Origin: Candidatus Tectomicrobia bacterium | Lineage (GTDB): Bacteria; UBA8248 | DNA: 64,000 bases | NCBI GenBank assembly: GCA_016192135.1 | Contig: JACPUR010000023.1 | Location: 44,084-108,083, forward strand | Reading direction: 5' to 3' | In this document: positions 1 through 64,000 of the stretch, one piece after another | Numbering within the stretch: position 1 is the first letter of the stretch | How the letters are laid out: every line of letters begins with the position of its first letter | Translations under genes and position numbers: made by a program | The notes under the pieces: generated by a model | Told to the model about the DNA's origin: nothing | The model's input: only the letters and a program-made list of their open reading frames with translations | Databases searched by the model: none

Positions 1-127
1 GCTGCTGGCATAACCGCAGCGGATGGCGGAGAAGCGGAGCGGCCGAGCTCATGCCGCTGGCCGCGCCGCATGAATTCCTTTCCGGCCGCCTTTGCTGGTA
101 GCATTGGGAACGAGGAGGCACGGAGCC

Positions 128-412
128 ATGAGAAGGGTTTCCAAGGTCAGGACATTGCCAGGGTACCGCCTGGAGCTTGAATTCGACGACGGGGTGTCCG
201 GAACGGCGGACCTCTCCGAGGCCGCCGGCAAGGGCGTGTTCGCCTATTGGCGCGAACCGGGCGCCTTCGGGCAGGTCCGCATCGGCCCGTCCGGCGAACT
301 GGCCTGGGGCGAGCGGGTCGATCTGTGCCCCGACGCGCTCTACCTCAAGGTGACGGGCAAGAAACCGGAGGACCTTTTCCCCGCGCTGCGCGATCAGCCC
401 CTCCGTGCCTGA
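128..412 (+). CDS. DUF2442 family protein
   Basis: A 94-residue protein resembling the DUF2442 family: an N-terminal V-x-x-V-x-x-LPGYRL strand, an F-D-D-G-V-x-G turn, a DLS box, and a W-x-x-x-x-DLCPDALY segment near the end. The ATG at 128 is preferred over an upstream in-frame start at 92 because GAGGAGG lies at about 110-116 and homology starts here. Its end overlaps the next gene by 8 bases, so the two are probably translated together. DUF2442 genes are often found beside DUF4160 genes, an arrangement suggestive of a toxin-antitoxin-like or regulatory pair; the molecular function is not established. Confidence 0.8.
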   Translation: MRRVSKVRTLPGYRLELEFDDGVSGTADLSEAAGKGVFAYWREPGAFGQVRIGPSGELAWGERVDLCPDALYLKVTGKKPEDLFPALRDQPLRA

Positions 413-665
413 GATCAGCCGGTTCTACGGCATCGTCATCAAGATGTTCTTCGACGACCACAACCCGCCGCACTTTCACGCGGAATACGGCGGCGGCCTC
501 GCGCTGGTCGATATCCGCACGTTGGCCATGTTTTCGGGCAGATTGCCGCCCCGCGCGACAGGCCTTGTGATCGAGTGGGCGGCGCTCCATCAGCAGGAGC
601 TGCTCGCCGACTGGGAGAGGGCACGCACGAGAGAGGAACTCCGGAAGATTCCGCCCTTGGAATAA
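405..665 (+). CDS. DUF4160 family protein
   Basis: An 86-residue protein starting with GTG inside the end of the DUF2442 gene. It has the hallmark DUF4160 N-terminus: I-S-R-F-x-G-I-V-I-x-M, then D-D-H-N-P-P-H-F-H-A-x-Y, followed by a helical half with E-W-A-x-L-H-Q-x-E-L and a W at about residue 70. The His/Asn/Pro-rich motif is the strongest conserved feature. Partner of the preceding DUF2442 gene; an uncharacterised toxin-antitoxin-like module is plausible but only inferred. The family assignment is firm, the function is not. Confidence 0.85.
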   Translation: MPEISRFYGIVIKMFFDDHNPPHFHAEYGGGLALVDIRTLAMFSGRLPPRATGLVIEWAALHQQELLADWERARTREELRKIPPLE

Positions 666-722
666 TGAGAACAGCCAAATCGGGAAGATGACCGGCAACG
701 CCCCGGGGAAGCCGGTTGCCCC

Positions 723-1307
723 CTACGTCTCCTCGATGTCCCGCTGGTCGCTGACGTGGGGCGGGGGCGAGTAGTTCACGAGCGCCTCGAGGAGGGCGGC
801 GGGGGTGGACTCGACCCGGAAGAGCTCGAGGTTCTCGGGCCGGACGAAGCCCTCCTCCGTGGCGTGGCGCAGGAAGGCGATGAGGCCGTCGAAGTAGCCC
901 TCCACGTTCAGGAGGCCGATGGGCTTCTTATGGAAGCAGAGCTGGGCCCAGGTGAGGATCTCCATCGTCTCCTCGATGGTCCCCAGGCCGCCCGGCAGGG
1001 CGATGAAGCCGTCCGATAAATTCGCCATGACCGCCTTGCGGGCGTGCATGGACTTGACGATGCGCAGGCTGGTGAGCCCCTCGTGCGGGGGCTCGGCGCC
1101 CATCAGCCGGTCCGGGATGACCCCGATGACCTCGCCCCCGGCGGCGAGGGCGGCGTCCGCCAGCCCGCCCATCATGCCGTTCTGGCCGGCCCCGTAGACC
1201 ACCCCGATGCCCTTGCCCGCCAAGAGCCCGCCCAGCAGGGCGGCGGCCTCCCGGTAGGCGGGGCGCTTGCCCGGCTTGGAGCCGGCGAAGACGCATATCC
1301 GCTTCAA
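723..1307 (-). CDS. LOG family protein (TIGR00730, nucleotide phosphoribohydrolase)
   Basis: A 194-residue Rossmann-type protein of the LONELY GUY family, whose members hydrolyse nucleoside 5'-monophosphates (cytokinin ribotides in the best-known cases) to base and ribose 5-phosphate. Visible motifs are an N-terminal I-C-V-F-A-G-S strand, Y-G-A-G-x-N-G-M-M-G at about 50, and the catalytic P-G-G-L-G-T-I-E-E box at about 110. The start is read as TTG at 1307 because a GGGAGG lies about 8 bases upstream and the homology begins there; longer upstream readings add a basic tail with no family match. It is divergent from the CaiB gene. Often misannotated as lysine decarboxylase. Confidence 0.85.
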   Translation of the reverse strand: MKRICVFAGSKPGKRPAYREAAALLGGLLAGKGIGVVYGAGQNGMMGGLADAALAAGGEVIGVIPDRLMGAEPPHEGLTSLRIVKSMHARKAVMANLSDGFIALPGGLGTIEETMEILTWAQLCFHKKPIGLLNVEGYFDGLIAFLRHATEEGFVRPENLELFRVESTPAALLEALVNYSPPPHVSDQRDIEET

Positions 1308-1435
1308 TCGGGTTCCTCCCGGCGGCGATCCGGCGAAGGCGGCGCGTTCCCGCCCGCTCCGCTCCCGGCTACAATACCGGAACGCACCGGAGTGGCGAAA
1401 CGGAGGGAACACAGGAGACGCGGGAGGAGGATTCC

Positions 1436-2611
1436 GTGCCGGGGCCGCTCGACGGGGTGAGGGTGCTCGATCTGACCCGGCTGGTCTCGGGCGGGCTCTT
1501 CGGGATGCTCCTCGCCGACGCCGGGGCCGAGGTGGCGAAGGTGGAGGCCCCCGGCCGGGGGGACACCCTGCGCGCCTGGAGCCCGGCCTGGTGGAAGGTG
1601 TACGGGCGGGGGAAGAAGTCCCTCACCCTCGACCTCGGCCGCCCCGCCGGGCGGGAGGCGTTGCGCGCCCTGGCCGCGAAGGCCGACCTCCTGGCCGAGA
1701 ACTTCTTCGCCGGGAAGCTCGAGTCCTGGGGCCTCGGGCCCGGGGCGCTCCTGGCGATCAACCCGCGCCTCGTCATCCTCCGCATCTCGGGCTGGGGGCA
1801 GGAGGGCCCCTACCGGGACCGCCCGGGCTTCGGCACCATGGTGGAGGGGATGAGCGGCTTCGCCTCGATGAACGGCTTCCCGGATTCGCCCCCCCTGCTG
1901 CCCCCTTTCCCCTTGGCCGACATGACGGCCGCCCTCTACGGGGTGGCCGCCGCCATGTTCGCGCTCTACCATCGGGACGCGCGCGGGGGCGGGGGACAGG
2001 TGATCGACCTGGCCCTGCACGAGCCCCTGTTCAGCATCCTGGGCCCCCTCGCGGCGGACTTCCTCCTGCACGGCAAGAAGCGCGCCCGCACCGGCAACCG
2101 TTCCCTCACCTCCGCCCCGCGCAACCTCTACCCCGCCCGGGACGGCCGCTGGATCGCCCTCGCCGCCTCCACCCAGCCCATGGCGGAGCGCCTCTTCCGC
2201 GCCATCGGGCGCGAGGACCTGATCGCGGACCCCCGCTTCGCGGACAACGCGGCCCGCGTCGCCCACGCCGGGGAGCTGGACGCCATCCTCGCCGGGGAGA
2301 TCGCCCGGCGCACCTGCGCGGAGAACCTGGCCCGCTTCGAGGCGGGGGGCGTCACGGCGAGCCCCGTCTACGACATCGAGGACGTCCTGGCCGACCCCCA
2401 CTTCCAGGCCCGCGAGCTCGTCCGCCACGTCCCGGACCCGGACTACGGCGCGGTCCCGATGCAGGGGGCCTTCCCCCGGATGTCCGGGACGCCCCTCGGC
2501 ATCCGCTGGACCGGGCCCGCCCTCGGGGCCCACACCGGCGAGGTGCTCTCCTCCTGGCTCGGCTGGGACGCGGAGCGGGTGGAGGCGCTGCGGCGGGAGG
2601 GGGCGATTTAG
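1436..2611 (+). CDS. CaiB/BaiF type III CoA-transferase
   Basis: A 391-residue cytoplasmic enzyme of the family III CoA-transferases, which move CoA between carboxylic acids. It opens with L-D-G-V-R-V-L-D-L-T-R and D-A-G-A-E-V-A-K-V-E, the standard family start, and has the catalytic Asp in the F-P-L-A-D-M-T-A-A segment near residue 162. Full length for the family. The GTG start at 1436 is supported by GGGAGGAGG at 1422-1430. Substrate cannot be told from sequence. It stands alone, divergent from the LOG gene, and is followed by a repeat cluster. Confidence 0.9.
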   Translation: MPGPLDGVRVLDLTRLVSGGLFGMLLADAGAEVAKVEAPGRGDTLRAWSPAWWKVYGRGKKSLTLDLGRPAGREALRALAAKADLLAENFFAGKLESWGLGPGALLAINPRLVILRISGWGQEGPYRDRPGFGTMVEGMSGFASMNGFPDSPPLLPPFPLADMTAALYGVAAAMFALYHRDARGGGGQVIDLALHEPLFSILGPLAADFLLHGKKRARTGNRSLTSAPRNLYPARDGRWIALAASTQPMAERLFRAIGREDLIADPRFADNAARVAHAGELDAILAGEIARRTCAENLARFEAGGVTASPVYDIEDVLADPHFQARELVRHVPDPDYGAVPMQGAFPRMSGTPLGIRWTGPALGAHTGEVLSSWLGWDAERVEALRREGAI

Positions 2612-2898
2612 AGATACGCGCGAAAGGCAATGTCCGCAGGGGCGATTTTTGTCATCGCCCGCCGTCACCAGTGAAGGGGGCGAACACAAGGTTCGCCCCT
2701 ACAGATACGTTTGGACATTCGTCTGTAGGGGCGGGTTTGAAACCCGCCTGCAGACGGATCGTCAGCAGTGTTGGGTTTCCCCCTCCCCCCGGGAGGTCGG
2801 GCCCGCATGGGCCCGATGGGGGAGGGAATCGGTCAGGAAGACGTTCCCCCACCCCACCCTCCCCCGGAGGGGGAGGGAAAGGTATCGCCCGATCCCCC
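2612..2898. repeat. Intergenic palindromic repeat cluster A
   Basis: No gene. The gap between the converging CaiB and EamA genes holds three palindromes: at 2637-2660 (core GATTTTTGTCATC), 2676-2703 (core CGAACACAAGGTTCG) and 2721-2755 (core GGGTTTGAAACCC), with GGGGCG-type arms. A longer inverted pair of CCCTCCCCC / GGGGGAGGG blocks follows at about 2779-2880. The same elements recur in most larger gaps of the window. They may act as terminators or mobile REP-like elements. Confidence 0.75.
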
Positions 2899-3741
2899 CT
2901 ACCCCCGCGCGAAGAGCGCCACCGCCAGCGCCGCGAAGAGGACGCCCGCCGCCTTCCGCGGGGTGAGGCGCTCCCCCAGGAAGAGGACCGCCAGCAGCCC
3001 CGTCAGCACGAAGCTGAGCTGGGCGATGGGGGCGACCACCACGGCCTCCCCGTGGGTGAAGGCCACCGCGAGCGCGACGTAGCTCGAGGAGGTGAGCACC
3101 CCGCAGAGGAGGGGCAGCCAGAGCGGGGGCCCCCGCCGGGGGAGGGGGTCGCGCCGCCACAGGGCGAAGGGGACGGCGGCCAGGGTCACGCCCATCCCCT
3201 GGGCCGCGGTGATGGCGGCGGGCGGGGCGCCGTGGCGCAGGGCCAGCTTGTAGAAGAGCCCGATGAGGCCGAACAGGCACATGGCCGAGAGGGCGAGGAG
3301 GAGGGAGCGGCGGTCCCCCCCGGCGGCGGCCATCCCGCTCCCCCCGGCCAGGACGGCCAGGGCGGCGAGGGCGAGCGCCCCGCCCTTGGCCCAGGTGAAG
3401 CTCTCCCCCAGGAGGGCGACGGTCAGGGCCGCCGTCACGGCGAAGTTGAGCCGCACGATGGGGACGAGGGCCACCGCCTCCCCCCGGCGCATGGCCAGGA
3501 GCAGGAACAAGAAGGCGGTGAAGGCGAGGAGGCCGTTCCCCAGCCCGAAGAGGAGGCCGGGGGCCCAGGCGAGGTCCCCGCGCCACCCGGCGAGGGCCAG
3601 GGCGCTCGGGACATAGGCCGCGTTCTGGATGAGCATGAAGGGGGCCGCGCGGAGCTCCCAGCGCTGGCCCCACTTGTAGAGAAAGTCGCTCACCCCGAGG
3701 AGGCCGAGCGAGACGAGCGCGAAAAGCACCTCGGGCGGCAC
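2899..3741 (-). CDS. DMT superfamily EamA-type transporter
   Basis: A 280-residue inner-membrane protein with about ten predicted hydrophobic helices in two repeats of five, the layout of the drug/metabolite transporter (EamA) fold. The first repeat starts near residue 5 and the second near 145, each with a G-E-x-x-x/T-x-x-K element (LGESFTWAKGGAL and LGERLTPRKAAGV) before the last helix. Such proteins export small metabolites; the substrate cannot be inferred. It lies 73 bases downstream of HU and points the same way. Confidence 0.85.
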   Translation of the reverse strand: MPPEVLFALVSLGLLGVSDFLYKWGQRWELRAAPFMLIQNAAYVPSALALAGWRGDLAWAPGLLFGLGNGLLAFTAFLFLLLAMRRGEAVALVPIVRLNFAVTAALTVALLGESFTWAKGGALALAALAVLAGGSGMAAAGGDRRSLLLALSAMCLFGLIGLFYKLALRHGAPPAAITAAQGMGVTLAAVPFALWRRDPLPRRGPPLWLPLLCGVLTSSSYVALAVAFTHGEAVVVAPIAQLSFVLTGLLAVLFLGERLTPRKAAGVLFAALAVALFARG

Positions 3742-3814
3742 GGGCCCTCCGGGGGGAGCGCGGCCGGCGGGCCGCGCCCGCCACTTCCGGGGCGGCGGGA
3801 AGGGAGGCCGGACC

Positions 3815-4093
3815 TCAGGAGCCCGAGATGGAGCTCTTCAGTTCCTTGCCGGGGGTGAACTTCGGGACGGCCTTGGCCGAGATGTGAATCGTCTCGCCGG
3901 TCTTGGGGTTCCGCCCCGTGCGGGCCTTCGACTCGCGCACGGAGAAGGTGCCGAAGCCTGAAATCACGACCCGCTCCCGGGACTTAAGGGCGTCGGTGAC
4001 CCGATCGAGCATGGCGTTGAACATTTGCTCGGCCTTCGCCCGGGGGATCTCCCCTGTCGCCGCCATCGCTGCAACGAGATCGCTCTTGGTCAC
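3815..4093 (-). CDS. hup: HU family DNA-binding protein
   Basis: A 92-residue nucleoid protein of the HU/IHF family. It begins T-K-S-D-L-V and has the G-F-G-T-F-S-V-R-E dimer segment followed by the DNA-binding arm A-R-T-G-R-N-P-K-T-G-E, then V-P-K-F-x-P-G-K-E-L at the end. The start is GTG at 4093 with GGAG about 10 bases upstream. It bends and compacts DNA. A good promoter lies 60-90 bases upstream. HU versus an IHF subunit cannot be separated with certainty. Confidence 0.93.
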   Translation of the reverse strand: MTKSDLVAAMAATGEIPRAKAEQMFNAMLDRVTDALKSRERVVISGFGTFSVRESKARTGRNPKTGETIHISAKAVPKFTPGKELKSSISGS

Positions 4094-4150
4094 GGTTTTT
4101 CTCCTTCGGGCAAGGGGTTGCCAATTTCAATTTTCAATAAATGCATAAAA

Positions 4151-4180
4151 ATGATACGTTTGGCCGTTCTGGCCTGTCAA
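4151..4180 (-). promoter_or_regulatory. Sigma70-type promoter of the HU gene
   Basis: On the minus strand a perfect TTGACA (-35, 4175-4180) is followed after 18 bases by TATCAT (-10, 4151-4156). The surrounding 100 bases are much AT-richer than the rest of the window. This places the HU transcript start near 4144, about 50 bases before its GTG. Confidence 0.7.
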
Positions 4181-4219
4181 TGCCCGATTTTACGGGATTT
4201 TTTCAGGGTGGGCCGCTTC

Positions 4220-4669
4220 GTGGGCCGCGAGTACCCGCTCCGCCCCATCGTGGGCGTCGGAGCCATAATTCTCAAAGAATCAGACGTTTTGGTGGTCCGG
4301 AGGGGGCGCCCCCCGCGCCAGGGGGAGTGGAGCGTGCCCGGGGGGGCGGTCAAGCTGGGGGAGACCCTGGAGGAAGCCCTGAGGCGAGAGATTCTCGAGG
4401 AGACGGGCCTGATCATCGAAATTCTCGGCCGCTGCGCCGTGATCGACCGGGTCACGCGCGACTCCTGGGAGCGCGTCCGTTACCATTATGTGATCGTCGA
4501 TTTCGTCTGCCGCCCTCTCGGCGGGGAGCTCAAGGCCGGGAGCGACATCTCCGAGGCCATGTGGCACCCGCTGGCGGACCTCCCGAGCCTCGCCCCCATG
4601 ACGCCGGGCACCGCCCAGATCATCCTCGACTCCGCCGAGCGCTTCCGGCGGGGCGCGCTGGCCGGCTGA
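4220..4669 (+). CDS. NUDIX hydrolase (ADP-ribose pyrophosphatase type)
   Basis: A 149-residue NUDIX enzyme that cleaves nucleoside diphosphates linked to another group. The Nudix box runs from about residue 47: G-G-A-V-K-L-G-E-T-L-E-E-A, then R-R-E-I-L-E-E-T-G, with all glutamates of the metal site present. It starts with G-R-E-Y-P-x-R-P-I-V-G-V-G-A, typical of the family. The GTG at 4220 is chosen because an AGGGTGGG lies just upstream; the ATG at 4151 lies in the -10 of the divergent HU promoter and has no ribosome site. GTG at 4208 is an alternative. Confidence 0.82.
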   Translation: MGREYPLRPIVGVGAIILKESDVLVVRRGRPPRQGEWSVPGGAVKLGETLEEALRREILEETGLIIEILGRCAVIDRVTRDSWERVRYHYVIVDFVCRPLGGELKAGSDISEAMWHPLADLPSLAPMTPGTAQIILDSAERFRRGALAG

Positions 4670-4999
4670 GCGGCCGCCCGCCTTCATTCGCCCACAGAAG
4701 AAATCGATCCCATTGAATTGACGGCCGGAGCGGAGAAATGCGCTTGCGCCGCGCGGCAAAAACACGCCGCGGGGGAAGGGGTGAGGGAAGCCGCCCGGCT
4801 GTTGAATTCTCCCCCGCCCCGCCCCTCTCCCCCAAAGGGCCAGGGGGGAAAGATCCTCAACGAAGAACACCGCGAGATTGCAGGAGTCCCGATGCCGGCG
4901 CGTCGGCTTCCCCGTTTTTGACATTCCCCCGGCCCTTCGCGCAGAATCGCCGCGTTCCGCTGCCGATTTCTCCTCCCCACGAGCGCCGGGGCCACCGCG
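4670..4999. other. Intergenic region upstream of the kinase-like gene
   Basis: About 330 bases with no convincing gene. It contains a C/G-rich inverted segment (CCCCTCTCCCCC ... AGGGGGGAAAG) at about 4805-4855, related to the second repeat family of the window, and ends with the promoter described at 4918-4947. Confidence 0.5.
4918..4947 (+). promoter_or_regulatory. Putative sigma70 promoter for the kinase-like gene
   Basis: A perfect TTGACA at 4918-4923 and CAGAAT at 4942-4947 are separated by 18 bases. The ATG of the following gene is at 5000. Confidence 0.5.
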
Positions 5000-5848
5000 A
5001 TGGACGCGAACGAGGACATCCTGCGCCGCCTCGAATCCCTCGGCCTGGGCGAGGGGGCCTACGCCCGCCTGAAGTCCCTGGTCGAGCTGATGGAGCAGGC
5101 GGCCGGGGGCGCCACGGGCGACCTCGCGGCCCAGGTCCAGCGCGCCGCCGAGAGCAGCCGGCTCAAGACCCTCTTCCTCCAGCTCGTGAGCCGGGAGCTG
5201 GGGGGGCCGTTCGGGGAGCTGCGAAAGCGGGTCGAGGAGATGGCGCAGGAGCCCGACCCCTGGAAGCTGCGGGAGGGGCTCAAGGAGCTCTCCGAGTCCC
5301 TCGACCGGCTGGGGGGCACGGTGCGGAACCTGATCGACACCTCCTCCATGGAGTCGGGCGCGGTGCGGCTCCGCCGGGAGGGGGTGGATCTCTCGATGAT
5401 CGTGAGCGACCGCATCAGCCGCCGCCTCCGGCGGCTGCGGGGCTACCGCATCCAGCCCGAGCTGCCCCCGGGGGCGCTGCGCGCCCTGGCCGACCGCGAG
5501 CGCCTCACCCTCCTCATCGACGATCTCCTGGACACCGCCATCCACCTCTCCCCCGGGGGGGGCAACATCCTCGTGCGCCTCGCGCGCAAGGAGGACGAGA
5601 TCGTCCTCTCCACCGAGTGCCGCTCGGCCCAGCTCCCCGAGAGCCGCCCGGCCTCCATCCTCGAGTGGCTGGAGGAGGACATCGAGGAGGCGGGGGCCTT
5701 GGTGGGCACCGGCCTCAGCCTCTACCGCGCCCACCTCACCGCGGGGATGCTGGGCGGCCGGATGGACGTGGCCTCCCTGGAGGAGGACGGAGGCGTCTCC
5801 TTCATCGTCCGCATCCCCTTCCTCGAGGAGCCGGCCGTCCGTGCCTGA
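5000..5848 (+). CDS. Histidine-kinase-like protein with degenerate catalytic sites
   Basis: A 282-residue soluble protein shaped like the transmitter half of a sensor histidine kinase. A helical region at residues 55-125 aligns with a HisKA dimerisation domain, but the H-box position reads V-S-R-E-L-G-G-P-F (63-71), with Arg65 in place of the phosphorylated His. A HATPase-like part follows: the N-box reads L-L-I-D-D-L-L-D-T-A-I (Thr179 instead of Asn), the D-x-G-x-G box near 205 is lost, and only the second glycine motif G-T-G-L-S-L-Y (236-242) is kept. No membrane segment and no response regulator nearby. Probably a pseudokinase that binds a partner. Its end overlaps the next gene by 8 bases. 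Confidence 0.7.
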   Translation: MDANEDILRRLESLGLGEGAYARLKSLVELMEQAAGGATGDLAAQVQRAAESSRLKTLFLQLVSRELGGPFGELRKRVEEMAQEPDPWKLREGLKELSESLDRLGGTVRNLIDTSSMESGAVRLRREGVDLSMIVSDRISRRLRRLRGYRIQPELPPGALRALADRERLTLLIDDLLDTAIHLSPGGGNILVRLARKEDEIVLSTECRSAQLPESRPASILEWLEEDIEEAGALVGTGLSLYRAHLTAGMLGGRMDVASLEEDGGVSFIVRIPFLEEPAVRA

Positions 5849-6914
5849 GCGCCGCCGCGTCGCCGCCTCCGCCCTGGCCGACTTCGCCGCCCGGGCCATC
5901 CGCACCCTGGGCGCGCCCGGGGACATGGCGCGCACGGCGGCCGAGGTCCTGGCCGCCGCCGACCTGCGGGGCATCTTCAGCCACGGCGTGGCGGGGGGGA
6001 CGGGCCTCATGGAGCTGGTCGAGCGCACGCGGGCCAAGGCCATCGACCCGGCCGCCCGGCCCGAGGTGAAGCGCCGGGAGGACCAGGCCGCCGCCTCGAT
6101 GGACGGCCGGGGAGGCATGGGGCCCGTCGCCGCCATGCAGGCCGCCCACTTGGCGGGGGACCTGGCCGAGCGCTACGGGGTGGGCCGGGTGCACGTCCGC
6201 AACGCCAACCACTTCGGGGCCGCCTGCGTCTACGTCGAGGCCCTGGCCGCCCGGGGCCTCGCCGCCCGGGCCACCTGCACCTCGGGGGCCTGGCTCGTGC
6301 CCTACGGGGGGGAGCGCGTCCGCCTGGGCACCAATCCCATCGCCTGGGTGATGCCCCTCGGGGAGGGCGAGGAGCCCATCGTCATCGACATCGCCACCAC
6401 CCAGCGGGCGGTGAGCCCGGCCATCCGCGCCGCCCGGGCGGGGGACCCCCTCCCGCCGGACTACATGGTGGACGAGCGCGGCGCCCCGCTCGAGGGCGTG
6501 GTCCCCTACGAGAGGCTCCTCAAGGGCTCGGTGCGCCCCCTGGGCGGGGAGCGCTTCGGCTACAAGGGCTCGGGCCTGAACATCCTGGTGGAGCTCGACA
6601 ACGTGATGGGCGGGGGCTCGACGGAGCGCATCCCCAACATGCGCGAAACCCCGCACAGCCGGGTCTCCCAGACCTTCGAGGCCTGGCGGGTCGACGTGCT
6701 CTATCCCGAGGCCGAGGCCCGCCGCCGCCTGGCCGAGACGGTGGCCGACATCCGGCGCTACGGCGGCCCCGGGATGCTCATGCCGGGGGAGCGCGAGGCG
6801 CGTCACAAGGCCGACGCCCTCCGGAACGGAATCCCCTACGAGCCCTCCCAATGGGAGACCCTGCGCCGGCTGGGGGAGGAGACGGGGGTCGAGCCGCCGG
6901 GGCCGGTGGGATGA
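5841..6914 (+). CDS. Ldh2 family malate/L-lactate/ureidoglycolate dehydrogenase
   Basis: A 357-residue NAD(P)-dependent 2-hydroxyacid oxidoreductase of the Ldh2/MDH2 family. Recognisable parts are the A-D-L-R-G-I-x-S-H-G segment near residue 38, the conserved V-x-N-A-N-H-F-G-A-A catalytic segment near 130, and L-G-T-N-P-I-A near 165, all typical of the family. The GTG start lies within the end of the kinase-like gene, so the two are translationally coupled. The substrate is uncertain (malate, lactate, sulfolactate or ureidoglycolate). Confidence 0.87.
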   Translation: MPERRRVAASALADFAARAIRTLGAPGDMARTAAEVLAAADLRGIFSHGVAGGTGLMELVERTRAKAIDPAARPEVKRREDQAAASMDGRGGMGPVAAMQAAHLAGDLAERYGVGRVHVRNANHFGAACVYVEALAARGLAARATCTSGAWLVPYGGERVRLGTNPIAWVMPLGEGEEPIVIDIATTQRAVSPAIRAARAGDPLPPDYMVDERGAPLEGVVPYERLLKGSVRPLGGERFGYKGSGLNILVELDNVMGGGSTERIPNMRETPHSRVSQTFEAWRVDVLYPEAEARRRLAETVADIRRYGGPGMLMPGEREARHKADALRNGIPYEPSQWETLRRLGEETGVEPPGPVG

Positions 6915-7402
6915 GGCGAGGGGACCGAACGCGCCCGTAGGGGCGAGGCATGCCTCGCCCCTGCAATCGCCTCGTCGGCGGATGTGTCTGTAGGGGCGAC
7001 CCCCCGTGGCCGCCCCGCCAGGGCAGGCGCGGGGGCCTGCCCCTACGAGCGCCCGAGAGGGAAAGCCAGAACAGGTATCCGTAGGGGCGGTTCGCGAACC
7101 GCCCCTACATCATCCATAGCGAACACGTCCGTAGGGGCGAACCTCGTGTTCGCCCTCTGTCGTCATGGCGGGGACTCTGCGGCGCCCGTGACCATCTAGC
7201 CTCTCTCCTCCTCCCACCGGGAGGTCGGGCCCGCATGGGCCCGAGGGGGGAGGGAAACGCATCGGCGGAGGCCCTCTCCCCCACCCTACCCTCCCCCGGA
7301 GGGGGAGGGGAAAAGCATTGCGGCCAGTGCGCCTCCCTCCGTAGGTGCGCACGACCGCATACCACTCGGATTGTTTGATCGGGTGGGTGAACGCGCCGCC
7401 CC
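6915..7402. repeat. Intergenic palindromic repeat cluster B
   Basis: About 490 bases without a gene, between converging genes. Palindromes with GTAGGGGCG-type arms lie at about 6936-6965 (core AGGCATGCCT), 6988-7047 (two joined elements, cores CCCCGTGG and CGCGGGGGCC), 7079-7109 (core TTCGCGAA) and 7129-7156 (core AACCTCGTGTT). A pair of long CCCTCCCCC / GGGGGAGGG inverted blocks follows at about 7203-7312 and a CGTAGGTGCGCACG element near 7338. The arrangement resembles cluster A with extra copies. Confidence 0.8.
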
Positions 7403-8689
7403 CTACGCCCGATCCTCGGGCCCGGGGGCGTTCGCGTCCTCAGGGACGGGCTCGAGCCGGACGCTCTCGATCTGGCGCTCGGTGGCGGCCTCGATGGTGA
7501 AGATCCAGCCCTCCACCACGATCTGCTCGCCCGCCTTGGGGATGCGGCCGAACCTCTCGAGGAGGAACCCCCCGAGGGTGTTGTAGTCGCCGTCGGGGAC
7601 CGGGACGGAGAGCTCGTCGCGCACCGCCTCGATCTCCATCCGGGCGTCCACCATGTACTTCCGGTCGCCCACCCGGCGGAAGAGGCGCACCTCGTCCACG
7701 TCGTACTCGTCGCTGATCTCGCCGACGATCTCCTCGACCAGGTCCTCGACGGTCACCACGCCGACGCAGCCGCCGTACTCGTCCACCACGATGGCCAGCT
7801 TGTGCTTCTCCCGCTGGAGGTCGGCGAGGAGGTCGTCGGCGGGCTTCGAGTCGGGGACGTAGTACACCTCCCGCACGAGGCCGGGCTTCGAGAGGAGAGG
7901 CCCCGCCGCCTCGGGCCCCAGCGCCAGGATGTCGCGCGCGTACACCACGCCCACGATGTGGTTGATGTTCTCCCGGTAGACGGGGATGCGGGAGTGGCCG
8001 TCCTTCTCGATCCGCTCGATGGCGTCCTCGACCGTCCCCTGCTCGTCCACGGCCGAGACGTCCACCAGGGGCACCATCACGTCGTCCGCGCGCAGGTCGC
8101 CGAAGGAGAAGATGCGGCCGATCATCTTCCGCTCGACCGGGTGGACGTCCCCCTCGCTCGGCTCCTCGACGAGGGCCTCGAGCTCGCGGCGGGTGATGAA
8201 GGTGGAGCTCTCCTCGCGGGCGGTCTTCCCGCCGGTCACCAGGCCGATCAGCAGGCTGACCGCCCAGACGGCCGGGTAGGCCCCGACCCGCGCCGCCCAG
8301 ACGATCGGTGCGATGCGGGGGGCGATGACGTCGGCGCGCTCCTGGAAATAGCTCTTCGGCATCACCTCGCCGAAGATCACCAGGAAGGGGATGACCACCA
8401 GGATCGAGAGCAGCTCGCCGTAGCGCGGGCCCGCGACCTGGATGGCCGCCAGGGTGGCGATCGAGACGTTCGTCACGAAGGAGGCGTTGTGCCAGGTGAG
8501 GATGGTGCCGTGGAGCCACTCGGGCCGGGCGAGAAGGTCGAGGGCGAGCCCGGCCCCGCGGTGGCCCTCGTCCGCCATCGCCCGCAGGCGGTTCCGGTTC
8601 GCCGAGACGATGGCGATCTCGGCCCCGGCGAAGAACGCCTCGAAGAGGAGCAGGACGAAGCCGGCGGCGAGGACGAGGGAGAGGGGCAT
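7403..8689 (-). CDS. CNNM/CorC family transporter-associated protein (DUF21-CBS-CorC_HlyC), second of pair
   Basis: A 428-residue inner-membrane protein. Residues 1-150 are the DUF21 membrane domain (F[10 protein letters not shown] near 20; I-F-G-E-V-M-P-K-S near 105). Two CBS domains follow at about 200-320 (motif H-S-R-I-P-V-Y; D-E-Y-G-G-x-x-G-V-V-T-V-E-D), then a CorC_HlyC domain with D-Y-N-T-L-G-G-F. The family is linked to Mg2+/Co2+ transport and is often miscalled hemolysin. The start ATG at 8689 overlaps the stop of the upstream paralogue by 4 bases (ATGA), so they are co-translated. Any longer reading upstream lies in another frame of that paralogue. Confidence 0.9.
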
Positions 8690-9960
8690 CAGGCGCCCTC
8701 CTCCAGCCGCTTCGCCCGGATGCGGACGGCGCCGGTGGGCCGGGCCTCGACCACCATGAGCTCCACCCCTCCCCAGGCCACCCGCTCGCCGGCCCGGGGG
8801 ATGCGGCCCAGCAGGGTGAACACCACGCCGCCCAGGGTCTGGGCCTCCGGGTGCCCGGGGACCTTCCAGCCGGTCGCGGCGGAGAAGTCCTCGAGGGTGG
8901 TGCGGGCGCGGCAGAGGTAGGCGTCCTCCGCCTCGGCCTGGATCCAGTCCTCCGTGGCCTGATCGAACTCGTCCTGGAGCTTCCCGAAGATCTCCTCCAG
9001 CAGGTCCTTCATCGTCACCAGGCCCTCCACTCCCCCAAACTCGTCCAGGACCACGGCGAGGTGGGTCCGCCGCTGGCGGAAGACACGGAAGAGGGCGTCG
9101 AGCTTCATGCCCGAGGGGACATAGATCGGCCGGCGGAGCATGGCAGGCGCGAGCCGCTCGCCGGGCCCGGAGGCGCGGCGGAGGTGCCGCAGGAAATCCT
9201 TGACGTAGAGGATGCCGATGATGTTGTCGCGGTCCCCGCCGTAGATGGGGATGCGGGAGTGAGGGGCGTTGCGGACGCGCTCCATCACCTCGGTCAGGGG
9301 CAGGTCCGCCTCCCAGCACACCATCTCGGTGCGGGGAATGGCCACCTCGCCGGCCGTCGAGTCGTGGAACTCGAAGACGTTCTGGATGTAGGTGCGCTCG
9401 GCGGCGTCGAGCGCGCCCCCGGCGTGGCCCGCCTCCACCCAGTCGAGGAACTCGCCCTCCATGAGGACGTTCCGCCGGACCCGGGGCGGGGCGCCCAGGA
9501 GCGTCAGCACCCGGTTCACGATCTGCAGCACGGCCCAGCGGAGAGGGGTGGCTATCCAGGAGAAGGCCGCGAGCGGGGGCGCCGCGAGGCGGGCCGCGGG
9601 CTCGGTGAAGCGCGACGCGAGGCACTTGGGGGTGATCTCGCCGGCGACCATCAGGATGGGCGTCATCAGGATGGGCGCGAGCCAGGAGCGCTCCGGGCCG
9701 AGCACGAGGACCAGCCCGCCCGCGAACAGGGCCGAGGCCGCGATGTTCACGATCTCGTTCCCGATGAGAATCGAGGTGATCAGGCGCCGGGGGCGGTCCA
9801 GGAGGTCGGCGACCAGGCGCCCCACCCCTCCCTCCTGGCGCATCGTCTGCACCCGGGGACGGGGGAGGGAGAACAGGGCCACCTCGCTGGCCGAGAAGAC
9901 CGCCGAGAAGGCGAGGAGGAGGACGAACAGCAGGACGCGGAAGAGCAGCTCCCCTTCCAT
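8689..9960 (-). CDS. CNNM/CorC family transporter-associated protein, first of pair
   Basis: A 423-residue paralogue of the next gene with the same layout: DUF21 membrane domain (F-S-A-S-E-V-A-L-F near 25; A-G-E-I-T-P-K near 105), two CBS domains at about 205-325 (H-S-R-I-P-I-Y; L-D-E-F-G-G-V-E-G-L-V-T), and a C-terminal CorC_HlyC domain with A-Q-T-L-G-G-V-V-F. A role in divalent-metal homeostasis is inferred from the family. Tandem pairs of this kind may form a heterodimer. The gene lies downstream of galU on the same strand. Confidence 0.9.
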   Translation of the reverse strand: MEGELLFRVLLFVLLLAFSAVFSASEVALFSLPRPRVQTMRQEGGVGRLVADLLDRPRRLITSILIGNEIVNIAASALFAGGLVLVLGPERSWLAPILMTPILMVAGEITPKCLASRFTEPAARLAAPPLAAFSWIATPLRWAVLQIVNRVLTLLGAPPRVRRNVLMEGEFLDWVEAGHAGGALDAAERTYIQNVFEFHDSTAGEVAIPRTEMVCWEADLPLTEVMERVRNAPHSRIPIYGGDRDNIIGILYVKDFLRHLRRASGPGERLAPAMLRRPIYVPSGMKLDALFRVFRQRRTHLAVVLDEFGGVEGLVTMKDLLEEIFGKLQDEFDQATEDWIQAEAEDAYLCRARTTLEDFSAATGWKVPGHPEAQTLGGVVFTLLGRIPRAGERVAWGGVELMVVEARPTGAVRIRAKRLEEGA

Positions 9961-10068
9961 ATCCCTACCCCCTCCCCGGGCGGCGCGGACGCTCCCCGCG
10001 CGGCCGGGGGGCGGCCGGACGGCGCCTGGATGCCGGGGGCTCGGGTTCCGGCGGGCCTGGGTCGGCGA

Positions 10069-10944
10069 TCAAAGGGAGAGGTTCCTCAGATAGGCGCGGA
10101 AGGAGGGCCCCAGGTCCTCGCGGGCGAGGGCATACTCCACCGTGGCCTGCAGGAATCCCAGCTTGTCGCCCGCGTCATAGCGCTTGCCCTCGAACTCGTA
10201 GGCGTACACCGGCTGGCTCCCGAGGAGGAGGCGGATGCCGTCGGTGAGCTGGACCTCGCCCTTCGGGTCCTTCGGGGTGCGCTCCAGGACGCCGAATATC
10301 TCGGACGGCAGGATGTAGCGCCCGATGATGGCGAGGTCGGAGGGGGCCTTCTCCGGCGAGGGCTTCTCCACCATCCCCTTGAGCGAGGTGAGCCGCAGGC
10401 CCGGCGCGGGGCTCCCGTCCGGGACGACCACGCCGTATTTCGATACCTGATCCCTGGCCACCCGCATCGCCGCGACCACCGCGCCGCCGCGCGCCTCCTG
10501 GACATCGGCGAGCTGGCGGATGGCGGGGACCTCGCTGCGAATCAAGTCGTCGCTCAGGATGACGGCGAAGGGCTCGTCGCCCACCACGTCCTTGGCGCAG
10601 AGGACGGCGTGGCCCAGCCCGCCCGGCACCTTCTGCCGGATGGAGGAGATGTGCGCCTTCCGCGAGATCTCCTGGACGATCTCGAGGTGGCTCTCCTGCC
10701 CCCGCTTGCGCAGGTGGTCCTCCAGCTCGTAGGCCACGTCGAAATGGTCCACCATCGAAACCTTCCCGCGCCCCGTGATGAACACGATCTGGTCGATCCC
10801 CGCGTCCAGCGCCTCCTGGACCCCGATCTGGATCTGCGGGGTGTCCACGATGGGGAGCATTTCCTTCGGGATCACCTTCGTGGCGGGAAGAAACCGCGTG
10901 CCGAGGCCGGCGACCGGAAAAACGGCTTTTCGCACTTTGCTCAA
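10069..10944 (-). CDS. galU: UTP--glucose-1-phosphate uridylyltransferase
   Basis: A 291-residue nucleotidyltransferase making UDP-glucose for envelope glycans. It has the signature V-A-G-L-G-T-R-F-L-P-A-T-K-V-I-P-K-E-M-L near residue 13, the A-V-I-L-S-D-D-L-I metal-binding strand near 130, and V-E-K-P at about 190. Length is normal for bacterial GalU. It lies 97 bases downstream of ligA on the same strand and 108 bases upstream of the CNNM pair. Confidence 0.95.
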   Translation of the reverse strand: MSKVRKAVFPVAGLGTRFLPATKVIPKEMLPIVDTPQIQIGVQEALDAGIDQIVFITGRGKVSMVDHFDVAYELEDHLRKRGQESHLEIVQEISRKAHISSIRQKVPGGLGHAVLCAKDVVGDEPFAVILSDDLIRSEVPAIRQLADVQEARGGAVVAAMRVARDQVSKYGVVVPDGSPAPGLRLTSLKGMVEKPSPEKAPSDLAIIGRYILPSEIFGVLERTPKDPKGEVQLTDGIRLLLGSQPVYAYEFEGKRYDAGDKLGFLQATVEYALAREDLGPSFRAYLRNLSL

Positions 10945-11041
10945 TGGCTATCCCAATGGAAAAGGAAGAATAATCCGGAGGCGAGCCGCGCGGGTGAGCC
11001 TGACGCTGCTTCCGGGATCATAGGGAAGCCCCGCCCCCCCG

Positions 11042-13111
<2,070 letters not shown>

Positions 13112-13147
13112 TCATGGCTGGCGGGGAGGGCTCGGCGGGCGCTTCCC

Positions 13148-14065
13148 TCACTGCAAGTTCTTCAGGCGCTCCGCCGCGGTACGGGCGGCCTCGGAGTTGG
13201 GGTACCTCTGCTGCAGCCGCATCAGCAGCTCCCGGGCGCTCGCGCGGTCCCCCAGGTTGAGGAAGGACAGGCCCTCCTGCAAGAGGGCGTCGGGCGCCTT
13301 GTCGCCGTTGGCGTAGTCCACCTGCACCTTGTTGAAGGCCAAGATGGCCCGCTCGTAGTTGCGCTCCTCGAAGTAGGTCTGCCCGATCCAGTACTGGGCG
13401 TCGTCGGCCAGCTCGTGGCCCGGATGCTTGGCGAGGAAGGCGCCTAGCAGGCTCCGCGCGCGGGGATAGCTCCGGTCCTCCTGCAATGCCTTGAGGGCCT
13501 GGTTGAACTCCTCCTCGGGCCCGGAGAGCCTGGCCTCGGCGGGAGGCGCCTGGGGCGCCTCGGACGGCTGCGGCGCGCGTGCCGCGGGCGGAGCGCCCGG
13601 GACGGCGGCCGGCGGGGCGCCTTCCCCGGCGGGGGGAGCGCCCGGCCTGGCCTCGGCGGGGGGGCCCGGCTGCGCCGGGGCGCCGGAGCGGCCGGAGCGC
13701 GCCAGGGCGAGCTCGTTCTCCAGCGATTCCACCCGGCCCCGCATCTCCTCGAGCTGCTGCCCTAGCTTCTGGACCGAGGCTTCGCCGTCGCGGCGGCCGC
13801 GCTCGAGGCTGTCCACCAGGCCCTGCATGGCCCGGCGAATCTCCTCGATCCGTTCCTCCTGGTTCGACAGGCCGCGCCGGAGGCCCACGAGGCTCTCGCG
13901 CACGTCCGGGGACGCCCCGGGGGCCGCCCCCGGGGGGGGCGGCGGCGAGGCGGGCTCCGGGAGGCCGCCGAGCCTTCCCTCGCCCGGGGCCGCGCACCCG
14001 CCCAGCAGGAGGGCGAGGACCCAGGGGGCGAGCCGGACGAAAGCGGGAGCGAGATTCATGCGCAT
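13148..14065 (-). CDS. cpoB: Tol-Pal system coordinator CpoB/YbgF (predicted lipoprotein)
   Basis: A 305-residue envelope protein. A signal peptide ends in L-L-L-G-G-C (lipobox, Cys about 24), so it is probably lipid-anchored, unlike E. coli CpoB. A coiled coil follows at about 55-110, then an Ala/Pro-rich linker at about 115-180, then a TPR domain (A-x-x-Y-x-x-G-x-x-x-Y type repeats) at about 190-300 with D-D-A-Q-Y-W-I-G. It links Tol-Pal constriction with peptidoglycan synthesis in known systems. Start ATG 14065; the alternative ATG is at 14059. Its SD GAGGAG (14076-14081) lies within the stem of an intrinsic terminator. Confidence 0.88.
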   Translation of the reverse strand: MRMNLAPAFVRLAPWVLALLLGGCAAPGEGRLGGLPEPASPPPPPGAAPGASPDVRESLVGLRRGLSNQEERIEEIRRAMQGLVDSLERGRRDGEASVQKLGQQLEEMRGRVESLENELALARSGRSGAPAQPGPPAEARPGAPPAGEGAPPAAVPGAPPAARAPQPSEAPQAPPAEARLSGPEEEFNQALKALQEDRSYPRARSLLGAFLAKHPGHELADDAQYWIGQTYFEERNYERAILAFNKVQVDYANGDKAPDALLQEGLSFLNLGDRASARELLMRLQQRYPNSEAARTAAERLKNLQ

Positions 14066-14068
14066 GAG

Positions 14069-14105
14069 AAAAAAACTCCTCGGCGGGGCTCGCCCGCCGA
14101 GGAGT
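14069..14105 (-). terminator. Intrinsic terminator between pal and cpoB
   Basis: On the minus strand a perfect 13-bp stem (arms 14093-14105 and 14075-14087, ACTCCTCGGCGGG and its complement) with a 5-base loop is followed by seven T (14075-14069). It begins 30 bases after the pal stop and ends 3 bases before the cpoB ATG, so it would end most transcripts after pal. The SD of cpoB is in the 3' arm. Confidence 0.85.
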
Positions 14106-14134
14106 CCTTCCTTCGGAAAAAACCGGGCAAGCGC

Positions 14135-14701
14135 TTAGTTCATCCCCGCCGGAATCCCTCCGGTCACGTTGAACTTCGCGCGGCGGTTCTTGGCCCAGGC
14201 CAGCTCGTTGCGGCGCGGATCCAGGGGGCGCTCCTTGCCGAAGCTCACCGTCTCGATCCGCGAGGCGTCCACGCCCAGGGAAACCAGATAGTCCTTGGCG
14301 GCCTGGGAGCGGCGATGTCCGAGGGCGATGTTGTACTGCACCGTGCCGCGCTCGTCGGCGTGGCCCTCGATCTGGATCTTGATCGTCGGGTTATCGGCCA
14401 GGAACTTGCCCTTCGCATCCATGATGGGACGCATGTCGGGCCGGATTTCAGACTTATCGAAATCGAAATGAACGAGGTCGTTCTCGAAGCTCGCCAAGCC
14501 CGACTTGAACGCCTCCCGGCGGCGCTGGCGCTCGGCCTCGGTCATGCTTCCAGCCTCTTGCTGGCCGGCACGGGCACCGGGAGCGGAGGTCACCGCCTCG
14601 TCGCTCTTCACCGTCTGTTGAGCGCAGCCGGTCGTGACTGCCAACAGGGCCACGCCCAACATGGCCAGTCCCACCCGCTTCCAACTCGCCGCTTGCGACA
14701 T
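14135..14701 (-). CDS. pal: Peptidoglycan-associated lipoprotein Pal
   Basis: A 188-residue outer-membrane lipoprotein. The signal peptide ends in V-T-T-G-C (Cys about 26). After a short linker comes an OmpA-like domain (about 75-185): H-F-D-F-D-K-S-E-I, the peptidoglycan-binding I-E-G-H-A-D-E-R-G-T, and A-L-G-H-R-R-S-Q-A-A-K-D-Y-L. It anchors the outer membrane to the wall and binds TolB. It has its own promoter at 14840-14868 and a strong terminator downstream, suggesting high separate expression. Confidence 0.95.
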   Translation of the reverse strand: MSQAASWKRVGLAMLGVALLAVTTGCAQQTVKSDEAVTSAPGARAGQQEAGSMTEAERQRRREAFKSGLASFENDLVHFDFDKSEIRPDMRPIMDAKGKFLADNPTIKIQIEGHADERGTVQYNIALGHRRSQAAKDYLVSLGVDASRIETVSFGKERPLDPRRNELAWAKNRRAKFNVTGGIPAGMN

Positions 14702-14744
14702 TCAGACTTCCTCCTCGATTCCCGAAAAGGCGCTCGGGTCGCGC

Positions 14745-14781
14745 GTAAAACTTAATTTTACAAGAGGTTACACAACCTCTT
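14745..14781 (-). promoter_or_regulatory. Twin hairpins in the pal leader
   Basis: Two back-to-back perfect inverted repeats lie in the untranslated leader of pal: AAGAGGTT/AACCTCTT (14762-14769 and 14774-14781, loop of 4) and GTAAAA/TTTTAC (14745-14750 and 14756-14761, loop of 5). Neither is followed by a T-run, so they look like mRNA-stability or operator elements rather than terminators. Confidence 0.5.
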
Positions 14782-14839
14782 TCCTTCGGGTCCCGGGCAT
14801 GCGCAAGTAGAAAGTTACCCAATTTCGAAACAGCCATTA

Positions 14840-14868
14840 AGTATAAGTCGGCGCCCCCGGCGGAGCAA
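14840..14868 (-). promoter_or_regulatory. Promoter of pal
   Basis: Minus strand: TTGCTC (-35, 14863-14868), 17-base spacer, TATACT (-10, 14840-14845). The start would lie near 14833, leaving a leader of about 130 bases before the pal ATG that contains the twin hairpins. Confidence 0.6.
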
Positions 14869-14914
14869 GGGGGGTTTTTAGGAAATTTTAACCTGTTTCA
14901 GAATCGCCGGCCCA

Positions 14915-16267
14915 TCACGGCAGGGCGGGCGACCACGCCGGCTCCTGGCCGAGCTGAAGGCGCTTGAGTTCGGTTCCGGCCGAGGTCATGACGTAAATCT
15001 CCTTCCGGCCCGAGCGATCCGACGAAAAGGTGAGGTGCCGGCCATCGGGCGACCAGCTGGGCGACTCGTTCTTTCCCTGGGCGCCCGTCAGGCGGCGCAG
15101 GTCGGAGCCGTCGGGATTGACCGTGACGATATCGATCGAGACGTGGTCGCTGACCCGGGTGGAGTAGGCGATGCGGTCCCCGCGCGGGCTCCACCGGGGC
15201 TCGGTGTTGTAGGTGCCCTGGAAGCTGATCCGCCGGGGGTCGCTCCCGTCCGCGTTCATCACGTAGATCTGGGGACCGCCCGATCGCCCCGAAGCGAACA
15301 CGATGCGCCTGCCGTCCGGGGAGAACGAGGGCGTGACGTCGATCCCGAAGCTGCGGCTGAGGCGGGACCTCACGCGGGTGGCCATCTCGTAAAGGACGAG
15401 CTGATAGGTGCGGCCCGTCCGCTCGGCGTAGGCGAAGAAGCGGCTGTCGGGGGAGAAGTTCCCGCCGATGCCCTGGGCGGCGGGCGCGTTGACGCGGAAC
15501 TCGGCCCCTCCGTTGGTGGGGAGGATGAACACCCCCGGCGGGCTCGACTTGAACGAGGAGTAGGCGAGCCACCGGCCGTCGGGGGACCAGGCGGGTGCGT
15601 TGTTGCCCATGCCGTTGCGCGTCACCCGCCGGAGGTCGGCGCCGTCCCAGTCCATGATGTAGATCTCGCCGCGCTCGGCGGGCGAGCTGCGCGAGACGAA
15701 GGCGATCTGCGTGTCGAAGATGCCCTTCTCGCCGGTGTAGCGCTCGAGGACGGCGTTGGCGAAGCGGTGGGCCATCAGCCGCCAGCTCGAGCGCGGGTAC
15801 TGGAAGCGCTTGCCGAGCTCCTGCGCCCCGCGTGCGGTGTCGTAGAGGAAGATCTCGGCCGTGATGGAATTCCCGCCGACCGTGTAGCCGCCCTTGACCA
15901 GGCCCTCGGCCTTCACCACGTTCAGCCACTCGGGGAACTTCTGCTCCTCGAGGCGTATGCCCGCCTGGAGGGGGTTCTCCGGGTAGCTCCGCCGGTCCTG
16001 GACGTAGAAGAGCCCCGTGCGCGAGAGGTCCTCCTCGATCACCTGGGCGATCTGGAGGCCGAGCGGGTCGCGGGGCCCGTCGAGCGGCCGGAGCTCCGGG
16101 ATCGCGAGCCGGATCTTGCGCGCGGCGGGGGAATAGATGTCGATGAAGGTCCGGGACGCCGCGAGCGCCCCGGGAGCCGGCGGCCCGGCGGCGAACCCCG
16201 CGAGGAGAAGAAAAAGGAAGAGGCGCAGCCGGCCCCGGAGGCGCGGCCGGGCCCCGGGCTCATTCAC
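14915..16267 (-). CDS. tolB: Tol-Pal translocation protein TolB
   Basis: A 450-residue periplasmic beta-propeller protein that links Pal to TolA. The signal peptide has an arginine-rich start and a hydrophobic core ending in A-P-G-A-L-A-A near residue 38. An N-terminal TolB domain (I-A-I-P-E-L, then I-x-x-D-L-S-R-T-G-L-F) precedes five or more WD-like PD40 repeats with the P-A-W-S-P-D-G-R-x-L motif. Start is GTG at 16267, 22 bases after tolA, with GAGGGTGGG upstream; longer readings enter tolA. Confidence 0.95.
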   Translation of the reverse strand: MNEPGARPRLRGRLRLFLFLLLAGFAAGPPAPGALAASRTFIDIYSPAARKIRLAIPELRPLDGPRDPLGLQIAQVIEEDLSRTGLFYVQDRRSYPENPLQAGIRLEEQKFPEWLNVVKAEGLVKGGYTVGGNSITAEIFLYDTARGAQELGKRFQYPRSSWRLMAHRFANAVLERYTGEKGIFDTQIAFVSRSSPAERGEIYIMDWDGADLRRVTRNGMGNNAPAWSPDGRWLAYSSFKSSPPGVFILPTNGGAEFRVNAPAAQGIGGNFSPDSRFFAYAERTGRTYQLVLYEMATRVRSRLSRSFGIDVTPSFSPDGRRIVFASGRSGGPQIYVMNADGSDPRRISFQGTYNTEPRWSPRGDRIAYSTRVSDHVSIDIVTVNPDGSDLRRLTGAQGKNESPSWSPDGRHLTFSSDRSGRKEIYVMTSAGTELKRLQLGQEPAWSPALP

Positions 16268-16289
16268 CGTACCGGCCCACCCTCGAGCG

Positions 16290-17282
16290 TCAGCGGCAGA
16301 AGCTCGCGCCGCAGAAACGGAATCCCAAAGCAAGCACACTCTCCTTCACCGAATTGGGCGGCACGGGGAACGCGGGCGTCGCGGCCCGCTCCACGGCCCG
16401 CAAGGCGGCCTCGTCGTAGACCTTGTTGCCGCTCGACTTCTCGATTTTCAGGCCGCGGACGCCCCCGCCGCGGTCGACATCCACCGCGATCGTGACGCTC
16501 AGCCTGTCCAGGTCCGTCAGATTGAGGGGAATCGTCCAGAAGCTGCGAACCCGCTCGCCCAGGAGGCCGTAGTAGCGCTCGAGCTCGGTGCGGGCGACGC
16601 CCCCGCCGCCCCCTCCGATGCTGCCGCCGCCCTGGCCGTCCCCGCCGCCCTCGCCCGGATGCCCCGCGGGCGGGGTCTGGGCGCGCGCCGCCTGGGACGC
16701 CTCCTTCTGCCGGCGGTCGGCCTCGCGCTTGAGGTTCGCCTCGTACTGGCGGCGCCAGCGGTCCTCGCGCTCCCGCCGCTCGCGGATCTCCTTGAGGCGC
16801 GCGTCGCGCTCGCGCTGCTTGCGCTCCCGCTCGTCCCTCTCCTTCCGCTCCCTCGCGGCCTTCTCGGCCTGCTCCGCCTGGAGCTGCCTGATCCGGCGGA
16901 TGTTCTCGATCTCCTCCTTGCTGGGCGCGGGCGGCTTCTTCGCCTCGGGCGCCTTGGGCGCCGCGGGGACGGGAACCGCCTTCTCCTTCAGGTCCTCGGG
17001 GCGGTCCCCGGACTTCCCCTTCTGGGAGCCGCCCGGGATCTGGTCCGCGCCCACCAGGCTCACGGCGGTGCCGCTGCCGTAGAACCTGGCCTTGGTCTCG
17101 GAGGGATGGTAGAGGGTCCAGCCGAACAGCAGGACGTGGAGCGCGACCGACCCGGCCCAGGCGCGGCGGAAGCGCGGGTCCTGGATGAGGGGCCGCGAGG
17201 GCCCGGCGCCGTGCGGGGCCTCGGGCGCGGCATCCTCCGCCAGCGCCGCCAGGCGGTCCTTCCCGTTCGGCGGGGTTCTCAT
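16290..17282 (-). CDS. tolA: Cell envelope protein TolA (TonB-like energy transducer)
   Basis: A 330-residue inner-membrane protein that carries proton-motive force from TolQR to the outer membrane. A single membrane helix near residues 42-58 (A-G-S-V-A-L-H-V-L-L-F-G) has the His typical of TolA/TonB anchors. A long Lys/Glu/Arg-rich coiled coil spans about 105-200, then a Gly-rich hinge, then a TonB C-terminal-like domain at about 235-320 (V-x-I-x-V-D-x-x-G, A-L-R-A-V-E-R-A). Position between tolR and tolB confirms identity. It ends with a short Cys-containing tail (C-G-A-S-F-C). Confidence 0.92.
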   Translation of the reverse strand: MRTPPNGKDRLAALAEDAAPEAPHGAGPSRPLIQDPRFRRAWAGSVALHVLLFGWTLYHPSETKARFYGSGTAVSLVGADQIPGGSQKGKSGDRPEDLKEKAVPVPAAPKAPEAKKPPAPSKEEIENIRRIRQLQAEQAEKAARERKERDERERKQRERDARLKEIRERREREDRWRRQYEANLKREADRRQKEASQAARAQTPPAGHPGEGGGDGQGGGSIGGGGGGVARTELERYYGLLGERVRSFWTIPLNLTDLDRLSVTIAVDVDRGGGVRGLKIEKSSGNKVYDEAALRAVERAATPAFPVPPNSVKESVLALGFRFCGASFCR

Positions 17283-17289
17283 GCGAGCC

Positions 17290-17730
17290 TCACCGCCGGC
17301 GCCGGCTCGCGCTCTCGGGCTCGAGAGGGTCCGTCACCATGTTGAGCTTCGTGATTCCCGCCGCGCGGATGACGGCCATCGTCTCGACCACCCGGCCGTA
17401 GGGGACCGTCCGGTCGGCGCGCAGGAAGATCTCCTTGTTCGCCCGCGACCGGAACAGCGCGGCGATCTTCGGCTGGAGCTCCGCGAGCTCGTGCGGGTGA
17501 TCGTTCAGGTAGACCTTCTGCCCGCGGTCCACGGTGACGACCACCGCGTCCTCGGCGACGCGGGACCTCTCCGCGGTCACCTTGGGGAGATCCACGTTGA
17601 CGGCCTGGTTCTGCGTCTCGAGGAGCGGGGCCGTCACCATGAAGATCACCAGCAGCACCAGCATCACGTCCACGAGGGGCGTGACGTTGATCTCCGACAT
17701 CGCACTGCCGCGCGTGATTTTTACAGCCAT
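17290..17730 (-). CDS. tolR: Proton-channel subunit TolR
   Basis: A 146-residue ExbD/TolR protein. It has a short cytoplasmic start, the I-N-V-T-P-L-V-D-V-M-L-V-L-L membrane helix (residues 14-27) with the essential Asp, and a periplasmic domain with the V-D-L-P-K and A-D-R-T-V-P-Y-G-R-V motifs. Start ATG 17730 lies 14 bases after the tolQ stop. The long open frame continuing upstream on this strand is not coding. Confidence 0.95.
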   Translation of the reverse strand: MAVKITRGSAMSEINVTPLVDVMLVLLVIFMVTAPLLETQNQAVNVDLPKVTAERSRVAEDAVVVTVDRGQKVYLNDHPHELAELQPKIAALFRSRANKEIFLRADRTVPYGRVVETMAVIRAAGITKLNMVTDPLEPESASRRRR

Positions 17731-17744
17731 GGCGCCCTCTCCCC

Positions 17745-18515
17745 CTACATCCGCATGAAGTGCCGGCCCACGAGGTTGAGGAAGTCGGCGGTGAAGTTCT
17801 CGATGTCGTTCGCGATGACCTTCACGCGGTTCTGGTAATGGTTGTAGGCGATGACGGCCGGGATGGCGGCCGCGAGGCCCAGGGCGGTGGCGATGAGGGC
17901 CTCGCTGATGCCCGGCGCCACCACCGCCAGGCCGGCCGAGCCGCGCGAGCCGATCTCCCGGAAGGAGTTCATGATGCCCCACACCGTCCCGAACAGCCCG
18001 ATGAAGGGAGTGGCGCTGCCGGTCGTCGCCAGGAAGGTCAGCAGGCGCTCGAGCTTGCCCACCTCCTGGTTGGCCGCGCGCCGGAGCGCCCGCTCCACGG
18101 TCTCGACGCCGGTTGACTCCGTCGTGGTGAGGACGGAGGCCTCCTCGGCCCCTCCTCCCTTGGCGGAGCGCGCCTTGACCACCTGCTCCACCTCCTGGTA
18201 GCCCGCCGCGAACACCTGGCCGATCGGGCTGTCGCCGAACTCGCCCGTCTCGTTGTAGAGGTGGTCGAGCCGCTTCGCCTTCCAGAACACCGCGAGGAAG
18301 TCGTCCGAGCGATGCCTCGCGCGCCGCAGCTCGAAGTATTTCCAGATGATGATCGCCCAGGACGAGAGCGAGAAGGCGATGAGCATGAGCAGGACGAAGA
18401 ACACAACGCCGCTCGACCGGAACGCCAGGCCCCACAGATCCATCTCGGAGGCGATGGGGCCGTTGGCGGGCGGAATGGGAGCGGCAGTGGCGGCGAAAAT
18501 GGACAGAGAAACCAC
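17745..18515 (-). CDS. tolQ: Proton-channel subunit TolQ
   Basis: A 256-residue MotA/TolQ/ExbB protein with three membrane helices: near 30-55, near 150-172 (F-L-A-T-T-G-S-A-T-P-F-I-G-L-F-G-T-V-W-G) and near 200-220 (G-I-S-E-A-L-I-A-T-A-L-G-L). These carry the conserved Thr and Gly residues of the proton path. First gene of tolQ-tolR-tolA-tolB-pal-cpoB, with a strong promoter upstream (18548-18576). Confidence 0.95.
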   Translation of the reverse strand: MVSLSIFAATAAPIPPANGPIASEMDLWGLAFRSSGVVFFVLLMLIAFSLSSWAIIIWKYFELRRARHRSDDFLAVFWKAKRLDHLYNETGEFGDSPIGQVFAAGYQEVEQVVKARSAKGGGAEEASVLTTTESTGVETVERALRRAANQEVGKLERLLTFLATTGSATPFIGLFGTVWGIMNSFREIGSRGSAGLAVVAPGISEALIATALGLAAAIPAVIAYNHYQNRVKVIANDIENFTADFLNLVGRHFMRM

Positions 18516-18547
18516 CGGATGGATCCTCCAGGCCAGGCGGGCAGCAA

Positions 18548-18576
18548 AGTATCGCGCTTTTGCAAAAGGCAGTCAA
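18548..18576 (-). promoter_or_regulatory. Promoter of the tol-pal operon
   Basis: Minus strand: TTGACT (-35, 18571-18576), 17-base spacer, GATACT (-10, 18548-18553), about 33 bases before the tolQ ATG. It is back-to-back with the promoter at 18599-18627. Confidence 0.65.
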
Positions 18577-18598
18577 TACAGCGGTTTTTCGGGAAACA

Positions 18599-18627
18599 TT
18601 GACACGGATTCTCGGGCTTTTCATAAT
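18599..18627 (+). promoter_or_regulatory. Promoter of the M20D-slt-anmK operon
   Basis: TTGACA (18599-18604), 17-base spacer, CATAAT (18622-18627), 34 bases before the GTG at 18661. The -35 boxes of the two divergent promoters are only 22 bases apart, so a single regulator could control both. Confidence 0.7.
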
Positions 18628-18660
18628 CCCCCGGCACCCGCCCGCCACGGAGGTTTGCGC

Positions 18661-19851
18661 GTGGACGCCCTGGAGCGCGCAAAGAAAAACGCCGTCGACT
18701 GCGTGGACAGCCTCGCGGGCGACCTCTGGACGCTCTCCCGGGAGATCCACCGGGACCCGGAACCGAGCCTCCAGGAGCACCGCGCCTGCCGCCGCCTCTG
18801 CGCCTTCCTCGAGGGCCAGGGCTTCGAGGTCCGAAAAGGGGTGGGCCGGCTTCCGACCGCCTTCGAGGCCCGCCGCCCCGCCCGGCGCGGGCGCCCGGCC
18901 GTCTCCTTCCTCTCGGAATACGACGCCCTGCCGGGCCTGGGCCACGCCTGCGGGCACAACGTCATCGGAGTGGCGAGCGCCGGGGCGGGGGCCGCGCTGG
19001 CCCGGGCCGTGGGGCCGGAGGCGGGGGCGGTGGTGGTGACCGGCACCCCGGCCGAGGAGGCGGGCGGAGGTAAGGTTTTCCTCGCGAAACAAGGCCTTTT
19101 CCGGGGGCTGGACGCCGTGATGATGTTCCACCCGGCGGGAGAAACCCGGGCGGAGGTGAACTTCCTGGCCTTGAACGAGCTGCGCTTCCACTTCACCGGG
19201 CGGGCCGCGCACGCCTCGGCCTCCCCGGAAAGAGGCATCAACGCCCTGGACGCCGTCCTGGCCACCTTCCAGGCCGTCGCCGCCCTGCGCCAGCACATCC
19301 CCCCGGAGGACCGCGTGCACGGCGTCATCACCGAGGGAGGGGAGGCCCCGAACATCGTCCCGGCCCGCGCCTCGGCCTGGTTCTACGTCCGGAGCACGAC
19401 CCCCGGGGGGGTGAAGGCCCTCGCCCGGCGGGTGGAGGACTGCGCCCGGGGGGCCGCCCGGGCCACCGGCGCCCGGCTGCGCATCTGGCGCAATCCCGTC
19501 GCCTACGCCCCGATGCGCGTCAACCGCTCCCTCGCCTCTCTCTTCCGCGAGAACCTCCGCCGGCTCGGGGTGCGCGAGCCCGACCCGCTGCCGCCCCTGG
19601 CCATGGGCTCATCCGACGTGGGCAACGTGAGCCAGGCGGCGCCCACCATCCATCCCGAGATCCAGATGGTGCCGGCCGGCGTCTCGGCCCACACCCCGGC
19701 CTTCGCCCGCGCGGCCGGGGGAGCGCCCGGCCGCAAGGCCCTCCTCCTGGGCGCCAAGGCGCTCGCCATGACGGGCGCCGACATCCTCCTGAACGCGAAG
19801 GCCCGCTCCCGGGTGCAGGCCGAGTTCCAGGCCGCCGGGAGGAGGCGATGA
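18661..19851 (+). CDS. M20D family amidohydrolase (IAA-amino acid/aminobenzoyl-glutamate hydrolase type)
   Basis: A 396-residue zinc amidohydrolase. Motifs: the metal-binding H-A-C-G-H-N near residue 100, the catalytic-side A-E-E-A-G-G-G near 130, and the dimerisation segment F-T-G-R-A-A-H-A-S-A-S-P near 180. It removes acyl or aryl groups from amino acids or peptides; the substrate is not predictable. The GTG at 18661 has CGGAGG upstream; longer in-frame readings would run into the promoter. It overlaps the transglycosylase gene by 4 bases, so peptide by-products of wall turnover are a possible substrate (inference). Confidence 0.85.
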   Translation: MDALERAKKNAVDCVDSLAGDLWTLSREIHRDPEPSLQEHRACRRLCAFLEGQGFEVRKGVGRLPTAFEARRPARRGRPAVSFLSEYDALPGLGHACGHNVIGVASAGAGAALARAVGPEAGAVVVTGTPAEEAGGGKVFLAKQGLFRGLDAVMMFHPAGETRAEVNFLALNELRFHFTGRAAHASASPERGINALDAVLATFQAVAALRQHIPPEDRVHGVITEGGEAPNIVPARASAWFYVRSTTPGGVKALARRVEDCARGAARATGARLRIWRNPVAYAPMRVNRSLASLFRENLRRLGVREPDPLPPLAMGSSDVGNVSQAAPTIHPEIQMVPAGVSAHTPAFARAAGGAPGRKALLLGAKALAMTGADILLNAKARSRVQAEFQAAGRRR

Positions 19852-22067
19852 GGCGCCCCGCCCTCCTCCTCGCGGGGCTGCTCCTGGCCGCCGGCCCGGC
19901 GCTCGCCGCCCCTTCCAAGCCCGCCCCGCCCAAGCTCTCCGCCGCGCCCGCCTCCCCGCCTCACGTCGTGCCCATGCCGGAGGGGGTACGTTCGGCGGCG
20001 GAGCGCGAGGACCTCCCCGCGCTGCTGCGGGCGCTGGAGTCCATCCCGGACGGCCCGGACGGCCGCCGCGCCTTCCTCGAGGGCTACGCCCATCTCCAGG
20101 CGGGGCGGCCGGAGGAGGCCATCCCCCGGCTGCGCCGGGCGCTCGAGCGGGCCCCCGACCTCAAGAGCCACGCCCTCTACTTCCTGGCCCTCGCGGCGGA
20201 GAAGCGCAAGGACGATGAGGCCGCCCGCAGTGCCCTCGAGGAGCTCCTGAAGGCCGACCCCAGCCACCCGCACGCGCCCCAGGCGCACGAAACCCTCGCC
20301 CGCCTCGCCCTCCGGCGCGCGGCGCCCCGCGAGGCGGCGAAATGGCTGTGGGGCCTCCTCCGCCTCTACCCGAACCACGAGCGGGCGGACGCCCATCTCG
20401 CGCTCCTCGCCCAGGCCCTGGAGGAGGCGGGCGACCCGCGCGAGGCGGCGCTCGCCTGGCGGCGGCTTTGGCTGGACCTCCCCGAGAGCCCGCTCTCGGC
20501 CCAGGCGATCGGGCGCGCGGAGGGCCTGGCCCTCCTGGCCAAGCCGCCGCTCCCCCCCCTTCAGGCCCCGGACCACTACCTGCGCGCCCGCCGCCTCCAG
20601 CGGCTCCACCGCCACCGCGAGGCCCTCGAGGCCTACCGCGAGCTGGACCGCCGGTTCCCGGGTTCCCCCTACGCGGGACAGGTCCGGCACCGCATGGCCA
20701 TCGCGCTCTACTCCCTCCGGCGCACCGCGGAGGCCCGCATCGCGCTCGAGGAGGCGGTGCGCAGCGCGCCCCCGGCCTCGCCCGCCCGGGCCGAGGCCCG
20801 CTACCACCTCATGCGCAATCACCTTCGGGCTGACGACAAACTCGCCTTCGAGGAGGACGCCAAGCTTCTCCTCCAGGAGAGCCCGAACTCCCCCTGGGCG
20901 GCCCGGGGGCTGAACCTCCTCGCCCACGTGCACGGCGACGACGGCGAGCGCGACCTCGCGGCGAAGTACTTCGAGCAGCTCATCCGCCAGTACCCCGCCT
21001 CGCCGCTCGCGCCCAAGGCGCTGTGGCAGCTCTCCTGGGTGCGGTTCGAGGAGCGCGACGACGCGGCGGCCCTCAAGGGCTTCCAGGAGCTGGTCCGCCG
21101 CTACCCGGACCACCCGCTCGTCCCCTCGGCGCTCCACTGGTCGGGCGCGGCGTCGGAGCGCTCGGGCGAGCGCGACCGGGCGGTTCCCCACTACCGCGAC
21201 TGCGTGCGCCAGGGCCGCCACCAATACTACGGGCACCTCTGCCTGGAGGCTCTCGGGCGCCTGGCGCGCGAGGGGCTGACGGGCGCGGCCTCGCCGCCCC
21301 CGCCGGGCGAGGCGGGCTTCCGGGAGTGGAACGCCCCACCCGCCGGGCCCCTGGAGCCCGGGGCGCTCTCCCACTGGCGCGCGGCGGAGCTGCTCGCCTC
21401 GATGGGCCTCCATCACCTGGCGGGGGAGGAATACGAGCGGCTGGGCCCCTCGCCCTACTTCCGCTACCGGGCGGCGATGGCCTTCTCGCGCCGGGGGTTC
21501 CACGAGCGCGCGGCGCCGATCCTCCAGGGGCAGTTCCGCGGCGCCATCCGGACGGGGGGAGCGGACCTGCCGCCCGAGTTCTGGCGGGCGATCTTCCCCC
21601 TGCGGGCCGGGCCGGGGCAGGTGGACGGCGTCGACCCGCTCCTGGTCAACGCCATCATCAAGGCCGAGAGCTCCTTCGACCCCAGGGCCTTCTCCCCCGC
21701 CGGGGCGATGGGCCTCATGCAGCTCATGCCCGGGACGGGCCGCAGCCTCGCCCGGCGGGTCAAGCTCAGCCTCGCGTCGGACAGCCAGCTCTTCGACCCG
21801 GAGCTGAACGTGCGGCTGGGCTCCCTCTACCTCGCGGGGCTCGTCAAGGAGTTCGGCGGGGAGCTCGTCCCCGCGATCGCGAGCTACAACGCGGGCCGCA
21901 ACGTGGTGAGGCGCTGGTGGCAGAAGCGGGGGGACGAGCCGATGGCCGTCTTCATCGAGCGCATCCCCTACCAGGAGACGCGCGAGTACGTGAAGCGGGT
22001 CCTCGGCTACTACCGCGAGTATCGCCGCGTCTACGGCGTCGGCCGCGCCTCCGGCTCCCCCTCATGA
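19848..22067 (+). CDS. slt: Soluble lytic murein transglycosylase with TPR superhelix
   Basis: A 739-residue periplasmic enzyme that cuts peptidoglycan to anhydro-muropeptides. A signal peptide ends near A-L-A-A (residue 22). A long alpha-superhelix of TPR-like repeats spans about 60-560, as in Slt70. The catalytic SLT domain is at about 595-735: I-I-K-A-E-S-S-F-D (catalytic Glu), G-A-M-G-L-M-Q-L-M-P-G-T, and A-S-Y-N-A-G. ATGA overlaps join it to the M20D gene before and to anmK after, linking wall cleavage directly to recycling. Confidence 0.92.
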   Translation: MRRPALLLAGLLLAAGPALAAPSKPAPPKLSAAPASPPHVVPMPEGVRSAAEREDLPALLRALESIPDGPDGRRAFLEGYAHLQAGRPEEAIPRLRRALERAPDLKSHALYFLALAAEKRKDDEAARSALEELLKADPSHPHAPQAHETLARLALRRAAPREAAKWLWGLLRLYPNHERADAHLALLAQALEEAGDPREAALAWRRLWLDLPESPLSAQAIGRAEGLALLAKPPLPPLQAPDHYLRARRLQRLHRHREALEAYRELDRRFPGSPYAGQVRHRMAIALYSLRRTAEARIALEEAVRSAPPASPARAEARYHLMRNHLRADDKLAFEEDAKLLLQESPNSPWAARGLNLLAHVHGDDGERDLAAKYFEQLIRQYPASPLAPKALWQLSWVRFEERDDAAALKGFQELVRRYPDHPLVPSALHWSGAASERSGERDRAVPHYRDCVRQGRHQYYGHLCLEALGRLAREGLTGAASPPPPGEAGFREWNAPPAGPLEPGALSHWRAAELLASMGLHHLAGEEYERLGPSPYFRYRAAMAFSRRGFHERAAPILQGQFRGAIRTGGADLPPEFWRAIFPLRAGPGQVDGVDPLLVNAIIKAESSFDPRAFSPAGAMGLMQLMPGTGRSLARRVKLSLASDSQLFDPELNVRLGSLYLAGLVKEFGGELVPAIASYNAGRNVVRRWWQKRGDEPMAVFIERIPYQETREYVKRVLGYYREYRRVYGVGRASGSPS

Positions 22068-23245
22068 GGGAATCCCCGCACACCCTGGGCGTCGGCCTCA
22101 TGTCGGGGACCTCGGCCGACGGCGTGGACGCCGCCCTGGTCAAGATCGCGGCGGGGAAGGCCGAGCTCGCCCACTTCCATTCCGCGCCCTACCCGCCCCG
22201 CCTGCGCGAGCGCATCCTGCGCGCGGCGGGGGAGCCGGGGGCCTCGACGGCCGAGATCTGCTCCCTCCACCGCGAGATCGGCGAGGCCTTCGCCCGGGCG
22301 GCGCTCGAGCTGCTCGCGGCGGCGGGGGTCGTCTTCCACCGCGTGGGATTCATCGGGAGCCACGGCCAGACCGTGCGCCACCTGCCCGAGGGAGGCGAAG
22401 GGGCGGACGGCCCCCTTCTCCCCTCCACCCTCCAGCTCGGGGACGCGGCCGTCATCGCCGAGCGCACGGGGCTGACCGTGGTGGCGGACTTCCGCGCCCG
22501 GGACGTGGCCGCCGGGGGCTCGGGCGCCCCGCTCACCCCCTGGGCCCACCGCTTCCTCTTCGAGCGGCCGGGCGCGCCCTGCGCCTTCCTCAACCTGGGC
22601 GGGATCTCGAACCTCACCTACATCCCGCCGGCGGGGCGGCCGGGGCTTTTCGGCTTCGATTGCGGGCCCGCCAACATGGCCATCGACGGCTACGTCGAGC
22701 GCTGGACCGGCGGGGCCGAGCGTTTCGACCGCGGGGGGGCCCTCGCCGCCCGGGGCCGGGTGGACGAGGAGGCCCTCGCCGCCCTGATGGCGCACCCCTT
22801 CCTCCACCTCCCTCCTCCCAAGAGCACGGGCCGGGAAACCTTCGGCGCCGCCTTCCTCGAGGGCGCGCTCGCCCGGCTCCGCAAGCGCGATTCCCCGCCG
22901 GACGAGATCGCCACCCTCACCGCCTTCTCGGCGGAGTGCGTGGCGCAGGCGGTCCGCCGGTTTTTGCCGAGGGAGGCTCCCCCCGCGGAGATAATCGTGG
23001 GCGGGGGCGGATATCAAAATGAGACGCTCCTGGGCCGCCTGCGCGAGCGCCTGGCGCCCATCCCGGTTCGATCGAGCGCGGAGCGGGGGGTGCCGCCCGG
23101 GGCGGTCGAGGCCGTGGCGTTCGCGCTCCTGGGCTGGGCGGCGCTGAAGGGGATTCCGGCCAACGTCCCGGCGGCGACAGGGGCGAAGCGCGAGGTCGTG
23201 CTGGGGCACATCACGCCGGGGGACCGGCTCCAGGCCGCTCCCTGA
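22064..23245 (+). CDS. anmK: Anhydro-N-acetylmuramic acid kinase
   Basis: A 393-residue sugar kinase that turns 1,6-anhydro-MurNAc from murein turnover into MurNAc 6-phosphate. Motifs: G-L-M-S-G-T-S-A-D-G-V-D near residue 10 (phosphate loop with catalytic Asp), N-L-G-G-I-S-N-L near 180, F-D-C-G-P-A-N near 203, and V-G-G-G-G near 310. The ATG at 22064 overlaps the slt stop. Product of slt is its substrate, so the operon logic is clear. Confidence 0.95.
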   Translation: MRESPHTLGVGLMSGTSADGVDAALVKIAAGKAELAHFHSAPYPPRLRERILRAAGEPGASTAEICSLHREIGEAFARAALELLAAAGVVFHRVGFIGSHGQTVRHLPEGGEGADGPLLPSTLQLGDAAVIAERTGLTVVADFRARDVAAGGSGAPLTPWAHRFLFERPGAPCAFLNLGGISNLTYIPPAGRPGLFGFDCGPANMAIDGYVERWTGGAERFDRGGALAARGRVDEEALAALMAHPFLHLPPPKSTGRETFGAAFLEGALARLRKRDSPPDEIATLTAFSAECVAQAVRRFLPREAPPAEIIVGGGGYQNETLLGRLRERLAPIPVRSSAERGVPPGAVEAVAFALLGWAALKGIPANVPAATGAKREVVLGHITPGDRLQAAP

Positions 23246-23307
23246 GCCTCCCGCAAAAAGTGAGGCGCCTTACAGCTCGAAACCCCGAATCTGGGGCATA
23301 ATACGGC

Positions 23308-24510
23308 ATGGCCTCCCAAGGAGCCCGCATGGACGCCCCCTTCCAGGACGAAGCCGTCTCCCTGACGCGCGAGCTCGTCCGGATCCCGAGCGAGAACCCG
23401 ACCGGAAGCGAGGCCCGCGTGGCGGACTGGCTGGAGGACTACCTGCGGGGGCTGGGCCTCCCGGTCGAGCGGGACCGCGTGGCCGAGGGGCGCGAGAACG
23501 TGGTGGCCGAGATCGCCGGAGAGGCCGCTCAGCCGGCGCTCGTCTTCCTGAACCACATGGACACCGTGCCCGCGGGCGAGGGCTGGACGCGCGATCCCTT
23601 CGCGGCGGAATGCGCCGAGGGCAGGCTCTGGGGCCGCGGGACATGCGACATGAAGGGCGGCCTCGCCGCCGCCCTCGTGGCGCTCAGGGGGCTCAAGAAA
23701 AAAGTGGACGCGGGCGCCCGCCCCCTGCGCACCGTGCGCTGCTGCCTGGTGGTGGACGAGGAGAGCCCCTGGATGCGGGGCGCCGCCGCCGCCATCGAGC
23801 GCGGGCGCATCGGCGCGCGCGACGTGGTGCTGGCCTGCGAGCCCACGCGCATGCGGCTCGTCACCGCCCAGAAGGGCGCGATGTGGTACGAGGTCCTGAT
23901 CTCGGGGCGGAGCGCCCACGCCTCGGTGCCGCACGCGGGGGCGGACGCCGTCCTCGCCGGCGCGCGGACGGTGCTGCGCCTCCACGCGGAGGCCGCCTCC
24001 CTGAAGGCGTCCGACCCGCTCCTCGGCCGGACGACGGTAGTGGCGAGCGTCGTCCAGGGGGGCCGCAAGACGAACATCGTGGCGGACCGCTGCCGCCTCG
24101 AGGCGGATGTGCGCTTCGTGCCGCCGCTGGGCGTCGCGGACGCGCGCGGGCTGGTCGAGCGCGCGGCGTGGGCCGCCTGCGCGGAGACGCCGGGGACCTC
24201 CGCCGAGGTGCGGGCCCTCTCGGTGGACCGGCCCCCCATCTTCTCCGACCTGGGGAGCGAGGGCGGCGCGATCCTCTCCCGCGCGCTGGCCGAGGCGGCA
24301 GGCGCCCCGCCCGAGCCGGCGGGCGTGAGCTACTACTCCGATGCCGGGCTGGCCGCCGCGCGGACGGGCAGCCGGCAGTGCTTCCTGCTGGGCCCGGGCA
24401 ACGTGGAGCAGGCCCACGGGCCGGATGAGTTCGTCGACATCGAGGAGCTGCGCCGGGCGGCGCGGGTCTTCGGGCGCCTGACGGAGCGCTTCGCCCTCGG
24501 CGGAGGATAA
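23308..24510 (+). CDS. M20 family metallopeptidase (ArgE/DapE/CPG2 type)
   Basis: A 400-residue di-zinc peptidase. Metal motifs: F-L-N-H-M-D-T-V-P near residue 77, G-R-G-T-C-D-M-K-G-G near 111, V-D-E-E-S near 150, and a C-terminal H at G-P-G-N-V-E-Q-A-H-G-P-D-E near 370. It probably deacylates an amino acid or cleaves a dipeptide. An alternative start is the second Met (M-D-A-P). A -10-like CATAAT lies just upstream at 23297-23302. Confidence 0.85.
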   Translation: MASQGARMDAPFQDEAVSLTRELVRIPSENPTGSEARVADWLEDYLRGLGLPVERDRVAEGRENVVAEIAGEAAQPALVFLNHMDTVPAGEGWTRDPFAAECAEGRLWGRGTCDMKGGLAAALVALRGLKKKVDAGARPLRTVRCCLVVDEESPWMRGAAAAIERGRIGARDVVLACEPTRMRLVTAQKGAMWYEVLISGRSAHASVPHAGADAVLAGARTVLRLHAEAASLKASDPLLGRTTVVASVVQGGRKTNIVADRCRLEADVRFVPPLGVADARGLVERAAWAACAETPGTSAEVRALSVDRPPIFSDLGSEGGAILSRALAEAAGAPPEPAGVSYYSDAGLAAARTGSRQCFLLGPGNVEQAHGPDEFVDIEELRRAARVFGRLTERFALGGG

Positions 24511-24515
24511 GGGAC

Positions 24516-25019
24516 ATGCCCGACGAACCCGGCCAGCAGCCCGCCTTCCAGAAGCTCACGTTCAAGAAGGAGGCCGTCCCACCCCAGCTCCAGGCCCTCA
24601 TCCGCAAGCTGCAGAAGACCTACCTCTTCTTCTCGGACATGCTCGAGGACGAGGTGGGCCAGTTCCTCAAGCTGTGCAAGCGGGAGACCTTCGAGGACGG
24701 CAAGAAAGTCTTCTCCCAGGGCGAGCTCGGCAACACCTTCTACCTTGTGGTGTCGGGAGAGGTGCGCATCATGGTGGAGAACACGGAAGTCGCCCGGCTA
24801 GGGCCGGGGCAGGTGTTCGGCGAGATGGCCATCCTGGAGGAAGCCCCCCGCAACGCGACCGCGCTGGCGCTGGGGAACACCCTCCTCTTCTCCATCTCCC
24901 GCAGCGTGCTGGCCACCCGGGCCCCGGTGCTGGGCTTCAAGGTGGTGGTCGGCATGGCGCGCCAGCTCTCCGTGAAACTCCGCGAGGCGAACGAGCTCAT
25001 CCGCAAGCAGGAAAAATAG
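24516..25019 (+). CDS. Cyclic nucleotide-binding domain protein (first of pair)
   Basis: A 167-residue protein consisting of one cNMP-binding beta-roll (about 35-150): G-E-L-G-N-T-F-Y-L-V-V-S-G, then F-G-E-M-A-I-L-E and P-R-N-A-T-A-L-A. The phosphate-binding arginine is present in P-R-N-A-T. There is no helix-turn-helix, so it is not a CRP-type regulator by itself. It begins 5 bases after the peptidase. A paralogue follows. Partner and ligand are unknown. Confidence 0.85.
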   Translation: MPDEPGQQPAFQKLTFKKEAVPPQLQALIRKLQKTYLFFSDMLEDEVGQFLKLCKRETFEDGKKVFSQGELGNTFYLVVSGEVRIMVENTEVARLGPGQVFGEMAILEEAPRNATALALGNTLLFSISRSVLATRAPVLGFKVVVGMARQLSVKLREANELIRKQEK

Positions 25020-25306
25020 CCGGGCCGCCCGCGACGCCGGGCGCAGAAATCATCCCCGTTGAGCCCCGCTCCCCTCTCCCCTTGGGAGAGGGGCTGGGGG
25101 TGAGGGAGTGGAATCCCGTACCGCCGAATCTTCCCTCACCCCGGCCCTCTCCCGGAGGGAGAGGGAGGCCGAACTGGGAGGCGGCCAAGAGGGCCAGGCA
25201 ATTTGGCCTTAACGGCCCATCATTAGAGGCACCCCAGGGGAGCGAAAAACCGCCCGCGACGCCGGGCGCGCCCTCTCCCTTTTTTCCCCTTTGGAGGCTT
25301 CATCCC
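25020..25306. repeat. Intergenic inverted repeat (cluster C)
   Basis: About 290 bases without a gene. A large imperfect palindrome at about 25066-25170 is built of CCCCTCTCCC / GGGAGAGGGG and CCTCACCCCGGCCCTCTCCC blocks, a second repeat family seen also at 25976-26010 and near 59140. The sequence CCGCCCGCGACGCCGGGCGC also occurs at both ends of the gap (25023-25041 and 25251-25270), as a direct repeat that flanks the element. Confidence 0.65.
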
Positions 25307-25831
25307 ATGCAGGCGCCCAAGCCGGCCCAGCCGGAGCCCCGCCCCCCGAACCCCGCCCTGGACGCCGCGCCGATCATGCGCGAGGGCGGGCCGAACATGG
25401 AAGGCCTGCTCGCGAAGCTCCGGGGCTCCTACTCCTTCTTCTCCGGCATGAGCCCGCAGGAGCTCGTGTGGTTCCTCCGGCTGTGCAGCCGGCGCTCCTA
25501 CGAGCCGGGCGACGTGATCTTCCAGGAGGGGGAGATGGGCGACTGCTTCTACCTCATCATCTTCGGGGAGGTCGCCATCAGCCGGGGAGGCGCCCCCATC
25601 GCCACACTCGACGACGGGAACTGCTTCGGAGAGATGGCGGTGCTGGAGAGCACCCCGAGGAACGCCACCGCCACGGCCGCGAAGAAGACTCTCGTCTTCT
25701 GCGTGGAGCGCGAGATATTGACGAACGTCTTCCCCTCGCTCGGCTTCAAGGTGGCGGCGAGCCTCGCGAGGGACCTCTCCCAGAAGCTGCGGGAGGCCGA
25801 CGATCGCCTGAAGGGCAAGCGGGAGGGGTGA
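25307..25831 (+). CDS. Cyclic nucleotide-binding domain protein (second of pair)
   Basis: A 174-residue paralogue of the cNMP protein at 24516. After a Pro-rich start, a single beta-roll spans about 45-160: G-E-M-G-D-C-F-Y-L-I-I-F-G, C-F-G-E-M-A-V-L-E and P-R-N-A-T-A-T-A, with the phosphate-cassette Arg. There is no output domain. ATG 25307 is preceded by TTGGAGG. The pair may form a heteromeric sensor or bind a common partner (inference). Confidence 0.83.
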   Translation: MQAPKPAQPEPRPPNPALDAAPIMREGGPNMEGLLAKLRGSYSFFSGMSPQELVWFLRLCSRRSYEPGDVIFQEGEMGDCFYLIIFGEVAISRGGAPIATLDDGNCFGEMAVLESTPRNATATAAKKTLVFCVEREILTNVFPSLGFKVAASLARDLSQKLREADDRLKGKREG

Positions 25832-26051
25832 GGGGGTGTCTGCCGCCAGCGAGAATCTGTACGGGCGGGTTTGAAACCCGCCCCTGCGAAGGGACATCGC
25901 CGGCCGCTTCCGTAGGGGCGTTCCATGGAACGCCCCTACCTTTTTGGCGTCCTGCGTTCTGCGCCCCCACGAAGCCCTCACCCCGGCCCTCTCCCAGGGG
26001 GTGAGGGAGAACAGAAGAGGCGGCAGGTCCCGCCTCGCTTGACCCCTCCCC
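25832..26051. repeat. Intergenic palindromic repeat cluster D
   Basis: Between converging genes: palindromes at about 25861-25889 (core GGGTTTGAAACCC), 25911-25941 (core GTTCCATGGAAC), and a CCTCACCCCGGCCCTCTCCC block at about 25977-26008. Confidence 0.75.
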
Positions 26052-28979
26052 CTACAGCCCCTGCGCCCGGTCCACCTCCTCCAGCATGGCCCGCACCTTC
26101 TCGAGCTGCTCCTCCGAGCCGGCTTCCTTGAACAGGTCGCGCGCCTCGGTTAGGCGCAGGCGCGCCTTGTCGAGGGCGCCCTGCTCGAGGTGGAGCCGCC
26201 CCAGGTTGCCGAGGCTCGTGGCCTGGCCGACGAGGTGATCCTCCTCGCGGTTGATCCGGAGCGCCCGCTCGTAGGCCTCCTCGGCCTCCTCGAGGTCCCC
26301 CCGGAAGTAGTGGATGTTCCCGATGTTGCTCAGGTGCGCGGCCTCGCCCTTGCGGTTGCCGAGCTCCCGGTGGATGGCGACCGCCTTTTCGTAGTAGCTC
26401 AGGGCGCGGGTGAACTGATCGAGCGCGGTGTAGGTGCCCCCCATCTGCCCCAGCACGAGAGCCTCGCCCGCCGCGTCGCCCATCTCGCGGCAGGCGCGCG
26501 AGGCTTCCTCGAGGTTCTTGAGGGCCGCGTCGGCGTCCCCGAGCTGGGTCTGGACCGAGGCGAGGGCGACGAGGGCGCGCGCCCACTCGGCGTGCTCGCC
26601 CGACTTCCGGAAGTGGGAGGCCGACTCCGCCAGGTGCTCCCGGGCGCGCCCGGCGTCCCCCAGCCGCCTCAGGAGCTGGCCCGCCCGCAGGTGGAGGCGG
26701 GAGAGCTGGGCCGGGTCCCCCTTCGTCCCCAGCGCCTCGATGGCCGAGGCCGTGGCCTCGGCCGCCCGGGCGTGGTCGCCCTTCACCTGGTAGAAGTACC
26801 CCAGGTTGCGGAAGGCGGCGGCGCGGAGCGAGGCGTCGCCCCCCGCCTCGCGGACGGCCTCCTTGCAGTAGGAGATGGCGGGATCCACCTTTCCCCGCGC
26901 GAAGGTGGCCACGGCCAGGGCGTTCAGCACGGGGCCCAGCCGCCGCGCCCGGCGGAGCGCCTCCTTGAAGTGGCTCGAAGCCTCGTCGTGGCGCCCCAGC
27001 AGGTGCTCCACGATCCCCAGCCGGATGTACTCCTCGGGCTGGACCGCCGCCTTGCCCGCCTGGCGCTCCTGAAGGTCGGTGAGCGCCGCCTGGGTCACCC
27101 CCTGCGCCCAGGCGGGGAGGCGGACCTCCCCCTCTTCCGCGAACAGCAGGTCGCCCGGGCAATGGTCGGCGGCGAGCTTGCGCACGAGGTCGGCCGGGGA
27201 GGCGGCCGGGACGGGCGCTTCTTCTTCCTCCCGCGGGAGATCGTCTTCGTCCGGCATCGCGGAAGGAGACTCCGCCGCCGGGAGGGCGGGCGCCTCGGGA
27301 AGGGGGGGAGGGGGAGGAGCGGGAGGTTCCCCGGGGCGGCCGGGGGAGGGCGCGACCTCTCCCTGCTTGGAGATGTTCTCGAGCGCCTCGTTCTCCTCGT
27401 AGAGGAGCGCGTTGCCGATGGGCTCCTCGGACACGTCCTCCTCGGGCAGGCCCCGCTCGCTCCGCAGGACGGCGAAGACATCGGCGCCGCCCTCTTCCTC
27501 GGAGGGTAGATCGGGCGGCCGCTCCCCCGTTTCGGTTTCAGCCGGGGCGGAGGGGGCCGGCGCGGCGGCGGCGGGAGGCTCCTCCTCCAGCTCCTCGAGG
27601 AGGATGGCCCCTTCTTCCTCCCCGGGCGCGCGGGCCTCCTCGATGACGTCCGGCTCCTCCTCCTCGGAGGGAAGGGCGGGCAAATCCGCCTCCTCCGGCG
27701 CGCGGCGCGCCTCGCCGGCCTCCCGGGGAGCGGCGGGCGCCTCCTCGATCGCCTCCTCGTCCATCAGGAAGAGCGCCTCTTCCCCGGCGGCGCCCTCTCC
27801 GCCCGCGGCGCTCCCCTCGCCCGCTGTTTCACCAGGCTCCTCCGCGAACACCGGAGCGTCCCCGATGGGAGCGGCGGGCGGGACGGCGCGGGAAGCGGCC
27901 GGAGGGGCGTCCGGTTCCTCCTCCTCCTCGGCGGGGAAGGGCGCCGTCTCCTCCTCCTTCAGGAACAGGTCCGGGGCAGGCGCCTCCGACGCGGCCGCTT
28001 CCTCGTCGAACAGGGAGACTTCCTCGGGCGCCGCCTCGCCAGCCCCGGGCGGAGCGCTCTCGGGCTCTCGCGGCGGCCCGGGGGCGGCGGAGGCGGGCTC
28101 CCCGGGCAGCGCGGCCGCCGCCTCGTCGAAACCGGAGTACGCGGGGGCTTCCCCGGCGCCGAGGCCGAGGAAGTCGCCTTCCTCCCCCTCTTCCCGGGCC
28201 GGTTCCTCGTCCCGGGCCGGCGGGGCGGGCGCCAGGGCCTCCGAGACCAGGGGGGGGCGCTCCTCCGGCGAGACGGAGATGTGGGGCCGCCAGGGCAGGG
28301 CGGCCGGATCGGCGGGGGCGGCCGGGGAGGAGGGCGCGGCGGCGTCCGTCACCGCGAGGCCCATGAGCTGGGCGACGGTGAGCCGGAAGGGCGCCTCCTT
28401 CGGGGCGGGAAGATTTTCCCACCAGGGCCTGCGCCCCCCGTTGCCGGACGAGGCGCCGCCGTGAGACGCGGGGGCTTCCCGGGGACCGGGAGAGATGGAA
28501 GCCGGCGGGGCGGGCGGAGGACCAGGGGCGCGCGGCGGCCCGGCGGGGGCGGAGGAAATGAGGTCGAGAGCCTCCTCGCCGCCCTCCGCCTCATCCGGGG
28601 GCCGCAGCGGCTTGGGCACGCTGGCGGCCTCCATCTGGCGCTTCTGCTCCTCCCGCCGCCGCTCCTCGCCGGCGCTGATGGGGATGGCCTCGAGCGCCTT
28701 CATGCGGGAGGGGATGCTGCCGTCCGAGGCGCGGGAGGAGGCGACGTACTGCCTCTCCGGCTCCTGGGGCGCCTCGTCTCCGCCGGCGACCCTCTCCACC
28801 TCCTCGGGCACCCCGGTCCCCCAGGGGGTGGGCTGTCCCCCCTTCTGGAGATAGGGCTCCCAGGCGTCGGCGGGGAAGCTCCCCCGGCGCCCGGCGCGCC
28901 GGTGGTAGAGCCAAAGCGCGGCGAGGCAGGCCCCCGCGAGGAGGCCCACCAGGCCCAGCGTGCCGTAGAGGCCCATCAT
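26052..28979 (-). CDS. Large membrane-anchored acidic protein with C-terminal TPR domain
   Basis: A 975-residue protein. Residues 5-26 form one membrane helix followed by H-R-R, so the bulk is probably cytoplasmic. Residues 30-620 are low-complexity, extremely rich in Glu, Ala and Pro with runs of glutamate and few aromatic residues, likely disordered. Residues about 650-975 hold at least eight tetratricopeptide repeats of Rapsyn/LGN type (S-N-I-G-N-I-H-Y, S-L-G-N-L-G-R-L-H, A-x-x-Y-Y-E-K-A-V-A-I-H). It is probably a scaffold; no partner is known. Its start overlaps the D-aminoacylase gene by 4 bases. Confidence 0.8.
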   Translation of the reverse strand: MMGLYGTLGLVGLLAGACLAALWLYHRRAGRRGSFPADAWEPYLQKGGQPTPWGTGVPEEVERVAGGDEAPQEPERQYVASSRASDGSIPSRMKALEAIPISAGEERRREEQKRQMEAASVPKPLRPPDEAEGGEEALDLISSAPAGPPRAPGPPPAPPASISPGPREAPASHGGASSGNGGRRPWWENLPAPKEAPFRLTVAQLMGLAVTDAAAPSSPAAPADPAALPWRPHISVSPEERPPLVSEALAPAPPARDEEPAREEGEEGDFLGLGAGEAPAYSGFDEAAAALPGEPASAAPGPPREPESAPPGAGEAAPEEVSLFDEEAAASEAPAPDLFLKEEETAPFPAEEEEEPDAPPAASRAVPPAAPIGDAPVFAEEPGETAGEGSAAGGEGAAGEEALFLMDEEAIEEAPAAPREAGEARRAPEEADLPALPSEEEEPDVIEEARAPGEEEGAILLEELEEEPPAAAAPAPSAPAETETGERPPDLPSEEEGGADVFAVLRSERGLPEEDVSEEPIGNALLYEENEALENISKQGEVAPSPGRPGEPPAPPPPPLPEAPALPAAESPSAMPDEDDLPREEEEAPVPAASPADLVRKLAADHCPGDLLFAEEGEVRLPAWAQGVTQAALTDLQERQAGKAAVQPEEYIRLGIVEHLLGRHDEASSHFKEALRRARRLGPVLNALAVATFARGKVDPAISYCKEAVREAGGDASLRAAAFRNLGYFYQVKGDHARAAEATASAIEALGTKGDPAQLSRLHLRAGQLLRRLGDAGRAREHLAESASHFRKSGEHAEWARALVALASVQTQLGDADAALKNLEEASRACREMGDAAGEALVLGQMGGTYTALDQFTRALSYYEKAVAIHRELGNRKGEAAHLSNIGNIHYFRGDLEEAEEAYERALRINREEDHLVGQATSLGNLGRLHLEQGALDKARLRLTEARDLFKEAGSEEQLEKVRAMLEEVDRAQGL

Positions 28980-30583
28980 GGCGTCCGGCCGCCGTTCGAA
29001 GCGGGCTTGCGCAGCCCGCGCCCGGGCCGGGCCCCGGTATGGGCTCCGCCCTCCACGACGGGGACGCCGTTCACGAGGACCATCTCGATTCCCTCGGGAT
29101 AGGCCATGGGCGTTTCGTAGGTGGTGCGGTCGCGCACCCGCGCGGGGTCGAAGAGCACGAGGTCGGCCTTGAAGCCCGCCCGCAGGACGCCCCGGTCCCG
29201 GATGCCCAGCCGCCGCGCGGGCGCGGAGGTCATCTTGCGGACGGCCTCGGCGAGCGGGAGCAGGCCCTCGTCGCGAGCGAGGTTCCCGAGCACGGCGGGG
29301 AAGGTGCCGAAGTTCCGGGGATGGGGGCGGCCCGCGCCGAGCGGCGGCTCGTGGGTGAGCGCCCCGGCGTCCGAGCCCACCATGACGTAGGGCTTCCTCA
29401 GGATGCGGCGCATGTTCTCGCCGCTCATCATGAAGATGAGGATCTCCACCTGGAGCCGGTCCTCGGCGAGGAGGTCCATCATCGCCTCGCAGGGGTCGAG
29501 GCCGCGCCGGAGGCCCAGCCCGGCGAGGGTCAGGCCCTCGCAGCCGGCGTTCTTCCCGGTGAACGCGCGGCTGATGAGGACGCGTTCCCAGTACTCGGGC
29601 TCGGGGTGGGCGGCGAGGATCTCCGCGCGGATGCGGGCCCGGCTCTCGGGCGAGCGGAGGCGGGCCAGCCTCTCCTCCAGGCTCCCGTCGTGCGCCCAGT
29701 CGGGCAGCAAGGCGCTCAGGTGGGTGTTCGAGGCGGTGTAGGGATAGCGGTCGCTGGTCACGTCCTGCCCGCGCGCCCGCGCCTCCTCGATGAGGGAGAA
29801 GGCGGCGTCGAGCTTGCCCCAGTTCTTCTCCCCCGCAGTCTTGAGGTGGCTGATCTGGAGGGGGAGGCCCGCGTCGCGCGCCGCGCCGATGACCTCCTCG
29901 ATCGCCTCGAGCAGCCCCCCGCCCTCGCTGCGCATGTGGGTGGCGAGGAGGCCCCCGCGCGCGCCCGCCACGCGGCAGAGCGCGGTCAGCTCCCCCCGGT
30001 CCGCGAAGCAGGCCGGGGCGTAGATGAGCCCGGTCGAGAGGCCGAAGGCGCCCTCGGCCATCCCCTGGGCGACCATGGCCTCCATCCGGGCGAGCTCCCC
30101 GGCGGTGGCGGGCCGGGCGCTCCCGCCCATCACGCTCGCGCGCACGGTGTTGTGGCCCACGAGGGGGGCGTAGTTCACCGAAATGCCGGTTTCTTCCATC
30201 CGGCGGAGGTGGCCATCCAGGGTGTCGAAGGGGAGCTCCAGGCCGTACTGCTCGCGGTAGCTCCCGGCGCGCTCCCGGGCCTCGGGGCCCCCGATGGGGG
30301 CGGCGGAGTAGCCGCAGTTGCCCCCGACGTCGGTCGTCACCCCCTGGCGCACCTTGGCCTCGGCCGTGGGGTTGATCAGGAGGTAATAATCGGAGTGGCC
30401 GTGGATGTCGACGAAGCCGGGCGAGAGCGCCATGTCCCGCGCGTCGATGGTCCGGCGGGCCGGGCCCTCCACCCGGGGGCCCGCCGCCGCGATGGCGTCC
30501 CCGGAGACGGCCAGATCGCCCGGATAGGGCTCTCCGCCCTCCCCGTCGTAGAGCAGGGCGCCGCGGAACAAGAGGTCATGCAT
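28976..30583 (-). CDS. N-acyl-D-amino-acid deacylase family amidohydrolase
   Basis: A 535-residue zinc amidohydrolase of the D-aminoacylase family. Markers: A-L-S-P-G-F-V-D-I-H-G-H-S-D near residue 55 (metal His pair), G-N-C-G-Y-S-A-A-P near 95, G-H-N-T-V-R near 140, H-M-R-S-E near 220, I-S-H-L-K near 248, and G-S-D-A-G near 405 (catalytic Asp). It removes acyl groups from D-amino acids or related compounds and could feed on wall-derived D-residues. The downstream TPR gene starts inside its stop codon. Confidence 0.9.
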   Translation of the reverse strand: MHDLLFRGALLYDGEGGEPYPGDLAVSGDAIAAAGPRVEGPARRTIDARDMALSPGFVDIHGHSDYYLLINPTAEAKVRQGVTTDVGGNCGYSAAPIGGPEARERAGSYREQYGLELPFDTLDGHLRRMEETGISVNYAPLVGHNTVRASVMGGSARPATAGELARMEAMVAQGMAEGAFGLSTGLIYAPACFADRGELTALCRVAGARGGLLATHMRSEGGGLLEAIEEVIGAARDAGLPLQISHLKTAGEKNWGKLDAAFSLIEEARARGQDVTSDRYPYTASNTHLSALLPDWAHDGSLEERLARLRSPESRARIRAEILAAHPEPEYWERVLISRAFTGKNAGCEGLTLAGLGLRRGLDPCEAMMDLLAEDRLQVEILIFMMSGENMRRILRKPYVMVGSDAGALTHEPPLGAGRPHPRNFGTFPAVLGNLARDEGLLPLAEAVRKMTSAPARRLGIRDRGVLRAGFKADLVLFDPARVRDRTTYETPMAYPEGIEMVLVNGVPVVEGGAHTGARPGRGLRKPASNGGRTP

Positions 30584-30670
30584 TGGGCCGGACCCCGCGC
30601 AGGCGGCAGGGCGAAAAACGCCGCAGAAGGCCGCAAAAACAATTCTTTCCGCCGCATTATGGTGGATTCG

Positions 30671-31873
30671 CTAGGGCGCCGCAAATGAAATCACCCACTC
30701 TCCCCCCGCCATCACGGCCCGGATCGCGAGGGTGGCGGGATCGAGGACGCAGAGGTCGGCCGGGGTGCCCGGGAGGAGGCGGCCCGCCTCCTCCTGGAGC
30801 CCGAGCAGGCGGGCGGGCTGCTGGGTGGCCGCGGCCACGGCGCGGCCGGGGGAGAGGCCGGTCCACCTCCGGTAGTTCGGGAGCATCTCCCCCAGCGAGA
30901 GGCGGCTCCCGGAGAGGATGCCTCCGCGCCGCACGGCGGCGCCCTCCGCGGAGGCGCCCTCTCCCGAGAGGCCCCGGTCGGAGACGAGGTCCGAGGTGAG
31001 GACGACGCGCTCCCAGCCCCGGGCCCGCGCGAAGGAGGCGATCGCGCCGGGATGCACGTGGACCCCGTCCGCGATGAGGCCGGCCATGAGGCGCGGGTCC
31101 GAGGCGGCCGCGGCCATGGGCCCCGGCGCGCGGTGATCGGGCGGGCCTCCGCCCGGCGCGCCGTAGCGGTTGAAGGCGTGGACGGCGAAGCGCGCGCCGG
31201 CTTCGATGAATGCCTCCACTTGTTCCTCGGTGGCGGCGGTGTGGCCCATCGCCACGGCCACGCCGCGCCCGCTCATCGCGCGGGCGGCCTCCAGGGCGCC
31301 CCCCGCCTCGGGCGAGAGGGTGAGGAGGCGGAGCCCGGGACGGCCCGAGGGGCCGAAGCCCCCCGCCGCCTCCCCGATGCGCTCGAGTTCCTCCAAATCC
31401 GCGGGGCGGAGGTGCTCCGCCGGATGGGCCCCGCGCATGGCGGGGTTGAAATAGGGGCCTTCGAGGTGGAGGCCGAGGATGGCGGCGCCCCGGCCGGCCC
31501 CGCGCCGCTGGCGCTCCCAGGCCTCGCGGGCCGCCCGGGCGGCGCGCAGGAGATCCTCGGGGGGGGCGGTCGTGGCGGTGGGGAGGAAGGCGGTGGTGCC
31601 CCGGCGGGCGAGCTCCCGGGCCAGGCGGAGGAGGCCCTCCGCGTCCGCGCCGAGGACGGCCTCGGGCCCCAGGCCGTTCACCTGGAGGTCGACGAAGCCC
31701 GGGCAGACGGCGGCGCCCCCGAGGTCGGCGCGGCGGACGCCGGGGGGAAGGGGGAGGGCGCTCCTCGGCCCCACGTAAGCGAAACGCCCTCCTTCGACGA
31801 GAAGGAGGGCGTCGGGGATCCGCTCGAGAGGGGTCCAGGCCTCGCAGCCGGTGAGGGCCAGGGCCTCCGGCAC
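30671..31873 (-). CDS. nagA: N-acetylglucosamine-6-phosphate deacetylase
   Basis: A 400-residue TIM-barrel amidohydrolase that deacetylates GlcNAc-6-P, the step after MurNAc recycling. Motifs: C-P-G-F-V-D-L-Q-V-N-G near 57, L-H-L-E-G-P-Y-F-N near 133 (metal Glu), M-G-H-T-A-A near 213, H-A-F-N-R near 235 (second metal His), and L-T-S-D-L-V-S near 290 (catalytic Asp). It starts with GTG four bases after the upstream unknown gene. With slt and anmK it suggests a murein amino-sugar salvage route, although murQ and nagB are not in the window. Confidence 0.92.
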   Translation of the reverse strand: MPEALALTGCEAWTPLERIPDALLLVEGGRFAYVGPRSALPLPPGVRRADLGGAAVCPGFVDLQVNGLGPEAVLGADAEGLLRLARELARRGTTAFLPTATTAPPEDLLRAARAAREAWERQRRGAGRGAAILGLHLEGPYFNPAMRGAHPAEHLRPADLEELERIGEAAGGFGPSGRPGLRLLTLSPEAGGALEAARAMSGRGVAVAMGHTAATEEQVEAFIEAGARFAVHAFNRYGAPGGGPPDHRAPGPMAAAASDPRLMAGLIADGVHVHPGAIASFARARGWERVVLTSDLVSDRGLSGEGASAEGAAVRRGGILSGSRLSLGEMLPNYRRWTGLSPGRAVAAATQQPARLLGLQEEAGRLLPGTPADLCVLDPATLAIRAVMAGGEWVISFAAP

Positions 31874-31877
31874 GGGC

Positions 31878-32480
31878 CTAGCCCTTTCGGAGCTTCTTGA
31901 GACCTTCGCGGACGTCCTCGTTGGCCTTGATCAGGGTATCCACGTTCCGCCGCGCGGCGTCGTAGAGCGCCGCCTCCAGGCGGTTCAGGATGATCCGCCC
32001 GGCCAGGGTGTTCACGCCCGGCATGGGGGGAGGCAGCTCCTTCGCCTTCTCGGGGTTCTTGGCGTACTCCTGGACCTGGGTGCTCACCTCGCGGTCGTCG
32101 TAGAGCTCGTTCAGGGCGTAGAGGTAGGTGAGCTTGACGTAGTCGCGCTCCTTGCGCTCCTGGTCCCGCGTCTCGCGGACGATGTTCTCCATGTCCGCGG
32201 CCTCCGGCTTCTTGCTCGAGGAGCGGCAGGCCTTCTCGATCTCCTTGAAATAGTTGGCGTGCTCGTACGCCGGGGGGAACTCCTCCCCGGGGATCTTGCT
32301 GCTGATCTCGAACTGGATGCCGTCCTTCTGGAAGCGGGGAGGTCCGATTTCGTAGGTGATGCCCTTGACGTTGAAGCGGTCCCCCTTCTTCAGCTCGAAC
32401 TTCTTCTGGAGGTCCTTGGTGAGGCGGTTGAGCGTCCGGGAAGCGACCTGGGTGAACAGTTGCTCTTTCAATGTGCCCAT
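31878..32480 (-). CDS. Uncharacterised protein upstream of nagA
   Basis: A 200-residue soluble protein, rich in Lys and Glu, with no family recognised. It starts G-T-L-K-E-Q-L-F-T-Q-V-A-S-R-T-L and has a beta-rich part (K-G-D-R-F-N-V-K-G-I-T-Y-E-I) around 30-55 followed by a mostly helical C-terminal half. No signal peptide, no cysteine motif. The ATG at 32480 is chosen because GGGGGATCGG precedes it; an in-frame ATG 14 codons upstream lacks a ribosome site. It ends 4 bases before nagA and is divergent from the DctP-like gene. Confidence 0.65.
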   Translation of the reverse strand: MGTLKEQLFTQVASRTLNRLTKDLQKKFELKKGDRFNVKGITYEIGPPRFQKDGIQFEISSKIPGEEFPPAYEHANYFKEIEKACRSSSKKPEAADMENIVRETRDQERKERDYVKLTYLYALNELYDDREVSTQVQEYAKNPEKAKELPPPMPGVNTLAGRIILNRLEAALYDAARRNVDTLIKANEDVREGLKKLRKG

Positions 32481-32638
32481 ATCCGATCCCCCTGCGAAAG
32501 CCCCAAACAGGGCAGGGAACATGCCCCACCCGGCCGAGGATCGTCAAGCCCTTGGCCGGGGCGGCCCCGGGCGGTATGCTCGCCGGCGGCCGGATACCCG
32601 GACCGGAGAACCCGATTCCCCAGGAGAAAGCGAGCGCC

Positions 32639-33565
32639 ATGCCCGAGCCCGTCCGAATCCGATTCGGGGGCTACTCCCCCCCGGAAACCTCCCACAGCCG
32701 CGCCGTCGTCCGCTTCGCCGAGGGGATCGCCCGCCGCACCGGCGGGGCCATCCAGACGGACAAGGTCTGGAACGTGATGGACCTGGGCTACGGGGCCAAC
32801 GAGCTCCTCTGGCTGACCGAGGCGGGGGTCCTCACCATGTGCTACTTCTCGACCGCCTACCTGGCCGAGCGCGTGCCCGAGCTGGGGGTGGTGGACCTCC
32901 CCTCCATCTTCGAGGACCTCGATCACGCCCACGCCGCCCTGGACGGGGAGCTGGGCGCCTACCTGACCGAGTGCACCGAGCGCCGCCTGGGCTACCGGGT
33001 GCTCGGCTACTGGGACAACGGCTTCCGCCACCTCTCGAACCGCCTCCGCCCCGTGCGCTCCCCCGCCGACCTCAAGGGGATGCGGGTGCGCCTCCAGCTC
33101 AACGAGATCCACGCGCGCACCTTCCGCCTGCTGGGCGCCGAGCCCGTGCCCACCGACCTCAAGCCCGGCATCCAGAAGATCGTCTCGGGCGAGGTGGACG
33201 CCCAGGAGAACCCCCTCTCCAACACCATGACCTACGGGGTCCACAAGGTGCACGGCCACGTCACCATGACCGGCACCTTCTACGGCGCGCGGGGGATCTA
33301 CGTTCACAAGGCCACCTTCGACGCCTGGCCGGCCGAGCTCCAGCGGGCGGCGCGGGAGTCCGCGCGCGAGGCCATCCTCTTCCAGCGCGAAGCCGCCGGG
33401 GTGGTGGAGCGGGACTACCGCCAGAAGATGGAGAAGATGGGGATCGCCTTCGTGGACCTCACCCCCGAAGAGCGCGCCGTCTTCCGGCGGGCCGTCCAGC
33501 CCGTCCTCGACGACGCGAGGAAGGAGCTCGGCGAGAAGGTGCTGGCCCTGGCGGCGAGGAGGTAG
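32639..33565 (+). CDS. DctP-family (TRAP) substrate-binding-like protein without signal peptide
   Basis: A 308-residue protein matching TRAP-transporter solute receptors: I-R-F-G-G-Y-S-P-P-E at the first strand, N-E-L-L-W-L-T-E-A-G-V near 50, R-S-P-A-D-L-K-G-M-R-V-R near 130 (with the ligand-binding Arg), and E-V-D-A-Q-E-N-P-L-S-N near 175. The ATG at 32639 has AGGAGAAAG upstream. From this start there is no secretion signal, and upstream codons in frame do not supply one. No dctQ or dctM gene is nearby, so it is either an orphan receptor or a cytoplasmic binding protein. Confidence 0.8.
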   Translation: MPEPVRIRFGGYSPPETSHSRAVVRFAEGIARRTGGAIQTDKVWNVMDLGYGANELLWLTEAGVLTMCYFSTAYLAERVPELGVVDLPSIFEDLDHAHAALDGELGAYLTECTERRLGYRVLGYWDNGFRHLSNRLRPVRSPADLKGMRVRLQLNEIHARTFRLLGAEPVPTDLKPGIQKIVSGEVDAQENPLSNTMTYGVHKVHGHVTMTGTFYGARGIYVHKATFDAWPAELQRAARESAREAILFQREAAGVVERDYRQKMEKMGIAFVDLTPEERAVFRRAVQPVLDDARKELGEKVLALAARR

Positions 33566-33759
33566 GGCAGCGCCGGAGATTGCCCCGGCGCATGGATCTG
33601 TAGGGGCGGTTCGCGAACCGCCCCTACGGAAATCCCGAATCGCGGCAGCATTCAACCGTAGGGGCGGCCCCCTGTGGTCGCCCCGGGGCAGGCACAGGGG
33701 CCTGCCCCTACGATTCCCCCATTTGCCCGCATTCGCGGGGGCGGGTTTAAAACCCGCCC
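33566..33759. repeat. Intergenic palindromic repeat cluster E
   Basis: Between converging genes: palindromes at about 33598-33631 (core TTCGCGAA), 33657-33713 (two joined units, cores CCCCCTGTGG and GGCACAGGGGCC) and 33735-33764 (core GGTTTAAAACC). Arms are GTAGGGGCG/CGCCCCTAC. Confidence 0.8.
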
Positions 33760-34497
33760 CTACGTATTTCCCAACGCCGCCAGGTCCAGCCTTTCCGCCG
33801 CCTCCGCCAGCCTAGCCGCCGCCGGGGTGCCGGGACCGGCGCCGCGCCTAAGCTCCGCCCCGATCCCCGGGAGGTGGGGGAACACCCCGAGCAGGGGGGC
33901 GCCGCAGAGCTCCTCGATGGCCCCAGGGTTGCGGCGGGCGGCGGGGGTGTCCTCCCCGGTGAGGTCGTTCAGGACGATGCCCGCGACCGGGATGCCCTCG
34001 GCCCGCGCCGCCCGGACGGTGAGCTGGGTGTGGTTCAGGGTGCCGAGGCCCACGGGCGCCACGATCAGGAGGCCGAGGCCGGCCCCCCGGGCCAGGTCGA
34101 TCATCTGGAGGCCCGGCGCCAGGGGCACGAGCAGCCCCCCCGCCCCCTCGACGAGGAGGGGGCCGGGCGCCCGGCGCAGCGCGGCGATCATCCCGAGCAG
34201 GCGCCCGGCGTCCGGCGGGTTCCCCTCCTCCTCCGCCGCATGGGCCGGGGCGAGGGGGAGGGCGTAGCGGTAGGGGCAGACTTCCTCGATGGGCCTGGGA
34301 TCGCCCGCCGCCTGGCGGAGCGTCCAGGCGTCCTCGGGGTGCAGCGCTCCTCCGCGCCGCTCGCAGCCCGACTCGGCGGGCTTGAACACCCGGGGCCCGA
34401 GCCCCCGCGCCGCCCAGGCCGCGGCCAGGGCGCAGCCCACGACGCTCTTCCCCACGCCCGTCCCCGTGCCGGTCAGGAAGATGGCGGGGTCAGGCAT
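33760..34497 (-). CDS. bioD: ATP-dependent dethiobiotin synthetase
   Basis: A 245-residue P-loop enzyme that closes the ureido ring of dethiobiotin in biotin synthesis. Motifs: F-L-T-G-T-G-T-G-V-G-K-S at residues 7-18, F-K-P-A-E-S-G near 38, and V-E-G-A-G-G-L-L-V-P near 115. No other biotin gene is present. It lies 27 bases downstream of the CocE-type hydrolase on the same strand. Confidence 0.93.
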   Translation of the reverse strand: MPDPAIFLTGTGTGVGKSVVGCALAAAWAARGLGPRVFKPAESGCERRGGALHPEDAWTLRQAAGDPRPIEEVCPYRYALPLAPAHAAEEEGNPPDAGRLLGMIAALRRAPGPLLVEGAGGLLVPLAPGLQMIDLARGAGLGLLIVAPVGLGTLNHTQLTVRAARAEGIPVAGIVLNDLTGEDTPAARRNPGAIEELCGAPLLGVFPHLPGIGAELRRGAGPGTPAAARLAEAAERLDLAALGNT

Positions 34498-34524
34498 GGG
34501 GGCACCTCATGTCGCGCCTGTCCC

Positions 34525-36264
34525 TCACCCCTTCTTCGCCGGGATGACGGGCAGGAGCACGTGCGAGGGCCGATCCGGCCCCGCGTGGATCGTGACCCTC
34601 CCGCCGAAGATATCCGCCGGGCGGGCGCGGGGATGGTCGTGGATGAAGGGCCCGCAGCCGGTGTTCTCTCCCTGGGGTTTCCCGGAGCCCTGCCAGACGT
34701 AGTCCCGCCCCCGCACCGAGAGGCCCAGGCGGTGGCCGGGGGGGACGACCACGCTCGTGGGCCAGATCTCCACGTCGAGCTCGTACACCCGGCCCGGCGC
34801 GAGGGGCTGCTTCTCGTCGTGGGCGTGGTAGGGGCGCCAGGGCAGGGAGAGCTTCTTGTCGAGCTTGCGGTGGGAGGCCCGGAGCCAGCCCAGGGCCACC
34901 GGGGTGTGGTGGTCCATCGCGCCCTCGAAGACGACCTCCTTCATCGCGGGGTCGAAGAGGCGCAGGGCGAGGAAGAGGTCGGCGTCCCCGGTCTCGGAGG
35001 AGATGAAGAGCTTGGCCGCCGCCGGGCCGGTGATCTCGGTCTCGGTCTTGAAGGGCGCGGTGAGGAAGGTGAGGCCCTCCCCCAGGCCGGGGTAGGAGGC
35101 CTTCCCGGCCCTGGCCGGCTTCCCGGCGGAGAGCGCCTGATCGGCGGGGTGGAGATAGAGCTTCGTCCACTTCGTCCGGGCGAGGGGCCATTCCCTCTCG
35201 GCACGCTCGACGAACACGTCGCCCGGGTGGCGCACCAGGAGCCGGACGGGCGGCTCCTTCTTCCAGCCCGTGTCCTCCCCCTTGAGGAAGTGGCCGAAGA
35301 ACTTCTTCTGGTAGGCCACGCCCGCGTCGGTGAAGAAGCCGGTCCAGTGCTCGAAGCCGTGCACCTCGAGCCATTTCTCCTTGGAGGCGGCCTGCGTGAA
35401 GGCCTCGAAGTTGCCGCGCGGGTGGAGCCCCACGCCGCCCCAGTTGGCCGGGGAGAGGAAGGGCACCTTCACCTTCGACCAGTCGGGCATGCGCGATTTC
35501 CAGTAATCGTCGTCCAGGTCGTGCTTGAGGACGTCCCCGGCGAAGTCCGCCCGGCGGGCGGCCAGCGCCTCCTCGGGGAGGGTCTCGGGCCCCGACACCC
35601 ACTCCCCGTTCATGCGGCTCCGGTAGCCGCGCTCGCCCTTGCCGTGCTGGCGCGGCACCACCCGGCGGACGTACCAGAGCTCCGGGAAGCGGCAGTGGAT
35701 GCCCCCGTGGTGGCCCATGTCGCGGTAGAAGTCGGCCGCGCCCTCCCAGGCGCACATGGCGGCCAGGTGGGGGGGCTGGAGGGAGGCCGCCTGCCACTGG
35801 TTCATCGCGAAATACGAGATGCCGTTCAGCCCCACCCGCCCGTTGCTCCAGGGCTGGCGGGCGGCCCACTCGATGCAGTCGTGCAGGTCGCGGGCCTCGC
35901 GGGCGGACCAGGGGTCGAGGAAGCCCTCCGAGCGGCCCACCCCGCGCGCGTCCACCCGGACGACGGCGTAGCCGTCCGGCACCCACTTCTCGGGGTCCAC
36001 CACCTCCCAGGTCTGGTACTTGTTGGTCGAGCCGGCGGCGGTGTCCGGGAAGCGCTCCACCATTGTCTTCCATTGCTGGGGATAGCCGTCCTCGGTGTGG
36101 AGCCACTTGGCGTAGGGGCCGTAGCTGAGGATGGGGGGATACGTGCCGCCCTGCACCGGCCGGAAGACGTCCGCCCTGAGCACCACCCCGTCGTCCATCT
36201 CGATGGGGACGTCCCAGTCGACCCGCATCCCGTCCCGGACGCCGTTCCTCGGATACCCGCTCAT
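34525..36264 (-). CDS. CocE/NonD family hydrolase
   Basis: A 579-residue serine hydrolase with an alpha/beta fold and a C-terminal X-Pro dipeptidyl-peptidase jelly-roll domain. Visible: M-D-D-G-V-V-L-R-A-D-V-F-R-P near residue 25, R-V-D-A-R-G-V-G-R-S-E-G near 105, the nucleophile Ser in L-N-G-I-S-Y near 150, and the beta-rich C-terminal domain from about 350. Such enzymes cleave esters or peptides; the substrate is unknown. ATG 36264 is preceded by GGGGGAG; no signal peptide. Longer in-frame extension upstream covers the MFS gene in a wrong frame. Confidence 0.88.
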   Translation of the reverse strand: MSGYPRNGVRDGMRVDWDVPIEMDDGVVLRADVFRPVQGGTYPPILSYGPYAKWLHTEDGYPQQWKTMVERFPDTAAGSTNKYQTWEVVDPEKWVPDGYAVVRVDARGVGRSEGFLDPWSAREARDLHDCIEWAARQPWSNGRVGLNGISYFAMNQWQAASLQPPHLAAMCAWEGAADFYRDMGHHGGIHCRFPELWYVRRVVPRQHGKGERGYRSRMNGEWVSGPETLPEEALAARRADFAGDVLKHDLDDDYWKSRMPDWSKVKVPFLSPANWGGVGLHPRGNFEAFTQAASKEKWLEVHGFEHWTGFFTDAGVAYQKKFFGHFLKGEDTGWKKEPPVRLLVRHPGDVFVERAEREWPLARTKWTKLYLHPADQALSAGKPARAGKASYPGLGEGLTFLTAPFKTETEITGPAAAKLFISSETGDADLFLALRLFDPAMKEVVFEGAMDHHTPVALGWLRASHRKLDKKLSLPWRPYHAHDEKQPLAPGRVYELDVEIWPTSVVVPPGHRLGLSVRGRDYVWQGSGKPQGENTGCGPFIHDHPRARPADIFGGRVTIHAGPDRPSHVLLPVIPAKKG

Positions 36265-36353
36265 GAGATTTCTCCCCCGCCGGATGATGTTCGGATGAAT
36301 TCGATGCAAAACGTGAGAGGATTTTAGGCCCTTCCGCGGCGTGCACCAAGCGC

Positions 36354-37577
36354 TCAAGCCTCCTCCCGGAGCCCCAGCGCCAGGACGAACCAGGCCGCCC
36401 CGGCCAGGGAGAGAAGCGCCCCGGCGTGGAGGAGGGGGATGAAGCCCCACTGGGGGACGAGCCAGCTCGCCAGGAGCCCCCCCGCCGTCACCCCGAGGCC
36501 GATCTCGGCCGAGCTGTAGAGGGACTGGGCGGTGTTCTTGGTGGCGGGGCCGCTCAGGCGGTCGACGTACTGGATCGAGGCGGCGTGGAAGACCCCGAAG
36601 CTCACCCCGTGCAGGAGCTGGATGGCCACGAGCAGGACGCCGCTGTCGGTCCAGGTGATCATCTCCCACCTGAGGGCGTAGGCCGCCATGCCGGCCGCGA
36701 TCATGGCCTTGAGGCCGACCCGCCGCTGGAGCGCCTGGGCGTAGACGAAGAAGACGATCTCGCTCGCCACCCCGGCCGTCCAGGCCATGCCGATCACCCA
36801 GGCCGGGTGGCCGAGCTCCTTCAGGTAGATGCTGAAGTAGATGCTGAACGGGCCCGCGCTGAAGGCCACGAGGGTGCTCGCCCCCACCAGCACCATGTAG
36901 GGGCGGTTCCGGAGGAGCTCCAACAGGTCCCCCCCGAAGCGCAGCCTCACCTCCCCGCCCTCCCGGGGGAAGAAGGCGGCCACGCCGATGAGGAGGGCGC
37001 CGCTCCCGGCCAGCACGGGAAACATGATCCCGATCGAGGCCGCGTCCACCAGCGCCCCCACCCCCAGGGCCGCCGCGATGAAGCCGAGAGAGCCCCACAG
37101 CCGCACCCGGCCGTACTGCGCGCCGCTCACGGCGATCTCCCGAAGGCAGATGTTCTCGGCGATGGGGACGAGGGAACCCCGGGCGGCGGAGTAGAGCGTC
37201 ACGAGGACGAGGAGGGGCCAGAAGCCCTCGGCCCCCCACATGGCGAGGGAGGCGGCCACCCCCGCGGCCGCCCCGATGATGAGCACCTCCCGTCCCCGGC
37301 GGTACTTGTCGGCCAGGGCGGCCATGAGCGGAGGGGCGAAGCCCAGGGTGAGGCGGGGGACGGCGTTCAGGAGCCCGAGCTGGAGCCCCTTCATGCCGGC
37401 GGCGTCGAAGTAGACGTTCAGGAAGGGGAGGGTGACCCCGACCCCGAAGAAGTGGATGAAGTAGAAGGCGGGCATCCGCCAGCGGGCCGGAGAAGGCGGG
37501 TTTTCCCGCGAAGCGGCCCCGGAGGCCGAGGGTTCTCCGGCGGGCCCCTCCCCTCCTCCTGCCCCGCCTCCGGCCAT
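36354..37577 (-). CDS. MFS transporter (MFS_1-like / HcaT-type)
   Basis: A 407-residue inner-membrane protein with about twelve helices starting near residue 37. The N-terminal Gly/Pro-rich stretch (1-34) is unusual and may mean the true start is the Met near 35. Motifs of the PPP/LacY-like branch: P-F-L-N-V-Y-F, then A-D-K-Y-R-R-G-R after the second helix, and R-L-W-G-S-L-G-F near 140. Substrate unknown. The CocE hydrolase follows after 89 bases, so import of a compound for hydrolysis is possible. Confidence 0.85.
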   Translation of the reverse strand: MAGGGAGGGEGPAGEPSASGAASRENPPSPARWRMPAFYFIHFFGVGVTLPFLNVYFDAAGMKGLQLGLLNAVPRLTLGFAPPLMAALADKYRRGREVLIIGAAAGVAASLAMWGAEGFWPLLVLVTLYSAARGSLVPIAENICLREIAVSGAQYGRVRLWGSLGFIAAALGVGALVDAASIGIMFPVLAGSGALLIGVAAFFPREGGEVRLRFGGDLLELLRNRPYMVLVGASTLVAFSAGPFSIYFSIYLKELGHPAWVIGMAWTAGVASEIVFFVYAQALQRRVGLKAMIAAGMAAYALRWEMITWTDSGVLLVAIQLLHGVSFGVFHAASIQYVDRLSGPATKNTAQSLYSSAEIGLGVTAGGLLASWLVPQWGFIPLLHAGALLSLAGAAWFVLALGLREEA

Positions 37578-37909
37578 GCGCCCCCCCGGTGAACACCTGA
37601 ACCGCGAGTATATCCCACGCCGGTCCGGTTTCTCCGCCGCTCCGCCGCGGGAAAGGACTCGCCGAAAGGGTTTTTTTCCTGGCCCCGAATCTGATATCCT
37701 TCCGTCAGTTGTTCCGTTGCTGCGAAGCGTACCGTCGGCCCCGGCCTTTCAAGGGGCCATTCCTCCACGCTCAGGTATGAATCAGGGGCTTTCTTCCTCG
37801 GGCGTCGGAGCCTTCAGGGCGGAGACTCCTTCCGGGAGAGCGGCGTTTCCGCCGGGAAAAGGAAGGGACCGGGCATTGTTTCCTCCAGGCCAGATGAAGG
37901 AGTGACACC
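37578..37909. other. Divergent intergenic region, MFS / aldolase
   Basis: About 330 bases without a gene. It contains a small G/C hairpin (GGCG-TTTC-CGCC, about 37842-37853) and ends with the aldolase ribosome site GAAGGAG. A seven-T tract lies near 37672. I see no convincing -35/-10 pair. Confidence 0.4.
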
Positions 37910-38938
37910 ATGAGCGCGCCGGATCTCGAAACCACCGCCAGGCAGTTGGTCGCAGACGGCAAGGGCATCCTCGCCGCCGACGAGAGCACGGGCACCATCG
38001 AGAGGCGGTTCAAGTCCCTCAACATTCCCAACACCGAGGAGAACCGCCGCGCCTACCGGGACATGCTCTTCACCACGCCCGGGTTCGGCGGCTACATCAG
38101 CGGCGTGATTCTCTTCGACGAGACCATCCGGCAGAAGTCCCTGAAGGGCGTGCCCTTCCCCGAGGTGCTCTCGAAGGAAGGCTCCATCCCGGGCATCAAG
38201 GTGGACAAGGGCACCAAGCCTCTCCCTTTCTCGCCCGAGGAGGTCATCACCGAGGGCCTCGACGGCCTGGCCGGCCGCGTCAAGGAGTACCACGATCTGG
38301 GCGCGCGCTTCGCCAAGTGGCGCGCCGTCATCACCATCGGCCCGGGCATCCCCACCCGCTACTGCATCGAGACGAACGCCCACGCCCTGGCCCGCTACGC
38401 GGCCATCTGCGTCGAGGGCGGCCTCGTACCCATCGTGGAGCCCGAGGTCCTCATGGACGCGGACAACACCATCGAGACCTGCTTCGACGCGACCGAGTGG
38501 ACCCTCAAGACCGTCTTCAACTCCCTTTTCCAGCAGCGCGTGCCCCTCGAGAAGATCCTGCTCAAGCCCAACATGGTGGTCTCGGGCAAGAAGTGCCCGG
38601 TGCAGGCCGGCGTCCAGCAGGTGGCGGAGATGACCCTCAGGTGCCTGCGCCGCTGCGTGCCCTCCGCGGTGCCGGGCGTCGTGTTCCTCTCGGGCGGCCA
38701 GACCGACGAGGCGGCCACGGCGCACCTCAACGCCATGAATCAGATCGGCGGCAACCCCTGGAAGCTCAGCTTCTCCTACGGGCGAGCCCTGCAGGCCCCC
38801 TCGATGAAGGCGTGGGCGGGCAAACCCGAGAACGTGATCAAGGCCCAGAAGATCTTCCACCACCGCGCCAAGTGCAACGGCGCCGCGGCCCTGGCCAAGT
38901 ACAGCGAGGCGATGGAGCGCGAGCTTGCCGCCGTTTAA
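37910..38938 (+). CDS. Class I fructose-bisphosphate aldolase
   Basis: A 342-residue aldolase of the eukaryote-like class I family, using a Schiff-base lysine. It starts with the typical A-x-x-L-V-A-x-G-K-G-I-L-A-A-D-E-S-T-G-T-I, has W-R-A-V-I near 144, V-P-I-V-E-P-E-V-L near 175, the Schiff-base Lys in I-L-L-K-P-N-M-V near 222, and F-L-S-G-G-Q-T near 264. It cleaves or forms fructose 1,6-bisphosphate. Fructose bisphosphatase follows 40 bases later, so the pair works in gluconeogenesis or a pentose cycle. Confidence 0.95.
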   Translation: MSAPDLETTARQLVADGKGILAADESTGTIERRFKSLNIPNTEENRRAYRDMLFTTPGFGGYISGVILFDETIRQKSLKGVPFPEVLSKEGSIPGIKVDKGTKPLPFSPEEVITEGLDGLAGRVKEYHDLGARFAKWRAVITIGPGIPTRYCIETNAHALARYAAICVEGGLVPIVEPEVLMDADNTIETCFDATEWTLKTVFNSLFQQRVPLEKILLKPNMVVSGKKCPVQAGVQQVAEMTLRCLRRCVPSAVPGVVFLSGGQTDEAATAHLNAMNQIGGNPWKLSFSYGRALQAPSMKAWAGKPENVIKAQKIFHHRAKCNGAAALAKYSEAMERELAAV

Positions 38939-38978
38939 AAGGGCCCATCGAGACGGCCGGGGAAAGGAGGGTGGCGTG

Positions 38979-40025
38979 ATGGCAACCGTGGGCGAGACAA
39001 TCCCCGCCGAGGACCTGAAGGGCATCACCCTGGAGCGCCACCTCCGCAACGAGGAGCGGAAGCACCCCGGCGCCCGGGGCGTCTTCACGCGGCTCGTGAG
39101 CCAGATATGCCTCGCGGCCAAGATCGTCAACGCCGAGGTCAACAAGGCGGGCCTCGTCGAGATACTGGGCCTGACCGGCAAGACGAACGTCCAGGGCGAG
39201 GAGGTCCAGAAGCTCGACGAGTACGCGAACGAGGTCATCCGGCGGGCGCTCGACCACACGGGCACCGTCTCCGCCATGGCCAGCGAGGAGATGGAGGCGC
39301 CCTACCTCGTCCCCGGCAGCTTCGTGGACGACGGCCAGTACGTCGTGGTGTACGACCCGCTGGACGGCTCCTCGAACATCGACGTGAACGTGAGCATCGG
39401 CTCCATCTTCTCCATCCTCCGGCGGCGCTCGCCCGATGGCGGCCCCGCCACCATCGACGATTTCCTCCAGAAGGGCTCGGAGCAGCTCTGCGCCGGCTAC
39501 GTCATCTACGGCTCCTCCACCATGCTCGTCTACACCACCGGCAACGGGGTCAACGGCTTCACCCTGGACCCTTCGGTCGGGGAGTTCTTCCTCTCGCACC
39601 CGAACATCCAGATCCCGAAGCGCGGGAAGATCTACAGCATCAACGAGGGGAACTCCGTCTACTGGTTCGACGAGGTGGCCCGGTACATCCGCCACCTCAA
39701 GAGCGAGGACAAGGCGAGCGGGCGGCCCTACTCGGGCCGCTACATCGGCTCCCTGGTGGCGGACTTCCACCGGAACCTCCTCAAGGGCGGGGTCTTCCTC
39801 TACCCTGGGGACAAGAAGAGCAAGAGCGGAAAGCTCCGCCTGATCTACGAGTGCAATCCCATGGCATTCATCGTGGAGCAGGCGGGAGGGGCGTCGAGCG
39901 ACGGCGCGCAGCGCACGCTCGACATCGTGCCCGAGAAGCTCCACCAGCGCGTGCCCCTCGTCATCGGCAGCCGCGAGGACGTGGCGGAGGCCGAGCGGTT
40001 CCTCCAAGGAAAGGCGGTCGTCTGA
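38979..40025 (+). CDS. fbp: Fructose-1,6-bisphosphatase class 1
   Basis: A 348-residue phosphatase of the FBPase/IMPase fold. Motifs: G-K-T-N-V-Q-G-E-x-x-x-K-L-D near 65, A-S-E-E-M-E near 105, the metal site V-Y-D-P-L-D-G-S-S-N-I-D near 126, and L-I-Y-E-C-N-P near 287. ATG 38979 has AAGGAGG upstream. Its stop shares one base with the ATG of the next gene (TGATG), so the OmpA lipoprotein is translationally coupled. Confidence 0.95.
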   Translation: MATVGETIPAEDLKGITLERHLRNEERKHPGARGVFTRLVSQICLAAKIVNAEVNKAGLVEILGLTGKTNVQGEEVQKLDEYANEVIRRALDHTGTVSAMASEEMEAPYLVPGSFVDDGQYVVVYDPLDGSSNIDVNVSIGSIFSILRRRSPDGGPATIDDFLQKGSEQLCAGYVIYGSSTMLVYTTGNGVNGFTLDPSVGEFFLSHPNIQIPKRGKIYSINEGNSVYWFDEVARYIRHLKSEDKASGRPYSGRYIGSLVADFHRNLLKGGVFLYPGDKKSKSGKLRLIYECNPMAFIVEQAGGASSDGAQRTLDIVPEKLHQRVPLVIGSREDVAEAERFLQGKAVV

Positions 40026-40930
40026 TGCGCGGCTCACGCGGGTGCCCTGCCCTCCTCCTGCTTCCCCTCCTCCTCGCGGGGTGCGTTGGCCTCCAGGAAT
40101 ACGACCGTAAGGCGGAGGAGGCGGCCGACCTCCGGCGCAGCCTCGAGAGCGCCCAGGCCCGCATAGCCTCCCTCACCCACGACGCGCAGAACCTCCGCCA
40201 GCAGCTCCAGCAGAAGCAGGTCGAGAACGAGGAGCTGACGCAGTCGCTCTCCATGGCGAGGCGCTACAGCCAGCAGACCGAGAGCCGGGTCGCCGACCTG
40301 CGGGCGCAGGTCTCCACCCAAAAGCAGGAGAGCGAGACCGCGCAGGAGAAGATGGCCCGCCTCGAAAAGGAGCAGGAGGAGGCCCTCCAGAAGCTGCGCC
40401 AGGCGGAGGGTGCGCTGAACGAGACGCGCACGCGCCTCGCCCGCTTCGAGGATCGGGTCCGGCTCCAGGCCCAGCTCGAGAAGGACCTCCAGGCCCAGCT
40501 CGCCCCCGAGATCAAGTCCGGCGCCGTCCAGGTGAAGCGCGAGGGCGACAAGGTGGTCGTCCAGGTGTCGAGCGGCATCCTCTTCGCGCCGGGGAGCGTC
40601 AACATCAAGCCCCCCGGCGAGAAGGTGCTGGGCCGCGTGGCCGGCGCCCTGAAGCGCTACGGCAACCGCGACCTCCAGGTGCGCGGCCACACGGACAACC
40701 TGCGCATCACCGAGCGGCTCGCCGAGCGGTGGGAGACGAACTGGGAGCTCTCCGCCGGGCGGGCCACCCGCGTCATGCGCTATCTGGTCGAGGTGGGGAG
40801 CCTCGACCCGCGCCGCGCGTCGGCGGCCGGATTCGGGGAGTTCCAGCCCATCGCGGACAACGCCACCCCGGAGGGGCGCGAGAAGAACCGCCGGATAGAG
40901 ATCGCCGTCCTGCCCCCCGAGGCGAAGTAA
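40025..40930 (+). CDS. OmpA-family lipoprotein with coiled coil
   Basis: A 301-residue envelope protein. The signal peptide ends in L-L-A-G-C (Cys about 19), so it is lipid-anchored. A long coiled coil spans about 28-155. The C-terminal OmpA/MotB domain (about 170-300) has I-L-F-A-P-G-S-V-N-I, the peptidoglycan-binding V-R-G-H-T-D-N, and S-A-G-R-A-T-R-V. A spacer between outer membrane and wall is likely. Coupling to fbp is odd for function and may only reflect shared expression. A terminator follows. Confidence 0.87.
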   Translation: MRGSRGCPALLLLPLLLAGCVGLQEYDRKAEEAADLRRSLESAQARIASLTHDAQNLRQQLQQKQVENEELTQSLSMARRYSQQTESRVADLRAQVSTQKQESETAQEKMARLEKEQEEALQKLRQAEGALNETRTRLARFEDRVRLQAQLEKDLQAQLAPEIKSGAVQVKREGDKVVVQVSSGILFAPGSVNIKPPGEKVLGRVAGALKRYGNRDLQVRGHTDNLRITERLAERWETNWELSAGRATRVMRYLVEVGSLDPRRASAAGFGEFQPIADNATPEGREKNRRIEIAVLPPEAK

Positions 40931-40960
40931 CGGGGACCCTCCGGGCCATTCGATCCGCCG

Positions 40961-40999
40961 GCGGCGGCCGGGGCGCGCCCCCGGCCGCCGCTTTCTTCC
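40961..40999 (+). terminator. Intrinsic terminator after the OmpA-family gene
   Basis: A perfect 13-bp GC stem (40961-40973 and 40979-40991) with a 5-base loop is followed by TTTCTTCCT. It closes the aldolase-fbp-lipoprotein operon 30 bases after the last stop. Confidence 0.75.
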
Positions 41000-41013
41000 T
41001 CGGAGAGGCCCAC

Positions 41014-41676
41014 GTGATCGTCGAGCGAATCCCCGTCGGCGCCTTCCAGATGAACAGCTACCTCGCCGGGTCCGAGAAGACCCGCGAGGCCGTCTACATC
41101 GACCCGGGCGCCGAGGTGGACCGGGTCCTCGCGGAGGCGGAGCGGCTTGGCCTCTCCATCGTCCTCCTCGCCGGCACCCACGCCCACATCGATCACGCCG
41201 AGGGCGCCGCCGAGGCGAGGCGGCGGCTGGGTGTCCCCTACTGGCTCCACGAGGCGGAGCTCCCCAACCTGCGGCGCATGCCGGAGGTCGCGCGCATGTA
41301 CGGGTTCGAGCCGCCTGAGGTGCCCGAGGTGGACGGCTTCCTGGTCCCCGGCGAGGCCCTGGAGGCGGGGGGCCTGCGCTTCGAGATCCGGCTCACGGAC
41401 GGCCACGCCCCCGGCAACGTCACCCTCTACCGGGCGGCCGCGGAGGGGGAGCCGGGCCGCGCCTTCGTGGGGGACGCGCTCTTCGCGGGCTCGGTGGGAC
41501 GCACCGACCTCTTCATGGGGGACGCGCGGACCCTCCTGCGGAGCATTCGGACCCAGCTCCTCACCCTCCCGCCGGACACCATCGTCCACCCCGGCCACGG
41601 CCCCGACACCACGGTCGGCCGGGAGAAGGCCGCCAATCCCTTCTGCCAGCCGGGCGCGGAGAGGCTCTTCGCATGA
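41014..41676 (+). CDS. MBL-fold metallohydrolase (GloB-like)
   Basis: A 220-residue zinc hydrolase of the hydroxyacylglutathione hydrolase group. Motifs: T-H-A-H-I-D-H near residue 51, T-D-G-H-A-P-G-N near 130, F-V-G-D-A-L-F near 152, and H-P-G-H-G near 195: all metal ligands are present. Start GTG 41014 is chosen because homology begins with V-I-V-E-R-I-P-V-G, just after the upstream terminator. ATGA overlap with the next gene. Substrate unknown, perhaps a thioester or persulfide. Confidence 0.87.
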   Translation: MIVERIPVGAFQMNSYLAGSEKTREAVYIDPGAEVDRVLAEAERLGLSIVLLAGTHAHIDHAEGAAEARRRLGVPYWLHEAELPNLRRMPEVARMYGFEPPEVPEVDGFLVPGEALEAGGLRFEIRLTDGHAPGNVTLYRAAAEGEPGRAFVGDALFAGSVGRTDLFMGDARTLLRSIRTQLLTLPPDTIVHPGHGPDTTVGREKAANPFCQPGAERLFA

Positions 41677-42260
41677 GCGGCACGCCGCCCGCGGCCCATC
41701 CCCACCTCGGGGGGCGCATCCGCTTCTGCGTGTCGTGCGGGGCGGAGCTCTCGTACCGGCCCTGGGGGGAGGGGGACGGCAGCATGCAGCTCTGCTGCTC
41801 CCGGCCGGGGTGCGGCCACGTCCACTTCCTGGACCCCAAGCTGGCGGCCGGAGTGATCCTCGCGCGCGAAGGCAAGGCGCTCCTCGTCCAGCGCAGGCAT
41901 AACCCGGGCAAGGGGCTGTGGACCTTCCCGGGGGGCTTCGTGAACCGCGGGGAGGTGGTCGCCGAGGCGGCCGCCCGCGAGGCCCTGGAGGAGACGGGCG
42001 TCGAGGCGAGGATGGGCCCGCTGCTCGGGGTGTACTCTTTACCCGGGAACCCCATCGTCCTCGTGGCCTATCTGGGCGAGATCGCGGGCGGGGAGCCCCG
42101 GCCGCTGGACGAGACGGAGGCGGTCAAGTTCGCGGCGCCGGAGGAGATCGACCCCGCCGAGCTGGCGTTCGACACCACCCGGGCCGCCCTGGAGGACTGG
42201 CGCGCCTGGATGCGGGAAGGGAGAATCCCCCGGGGGCATCCCGCGCGAGGCGGGCGCTAG
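41673..42260 (+). CDS. NUDIX hydrolase with N-terminal zinc ribbon
   Basis: A 195-residue enzyme. The N-terminus carries a zinc ribbon (F-C-V-S-C-G near 18 and C-C-S-R-P-G-C-G near 39). The Nudix box starts near residue 86: G-G-F-V-N-R-G-E-V-V-A-E-A-A, then R-E-A-L-E-E-T-G, complete. This layout resembles NADH pyrophosphatase-like and ADP-ribose NUDIX enzymes. Starts within the stop of the MBL gene. Confidence 0.88.
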   Translation: MSGTPPAAHPHLGGRIRFCVSCGAELSYRPWGEGDGSMQLCCSRPGCGHVHFLDPKLAAGVILAREGKALLVQRRHNPGKGLWTFPGGFVNRGEVVAEAAAREALEETGVEARMGPLLGVYSLPGNPIVLVAYLGEIAGGEPRPLDETEAVKFAAPEEIDPAELAFDTTRAALEDWRAWMREGRIPRGHPARGGR

Positions 42261-42400
42261 CACAAGCGGCGAGGGGTGCCGGTTCGGAAGGTGCTTTCGT
42301 AGGGGCGATGCTTGTCATCGCCCTTCTTGGACCGGGCGAACACAAGGTTCGCCCCTACAGAATTCCAGGATTTCGGCCCCATTCGGGCCGAGGAGAGTTC
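42261..42400. repeat. Palindromic repeat cluster F
   Basis: Two palindromes at about 42299-42325 (core GATGCTTGTCATC) and 42336-42360 (core CGAACACAAGGTTCG), the same order of cores as in cluster A. Confidence 0.75.
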
Positions 42401-43075
42401 ATGCTCACACTGGAAACCCTGCACTCGCTCCGGGAGCTCGACACTCCCACCGTCTCCAACGCCATCGAGTCCTTCGACGTGCGCCCCCGCGCCATGGGTC
42501 ACACGGACGCGCGGGTGCGCTGCATGTTCCCCGAGGCCGGCACGGCCGTGGGCTACGCCGTCACCTTCACCACGGGGGAGTACGCCCCCGGGGAGAAGCG
42601 CACCCACTCCTCCCGCCTGCGGCTCTATGAGGCCGTGGACGCGGCGCCGAAGCCCTGCATCCTCGTCCAGCAGGACACCGGCCCCCGGCCCCTCTCCGCC
42701 TGCTTCTGGGGCGAGGTGATGGCCAACCTCTTCCTTCGCCTGGGGGCGGAGGGCGCGGTACTCGACGGGGTGGTGCGCGACGTGGAGGCCATGCGGAAGG
42801 CGGGCTTCAAGGTCTGGGCGGCGGGGGTGACCCCCTCCCGGGGGGACATCCGGGTGGTGGAGGTGAACGTCCCGGTGTGCGTGGGGGGGATGAACGTGCT
42901 GCCCGGGGACATCGTCCACGCCGACCCGAGCGGGGCGCTGGTGGTCCCCCAGGAAATCGCGGCCCAGATACCGGCCGCCGCCCGGCGGGTGCAGGGCCGC
43001 GAGGCGGGGATGATCGAGTTCTTCACCTCCGAGGACTTCAGCGTCGCCGAGCTCCGCAAGCGGTACTACAGCTAG
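42401..43075 (+). CDS. RraA-like family protein (HMG aldolase / demethylmenaquinone methyltransferase-like)
   Basis: A 224-residue protein of the RraA-like fold. Visible: L-D-T-P-T-V-S-N-A-I-E near residue 14, F-W-G-E-V-M-A-N-L near 105 (normally G-E-x-x-A), G-A-V-L-D-G-V-V-R-D near 120 (substrate Arg and metal Asp), and V-L-P-G-D-I-V-H-A-D near 170. Relatives cleave 4-hydroxy-4-methyl-2-oxoglutarate or oxaloacetate, or inhibit RNase E; the catalytic R-D pair supports an aldolase or decarboxylase. ATG 42401 has AGGAGAG upstream. Confidence 0.85.
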   Translation: MLTLETLHSLRELDTPTVSNAIESFDVRPRAMGHTDARVRCMFPEAGTAVGYAVTFTTGEYAPGEKRTHSSRLRLYEAVDAAPKPCILVQQDTGPRPLSACFWGEVMANLFLRLGAEGAVLDGVVRDVEAMRKAGFKVWAAGVTPSRGDIRVVEVNVPVCVGGMNVLPGDIVHADPSGALVVPQEIAAQIPAAARRVQGREAGMIEFFTSEDFSVAELRKRYYS

Positions 43076-43085
43076 GGAGCCGGAC

Positions 43086-43550
43086 GTGCGCCTGGCCATC
43101 CTCTGGACCGGAGGCCCCGAGCCCCCGGAGCCGGGGCGCCGGGCGCTCGAGCAGGCGGGACGCTACGCCGCGGCCGGAGGGCACGCCCTCCTCCTCCACC
43201 CGCCGGAGGGCCCCTCCCGCCTGGCCGGGGAGAGCTACCGCGCGGCGGGCGGGCGGGACCTCGCTTCCCTTCCCCGCGAGGCGCCCCCGGAAGCGGCCGC
43301 GTCCCGGGCCGATATCCTCCTCTTCCTCGGCCCGCCCCTGGCCGCCCTCCTCGCCGCGGCGCGCGAGGCGGGCAAGCCCGCCTACGCCCTCGCCCCGCTG
43401 GCGGGGCCCTCCGCCGGGGCCGAGGGGCTCCGCATCCTGCCCGGCATGGAGGCCTTCGCGCGGGAGCTGGCCAGGCTCGTCAGCCGGGCCATCGTGAGCC
43501 GCCCGGACCCCATGGGTAGGCGCCCTCGTGGGCGAAGGCACAACTCCTAG
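43086..43550 (+). CDS. Uncharacterised protein, 154 residues
   Basis: Starts with GTG 10 bases after the RraA-like gene. It is rich in Ala, Pro, Gly and Arg and reads like a Rossmann-type small protein (L-A-I-L-W-T-G-G near the start, A-D-I-L-L-F-L-G-P-P near 80, G-K-P-A-Y-A-L near 99), but no family is recognised. Its last 17 residues are encoded by a degenerate copy of the intergenic palindrome (about 43513-43540), so the original end of the protein was probably earlier. GC-rich codon use suggests it is real. Confidence 0.55.
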   Translation: MRLAILWTGGPEPPEPGRRALEQAGRYAAAGGHALLLHPPEGPSRLAGESYRAAGGRDLASLPREAPPEAAASRADILLFLGPPLAALLAAAREAGKPAYALAPLAGPSAGAEGLRILPGMEAFARELARLVSRAIVSRPDPMGRRPRGRRHNS

Positions 43551-43726
43551 TTTTTGCTGGCAAATCCGGCCGCGCCCTTTCTGGCGTAAGCAAACAAATG
43601 TAATTTTTTCAAATAGATACGGAATCAACCACATGCACTGGTTGAAGTCTGGCCCCGCGCGGCGAAAAATTTTAATTTTCTTTTACAATGAATTCAATTG
43701 GATACAGGCATGACTTAAAAAATTAC

Positions 43727-43754
43727 TTGAGTCAAAAAAGCCCTTTGCTAAGAT
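43727..43754 (+). promoter_or_regulatory. Promoter of the GAF/GGDEF-mreB operon with upstream AT-rich dyad
   Basis: TTGAGT (43727-43732), 16-base spacer, TAAGAT (43749-43754), 40 bases before the ATG. The whole stretch 43551-43760 is strikingly AT-rich against a GC-rich genome and holds no gene. An imperfect dyad TGACTTAA ... TTGAGTCA (43711-43718 and 43727-43734) overlaps the -35 box and could be an operator. Confidence 0.6.
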
Positions 43755-43794
43755 TCCGCTCGTTCCCCATCCGCCCCGCCCCCCGGGTGGCCCG

Positions 43795-45240
43795 ATGAAC
43801 CTCGAACGGGACCTGTTCTCGCTGGTGACGCTGGTCAGCAACGTGACGGACGCCTACAGCGCCTGCCTGTTCCTCGAGAACCGGCGGCGCAAGGTCTTCC
43901 AGCTCACCAGCTACCACAGCCTGAGCCCCCACCTCCTGCCCGAGGCCGCGGTGGAGAGCGGCCAGGGCTTCCTCGGCTGGGTGCTCGAGAACAACGAGGC
44001 CCTGAGCGTCAACGAGTTCGACAAGGACACCGTCGTCCTCGGCTACTACGGCCGCCACGAGGACATCAAGTCCTTCATGGCCGCGCCGCTTCCCTCCTCG
44101 CTGACCAAGGGCGCGCTCGCCATCGACAGCAAGAAGAGCTGGTGCTTCACCGCCAAGTCCCAGAAAATCCTCGCGGGGTTCGCCCAACAATTCGCGTATC
44201 TGGTGGATGGTGCCCTGGCGGCGGCGCAGAAGGAGCGCCGCTCCGTCGACGTCGGCGCCTACAGCGGATATCTGGCTTCTCTCCGCGCGTGCGAGAGCGA
44301 GGACCAGCTGCTGAACGCCATCTGTCTGGTGCCGCGCGAATTGCTCCCCTTCGACGCCTGCTTCCTCGTCCTCCGGGACGAGGAAGCAGGCACCCCCCGC
44401 CTCGCCCGCACCTCGGGCTTCGGGGAGCTCTTCCTCGGCGGCCTGACCGTGAACGAGCGCCAGAGCGTGGCGGGCTACGTCCTGAAGAAGGGGGAGCCGC
44501 TGCGCCTCCCGGACCTCAGGGGCCCGAACGGGAGCCGGCCCCTCTTCCACCCCGACGAGCCCAACATCGGCGCGCGCTCGGCCCTGGCCGTCCCCCTCTC
44601 GGCGGGCAGCGAGGTGGCGGGCGTCCTGGGCTTCACCAGCCGCCGCCGGGGGGAGTTCGACCCGGCCTCCCTCAAGCGGGCCGAGATGGCCGCGGCGCCC
44701 GCCGCCGAGGCGCTGCTGCGCTTGAGGGCCGAGCGCCGGCTCAGCCGCCACGCCGAAACCGACCCGCTGACCGGGGGCTGGAGCATGGCCCGCCTGCGCG
44801 CCAAGCTCCCCGAGATCCTCCGCGACGCCCACGCCCGCGGCCGCCGCGCAGCCCTCCTGTGCATCGCGCCAGACTCCCTCGAGGAGGAGCTCCACCCCTC
44901 GGCGGGCGAGGAGGCGGCCCTCCACATCCACCGGCTGCTCGCCCCCGCGGCCCGGGGCGGGGACATCCTCGCCCGGCACGATGGGGCCCGCTTCTTCCTG
45001 CTCCTCCAGGGCTCCTCGCACGAGCACGCCGAGGCGGCGGCGGAGCGGCTCATCCAGGCGATCAACGAAACCCCTTGCCGGATCGGGGGACGGACGGCCG
45101 AGGTGACGGCATCGGCGGGGGTGGCGTGCTTCCCCGAACACGCCCAGGACCCCAACGCCCTCATCGCGGCCTCCCTGGGCGCGCTCGCCGCGGCCCGGTC
45201 GGCGGGGATCAACCAGCTGTGCTTTCACGGGGGGGGATGA
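43795..45240 (+). CDS. GAF-GAF-degenerate GGDEF signalling protein
   Basis: A 481-residue soluble protein. Two GAF-like domains span about 8-140 and 158-310. The C-terminal part (320-480) has the fold of a GGDEF domain: D-P-L-T-G at 323-327 is intact, but the G-G-D/E-E-F signature is replaced by R-H-D-G-A-R-F (394-400), so cyclic-di-GMP synthesis is unlikely. It probably binds a ligand or partner. The gene ends 4 bases before the mreB ATG, indicating joint translation and a link to cell shape. Confidence 0.8.
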   Translation: MNLERDLFSLVTLVSNVTDAYSACLFLENRRRKVFQLTSYHSLSPHLLPEAAVESGQGFLGWVLENNEALSVNEFDKDTVVLGYYGRHEDIKSFMAAPLPSSLTKGALAIDSKKSWCFTAKSQKILAGFAQQFAYLVDGALAAAQKERRSVDVGAYSGYLASLRACESEDQLLNAICLVPRELLPFDACFLVLRDEEAGTPRLARTSGFGELFLGGLTVNERQSVAGYVLKKGEPLRLPDLRGPNGSRPLFHPDEPNIGARSALAVPLSAGSEVAGVLGFTSRRRGEFDPASLKRAEMAAAPAAEALLRLRAERRLSRHAETDPLTGGWSMARLRAKLPEILRDAHARGRRAALLCIAPDSLEEELHPSAGEEAALHIHRLLAPAARGGDILARHDGARFFLLLQGSSHEHAEAAAERLIQAINETPCRIGGRTAEVTASAGVACFPEHAQDPNALIAASLGALAAARSAGINQLCFHGGG

Positions 45241-45244
45241 AGCG

Positions 45245-46273
45245 ATGTGGCTCCTGGACAGATTCAGCGGACTCATGGGGCAGAAGCTCGCGATGGACCT
45301 GGGCACCGCCAACACCCTCATCTACCGGGAGGGGGGCATCGTCCTCGACGAGCCCTCGGTGGTGGCCCTGAGCTCTCGCAACGGCGGCAGCGTGCTCGCC
45401 GTGGGCAAGCGCGCGAAGGAGATGTACGGCCGCACGCCGGAGAGCATCCGCACCATCCGGCCCATGAAGGACGGCGTCATCGCCGACTTCGACGTGACCA
45501 AGGCCATGATCAGCCACTTCATCAAGGCCACCATGCCGCGCCGCCGCCTGGGCCGGCCCACCATGATGATCTGCGTGCCCGCGGGCATCACCAGCGTCGA
45601 GATGAAGGCCGTCATCGACTCGGCCTCCCAGTGCGGGGCGGGCAAGGTGCACCTCATCGAGGAGCCCATGGCCGCCGCCATCGGGAGCAAGCTCCCCATC
45701 CACGAGATCGCGGGCTCGATGGTGATCGACATCGGCGGGGGCACGACCGAGGTGGCCGTCATCTCCCAGTACACCGTGGCCTACTCGGAGTCGCTGCGCG
45801 TGGCCGGGGACGCCATGGACGACTGCATCCAGCGCTACGTGCGGCGCGAGCACGGCCTGGCCATCGGCTCCTTCGAGGCCGAGCGCGTGAAGATCGAGAT
45901 CGGCTCGGCCGCCCCGCTCTCGGAGCCCATGGAGGCCGAGGTCTGCGGCAGCGACGTCTCGACCGGCATCCCCCGGGTCATCAAGCTCACCGACGGCATG
46001 GTGCGCGCGTCGCTCGAGCCCCCGGTCAAGGCCATCGTCGAGGCCATCCGCAAGGCCCTCTCCAAGACCAGCCCCGAGCTGGCGGCCGACATCCAGCGCC
46101 GCGGCATCGTGCTCGCGGGCGGAGGGGCGCTCTTGAAGGGCCTGGGCGCCCGGCTCCACACCGAGACGGGGCTCCCCATCTACCGGGTGAAGGACCCCCT
46201 GACCGCCGTGGTGCGCGGCACCGGCCACGTGCTCGACCACTTCAAGGAGCTCAAGCAGGTCTGCCTCAACTAG
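45245..46273 (+). CDS. mreB: Rod-shape protein MreB (actin-like)
   Basis: A 342-residue bacterial actin. Motifs: phosphate 1 loop A-M-D-L-G-T-A-N-T near residue 16, P-A-G-I-T near 116, phosphate 2 D-I-G-G-G-T-T-E-V near 162, and adenosine loop L-A-G-G-G-A-L-L-K-G-L near 292. It forms membrane filaments guiding wall synthesis. No mreC, mreD or pbp2 follows, unlike the common mre operon, so it may be a second MreB. A terminator closes the unit. Confidence 0.93.
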   Translation: MWLLDRFSGLMGQKLAMDLGTANTLIYREGGIVLDEPSVVALSSRNGGSVLAVGKRAKEMYGRTPESIRTIRPMKDGVIADFDVTKAMISHFIKATMPRRRLGRPTMMICVPAGITSVEMKAVIDSASQCGAGKVHLIEEPMAAAIGSKLPIHEIAGSMVIDIGGGTTEVAVISQYTVAYSESLRVAGDAMDDCIQRYVRREHGLAIGSFEAERVKIEIGSAAPLSEPMEAEVCGSDVSTGIPRVIKLTDGMVRASLEPPVKAIVEAIRKALSKTSPELAADIQRRGIVLAGGGALLKGLGARLHTETGLPIYRVKDPLTAVVRGTGHVLDHFKELKQVCLN

Positions 46274-46281
46274 CCCCCCCC

Positions 46282-46330
46282 AGCCGGGGGCCCGGCCCCA
46301 TGCGCTTTTCCGGGCCCCCGGCTTCTTTCC
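46282..46330 (+). terminator. Intrinsic terminator after mreB
   Basis: A perfect 14-bp stem, AGCCGGGGGCCCGG at 46282-46295 and its complement at 46310-46323, with a 14-base loop, then TCTTTCC. Only 8 bases after the mreB stop. Confidence 0.8.
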
Positions 46331-46577
46331 TCCCTCCGAACTCCAAATGTGGCGCGCGGAAACGTAGGGGCGTATCGCGATACGCCCCCACAGACGCCAT
46401 CCCAATCGCGGCGGCCGCGTCTAGGGGCGAGGCTTGCCTCGCCCCTGCGAAACATCACCGGCCTGCCCCGGCATGAACACGAGCCATTTCCCCATCCCTC
46501 TCCGATCCGGTAAAATCGGACCTGTGGGCGGTTACGCCCGTTTCGGCTCGATTTGTCGGGATTTTCGGGGAAACCAC
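46331..46577. repeat. Palindromic repeat cluster G
   Basis: Palindromes at about 46363-46393 (core TATCGCGATA) and 46421-46449 (core GAGGCTTGCCTC) with GTAGGGGCG-type arms. The rest, 46450-46577, is the leader of the following small gene and shows no clear promoter. Confidence 0.7.
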
Positions 46578-46847
46578 ATGACATTTCAGACCCAAGCAGG
46601 CAACTTCCGGTTCGACGCCTCCCTGGAGGACATGAAGCTCGTCTACCGCGTCCTCCACCGCCACCTCTCGGACAATCTCGAGCTCATGGACTGCGCCTTC
46701 CTGGACGAGCTCCAGATCGCCCTCCAGCGGAAGGCCCAGGAGGAGGGCGTGGACATCGGCCACCACACCGCCTGGGACCTCTGGCTCGGCAACGAGACCC
46801 CCGTCCCCTGCGAGGAGCGGGTGAAGGGGAGAAGGCGGCTGGGGTAG
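46578..46847 (+). CDS. Small uncharacterised protein, 89 residues
   Basis: Begins T-F-Q-T-Q-A-G-N-F-R-F-D-A and continues with two probable helices rich in Leu, His and Glu (M-K-L-V-Y-R-V-L-H-R-H-L; F-L-D-E-L-Q-I-A-L-Q-R-K-A-Q-E-E-G-V-D), then H-H-T-A-W-D-L-W-L-G-N and a basic tail. No family recognised. ATG 46578 follows GGGGAAA; the upstream in-frame extension crosses a repeat and looks non-coding. Codon use matches neighbouring genes. Confidence 0.6.
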   Translation: MTFQTQAGNFRFDASLEDMKLVYRVLHRHLSDNLELMDCAFLDELQIALQRKAQEEGVDIGHHTAWDLWLGNETPVPCEERVKGRRRLG

Positions 46848-47025
46848 GGGGAAGCCCGACTCCCGGCTAAATCAAAAGCAGATTCCTCGCTCCCTTCGGT
46901 CGCTTCGGAATGACACCGGGTCCTTGCCAGTCATTCCGAGCGCAGCGAGGAATCTGCTCTTGATTCTTGCCGCATCCTTTTGCGTTACCCTTGCCCCATT
47001 ACCCTAACCGTAATAGAATGCGCCC
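46848..47025. repeat. Long inverted repeat of the ATTCCTCGCT type
   Basis: An inverted repeat spans about 46872-46965. Left arm: AGCAGATTCCTCGCTCCCTT, then CGGTCGCTTCGGAATGAC. Right arm: GTCATTCCGAGCGCAGCGAG, then GAATCTGCT. A related copy lies at about 51353-51433. This is a third repeat family of the window. Confidence 0.75.
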
Positions 47026-47304
47026 GTGATCAAGAGCTTTCGCTGTGATGACACCGAAAAGCTTTTCTTCAACCAGCCTTCGAGGCGCTTTCAAGCCATC
47101 GAGGATGCCGCGCGGCGAAAGCTGAAGATACTAAACGCGGCTAGCCGTTTAGACGATCTGATGGTGCCTCGCGGCAACCAACTGGAGGCGCTCAAGGGCG
47201 ACCGGAAGGGCCAATATAGCATCCGCGTCAACGACCAATGGCGGATTTGCTTCCGGTGGCACGAGGGATCGGCGTACGACGTGGAGATCGTCGATTATCA
47301 TTAA
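47026..47304 (+). CDS. higB: HigB-type toxin (RelE superfamily)
   Basis: A 92-residue mRNA-interferase-like toxin. It begins I-K-S-F-R-C-D-D-T-E-K-L-F and ends with Y-S-I-R-V-N-D-Q-W-R-I-C-F-R-W, then A-Y-D-V-E-I-V-D-Y-H, the standard HigB/plasmid-killer C-terminus. Start GTG 47026. The gene precedes its antitoxin, the usual higBA order. It cuts ribosome-bound mRNA when not bound by HigA. Confidence 0.93.
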   Translation: MIKSFRCDDTEKLFFNQPSRRFQAIEDAARRKLKILNAASRLDDLMVPRGNQLEALKGDRKGQYSIRVNDQWRICFRWHEGSAYDVEIVDYH

Positions 47305-47334
47305 GCATGTGCGGTCCGGTTGAAGGAGAGCGTC

Positions 47335-47634
47335 ATGCCCCGGAAACTCCCCCTCATCCACCCCGGCGAGATACTGCTGGAGGAGTTCATGAAGCCGATG
47401 GGCGTCAGCCAGAACAAGCTGGCCCGCGATATCGACGTCCCTCCCAAGCGCGTCAACACGATCGTGAACGGCAAGGGCGGCATCACGGCGGACACGGCCC
47501 TGCGCCTGTCCAAGTACTTCGGCACGACGGCGCAGTTCTGGATGAACCTCCAGGGGCATTACGAGCTGGAGCGCGCCGAGCGCGAGAACGGCCCGCGGAT
47601 CGAGAAGAGGGTCCGCCCCATCGAGGCGGCGTAA
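47335..47634 (+). CDS. higA: HigA-type antitoxin
   Basis: A 99-residue XRE-family DNA-binding protein: H-P-G-E-I-L-L-E-E-F near residue 8, helix-turn-helix about 24-60 (L-A-R-D-I-D-V-P-P-K-R-V-N-T-I-V-N-G), then A-L-R-L-S-K-Y-F-G-T-T-A-Q-F-W-M-N-L-Q. It neutralises HigB and represses the operon. The ATG at 47335 has GAAGGAG upstream and lies 30 bases after higB; a TTG at 47320 is a weaker alternative. Confidence 0.94.
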   Translation: MPRKLPLIHPGEILLEEFMKPMGVSQNKLARDIDVPPKRVNTIVNGKGGITADTALRLSKYFGTTAQFWMNLQGHYELERAERENGPRIEKRVRPIEAA

Positions 47635-47645
47635 GACCCCTCCCC

Positions 47646-48554
47646 CTACCCCACCGGCTCCTCGGCCTGGATGGTCCTGAGGATGTGCCCGTCCATCTCC
47701 CACTTGAGGGTGCGGACGTGGCTCCCCTCGGCGAGCACCATGAGGGCCGCCTCGCGCAGCCACTCCCCGCGGTACGGGTGCCACGCCCACACCAGGAGCC
47801 CCCGGCAGCCGTTCAGCCAGACGGGGCTGAAGCGCAGGCCGTCCCCGATCGAGGCCAGAGTCTCGGCGCAGGCCGTGGCGACGAAGTCCCCTCCGCTCTC
47901 GCGGCGGCCGGCGTTCATCACCATCTCGGCCTCGGGGACGAGGATGGCCTGGAGCAGCGCCTTGTCGCGCATCCCGAGCGCCTCGGTGAACTTGGAGAAG
48001 ATGCGGGCGGAGGCGGGGTCGTCCTGGAGGGGGGCGAAGGGGACGTGCCGGCCCCAGCGGCGGCGCACCTCGGCGCGGCGGCGCCCGGCGGCCTCGGCCA
48101 TCTGGAAGATCTCGGGCAGGGTGGCCGAGAGGGCGGTGGCGGCGATGCGGTCGCCGTCCTCCAGGGCGTCGCGCAGCACCACCACGGCGCGCTGCTCGGG
48201 CTCCATGTACTGGAGCGGGAAGAGGAAGGGGAGGTCCACCCCGGGCCAGCCCTCCTCGCCCTCGAGGGGGGGCCCGGCGCCGGGGCCCGCGGTCTGGACG
48301 AGGTCCGGGAGCTCCAGGGTGTCCAGGGGGAGGGGCGGGTGGCCGTTCAGGAGCTCGATGGCCGCCTCGGTGGCGGCGACGTGGAGCCACTCCGGGTGGT
48401 TGTCGATGCTGTCGAGGGCGGGGCCCATCTCGACGGCGCGGAGCATGGTCTCCTGCACGGCGTCCTCGGCGTCGAGGATGCTGCCGGTCAGGCGGTACGC
48501 ATGGCGCCTGAGGGGGCCCCAGTGCTCGCGGGAGAACTGTTCGAGATCGATCAT
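47646..48554 (-). CDS. ECF sigma factor with C-terminal SnoaL-like domain
   Basis: A 302-residue protein. Residues 8-75 form sigma region 2 (H-A-Y-R-L-T-G-S-I-L-D-A-E-D-A-V-Q-E-T). A region-4-like part lies at about 115-165 (M-E-P-E-Q-R-A-V-V-V-L-R-D-A), with a weak helix-turn-helix. From about 185 a SnoaL/NTF2-like domain follows, as in SigX5 and SigJ-type factors in which this domain tunes activity. No anti-sigma gene is adjacent. It sits just upstream of nothing it obviously controls; higA converges on it. Confidence 0.78.
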   Translation of the reverse strand: MIDLEQFSREHWGPLRRHAYRLTGSILDAEDAVQETMLRAVEMGPALDSIDNHPEWLHVAATEAAIELLNGHPPLPLDTLELPDLVQTAGPGAGPPLEGEEGWPGVDLPFLFPLQYMEPEQRAVVVLRDALEDGDRIAATALSATLPEIFQMAEAAGRRRAEVRRRWGRHVPFAPLQDDPASARIFSKFTEALGMRDKALLQAILVPEAEMVMNAGRRESGGDFVATACAETLASIGDGLRFSPVWLNGCRGLLVWAWHPYRGEWLREAALMVLAEGSHVRTLKWEMDGHILRTIQAEEPVG

Positions 48555-48570
48555 CGGCGGGAGGCAGCCT

Positions 48571-49233
48571 TCACGCGGCGGCGAACATTTCCTTGAGGCC
48601 GGGGGCGGCGCGCAGGGGGGCGGCGGTCTTCCCGCGGACCTCCTTCTCGGAGACGCCGGGGGCCAGCTCGCGGAGGAGGAGGCCGCCCTCTCCCACCTCG
48701 ATGAGGGCCAGGTCGGTGACGATGAGGTCCACCACTTCCTTCCCGGTCAGGGGGAGGGCGCAGCGCTCCTTGATCTTGGGCTCCCCCTTCCGGGTCACGT
48801 GCTCCATGGTGATGATGACCTTCTTCGCCCCCACCACCAGGTCCATGGCCCCGCCCGGGCCCGAGATCTTCTGCCCGGGCACGGCCCAGTTGGCGAGGTC
48901 GCCGTTCGCGGCCACCTCCATGGCACCCAGGATGGTGACGTCCACGTGCCCGCCGCGCACCATGGCGAAGGAGGTGGCGCTGTCGAAGAAGGCGGCGCCG
49001 GGGAGGATGGTGACCGTCTCCTTGCTCGCGTTCACGAGGTCGGGGTCCTCCTCCCCCTCGTAGGGATAGGGCCCCACCCCCAGCACCCCGTTCTCGGAGT
49101 GGATGGTGACGCCCCAGCCGGCCGGTATGTAGTTCGCCACCAGGGTGGGGATGCCGAGACCCAGGTTCACGTAGCCCCCCCGCGGCACCTCCAGCGCCGC
49201 CCGGCGCGCGATCTCCTCCCGCGTGAGCGCCAT
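48571..49233 (-). CDS. scoB: 3-oxoacid CoA-transferase subunit B
   Basis: A 220-residue beta subunit of a family I CoA-transferase. Motifs: V-N-L-G-L-G-I-P-T near residue 23, the catalytic Glu in S-E-N-G-V-L-G near 46, and [14 protein letters not shown] near 103. With subunit A it activates acetoacetate or another oxoacid with succinyl-CoA. Start ATG 49233, 11 bases after subunit A. A longer open frame upstream is out of frame with subunit A and not coding. Confidence 0.93.
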
Positions 49234-49244
49234 GGCCTCTCCCC

Positions 49245-49961
49245 TCAGCCCTTCCGGCCCGCGCGGGGCCGCGTGGCGCGGATCTCGATGGGCTTCTCGC
49301 GGTTCTCCCCCACCACGACCCGCTGCACGAAAATCCCGGGGGTGTGGATCCGCTCCGGCGGGAGCGCCCCCAGGGGGACGATCTCCTCCACCTCGGCGAT
49401 GGTGAGGTCCGCCGCTGTCGCCATCACGGGGTTGAAGTTCCCGGCGCTCAGGCGGTAGACCAGGTTCCCCGCCGGGTCGGCCCTCCACGCCTTGACGAAG
49501 GCCACGTCCCCCCGGACGGGCATCTCCAGGATGTACTCCCGCCCGCCCATGACGCGGCTCTCCTTGCCCTCGGCCACCACGGTGCCCGCCCCGGTCGGGG
49601 TGAAGAAGCCCCCGATGCCGGCCCCGCCCGCGCGGATGCGCTCGGCGAAGGTGCCCTGGGGCACGAGCTCCAGCTCGATCTCCCCCGCCATCACCTGGCT
49701 CTCGTAGGCCTTGCAGGCCGGGCCCACGCGCGAGGCGAGCATGGCCCTCACCTGGCGGCGCTCGAAGAGGAGGCCCGCCCCCCAGCCGTTCAGCCCGCCC
49801 GCGTTGCTCACCAGGCGGAGGCCCGCCACGTCCTCGCGCTCGCTCAGGGCGCGGCAGAGGTTGTGGGGCATCCCGCAGATGCCGAAGCCCCCGACGAGCA
49901 GGGTGATTCCGGAGCGGAGGTCCGCCACCGCCGCCTTCGAGCTGGGGAAGACCTTGGACAA
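49245..49961 (-). CDS. scoA: 3-oxoacid CoA-transferase subunit A
   Basis: A 238-residue alpha subunit. Motifs: [12 protein letters not shown] near residue 22, Q-G-T-F-A-E-R-I-R near 102, and the [11 protein letters not shown] segment near 117. The start is TTG at 49961 with GAGGAGAGGA upstream. Forms an operon with scoB. Confidence 0.93.
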
Positions 49962-50440
49962 ATTCCTCTCCTCGGGTGCGCCAACGGGTAGGGGCGTTCC
50001 ATGGAACGCCCCTGCAGAGGAGCCGGCCGCGAAATGGGCCTGCGGCGACGGGAGGAATCATACCCGCGCCCCGGGGGCCGCACAACGGGGGGAGGGGGTC
50101 AGAGGCGCGGGGCGAGGTTCCGTAGGGGCGAGGCATGCCTCGCCCCTACAACGCGGGATGCCGGGCCTACATGGGCGGATTTCCATAGGGGCGGCCCTGT
50201 GGCCGCCCTGCATGGGCCACGCCGGTTTTTGCAGGGGCGGTTCGCGAACCGCCCCTACGGACGACAAGGCCCGCCGCCACGAATGAAAGCCTTTTCCGTA
50301 GGGGCAGGCCCCTGTGCCTGCCCCTGACAACGGACCAGGGCGGCCACGGGGGGCCGCCCCTACGGGTGGTGCCGCGGACAGAATATCTGGCCGACCATTT
50401 AAATCCGTCCGTAGGGGCGACCGGCCGTCAGAATATGCCC
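49962..50440. repeat. Dense palindromic repeat cluster H
   Basis: About 480 bases between SCOT and the alpha/beta hydrolase with no gene. At least six elements: about 49986-50016 (core GTTCCATGGAAC), 50120-50150 (core GAGGCATGCCTC), 50186-50212 (core GGCCCTGTGGCC), 50231-50262 (core TTCGCGAA), 50295-50328 (core GGCCCCTGTGCC) and 50338-50368 (half element). A diverged copy is at 50408-50444, overlapping the hydrolase end. It is the densest array in the window. Confidence 0.8.
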
Positions 50441-51301
50441 CTACCTCGTCCCCGCCAGGAACTTCCGCAGGGCGTCGTTGAAGCGCTTGGGCTCGCTCAC
50501 CGAGGGGAAGTGGCCGCTCTTCCTGCAGAGCACCGACTGGGCCCCGTTCGGGAGGGCGTTCCTGAGCCGCCGCTCCGCCTGGGCGCTGAGGCGCCGGCTC
50601 AGGCTCCCCCGGAAGATGAGGACGGGGCACTTCACGTGCTTCGCGGCCCCGATGCCGTAGTCGCTCCCCGGCGAGGCCTGGAAGGCCCGGAGGCGCAGCA
50701 GCCGCTCCTGGGTGTAGGGGGCGCGGCAGGGCCCGCCGTTCCCCTCCGCGACCATCACCTCCCGCAGGAAGCGCTTGACCTCCGCCGCCGGCCAGCCGCC
50801 CTCCTCGTTCTCGCGCCACCAGCGCAGCGTCTCGGCGAAGGAGGGGAAGGAGGCCGGCCGCTCGGCCGCCCGGCCGAGGTTCTGCTGGTGCCCGGAGGCG
50901 TCCCGCACCGTCGGGTCCACCAGCACGGCCGCCGCCACCCGCTCCGGCTCCATCCGGGCGGCTTCCAGGGCGATGGCGTAGGCGAAGGAGTGCCCCATGA
51001 CGGTGAAGCGGTCGAGCATGAGGGCGTTGGCGAGGCCGATGGCGTCCCGGGCGAAGTCCGCCGCCGAGTCCCCCGAGCCCGGGTCGCTCGAGAGGCCGTA
51101 GCCCCTCTGGTCGGGGCATATGAAGCGGGCCTTCCCCACCCCCTCGGCCACGGGGATCCACATCCCGCTCTGGACGAGGGAGCCGTGGAGGGCGACGACC
51201 GCCGGGGCCTTCCCGCCCCCCGCCGGGCGCCAGTCCCGGTAGTACATCCGCAGGGGCCCGATGGTCTCGTGGCCCGCGCGCCAGCTTCCCTTGGGTTTCA
51301 T
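50441..51301 (-). CDS. Alpha/beta-fold hydrolase
   Basis: A 286-residue hydrolase. Oxyanion region H-G-S-L near residue 45, D-Q-R-G-Y-G-L-S near 75, the nucleophile Ser in V-M-G-H-S-F-A-Y-A near 108 (Ala in place of the usual Gly two residues after Ser), the acid in a late strand, and the catalytic His in K-S-G-H-F-P near 265. Start ATG 51301 has GGGAGAG upstream; 19 further in-frame codons upstream would run into a repeat. Substrate unknown. Confidence 0.83.
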   Translation of the reverse strand: MKPKGSWRAGHETIGPLRMYYRDWRPAGGGKAPAVVALHGSLVQSGMWIPVAEGVGKARFICPDQRGYGLSSDPGSGDSAADFARDAIGLANALMLDRFTVMGHSFAYAIALEAARMEPERVAAAVLVDPTVRDASGHQQNLGRAAERPASFPSFAETLRWWRENEEGGWPAAEVKRFLREVMVAEGNGGPCRAPYTQERLLRLRAFQASPGSDYGIGAAKHVKCPVLIFRGSLSRRLSAQAERRLRNALPNGAQSVLCRKSGHFPSVSEPKRFNDALRKFLAGTR

Positions 51302-51628
51302 GCGACTCTCCCGGTCAGAGAATGAAATGGAAATGGATACGCCTGCCTTTGTTGTCATTCCGAACGAGCGAAGCGGAGTGAAGAATCTCGGTTCTTGTTT
51401 AAAGCAGATTCTTCGCTGCGCTCAGAATGACAGGCCCAAAAGAACATTGCCCAAAGAAATCCGTAGGGGCGGCCCCCCGTGGCCGCCCCGCATTGGCCAT
51501 GCCGGTTTGTTGCAGGGGCGGTTCGCGAACCGCCCCTACATGGCATCGCCCACCCGCAAGATGGGCCAGCCCGAACGAATCCGGGGCAGGCACAGGGGCC
51601 TGCCCCTACGGGCCGAGACCCGGGCATC
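51302..51628. repeat. Mixed repeat cluster I
   Basis: No gene in about 330 bases. A copy of the TCATTCCGA...TCTTCGCTGCGCTC inverted repeat lies at 51353-51433. Palindromes of the GTAGGGGCG family lie at about 51463-51491 (core GGCCCCCCGTGGCC), 51513-51540 (core TTCGCGAA) and 51583-51612 (core GGCACAGGGGCC). Confidence 0.75.
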
Positions 51629-52231
51629 TCAGGAATATCTCTTCGTGTAGTCGAGCTTCACCGTCCGCGCGGCGTAGCGCCCCGCGCCCTCCCCGACCGG
51701 CTCGAAGACGCTGCACTTCTCCAGGTCGCGCGGGTAGACGTGCACCGAGACCGCCGTCTCCCCGAGGGGGTTCGTCACCTGGTGGATGTCGGCGCAGGCG
51801 CACACGCACTCGGGCTCCCCCGCCTTGGGGGTATGGGGTGCCTCCCGGCGCAGCGACACCTCCCCGCCCGCCCGCGCCTCCCTCTCGGTCGAGAAGTTCA
51901 CGACTTCCAGGCCCCCCTCGATCATCCCCACCATCCCCCAGGTGCCGTCGTGGTCGTGGATGGGGGTGCCCTGGCCCGGCCGCCACACCATGGCCGCCAC
52001 CACGAAGCGGTCCCCCGGGTCGCGGTGGAGGAGGTGGCGCGCGTAGCCCTTCTCCGAGGGCGTCCGGGCCGCCTCCGGCAGCCAGTCCCGCTCGATGAGG
52101 AGCCTTCTCAGCGCCGGCTCCGCCGCCCGGATGAAGTCCCGGCCCCGGAAGCCCTGCTCATAGAGGAATTCCAGCGCCCCCACGAAGCGGGCGAAATGCG
52201 CGGACTTGGGCGCTGCGACGGCGGTCGTCAT
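51629..52231 (-). CDS. Cysteine dioxygenase-like cupin protein
   Basis: A 200-residue cupin of the cysteine dioxygenase type I family. After a helical N-terminus the metal motif reads P-I-H-D-H-D-G-T-W-G near residue 91; the third His is in A-D-I-H-Q-V-T-N near 150; a late Y-P-R-D-L segment follows. It probably oxidises a thiol (cysteine, mercaptopropionate or another) with iron and oxygen. Start ATG 52231 follows GGAGGGCCC; an ATG 14 codons earlier is a weaker choice. Confidence 0.82.
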   Translation of the reverse strand: MTTAVAAPKSAHFARFVGALEFLYEQGFRGRDFIRAAEPALRRLLIERDWLPEAARTPSEKGYARHLLHRDPGDRFVVAAMVWRPGQGTPIHDHDGTWGMVGMIEGGLEVVNFSTEREARAGGEVSLRREAPHTPKAGEPECVCACADIHQVTNPLGETAVSVHVYPRDLEKCSVFEPVGEGAGRYAARTVKLDYTKRYS

Positions 52232-52323
52232 GGGAGGGCCCTCCGGAAGGCGCGCGGCGGGATATGAAACCACGGCGAGGGGGGAGGTGTCGAGGAGGGG
52301 GAAATTTACCGCAGGACCTGTAT

Positions 52324-52881
52324 CTACCTGTCCTCCCTTTCAAGTCGCCTTCTAGCCAGCACCAAGGCACGTTGCGCCTCAACATTGAAGCCGTCCCTAC
52401 TCTTCATACGAAACTTGCATCCAACGCATCTCCAGGCCCACCAACCCCAGAAATTAAGTTTCTGTTCTAGTTGAGTGCCACACCGCGGGCATCTTGGTGG
52501 ATTTTCGACAACGACATCATTCGGATTGAGAGTGGGAACGGTTTCAAGAGAATTAAACTGCGCAATAATCGGCCAATTCACCCCTGCATGATTCAGGTCG
52601 TCAAGCGACATATCTTCGGCATTCGGATCTCCACTCCGAACAATCCTACCCGCTAGCTCTTCCGATTCAAGAGCCTGGGATTTATTTCGTCTTACACGAA
52701 ATAGAATAATTCCCCCCACTAAGATTGCGAGAACCCATTCAAAGGCCAAGAACTTGAAGACATATAAAATAAACGCAAGGAACAATAAACCCAGGAATGA
52801 CACGGTGGGCCGAAGAAACTCTCTAAGCAGGGGGAAAATTATTTCTTTGAACGAGTCTTTCCGGAAGTTCGAATTAGACAA
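52324..52881 (-). CDS. Membrane protein with C-terminal zinc ribbon, AT-richer gene
   Basis: A 185-residue protein, start read as TTG at 52881 with GGGAG upstream. Two hydrophobic helices lie at about 26-45 and 47-62. A soluble middle part follows, then a zinc ribbon: C-P-R-C-G near 132 and C-V-G-C near 155, and a basic tail (A-R-R-R-L-E-R-E-D-R). The base composition is far more AT-rich than its neighbours, suggesting recent gain. No family recognised. Confidence 0.65.
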   Translation of the reverse strand: MSNSNFRKDSFKEIIFPLLREFLRPTVSFLGLLFLAFILYVFKFLAFEWVLAILVGGIILFRVRRNKSQALESEELAGRIVRSGDPNAEDMSLDDLNHAGVNWPIIAQFNSLETVPTLNPNDVVVENPPRCPRCGTQLEQKLNFWGWWAWRCVGCKFRMKSRDGFNVEAQRALVLARRRLEREDR

Positions 52882-52953
52882 TCGGGAAGGCTCCCAAACT
52901 GAGCAAGGAAAAACTCCATGTTCTTACGGGAGAAAAATCTTGCGAATTCGTGA

Positions 52954-53196
52954 TCACCGAATTATTCGATCGATTTTGTTGTCGATCCACTCTGCTGATC
53001 TTTTCTGAGCTTCCTTGTACGCCTCATCTGCGGATGCAAAAAGATTTTTGCTTTCTTCGGAATATACTTTCTTTCCCCCTTTGCTTATCTTGATGGAATA
53101 CTTCCAGCTTCCCATCTGAAAACATTTTATCAGGCATGTATGCGCTCTATGCGTGAAAGGTGCATATGCATTCGCGGATACGAAGGGTTTTGGCAT
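52954..53196 (-). CDS. Small uncharacterised protein, 80 residues, AT-rich
   Basis: A short protein with S-W-K-Y-S-I-K-I-S-K-G-G-K-K-V-Y, then a helix A-D-E-A-Y-K-E-A-Q-K-R-S-A-E-W-I. It resembles small beta-beta-alpha proteins that carry a double-stranded-RNA-like or arm-type fold, but no assignment is possible. ATG 53196 has TTGGAGG seven bases upstream. It precedes the zinc-ribbon gene by 72 bases on the same strand, so the two may be an operon within the AT-rich segment. Confidence 0.55.
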   Translation of the reverse strand: MPKPFVSANAYAPFTHRAHTCLIKCFQMGSWKYSIKISKGGKKVYSEESKNLFASADEAYKEAQKRSAEWIDNKIDRIIR

Positions 53197-53315
53197 CTCC
53201 GAGACCTCCAAAACAATCACGATTGTTGCTTGCTCCGCATCTTCTAATTTTCCATTACAAGAATAATAACATAATCGTGACCACTCTCAGAAGATTCAAG
53301 TCTCCCGCCCCCCAC

Positions 53316-53362
53316 AAAAAACCGCCCCGGGCGGCGGCCGGGCCGAGGCCTCTCCCGGGGCG
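53316..53362 (-). terminator. Intrinsic terminator after the 58-residue gene
   Basis: Minus strand: 9-bp stem (53354-53362 with 53323-53331), 22-base loop, then six T (53321-53316). It starts 23 bases after the gene. The T-tract side, 53316-53339, is identical to the terminator at 53667. Confidence 0.75.
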
Positions 53363-53384
53363 CGGTATTTCCTTCCGTGGTCCC

Positions 53385-53561
53385 CTAGCTGAAATTCTCC
53401 TTCTGCAGCTCCTCGGCGAAGAGCTTGGCCTGCTGGAAGCACTTGGTGGGGCTAGGGGGCGTGTTGAGGAGGCCGGGCTGGCCGGTGAAGGCGGCGACGA
53501 AGAGGTCGCGGGCGAGCTCGGCGACGAATCTCTCTTTCTCGGTTGCGTACAAAGGAGGCAT
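53385..53561 (-). CDS. Small uncharacterised protein, 58 residues
   Basis: A short helical protein (P-P-L-Y-A-T-E-K-E-R-F-V-A-E-L-A-R-D-L-F-V-A-A-F) with a tail K-C-F-Q-Q-A-K-L-F-A-E-E-L-Q. ATG 53561 follows GGAAGGGAGAAC, an excellent ribosome site. It is bracketed by two terminators, so it is its own transcription unit or receives read-through from hsp20. Function unknown; possibly stress-linked by context. Confidence 0.65.
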   Translation of the reverse strand: MPPLYATEKERFVAELARDLFVAAFTGQPGLLNTPPSPTKCFQQAKLFAEELQKENFS

Positions 53562-53666
53562 GTTCTCCCTTCCGGTTTTGGCGGCGGTTTCATGCGCCGG
53601 CGATCGGCCGGCCGGAGCATCCGGCGGATGATGGTAGCACGCACCCGCGCGTCCGCGGCGGAGCGC

Positions 53667-53715
53667 AAAAAACCGCCCCGGGCGGCGGCCGCGTATGACG
53701 CCGCGCCGGGGCGGT
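53667..53715 (-). terminator. Intrinsic terminator after hsp20
   Basis: Minus strand: CCGCCCCGG / CCGGGGCGG stem (53706-53714 with 53673-53681), then six T (53672-53667). It lies 42 bases after the hsp20 stop. Confidence 0.8.
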
Positions 53716-53756
53716 CTGAACTCCCCCCCCATCAAGAGAAGGGGGGAGAGGCTGGC

Positions 53757-54179
53757 TTACTGGATGGCGATCTTGTGGGGCTTGGCCTTCTCCGACAGCG
53801 GGATGCGGACGGTGAGGACGCCGTCCTTGAGCTCGGCGCGGGTATCGGTCTCCGAGACGATGCCGGGCAGGGCCACCCGCCGGCTCACGGAGCCGGCGCG
53901 CCGCTCGCGCCGGTAGAAGCGCTCGCCCTTCTCCTCGTGCTCGGCCTGGTAGCCGGCCGTGATGGAGAGGACGCCGTTGTGCACCTGCACATCGATGTCC
54001 TCGCGCCGGTAGCCGGGCAGCGAGGCCCGCACGACCATCTCCGTCCCGGTCTGGGAGATGTCGAGGGGCAGGGTGCCGTCCTCGCCGTCGTAGCCGAAGG
54101 CGGGCCGGAAGGGCTCTTCCATCAGGCGGCTGAGGTTCTGGAGCATGTTCATGGGGTCGCGGGTCATGAGCGTGGCCAT
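53757..54179 (-). CDS. Small heat-shock protein Hsp20
   Basis: A 140-residue alpha-crystallin-type chaperone that holds unfolding proteins. The alpha-crystallin domain (about 36-135) has V-R-A-S-L-P-G-Y-R-R-E-D-I-D-V, G-x-L-S-I-T-A-G-Y, and A-E-L-K-D-G-V-L-T-V-R-I-P; the C-terminal tail keeps K-I-A-I. ATG 54179 is preceded by AAGGAGGT, a near-perfect ribosome site. A very good promoter lies upstream. Confidence 0.95.
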   Translation of the reverse strand: MATLMTRDPMNMLQNLSRLMEEPFRPAFGYDGEDGTLPLDISQTGTEMVVRASLPGYRREDIDVQVHNGVLSITAGYQAEHEEKGERFYRRERRAGSVSRRVALPGIVSETDTRAELKDGVLTVRIPLSEKAKPHKIAIQ

Positions 54180-54269
54180 TTGGGTTACCTCCTTCTGGGT
54201 CCTTGGTTCTGTTCCGGGTCCTATGAGCTCCTGGGGGGCTTCCCGCCCCAATTATCTTCTTCGATGAGC

Positions 54270-54298
54270 AATATATTTTCTTAGTGTTAATATGTCAA
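54270..54298 (-). promoter_or_regulatory. Promoter of hsp20
   Basis: Minus strand: TTGACA (54293-54298), 17-base spacer, TATATT (54270-54275), in an AT-rich patch. The leader is about 85 bases, long enough for an RNA thermosensor, but none is evident by eye. Confidence 0.75.
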
Positions 54299-54330
54299 GT
54301 ATAATTTGCCTGTCTTTTTAATTCAGATAA

Positions 54331-54724
54331 GTAAATTTCGTGCCCTTTTCGGCCTGAAGATGAAAGTGCGCGAAATTGGCGTCATTTGCGGTAGCGGCTG
54401 GGCGCGCATGAGGGGTTATGCTGGGAGGGACGCCGCCCGGAAGGCGGCTGCGTCAGGAGAGGGCCAGGGGGCGGGCCTTCAGGCAGAGAAAATGCCCCCG
54501 ATGAGGGCACATAAGGGCTGAATTCCCCCTGCTTTTCACGATATTTCACGATATTCCAGGGGAAAAAATTGGCCCGGCGGCGGATTCGGAGGCTTTCCGG
54601 GGGCGCGGAGAGGGCCGAGGAAGGCGAGGGAAGAGGGGGGAAAGAGCCCCTTTTTCACCGATATTCACCGATATTCGAGGCGAAAAAATCGCCGCGGAAA
54701 GGGAAACCGGCGGGTTTCGGGCGG
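54331..54724. repeat. Intergenic region with two sets of tandem decamers
   Basis: About 390 bases without a gene, between the selenoprotein gene and the hsp20 promoter. TTTCACGATA occurs twice in tandem (54534-54543, 54544-54553). The close variant TTCACCGATA also occurs twice in tandem (54654-54663, 54664-54673). Each pair is followed within 10-15 bases by GAAAAAAT and GGCC/CGCC, so the two units are diverged copies 120 bases apart. Ten-base spacing puts each half-site on the same helix face. Confidence 0.6.
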
Positions 54725-55552
54725 TCAGGGGCTCTCCCCGGGATAGGCGTGCCGCCGCCAGCGGTAGCCGGGCTCGAGGAGGGCGCCGGGCGACCGGGCG
54801 CTCTCGAGGAGGCCCAGGGCGTCGAGAAAAACCTGTCGCTGCTGGGCCGGCCGGCCCGGCTCGCCCAGGGGATGGCCGAGGGGCCAATGGAGAAAGACGG
54901 CGCGGGGGGGCCGCACCTGGAGGGTGATCTCCCGGACGATGCTGAGGGAGACGGTGGGGATGCCCGCCGCCTCGATGGCCCGCGCGACCAGACCCACGGT
55001 CCGGTTGCAGAGGCCTCAGGCGGGGGCGAGGAGGACGGCGTCGGCCCCGGCCTCGGCCAGCCTCCGGGCGGCGGCGGGGGCGGTCTCCCGAATGAGGCGT
55101 TCGACCAGGGGGCCGTCCACGTGGCCCATGAAGCCCAGGTGGAGGGGGGCCGGTCCGGCGACGCGGCCCTCGCGGGCGAGCTCCTCCAGGCGGTCGAGCG
55201 GCAGGATGACGTTGAGGTCCCGGTCGGCGTCGCGGTGGTCGTAGTAGTCGTGGGTGATGACGAGGTTACCGCGGGGCGTGCCGGCGGGGATCTCCCGGAA
55301 GGTGGGGTCGCCGTCCGGGTTCCGCATGTCGAAGGGGGGCTGGCTCCGGAGGTGGACGCCCCCCGTGGTGACGAGGGCGACGCGGCACCGGGTCAGGGGC
55401 TTGGCGAGGGGCGCCCACGGATCGGCCTCCCCCGCGCCTTCTTCCGCGCCTTCTTGCGCGAACCGGCGGCCCCGGGCCCAGCGGTCCACCAGGCCCGGGA
55501 ACATGCCCAGCAGGCGGGCGGCGAGGCGGTTCCTGGCGCGCCGCAGATCCAT
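54725..55552 (-). CDS. GrdB-like selenoprotein (glycine/sarcosine/betaine reductase selenoprotein B family), TGA read as Sec
   Basis: A 275-residue protein if the single in-frame TGA at 55016-55018 is read as selenocysteine (residue 179). The motif is U-G-L-C-N-R-T, a U-x-x-C-x-x-T redox site, preceded by A-D-A-V-L-L-A-P-A and followed without frame change by V-G-L-V-A-R-A-I-E-A-A-G-I-P-T-V, the conserved family sequence. Upstream are family blocks C-R-V-A-L-V-T-T-G-G-V-H, T-H-D-Y-Y-D-H-R-D-A-D and G-F-M-G-H-V-D-G-P. A SECIS-like hairpin follows the TGA. Relatives include the substrate-binding subunit B of glycine reductase, but this short form occurs without the rest of that complex; a thiol-redox or reductase role is inferred. 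It lies 33 bases after doxX. Confidence 0.88.
54977..55018 (-). promoter_or_regulatory. Bacterial SECIS element
   Basis: In the mRNA, 11 bases after the UGA begins a 7-bp hairpin: CCGGACC (55004-54998), loop GUG (54997-54995), GGUCUGG (54994-54988), with one G-U pair. An outer GGCC/GGCC pairing (positions 1-4 and 36-39 after the UGA) can extend the stem. The loop starts 19 bases after UGA and begins with G, as known bacterial SECIS models require. It would bind SelB. Confidence 0.8.
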
Positions 55553-55585
55553 GGCGCCGCTTTCTCCTCCAGCCGGGCCGGCGGG

Positions 55586-56047
55586 TCAGTCGAGGGAGAT
55601 GCGGCCGCCCTTGCGGGCGGTCCGCAGGGTGAAGCGGCCTCCCCCGATGAGAAGCGAGGCGGCCGTCGCGAGGAGCAGGAAGAGCGAGTACTCGAAGCCC
55701 GCGGCCGCGGCGCGGCCGTCCGGGAGGGCCATCCCCCGCATGAAGAAGCCCTGGTTCAGGTGGACGAACAAGAACGCGCCCGCCATGATGGGGATGTTCA
55801 GCAGGGCGCCGATCCGGGGGTAGAGGCCGATCAGCAGCATGAGCCCGCCGGCGCCGTGGCCCAGGACGATGTACCAGGCGGAGAGCTCCGGCAGCGGCAC
55901 CATGTACCGGGTGGCGTTGGCCTGGGCCAGGGCGGGGATCCCGATGACGGCCCCGGCGTAGTAGGCGTGCATGAGGTAGTAGGCGCCGAGCGCCAAGCGG
56001 AGGAGGGTGGCCCCCAGCTCCCGGGCGAAGGTCCAACCGTTGTTCAT
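55586..56047 (-). CDS. DoxX family membrane protein
   Basis: A 153-residue inner-membrane protein with four hydrophobic helices (about 12-32, 55-75, 80-100, 118-138). Family marks: L-L-R-L-A-L-G-A-Y-Y-L near the start and G-G-L-M-L-L-I-G-L-Y-P-R-I-G-A near 68. DoxX proteins are linked to thiol/thiosulfate redox and quinone reduction. ATG 56047 follows GGAGGAGAG. It precedes the selenoprotein gene by 33 bases, so a membrane-redox partnership is plausible (inference). Confidence 0.85.
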   Translation of the reverse strand: MNNGWTFARELGATLLRLALGAYYLMHAYYAGAVIGIPALAQANATRYMVPLPELSAWYIVLGHGAGGLMLLIGLYPRIGALLNIPIMAGAFLFVHLNQGFFMRGMALPDGRAAAAGFEYSLFLLLATAASLLIGGGRFTLRTARKGGRISLD

Positions 56048-56133
56048 CCGTCGCTCTCCTCCGAGGGTTGGAGAGGGGGGCGGATCTGGATCCGGCGCAA
56101 CAACCGGCCGAATAGAGTCCCGCCCCATATTGA

Positions 56134-56161
56134 TCTATATTCGCCCCGGATTCCAGGCCAA
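56134..56161 (-). promoter_or_regulatory. Putative promoter of the doxX-selenoprotein operon
   Basis: Minus strand: TTGGCC (56156-56161), 16-base spacer, TATAGA (56134-56139), about 87 bases before the doxX ATG. The -35 match is only moderate. Confidence 0.35.
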
Positions 56162-56293
56162 AACGGCGGGGCGGGAATCGCTTCGCCCGCCGGGTTGTTC
56201 CGGCGGGGGGAAGCGGAAGCGGCGGGATGACGTACCGCCCCGGCGGCGGTTTCTAAAATGCCCTTTATGAAACAATAAGATAGCGGGTGACGA

Positions 56294-56764
56294 ATGACGC
56301 CCCGGCCCTTCGGATGGAAGCCGCTCGGCCTGGTTCTCCTGGCCCTGGCGCTCATCGCCGGGACGGGGGCCCCCGCCGGTGCGGCCGCCCCCCTGAACCT
56401 GGCCCGCGGGGGCCTCGCCCTGCACGGCTACGACCCCGTCGCCTATTTCGAGGAAGGGAAGCCGGTGAAGGGACAGGCCGCGCACAGCCTCTCCTGGATG
56501 GGGGCCACCTGGCGCTTCGCGAGCGACCCGAACAAGAAGGCCTTTCAAGCCGGGCCGGAGCGCTACGCGCCGCAGTACGGAGGCTACTGCGCCTGGGCGG
56601 TGAGCGAGGGCTACACGGCGGACATCGATCCGAACGCCTGGAGGATCGTGAACGGGAAGCTCTATCTCAACTACAGCAAATCCATCCAGCGGAGGTGGGA
56701 GAAGGACATCCCCGGCCACATCGCCAAGGCGGACCGCAACTGGCCCGGGGTGCTGAAGAAGTAG
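56294..56764 (+). CDS. Exported YHS-domain protein
   Basis: A 156-residue protein with a signal peptide (core L-G-L-V-L-L-A-L-A-L-I, cut near A-G-A-A-A at 31). The YHS-like region has L-A-L-H-G-Y-D-P-V-A-Y-F near 40, G-A-T-W-R-F-A-S near 70, and Q-Y-G-G-Y-C-A-W-A-V near 93. YHS domains often go with metal or thiol proteins; here it is probably periplasmic. It is upstream of TVP38 and a MerA-like flavoprotein, with a 65-base gap. Confidence 0.85.
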   Translation: MTPRPFGWKPLGLVLLALALIAGTGAPAGAAAPLNLARGGLALHGYDPVAYFEEGKPVKGQAAHSLSWMGATWRFASDPNKKAFQAGPERYAPQYGGYCAWAVSEGYTADIDPNAWRIVNGKLYLNYSKSIQRRWEKDIPGHIAKADRNWPGVLKK

Positions 56765-56829
56765 GCCCGCCCCCTTTCACCTCGCGCCCGTACAGGCGCG
56801 CCATGCGCCCCGGCGGGAAGAGGCGCCCC

Positions 56830-57597
56830 ATGAACCTTCCACCGGCGGAGACGGATCGCCCGATGGCGGAAAAAACCAGCGGCCGGATTACGATGAGGCA
56901 GTGGCTCCCTCCCCTCGTCCTCATCGGGGCGCTGGCGCTCTTCTTCCTCGCCGGCCTCGACAAGCACGTGACCTTCGCTTCCCTGCGGGAGAATCACCAG
57001 GCGCTCCAGGACTGGGTCGGGCGGCTGGGATGGACGGCGCCCATCCTCTACATCCTCCTCTACATCGCCGTGGTGACCTTCTCGATCCCGGGCGCGGGGG
57101 TGATGAGCCTCGGGGGCGGCTTTCTCTTCGGCACCCTCCCGGCCACCCTCTGCATCGTGACGGGGGCGACCATCGGAGCCTCGATCCTCTTCTTCATCGC
57201 CAAGACCTCGCTGGGCGATCCCCTGCGCCGGCGGGCCGGTCCCTGGATGAAGCGCATGGAGGCGGGCTTCGCCGAGAACGCCCTGAGCTACTTGCTGGTG
57301 CTCCGGATCATGCCCATCTTCCCCTTCTTCATCGTGAACCTCGTCCCGGCCTTCCTGGGGGTACCGTTCCGCATCTATTTCATCGCCACCTTCCTCGGCA
57401 TCATCCCCGCCACCTTCGTCCTCGCCTCGGTGGGGGCCGGGCTGGGCAGCGTCCTCGAGAGGGGCGGGGAGTTCAGCGTGGGGGGCATCTTCACGCCGCA
57501 GGTCATGATCGCCCTGACGGGGCTGGCCGTCCTCGCCCTCGTCCCCGCCGCCTACAAGAAGCTGAGGGCCCGGAAGGGGGAGGGAAGCCTTCCATGA
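56830..57597 (+). CDS. TVP38/TMEM64 family membrane protein
   Basis: A 255-residue inner-membrane protein of the DedA/SNARE-associated fold, with about six helices. The signature runs near residue 95: F-S-I-P-G-A-G-V-M-S-L-G-G-G-F-L-F-G, followed by G-A-T-I-G-A-S and later R-I-M-P-I-F-P-F-F-I-V-N near 160. ATG 56830 has GGGAAGAGG upstream; an ATG at 56803 is less likely. Its stop overlaps the flavoprotein start (ATGA); fusions of these two families are known, supporting joint function. Confidence 0.9.
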   Translation: MNLPPAETDRPMAEKTSGRITMRQWLPPLVLIGALALFFLAGLDKHVTFASLRENHQALQDWVGRLGWTAPILYILLYIAVVTFSIPGAGVMSLGGGFLFGTLPATLCIVTGATIGASILFFIAKTSLGDPLRRRAGPWMKRMEAGFAENALSYLLVLRIMPIFPFFIVNLVPAFLGVPFRIYFIATFLGIIPATFVLASVGAGLGSVLERGGEFSVGGIFTPQVMIALTGLAVLALVPAAYKKLRARKGEGSLP

Positions 57598-59099
57598 GCA
57601 CCTCCATGATCGAGCCCCGCGACGCCCACAACGAGCGTCTTCTTGCCAACGTCCGTCCGCCGGGCTGGAAGAATCCCGAGGCGAGGGGGACCTACAACCT
57701 CGCCGTCCTGGGCGGGGGGACGGCGGGCCTCGTGGCGGCGGCGGGGGCGGCGGGGCTGGGCGCCCGGGTGGCCCTCGTCGAGAAGCACTTTTTGGGAGGC
57801 GACTGCCTCAACTTCGGCTGCGTCCCGAGCAAGGGCCTCCTGCGGAGCGCCCACGCGCGGGCGGAGGGGGCGCGGCTGGAGGACGGGACGCCGCCGGACT
57901 TCGCCTCGGCCATGGAGCGGATGCGGCGGCTCAGGGCGCGGATCAGCCATCACGACTCGGCCGAGCGCTTCAAGGGGCTGGGGGTGGACGTCTTCCTGGG
58001 CGAGGGGCGCTTCACCGGCCCCCGCGCGCTGGAGGTGGGGGGCCAGACCCTGCGCTTCGCCCGGGCGGTGGTCGCCACCGGGAGCCGGGCGGGGATCCCC
58101 CCCATCCCCGGGCTGGCGGAGGCGGGCCCCCTCACGAACGAAACCCTCTTCAGCCTGACCGAGCGCCCGGCCCGGCTGGCCGTGATCGGGGGCGGGCCCA
58201 TCGGGTGCGAGATGGCCCAGGCCTTCCAGCGCCTGGGGGCGCGGGTGACCCTGCTCGAGGTGGCGGATCGGCTCCTGCTCAAGGACGACCCGGAGGCCGG
58301 GCGCATCGTGCTCGAGGCGCTGCGCCGGGACGGAGTGGAGGTTGTCCTCTCGGCCCGGATCGCGCGCGCCGAGGCGCGGGGAGAAGAAAAGGTCATCCAT
58401 TTCGCCGGGCCGGACGGCCGGGAGCGCGAGGCGCGGGCTGAGGCCGTCCTCGTGGCGGCGGGCCGGGTGCCCCGGGTGGAGAACCTGGGCCTGGAGGCGG
58501 CGGGCGTCGCCTTCGACCCGCGCAAGGGAGTGCGGGTGGACGACCGCCTGCGCACCACCAACCCGCGCATCTACGCCGCCGGGGACGTGTGCTCGCGCTA
58601 CCAGTTCACCCACGCGGCGGACTTCATGGCCCGGGCGGTGCTGGCGAACGCGCTCTTCCTCGGGCGGCGGAGGGCCTCCGCCCTGGTCATCCCCTGGTGC
58701 ACCTACACCGACCCTCAGGTGGCGGCGGTGGGGACGCCCGAGGCCGAGGCGGCCGCCCAGGGAATCGAGACGCAGGCCTTCGTCCAGCCGCTCGAGGGGG
58801 TGGACCGCGCGGTGCTGGACGGGGAGACGGAGGGCTTCGCCAAGGCGTGGGTCAAGAAGGGCACGGACGAGATTGTGGGCGCCACGATCGTCGCCCGGAA
58901 CGCGGGGGACATGATCGGCCTCTACACCCTGGCCATCCAGAGGGGCGCGGGGCTCAGGGGCCTGGCGGATCTCATCCTCCCCTATCCCACCCAGGCCGAG
59001 GCGGTGCGCAAGACGGGGGACCTCTACAACCGCACCCGCCTCACCCCCGGCGTCAGGAAGTGGATGGGGCGGTGGCTCAAGTGGCAGAGGGGAGGGTAA
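57594..59099 (+). CDS. MerA-like FAD-dependent disulfide oxidoreductase
   Basis: A 501-residue flavoprotein. FAD site V-L-G-G-G-T-A-G-L near 39, redox disulfide G-G-D-C-L-N-F-G-C-V-P-S-K near 70, NAD site I-G-G-G-P-I-G-C-E near 197, second FAD motif I-Y-A-A-G-D-V near 322, and a dimer domain from about 355. The usual H-P-T-x-x-E near the end reads Y-P-T-Q-A-E, as in mercuric reductases, but the C-terminal Cys pair and N-terminal HMA domain of true MerA are absent. So it is unlikely to reduce Hg(II) efficiently; a thiol or quinone substrate linked to TVP38 is more likely. Confidence 0.9.
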   Translation: MSTSMIEPRDAHNERLLANVRPPGWKNPEARGTYNLAVLGGGTAGLVAAAGAAGLGARVALVEKHFLGGDCLNFGCVPSKGLLRSAHARAEGARLEDGTPPDFASAMERMRRLRARISHHDSAERFKGLGVDVFLGEGRFTGPRALEVGGQTLRFARAVVATGSRAGIPPIPGLAEAGPLTNETLFSLTERPARLAVIGGGPIGCEMAQAFQRLGARVTLLEVADRLLLKDDPEAGRIVLEALRRDGVEVVLSARIARAEARGEEKVIHFAGPDGREREARAEAVLVAAGRVPRVENLGLEAAGVAFDPRKGVRVDDRLRTTNPRIYAAGDVCSRYQFTHAADFMARAVLANALFLGRRRASALVIPWCTYTDPQVAAVGTPEAEAAAQGIETQAFVQPLEGVDRAVLDGETEGFAKAWVKKGTDEIVGATIVARNAGDMIGLYTLAIQRGAGLRGLADLILPYPTQAEAVRKTGDLYNRTRLTPGVRKWMGRWLKWQRGG

Positions 59100-59291
59100 C
59101 CCTTCCATTGCAGGAAAAGGAAAAGAAGTTTCCTGCCCTCCCCCTACCCCCTCCCAGAGGGAAGGGGAAATTCATCATCGTCTCGCTGAGGCAGGGTTTC
59201 CGTAGGTGCGCACGGCCGTGCGCCCCTACAGGTGTGCGTGAGATGGCACATAGGGGCGGGCTTGAAACCCGCCCCCACGAAGACGGCATCC
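59100..59291. repeat. Repeat cluster J
   Basis: Between converging genes: a CCCTACCCCCTCCC / GGGAAGGGG block at about 59139-59170, a diverged palindrome at about 59200-59230 (core GTGCGCACGGCCGTGCGC), and one at about 59252-59278 (core GGGCTTGAAACCC). Confidence 0.7.
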
Positions 59292-59699
59292 TCACTTCCC
59301 CTTGTAATACTCGATGTCCTCGGGCTTGGCCTTCCACTCCTTGTTGGTGGGCCACTCCTTGGTGCGGGAGACCATGCCCGCCCCGCAGCGCACGCGGTAG
59401 AGGAGGGTGCGCTCGGGCCCGTTGGTGTACTCGTGCAGCTCGCCGGCCGGATGGACGATGAACTGCCCGGGCTTCACGTCCACCGTCTGGCCGGGCACCT
59501 TCATCTTCCCGCCCCCCGTGAAGCAGAAGTAGATCTCGGTGGCGTCCGGGTGGGCGTGGTTGGGGCTCACCTGGCCGGGCTCCCAGCAGGCGACGGTCAC
59601 GTCCACCTTGTCCCACTGGGTCTCGAACCGGCCAAGCACCTTCTCGACGTGGCGCTCGGGCTTGAACACCGCTTCCTTCTGCAGATCGTAGACGTGCAT
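59292..59699 (-). CDS. Cupin domain protein
   Basis: A 135-residue single-domain cupin. Motif 1: P-N-H-A-H-P-D-A-T-E-I-Y-F near residue 46, with two His and the Glu; motif 2: G-Q-F-I-V-H-P-A-G-E-L-H-E near 78, including the third His. Metal binding is therefore intact. Substrate unknown. It heads a leftward group with the PCC-domain protein and M20 dipeptidases upstream. Confidence 0.85.
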   Translation of the reverse strand: MHVYDLQKEAVFKPERHVEKVLGRFETQWDKVDVTVACWEPGQVSPNHAHPDATEIYFCFTGGGKMKVPGQTVDVKPGQFIVHPAGELHEYTNGPERTLLYRVRCGAGMVSRTKEWPTNKEWKAKPEDIEYYKGK

Positions 59700-59727
59700 G
59701 GCAACTCCTTCAGGGAAAGATGGGCCG

Positions 59728-60234
59728 TTATTTCTTCATCCGGTGCGCGACGTCGTGCAGGCTCCCGCCCTCATCCTCCTCGGGGAGCCCCTCGTAGGAC
59801 TCGACGGCCTGGAGCAGCCGCTGCTGGGTGACCGGGTCGCGCATCCGCTTGAGGTTCATCCCCTCGATCTTGGCGAAGGCGATCTCGGCCAGGCTGAAGA
59901 CGATGTTGCCCGCCTCGAGGTGGCCCCCGAAGCTCTCGGCGGGGGTGCACAGCGCGACGTGGGCGTGCACGTGGTAGTCGGCCACCACGCCGCTGATGGC
60001 CAGGATCTCGATGCCCTCGGAGCGGTCGATCTTGTAGAACTCGTCCGGCGGGAACTTGGCCGTGGCCGTCCCGCTCACCACGGCGCGGGAGACGCTCCCG
60101 AAGCCGGTGAGGATGACGCCGTTCCGGATGCCGCTCTCCTTGCAGATGCGGGTCATGCCCTCCAGCAGGTCCTCTCCCGCCACCAGGCGGGCCACCACCA
60201 CCTCGCCCAGCCTGCCTCCCTTCGCGACCATCAT
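59728..60234 (-). CDS. PCC domain (DUF296) protein
   Basis: A 168-residue protein of the PPC/PCC fold. Marks: G-E-D-L-L-E-G-M near residue 20, G-V-I-L-T-G-F-G-S-V near 38, the H-V-H-A-H-V-A-L segment near 86, and G-G-H-L-E-A-G near 102. In plants the domain is tied to AT-hook DNA-binding proteins; in bacteria its metal-binding His cluster suggests an enzymatic or regulatory role that is not known. No AT hook is present. Confidence 0.85.
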   Translation of the reverse strand: MMVAKGGRLGEVVVARLVAGEDLLEGMTRICKESGIRNGVILTGFGSVSRAVVSGTATAKFPPDEFYKIDRSEGIEILAISGVVADYHVHAHVALCTPAESFGGHLEAGNIVFSLAEIAFAKIEGMNLKRMRDPVTQQRLLQAVESYEGLPEEDEGGSLHDVAHRMKK

Positions 60235-60258
60235 GTGTGCGTCCCTCCTCTTCCCCCG

Positions 60259-61617
60259 CTAGCGGGAGGCGAACTCGTCGCAGATGGCGGCCATGAACTT
60301 GGCCCCCTCGGTCAGGTGCTCGACCTTGAGGTTCTCGTTCGCGCTGTGGGTGCGGGCGGTGACGTAGCCCACCCCGGTGCTCACCAGGGGTATCCCCAGC
60401 TCCCGGATGACCATCCAGGTGGGCGTCCCCCCGATCCCGAAGGGGTTGATGACCGGATCCTTTTCATACAGGTGATGCGAGGCCCGCGCGCAGGCCTCGA
60501 CCAGGGCGCTCTCCGGGTCGCTCTTGGCCGGGTAGCTCTGGAAGAGCTTGCGCACCTCGATGTCCTTGAAGCCGTGCTTGTCGAGGTGACGGCGGATGCA
60601 GGCCATGATCTTGTCCGGGTCCTGGTTCACGACGAGGCGGAAGTCGAGCTTGGCCCGGGCCCGGCCCGAGACGATGGTCTTGACCCCCTCCCCGGTGTAG
60701 CCCGCATCGAAGCCCGCGATGTTGAAGGAGGGCACCGTGAGGTGGCGCCGGGGGAGCTCCGCGTCCGGCAGGTCCAGCACAAAGCGGCGCAGAGAGAACT
60801 TGCGCTTGCGCTCCGCGCCGCTGTAGGGCGGGATGCGCCGCAGCAACCCCTCCTCCTTCGGGGTGAGGGGCGCCACGTCGTCGAGGAAGCCCTCCACCTT
60901 CACATTCTCGTCTTCGTCCTTCATGGTCGAGAGCGCCCACACCAGCCGCCAGGCGGCGTTCTCGTAGATCTGGCCGTTGCTGGAGTGGAAGTCCACGTTG
61001 GCGGTGCGGCAGGTGAGCTCCAGGTAGAGGAGCCCCTTGTTGCCGAGGTCGAGGACGGGCACGTCCTCCCGGAAGGTGTCCTCCCAGATGCAGCCGTCCG
61101 CCGCGAGGAGAGCCTTGTGAGCCGGGATGAAGGCTTCGAGCGAGGGGCTGCCGATTTCCTCCTCGCCCTCGATGATGTACTTGACGTCGCAGGGCAGCTC
61201 CCCGCGCACGGCGAGCAGGGCCTCGAAGGCCGCGAGGCGGCTGATGATGTTCCCCTTGTTGTCGGTCGAGCCCCGGGCGATGACGTGGCCGTCCACCACC
61301 CGGGCCTCGAAGGGCGGGCTCGTCCACTCGCTCAGCGGCTCGGCGGGCTGGACATCGTAGTGGTTGTAGAAGAGGAGGGTCTTTCGCCCGGCGCCCGGAT
61401 GGCGCCCGGTGACGATGGGGTGCCCCTGGGTCCGGTGGATCGTGGCCTGGAAGCCCGTCCGCTCCAGCCTGCGCTTCACCAGGTCCGCCATCTCCTCGAT
61501 GCCCGTGTGGGTGGTCGAGACGCTCGGCTGGCGGCAAAGCTCCTGCAGGTCGGCGACGATTTGATCCGCGTTCTTGTCGATGTGGGCGAAGACGGGCGCC
61601 AGGTCCCTGGAAGCCAC
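60259..61617 (-). CDS. M20 family dipeptidase, downstream copy
   Basis: A 452-residue di-zinc peptidase of the carnosinase/PM20D type. Motifs: F-Y-N-H-Y-D-V-Q-P near residue 84, G-S-T-D-N-K-G near 115, E-G-E-E-E-I-G-S near 150, and a bottom-domain H near 430. It starts with GTG 61617 after GGAGGAC. It is a close copy of the next gene upstream, with long identical DNA stretches. It cleaves dipeptides or N-acyl amino acids. Confidence 0.92.
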   Translation of the reverse strand: MASRDLAPVFAHIDKNADQIVADLQELCRQPSVSTTHTGIEEMADLVKRRLERTGFQATIHRTQGHPIVTGRHPGAGRKTLLFYNHYDVQPAEPLSEWTSPPFEARVVDGHVIARGSTDNKGNIISRLAAFEALLAVRGELPCDVKYIIEGEEEIGSPSLEAFIPAHKALLAADGCIWEDTFREDVPVLDLGNKGLLYLELTCRTANVDFHSSNGQIYENAAWRLVWALSTMKDEDENVKVEGFLDDVAPLTPKEEGLLRRIPPYSGAERKRKFSLRRFVLDLPDAELPRRHLTVPSFNIAGFDAGYTGEGVKTIVSGRARAKLDFRLVVNQDPDKIMACIRRHLDKHGFKDIEVRKLFQSYPAKSDPESALVEACARASHHLYEKDPVINPFGIGGTPTWMVIRELGIPLVSTGVGYVTARTHSANENLKVEHLTEGAKFMAAICDEFASR

Positions 61618-61632
61618 GGGCGGTCCTCCGGA

Positions 61633-62997
61633 TTACAGAGCGGCGAATTCCTCGGTGATGGCGGCCATCCACTTGGCGCCGTCGATCAGGTCCGCGATCT
61701 TCAGGTTCTCGTTCGCGCTGTGGGTGCGCGAGGTGATGCGGCCTACCCCCGTCGAGGCCAGCGGGACCCCCAGGTGGCGCAGCACAATCCAGGTGGGCGT
61801 GCTGCCGTTTCCGAAGGGGTTGATGATGGGGTCCTTCCCGTAGAGCCGGCGCGAGGCCGCCTCGCACGCCCGCACGATTGAGGCCTCGGGGTCGCTCTTG
61901 GCCGGGAGGGAGCGGAAGAGGATATTGGCCTCGATGTCCGCGAAGCCGTGCTTGTCGAGGTGGCGCCGGACGCAGGCGAGGATCTTGTCCGGGTCCTGGT
62001 CCACCACGAGGCGGCAATCCACCTTGGCCCGGGCCCGGCCCGATACGATGGTCTTGACCCCCTCGCCGGTGTAGCCCGCGTCGAAGCCCGCGATGTTGAG
62101 GGTGGGCATGGTCAGGTGGCGCCGGGTGAGCTCCTTGTCGGAGAGGCCGAGGAGGTTGCCCCGCAGCTCGAACTTCCTCACCCGGTCGGCGAAGTTGTAG
62201 GGCTTCATCCGATCGACCATGGCCTCTTCCTTGGGGCTCAGGGGCTTCACGCCGTCGAGGAAGCCCTCGACCTTGATGTTCTCCTTCTCGTCCTTCATGG
62301 TCGAGAGCGCCCACACCAGCCGCCAGGCGGCGTTCTCGTAGATTTGGCCGTTGCTGGAGTGGAAGTCCACGTTGGCGGTGCGGCAGGTGAGCTCCAGGTA
62401 GCAGAGGCCCTTGTTGCCCAGGGAGAGGATGGGGATGTCCTCCCGGGTGGTGTTGTCCTCCCAGACGCAGCCCTCGGCCGCGAGGAGCGCCTTGTTCGCG
62501 AGGACGAAGTCCTCGAGCGAGGGGCTTCCGATCTCCTCTTCGCCCTCGATGAGGTACTTCACGTTGCAGGGGAGCTCCCCGCGCACGGCGAGCAGGGCCT
62601 CGAAGGCCGCGAGGCGGCTGACGATGTTCCCCTTGTTGTCGGTCGAGCCCCGGGCGACCACGGCGCCGTCCACCACCCGGGCCTCGAAGGGCGGGCTCGT
62701 CCACTCGCTCACCGGGTCGGGGGGCTGCACGTCGTAGTGGTTGTAGAAAAGGAGATTCTTGGAGTTCTTGCCGGGCAGGAGGGCCGTCACGATGGGGTGG
62801 CCCGGGGTCCGGTGGAGGGTGGCCTGGAACCCCGCCCGCTCCAGGCGGCGCTTCACCAGGGCCGCCATCTCCTCGATGCCCGTGTGGGTGGTCGAGACGC
62901 TCGGCTGGCGGCAGAGCTCCTGCAGGTCGGCGACGATTTTCCCGGTGTTGCGCTCGATGTGGGCGAAGACTTCCTTGAGATCCGGATTCCCGGCCAC
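61633..62997 (-). CDS. M20 family dipeptidase, upstream copy
   Basis: A 454-residue paralogue of the previous gene with the same metal motifs (F-Y-N-H-Y-D-V-Q-P, G-S-T-D-N-K-G, E-G-E-E-E-I-G-S). Differences cluster in the lid domain (about 200-300) and the C-terminus. GTG start 62997 follows GGAGGGAGCC. The 15-base gap and high similarity show tandem duplication. Confidence 0.92.
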   Translation of the reverse strand: MAGNPDLKEVFAHIERNTGKIVADLQELCRQPSVSTTHTGIEEMAALVKRRLERAGFQATLHRTPGHPIVTALLPGKNSKNLLFYNHYDVQPPDPVSEWTSPPFEARVVDGAVVARGSTDNKGNIVSRLAAFEALLAVRGELPCNVKYLIEGEEEIGSPSLEDFVLANKALLAAEGCVWEDNTTREDIPILSLGNKGLCYLELTCRTANVDFHSSNGQIYENAAWRLVWALSTMKDEKENIKVEGFLDGVKPLSPKEEAMVDRMKPYNFADRVRKFELRGNLLGLSDKELTRRHLTMPTLNIAGFDAGYTGEGVKTIVSGRARAKVDCRLVVDQDPDKILACVRRHLDKHGFADIEANILFRSLPAKSDPEASIVRACEAASRRLYGKDPIINPFGNGSTPTWIVLRHLGVPLASTGVGRITSRTHSANENLKIADLIDGAKWMAAITEEFAAL

Positions 62998-63151
62998 GGC
63001 TCCCTCCTGGCGGCGGACGGTTCGCCCGCCCCCCTGATCGGCTTGCTTGCGCGAACCCCCGGAAGATATGATTCCCGCGCCGATTCAGCAACCGATCCGG
63101 CGGCTATCTTCCGTCTTCCTGTCCGGGGAAACCCTTCTCAAGGAGCGACCC

Positions 63152-64000
63152 ATGCCCGAAGCCCGCGCCAACGCCAACTGGTTCACCTACTTCCCGGAGG
63201 ACTACCGCTGGTCGGCCGCCATCTGCGGCATGGTCTCGGGGGCGAGATTCGGCCAGTCCGAGATCGGGGAGGTGGACCAGGTGGGCCGGCGCCTGCGCGA
63301 GAAACTCGGGGACGACGAGCACTGGTTCAGCGAATGGAAGTGGATGGGGGACCGGGTGCGGGCGCTGGGCCAGGCCGCCGAGAAGAAGAAGCGCAACCTC
63401 TCCGCCGCCTCCCACTACCTCCGGGCCTGCTCCTACTACCAGATGGGCGAGCGCTTCCGCACTCCCAAGGACAAGCGGGCCCTGGACGTCTACAAAACCT
63501 CCCTCGACTGCTTCCGCCGCTTCGCCCGCCTGACTGATCGGCCCAGGATCGAGCAGGTCGAGGTCCCCTACGAGAAGGGGAAGAAGCTCCCGGCCTACTT
63601 CGTCCGCGCCGAGAACACCAAGAAGGCCAAGGCGCCCTGCGTCGTCTTCTTCGACGGCCTCGACGTGACGAAGGAGCTCCAGTACATGCGGGGGGTGGAC
63701 GACCTCGTGCGCCGGGGCATGAGCTGCCTCATCGTGGACGGCCCCGGCACGGGCGAGTCCATCCGCTTCCGGAAGATCTACCTCCGCCACGACTACGAGG
63801 CCGCGGGCTCGGCCGCGCTCGACTACCTCGAGAAGCGCAAGGACGTGGACGCCAAGCGCGTCGCCGTCATGGCCATCAGCCTGGGCGGCTACTACGCCCC
63901 CCGGGTGGCCAGCATGGAGCCCCGCTACAAGGCCTGCGTGGCGTGGGGGGCGATCTGGGACTACCACGAGACGTGGAAGAAGCGCATCGATGCCTCCTTC
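63152..64000 (+). CDS. Alpha/beta hydrolase, FrsA/DUF1100-like (truncated by window end)
   Basis: The first 283 codons of a gene that runs off the window. It starts with ATG 63152 after AAGGAG. A helical N-terminal region (1-130) precedes the hydrolase fold: V-V-F-F-D-G-L-D near residue 168, D-G-P-G-T-G-E-S near 208, and the nucleophile Ser in V-M-A-I-S-L-G-G near 247 (Ala replaces the first Gly of G-x-S-x-G). This is the architecture of FrsA and of 2,6-dihydroxypseudooxynicotine hydrolase-like C-C bond hydrolases. Confidence 0.82.
   Translation, partial: MPEARANANWFTYFPEDYRWSAAICGMVSGARFGQSEIGEVDQVGRRLREKLGDDEHWFSEWKWMGDRVRALGQAAEKKKRNLSAASHYLRACSYYQMGERFRTPKDKRALDVYKTSLDCFRRFARLTDRPRIEQVEVPYEKGKKLPAYFVRAENTKKAKAPCVVFFDGLDVTKELQYMRGVDDLVRRGMSCLIVDGPGTGESIRFRKIYLRHDYEAAGSAALDYLEKRKDVDAKRVAVMAISLGGYYAPRVASMEPRYKACVAWGAIWDYHETWKKRIDASF

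Follow-up and report, generated by a model that had tools for sequence, protein, structure and literature searches.

A predicted PrdB-like selenoprotein gene with an in-frame UGA followed by a SECIS-type hairpin

Results

The window, by which we mean the whole stretch of 64,000 nucleotides analysed, carries on its minus strand a PrdB-like gene crossed by one in-frame UGA that is probably read as selenocysteine (Sec), a rare amino acid (Table 1). This UGA is codon 179 of 275 and lies in the context LLAPA-U-GLC-NRT; the gene also terminates at a TGA. Standard ORF calling over the same interval returns a 178-aa ORF before the UGA and a 90-aa ORF after it, and automatic annotation would split or miss the gene and its relatives. 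The initial annotation had described a minus-strand frame running across a single TGA, and its coordinates and the sizes of both fragments proved accurate. Elsewhere in the window, an uninterrupted plus-strand frame (56294-56764) encodes a member of the YHS domain-containing (seleno)protein family (NF041384, 172 bits) that has no TGA and carries Cys in the motif GYC, and two similar M20-type peptidase genes stand in tandem on the minus strand (60259-62997).

Table 1 Features of the PrdB-like selenoprotein locus, in window coordinates
Feature	Position	Strand	Remarks
PrdB-like selenoprotein gene	54725..55552	-	275 codons including Sec, then terminal TGA stop
In-frame UGA, predicted to be read as selenocysteine (Sec179)	55016..55018	-	Conserved TGA, SECIS, machinery
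Cys182, UxxC partner of Sec179	55007..55009	-	Column invariant in 64 relatives
Bacterial SECIS-type hairpin, loop GUG (54995-54997)	54987..55005	-	18 nt between UGA and loop
GGAGGAG, Shine-Dalgarno-like	55564..55570	-	11 nt before ATG 55550-55552; read from sequence
DoxX-family membrane protein	55586..56128	-	PF07681; 33 nt upstream, same strand
Cysteine-dioxygenase-type (thiol dioxygenase) gene	51629..52273	-	PF05995
CoA-transferase A and B subunits	48571..49961	-	PF01144

Conservation of the UGA was assessed in 80 relatives from one-genome-per-species contigs, using peptide patterns that leave the Sec site uncovered. TGA occupies the Sec site in 79 of them, and the sources span Candidatus Tectimicrobiota, Nitrospinota, Nitrospirota, Thermodesulfobacteriota, Myxococcota, Chloroflexota, Acidobacteriota and other groups. 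An alignment of homologues had been expected to show U or C at this position; U is what we find, but C is not the pattern, the clade having U almost always. The remaining relative, L127, has GGA (Gly) at the Sec codon (6502-6504), which may be a point mutation, an error or a loss of function; its hairpin is intact and its genome carries selA. Pro177, Cys182 and 15 further columns are invariant across 64 aligned proteins. Separately, the PrdB-like protein of L160 / L187 (G188:C23) reads U-P-L-D, with Asp in place of the partner Cys.

The coding frame also persists beyond the UGA. The initial annotation had considered that homologues might end before this site; instead, the next in-frame stop (TAA, TAG or TGA) lies 86-129 codons past the UGA in all relatives but L094 (318 codons). 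In comparisons with same-genus relatives, changes at third codon positions dominate both upstream of the UGA (44 and 47, against 22/15 and 28/18 at the other positions) and downstream of it (27 and 28, against 11/8 and 11/8). Because this codon-position pattern is alike on the two sides, coding constraint continues past the UGA.

Directly after the UGA lies the hairpin ACCGGACC-GUG-GGUCUGGU, which has 8 bp with the outer A-U pair and 7 without it. It fits the SECIS rule of a small G-containing apical loop directly after the UGA (rule as in PMC1088965), and no SECIS family in Rfam matched the region. Its presence, the GUG loop and the 7 bp (outer A-U uncounted) had been annotated correctly, whereas the UGA-loop spacing, given as 19, is 18 nt. 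RNA folding of 49 nt gave -27.7 kcal/mol (z = -3.67), and when the 45 nt after the UGA were recoded synonymously 2000 times, just 16 recodings folded with an energy as low. Three other in-frame 45-nt segments of this G+C-rich gene fold more stably, so folding energy by itself is not decisive, and the energy test taken alone amounts to moderate evidence. It is conservation and position, not energy, that decide for the hairpin.

Covariation was scored in an 83-sequence alignment for the hairpin pairs 14-21 with 25-32, with shuffles as the control. Standard pairs occupy 93.9% of the hairpin cells, the covariation score is 0.250 compared with 0.163 +/- 0.007 in shuffles, and both sides have changed in 30 cells compared with 7.9 in shuffles; two of the five measures (pairs with double changes and number of pair types) are not clearly above the shuffles. 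The best SECIS control is the comparison of internal and terminal TGAs of the same genes. Counting hairpins at the right distance that have a stem of at least 6 bp and a G at loop position 1 or 2, we find one after 71 of the 80 internal TGAs and after just 2 of the 46 terminal ones; the terminal TGA of the window gene has none.

Much of the selenocysteine machinery that the initial annotation had proposed to look for (selA, selB, selC and selD) is present. In the window's genome, selB (389 bits) adjoins selA (540 bits) on contig C15 and a tRNA-Sec with anticodon tca (74.8 bits) lies on C28, whereas no selD over cut-off was found in the 97%-complete assembly of 41 contigs. A selD-like match on C13 is ThiL, beside ThiE, and not SelD. 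Among 18 family genomes, 14 carry selD, each with its own TGA, and the membrane-protein gene that adjoins selD in two same-genus relatives is also absent from the window's genome. The loss of this neighbour, together with the presence of selD in most relatives, suggests an assembly gap, which is the likely explanation; a real deletion could be another. In a tally over 80 sampled genomes, selA over cut-off occurs in 35 of 37 genomes with the TGA form, compared with 16 of 35 genomes without the family.

An ordinary stop codon, or a sequencing or assembly error, would leave a pseudogene or two short ORFs, in agreement with the 178- and 90-aa ORF calls and with a selD not found in the assembly. 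We regard this as extremely improbable, given that 79 of 80 relatives, independently assembled and drawn from several phyla, share the TGA, that SECIS hairpins follow internal and not terminal TGAs, that coding constraint carries on past the TGA and that Sec machinery is encoded in the genome. Together with the covariation, these observations bear out the original reading of the codon as Sec with a SECIS hairpin, and, to judge from the sequence, selenocysteine would be inserted in vivo.

The family assignment needed revision. The best NCBIfam match is PrdB (TIGR04483), almost full-length at 171 bits, which is below the equivalog cut-off of 300. The GrdB models TIGR01917 and TIGR01918 score about 50-52 bits and cover the C-terminal half alone (for TIGR01917, 52 bits compared with 602 for full-length GrdB, with a match to 220-402 of 431). 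Pfam GRDB (PF07355) scores 26.5 bits, over its gathering score of 22, and the UGSC family (seleno)protein model NF041046 matches the window protein weakly near the Sec motif (E = 0.039), with matches at or below 1e-3 in two relatives. In a 112-row tree that contains no bona fide PrdB, the window gene joins two genus relatives (100/99); these three join five Nitrospinota-type rows and L021 (100/100) inside an 80-row clade (95/95), and the GrdB rows form one separate clade (100/99). The initial label 'GrdB-like' is therefore replaced here, PrdB being nearer in score (171 compared with about 52 bits) and the GrdB rows standing apart in the tree.

The genome's other TGA-bearing paralogues are placed elsewhere in the tree. 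Both are PrdB/GrdB-type selenoprotein genes with one in-frame TGA, one at G000:C21:4227-4907 (in L174; LFPV-U-PLCMRS) and the other at G000:C30:61029-61640 (in L175; LCPV-U-PNCTRA). The genome in which selD was not found still carries three TGA-bearing PrdB/GrdB-type genes.

Could the protein be a GrdB-type subunit of glycine, sarcosine or betaine reductase that works via a separate GrdA? PF07355, TIGR01918 and TIGR01917 do match as well, and GrdA with an in-frame TGA occurs in eight other family genomes (G001, G002, G006, G008, G009, G011, G013 and G015). We nonetheless find this very unlikely, as the GrdB models are matched in their C-terminal half alone, the GrdB rows stand in a clade apart, relatives own a separate, longer GrdB beside grdA, and GrdA (PF04723) is absent from the window's genome. 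A genuine D-proline reductase, in which the protein would be the PrdB subunit in the conversion of D-proline to 5-aminovalerate, is suggested by TIGR04483 as the best family, matched over almost the whole length. We consider it highly improbable because the score stays well under the cut-off, the pyruvoyl subunit PrdA has no match in the window's genome and is over cut-off in none of the other tested genomes that carry the family or its close kin (a few relatives give weak, fragmentary matches, all far under cut-off), and PrdB is over cut-off in 0 of 386 sampled genomes. With neither GrdA nor PrdA in the genome, the earlier statements hold, both that this form occurs outside the glycine reductase complex and that its reaction is open.

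AlphaFold2, run on a 64-row alignment with Sec179 modelled as Cys, predicts a single confident domain through the UGA (pLDDT 92.5, pTM 0.92), in which a strand (172-176) is followed by Sec179 and a helix (182-195). In this model the strand-Sec-helix layout would suit a reactive selenolate at the helix start. A PDB sequence search returned no relative, a profile search for solved relatives returned chance-level or biased rows alone, and Foldseek gave no match with E <= 0.001. LacI/PurR-type domains from a second fold search (Z 7.7) represent a common arrangement that is uninformative on function.

Around the gene, the DoxX gene is found directly upstream also in two other genus members examined, and in Nitrospinota-named relatives the DoxX homologue lies farther from the selenoprotein gene. 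In eight other family genomes the selenoprotein gene is followed by a cysteine-dioxygenase-type gene and an alpha/beta hydrolase, with CoA-transferase A/B next in seven of the eight. The window has the same genes in the same order about 2.5-7 kb downstream, with an Hsp20 gene and small ORFs between the selenoprotein and thiol dioxygenase genes. Outside the family, the upstream neighbours include cytochromes c, P-type ATPases, rhodaneses and others, and a search for an operon partner conserved across phyla found none. One of the 52 upstream neighbour genes of the relatives is selA itself.

The recurrent order of selenoprotein, thiol dioxygenase, hydrolase and CoA-transferase A/B in several family genera, along with the PF05995 and PF01144 matches, would be explained if the protein and these nearby enzymes worked together in a pathway that breaks down organosulfur compounds or thiols. 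Such a pathway is doubtful, however, since the block takes in the unrelated mreB in some genomes and may be plain synteny, its gaps are not operon-tight, and other neighbours are found outside the family. Because of mreB in the block, and because the conservation is limited to the family, we do not rest the function on the neighbourhood, and the thiol dioxygenase and CoA-transferase neighbours are a weak functional link.

Discussion

We conclude with high confidence that the locus encodes one selenoprotein of the PrdB/GrdB superfamily, with Sec179 specified by a SelB hairpin and with likely UxxC chemistry. The protein is very probably no D-proline reductase, because no pyruvoyl subunit (PrdA) is encoded in the genome, although it is homologous to the selenoprotein subunit of that enzyme. 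In the mechanism that we propose, SelB with Sec-tRNA(UCA) would bind the GUG-loop hairpin just after the UGA, Sec would be put in at position 179, and the ribosome would then run on as far as the terminal TGA, after which no hairpin of this kind follows. The predicted position of Sec179, at the end of a beta strand, before a helix and in U-x-x-C, makes selenolate/selenenylsulfide chemistry likely: the selenolate of Sec179 would be the nucleophile attacking the substrate, release would occur as a selenenylsulfide with Cys182, and a thiol donor would re-reduce the selenenylsulfide. We infer that the protein is likely a UxxC selenol-thiol reductase.

For most holders of the PrdB-like family the label 'proline reductase' is a misfit, because no tested family genome has PrdA over cut-off and PrdB is over cut-off in none of the 386 sampled genomes. 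We see evenly balanced chances that the widespread clade of stand-alone PrdB-like proteins, in which Sec is nearly universal and PrdA is lacking, represents a selenoenzyme family in its own right, acting on a substrate of its own, and that surveys have mislabelled it as proline reductase.

Among the known systems, the UGSC family (NF041046) shows a weak likeness round the Sec motif, far weaker than that of PrdB, and its motif differs. GrdB (PF07355, TIGR01917/TIGR01918) shares a homologous C-terminal half and Sec in UGxC, but the window protein is shorter, falls in a separate clade, has UGLCNRT and not UGTCTRC, and comes from a genome without GrdA. Clostridial PrdB, the 26-kDa D-proline reductase subunit (TIGR04483), is matched over nearly its full length and shares the UxxC motif with Sec (here UGLC); the window protein differs in falling under the cut-off (171 compared with 300 bits) and in the lack of PrdA in its genome. 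D-proline reductase acts on a pyruvoyl-proline adduct, for which Sec attack and a selenoether intermediate have been proposed (PMC10298544).

PrdB-type UxxC selenoproteins are already known, having been described in 2005-2008, and the window gene is a further member. These reports give 42 such sequences from the Sargasso Sea (PMC1088965), PrdB-type proteins from Global Ocean Sampling (PMC2398784), and selenoproteins named 'proline reductase' from Geobacter uraniireducens and Anaeromyxobacter (PMC1794560). As described there, the metagenome, Geobacter and Anaeromyxobacter proteins likewise have UxxC and a SECIS-like hairpin right after the UGA. The surveyed PrdB-type selenoproteins are mostly from outside Stickland fermenters, and the relatives of the window gene include Geobacteraceae, such as Geomonas limicola (L108), and many Deltaproteobacteria; its own lineage is not named in the available survey text. 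A further difference lies in the residue used, in that the clade of the window gene has almost only Sec, whereas the Global Ocean Sampling set comprises 235 Sec and 110 Cys forms.
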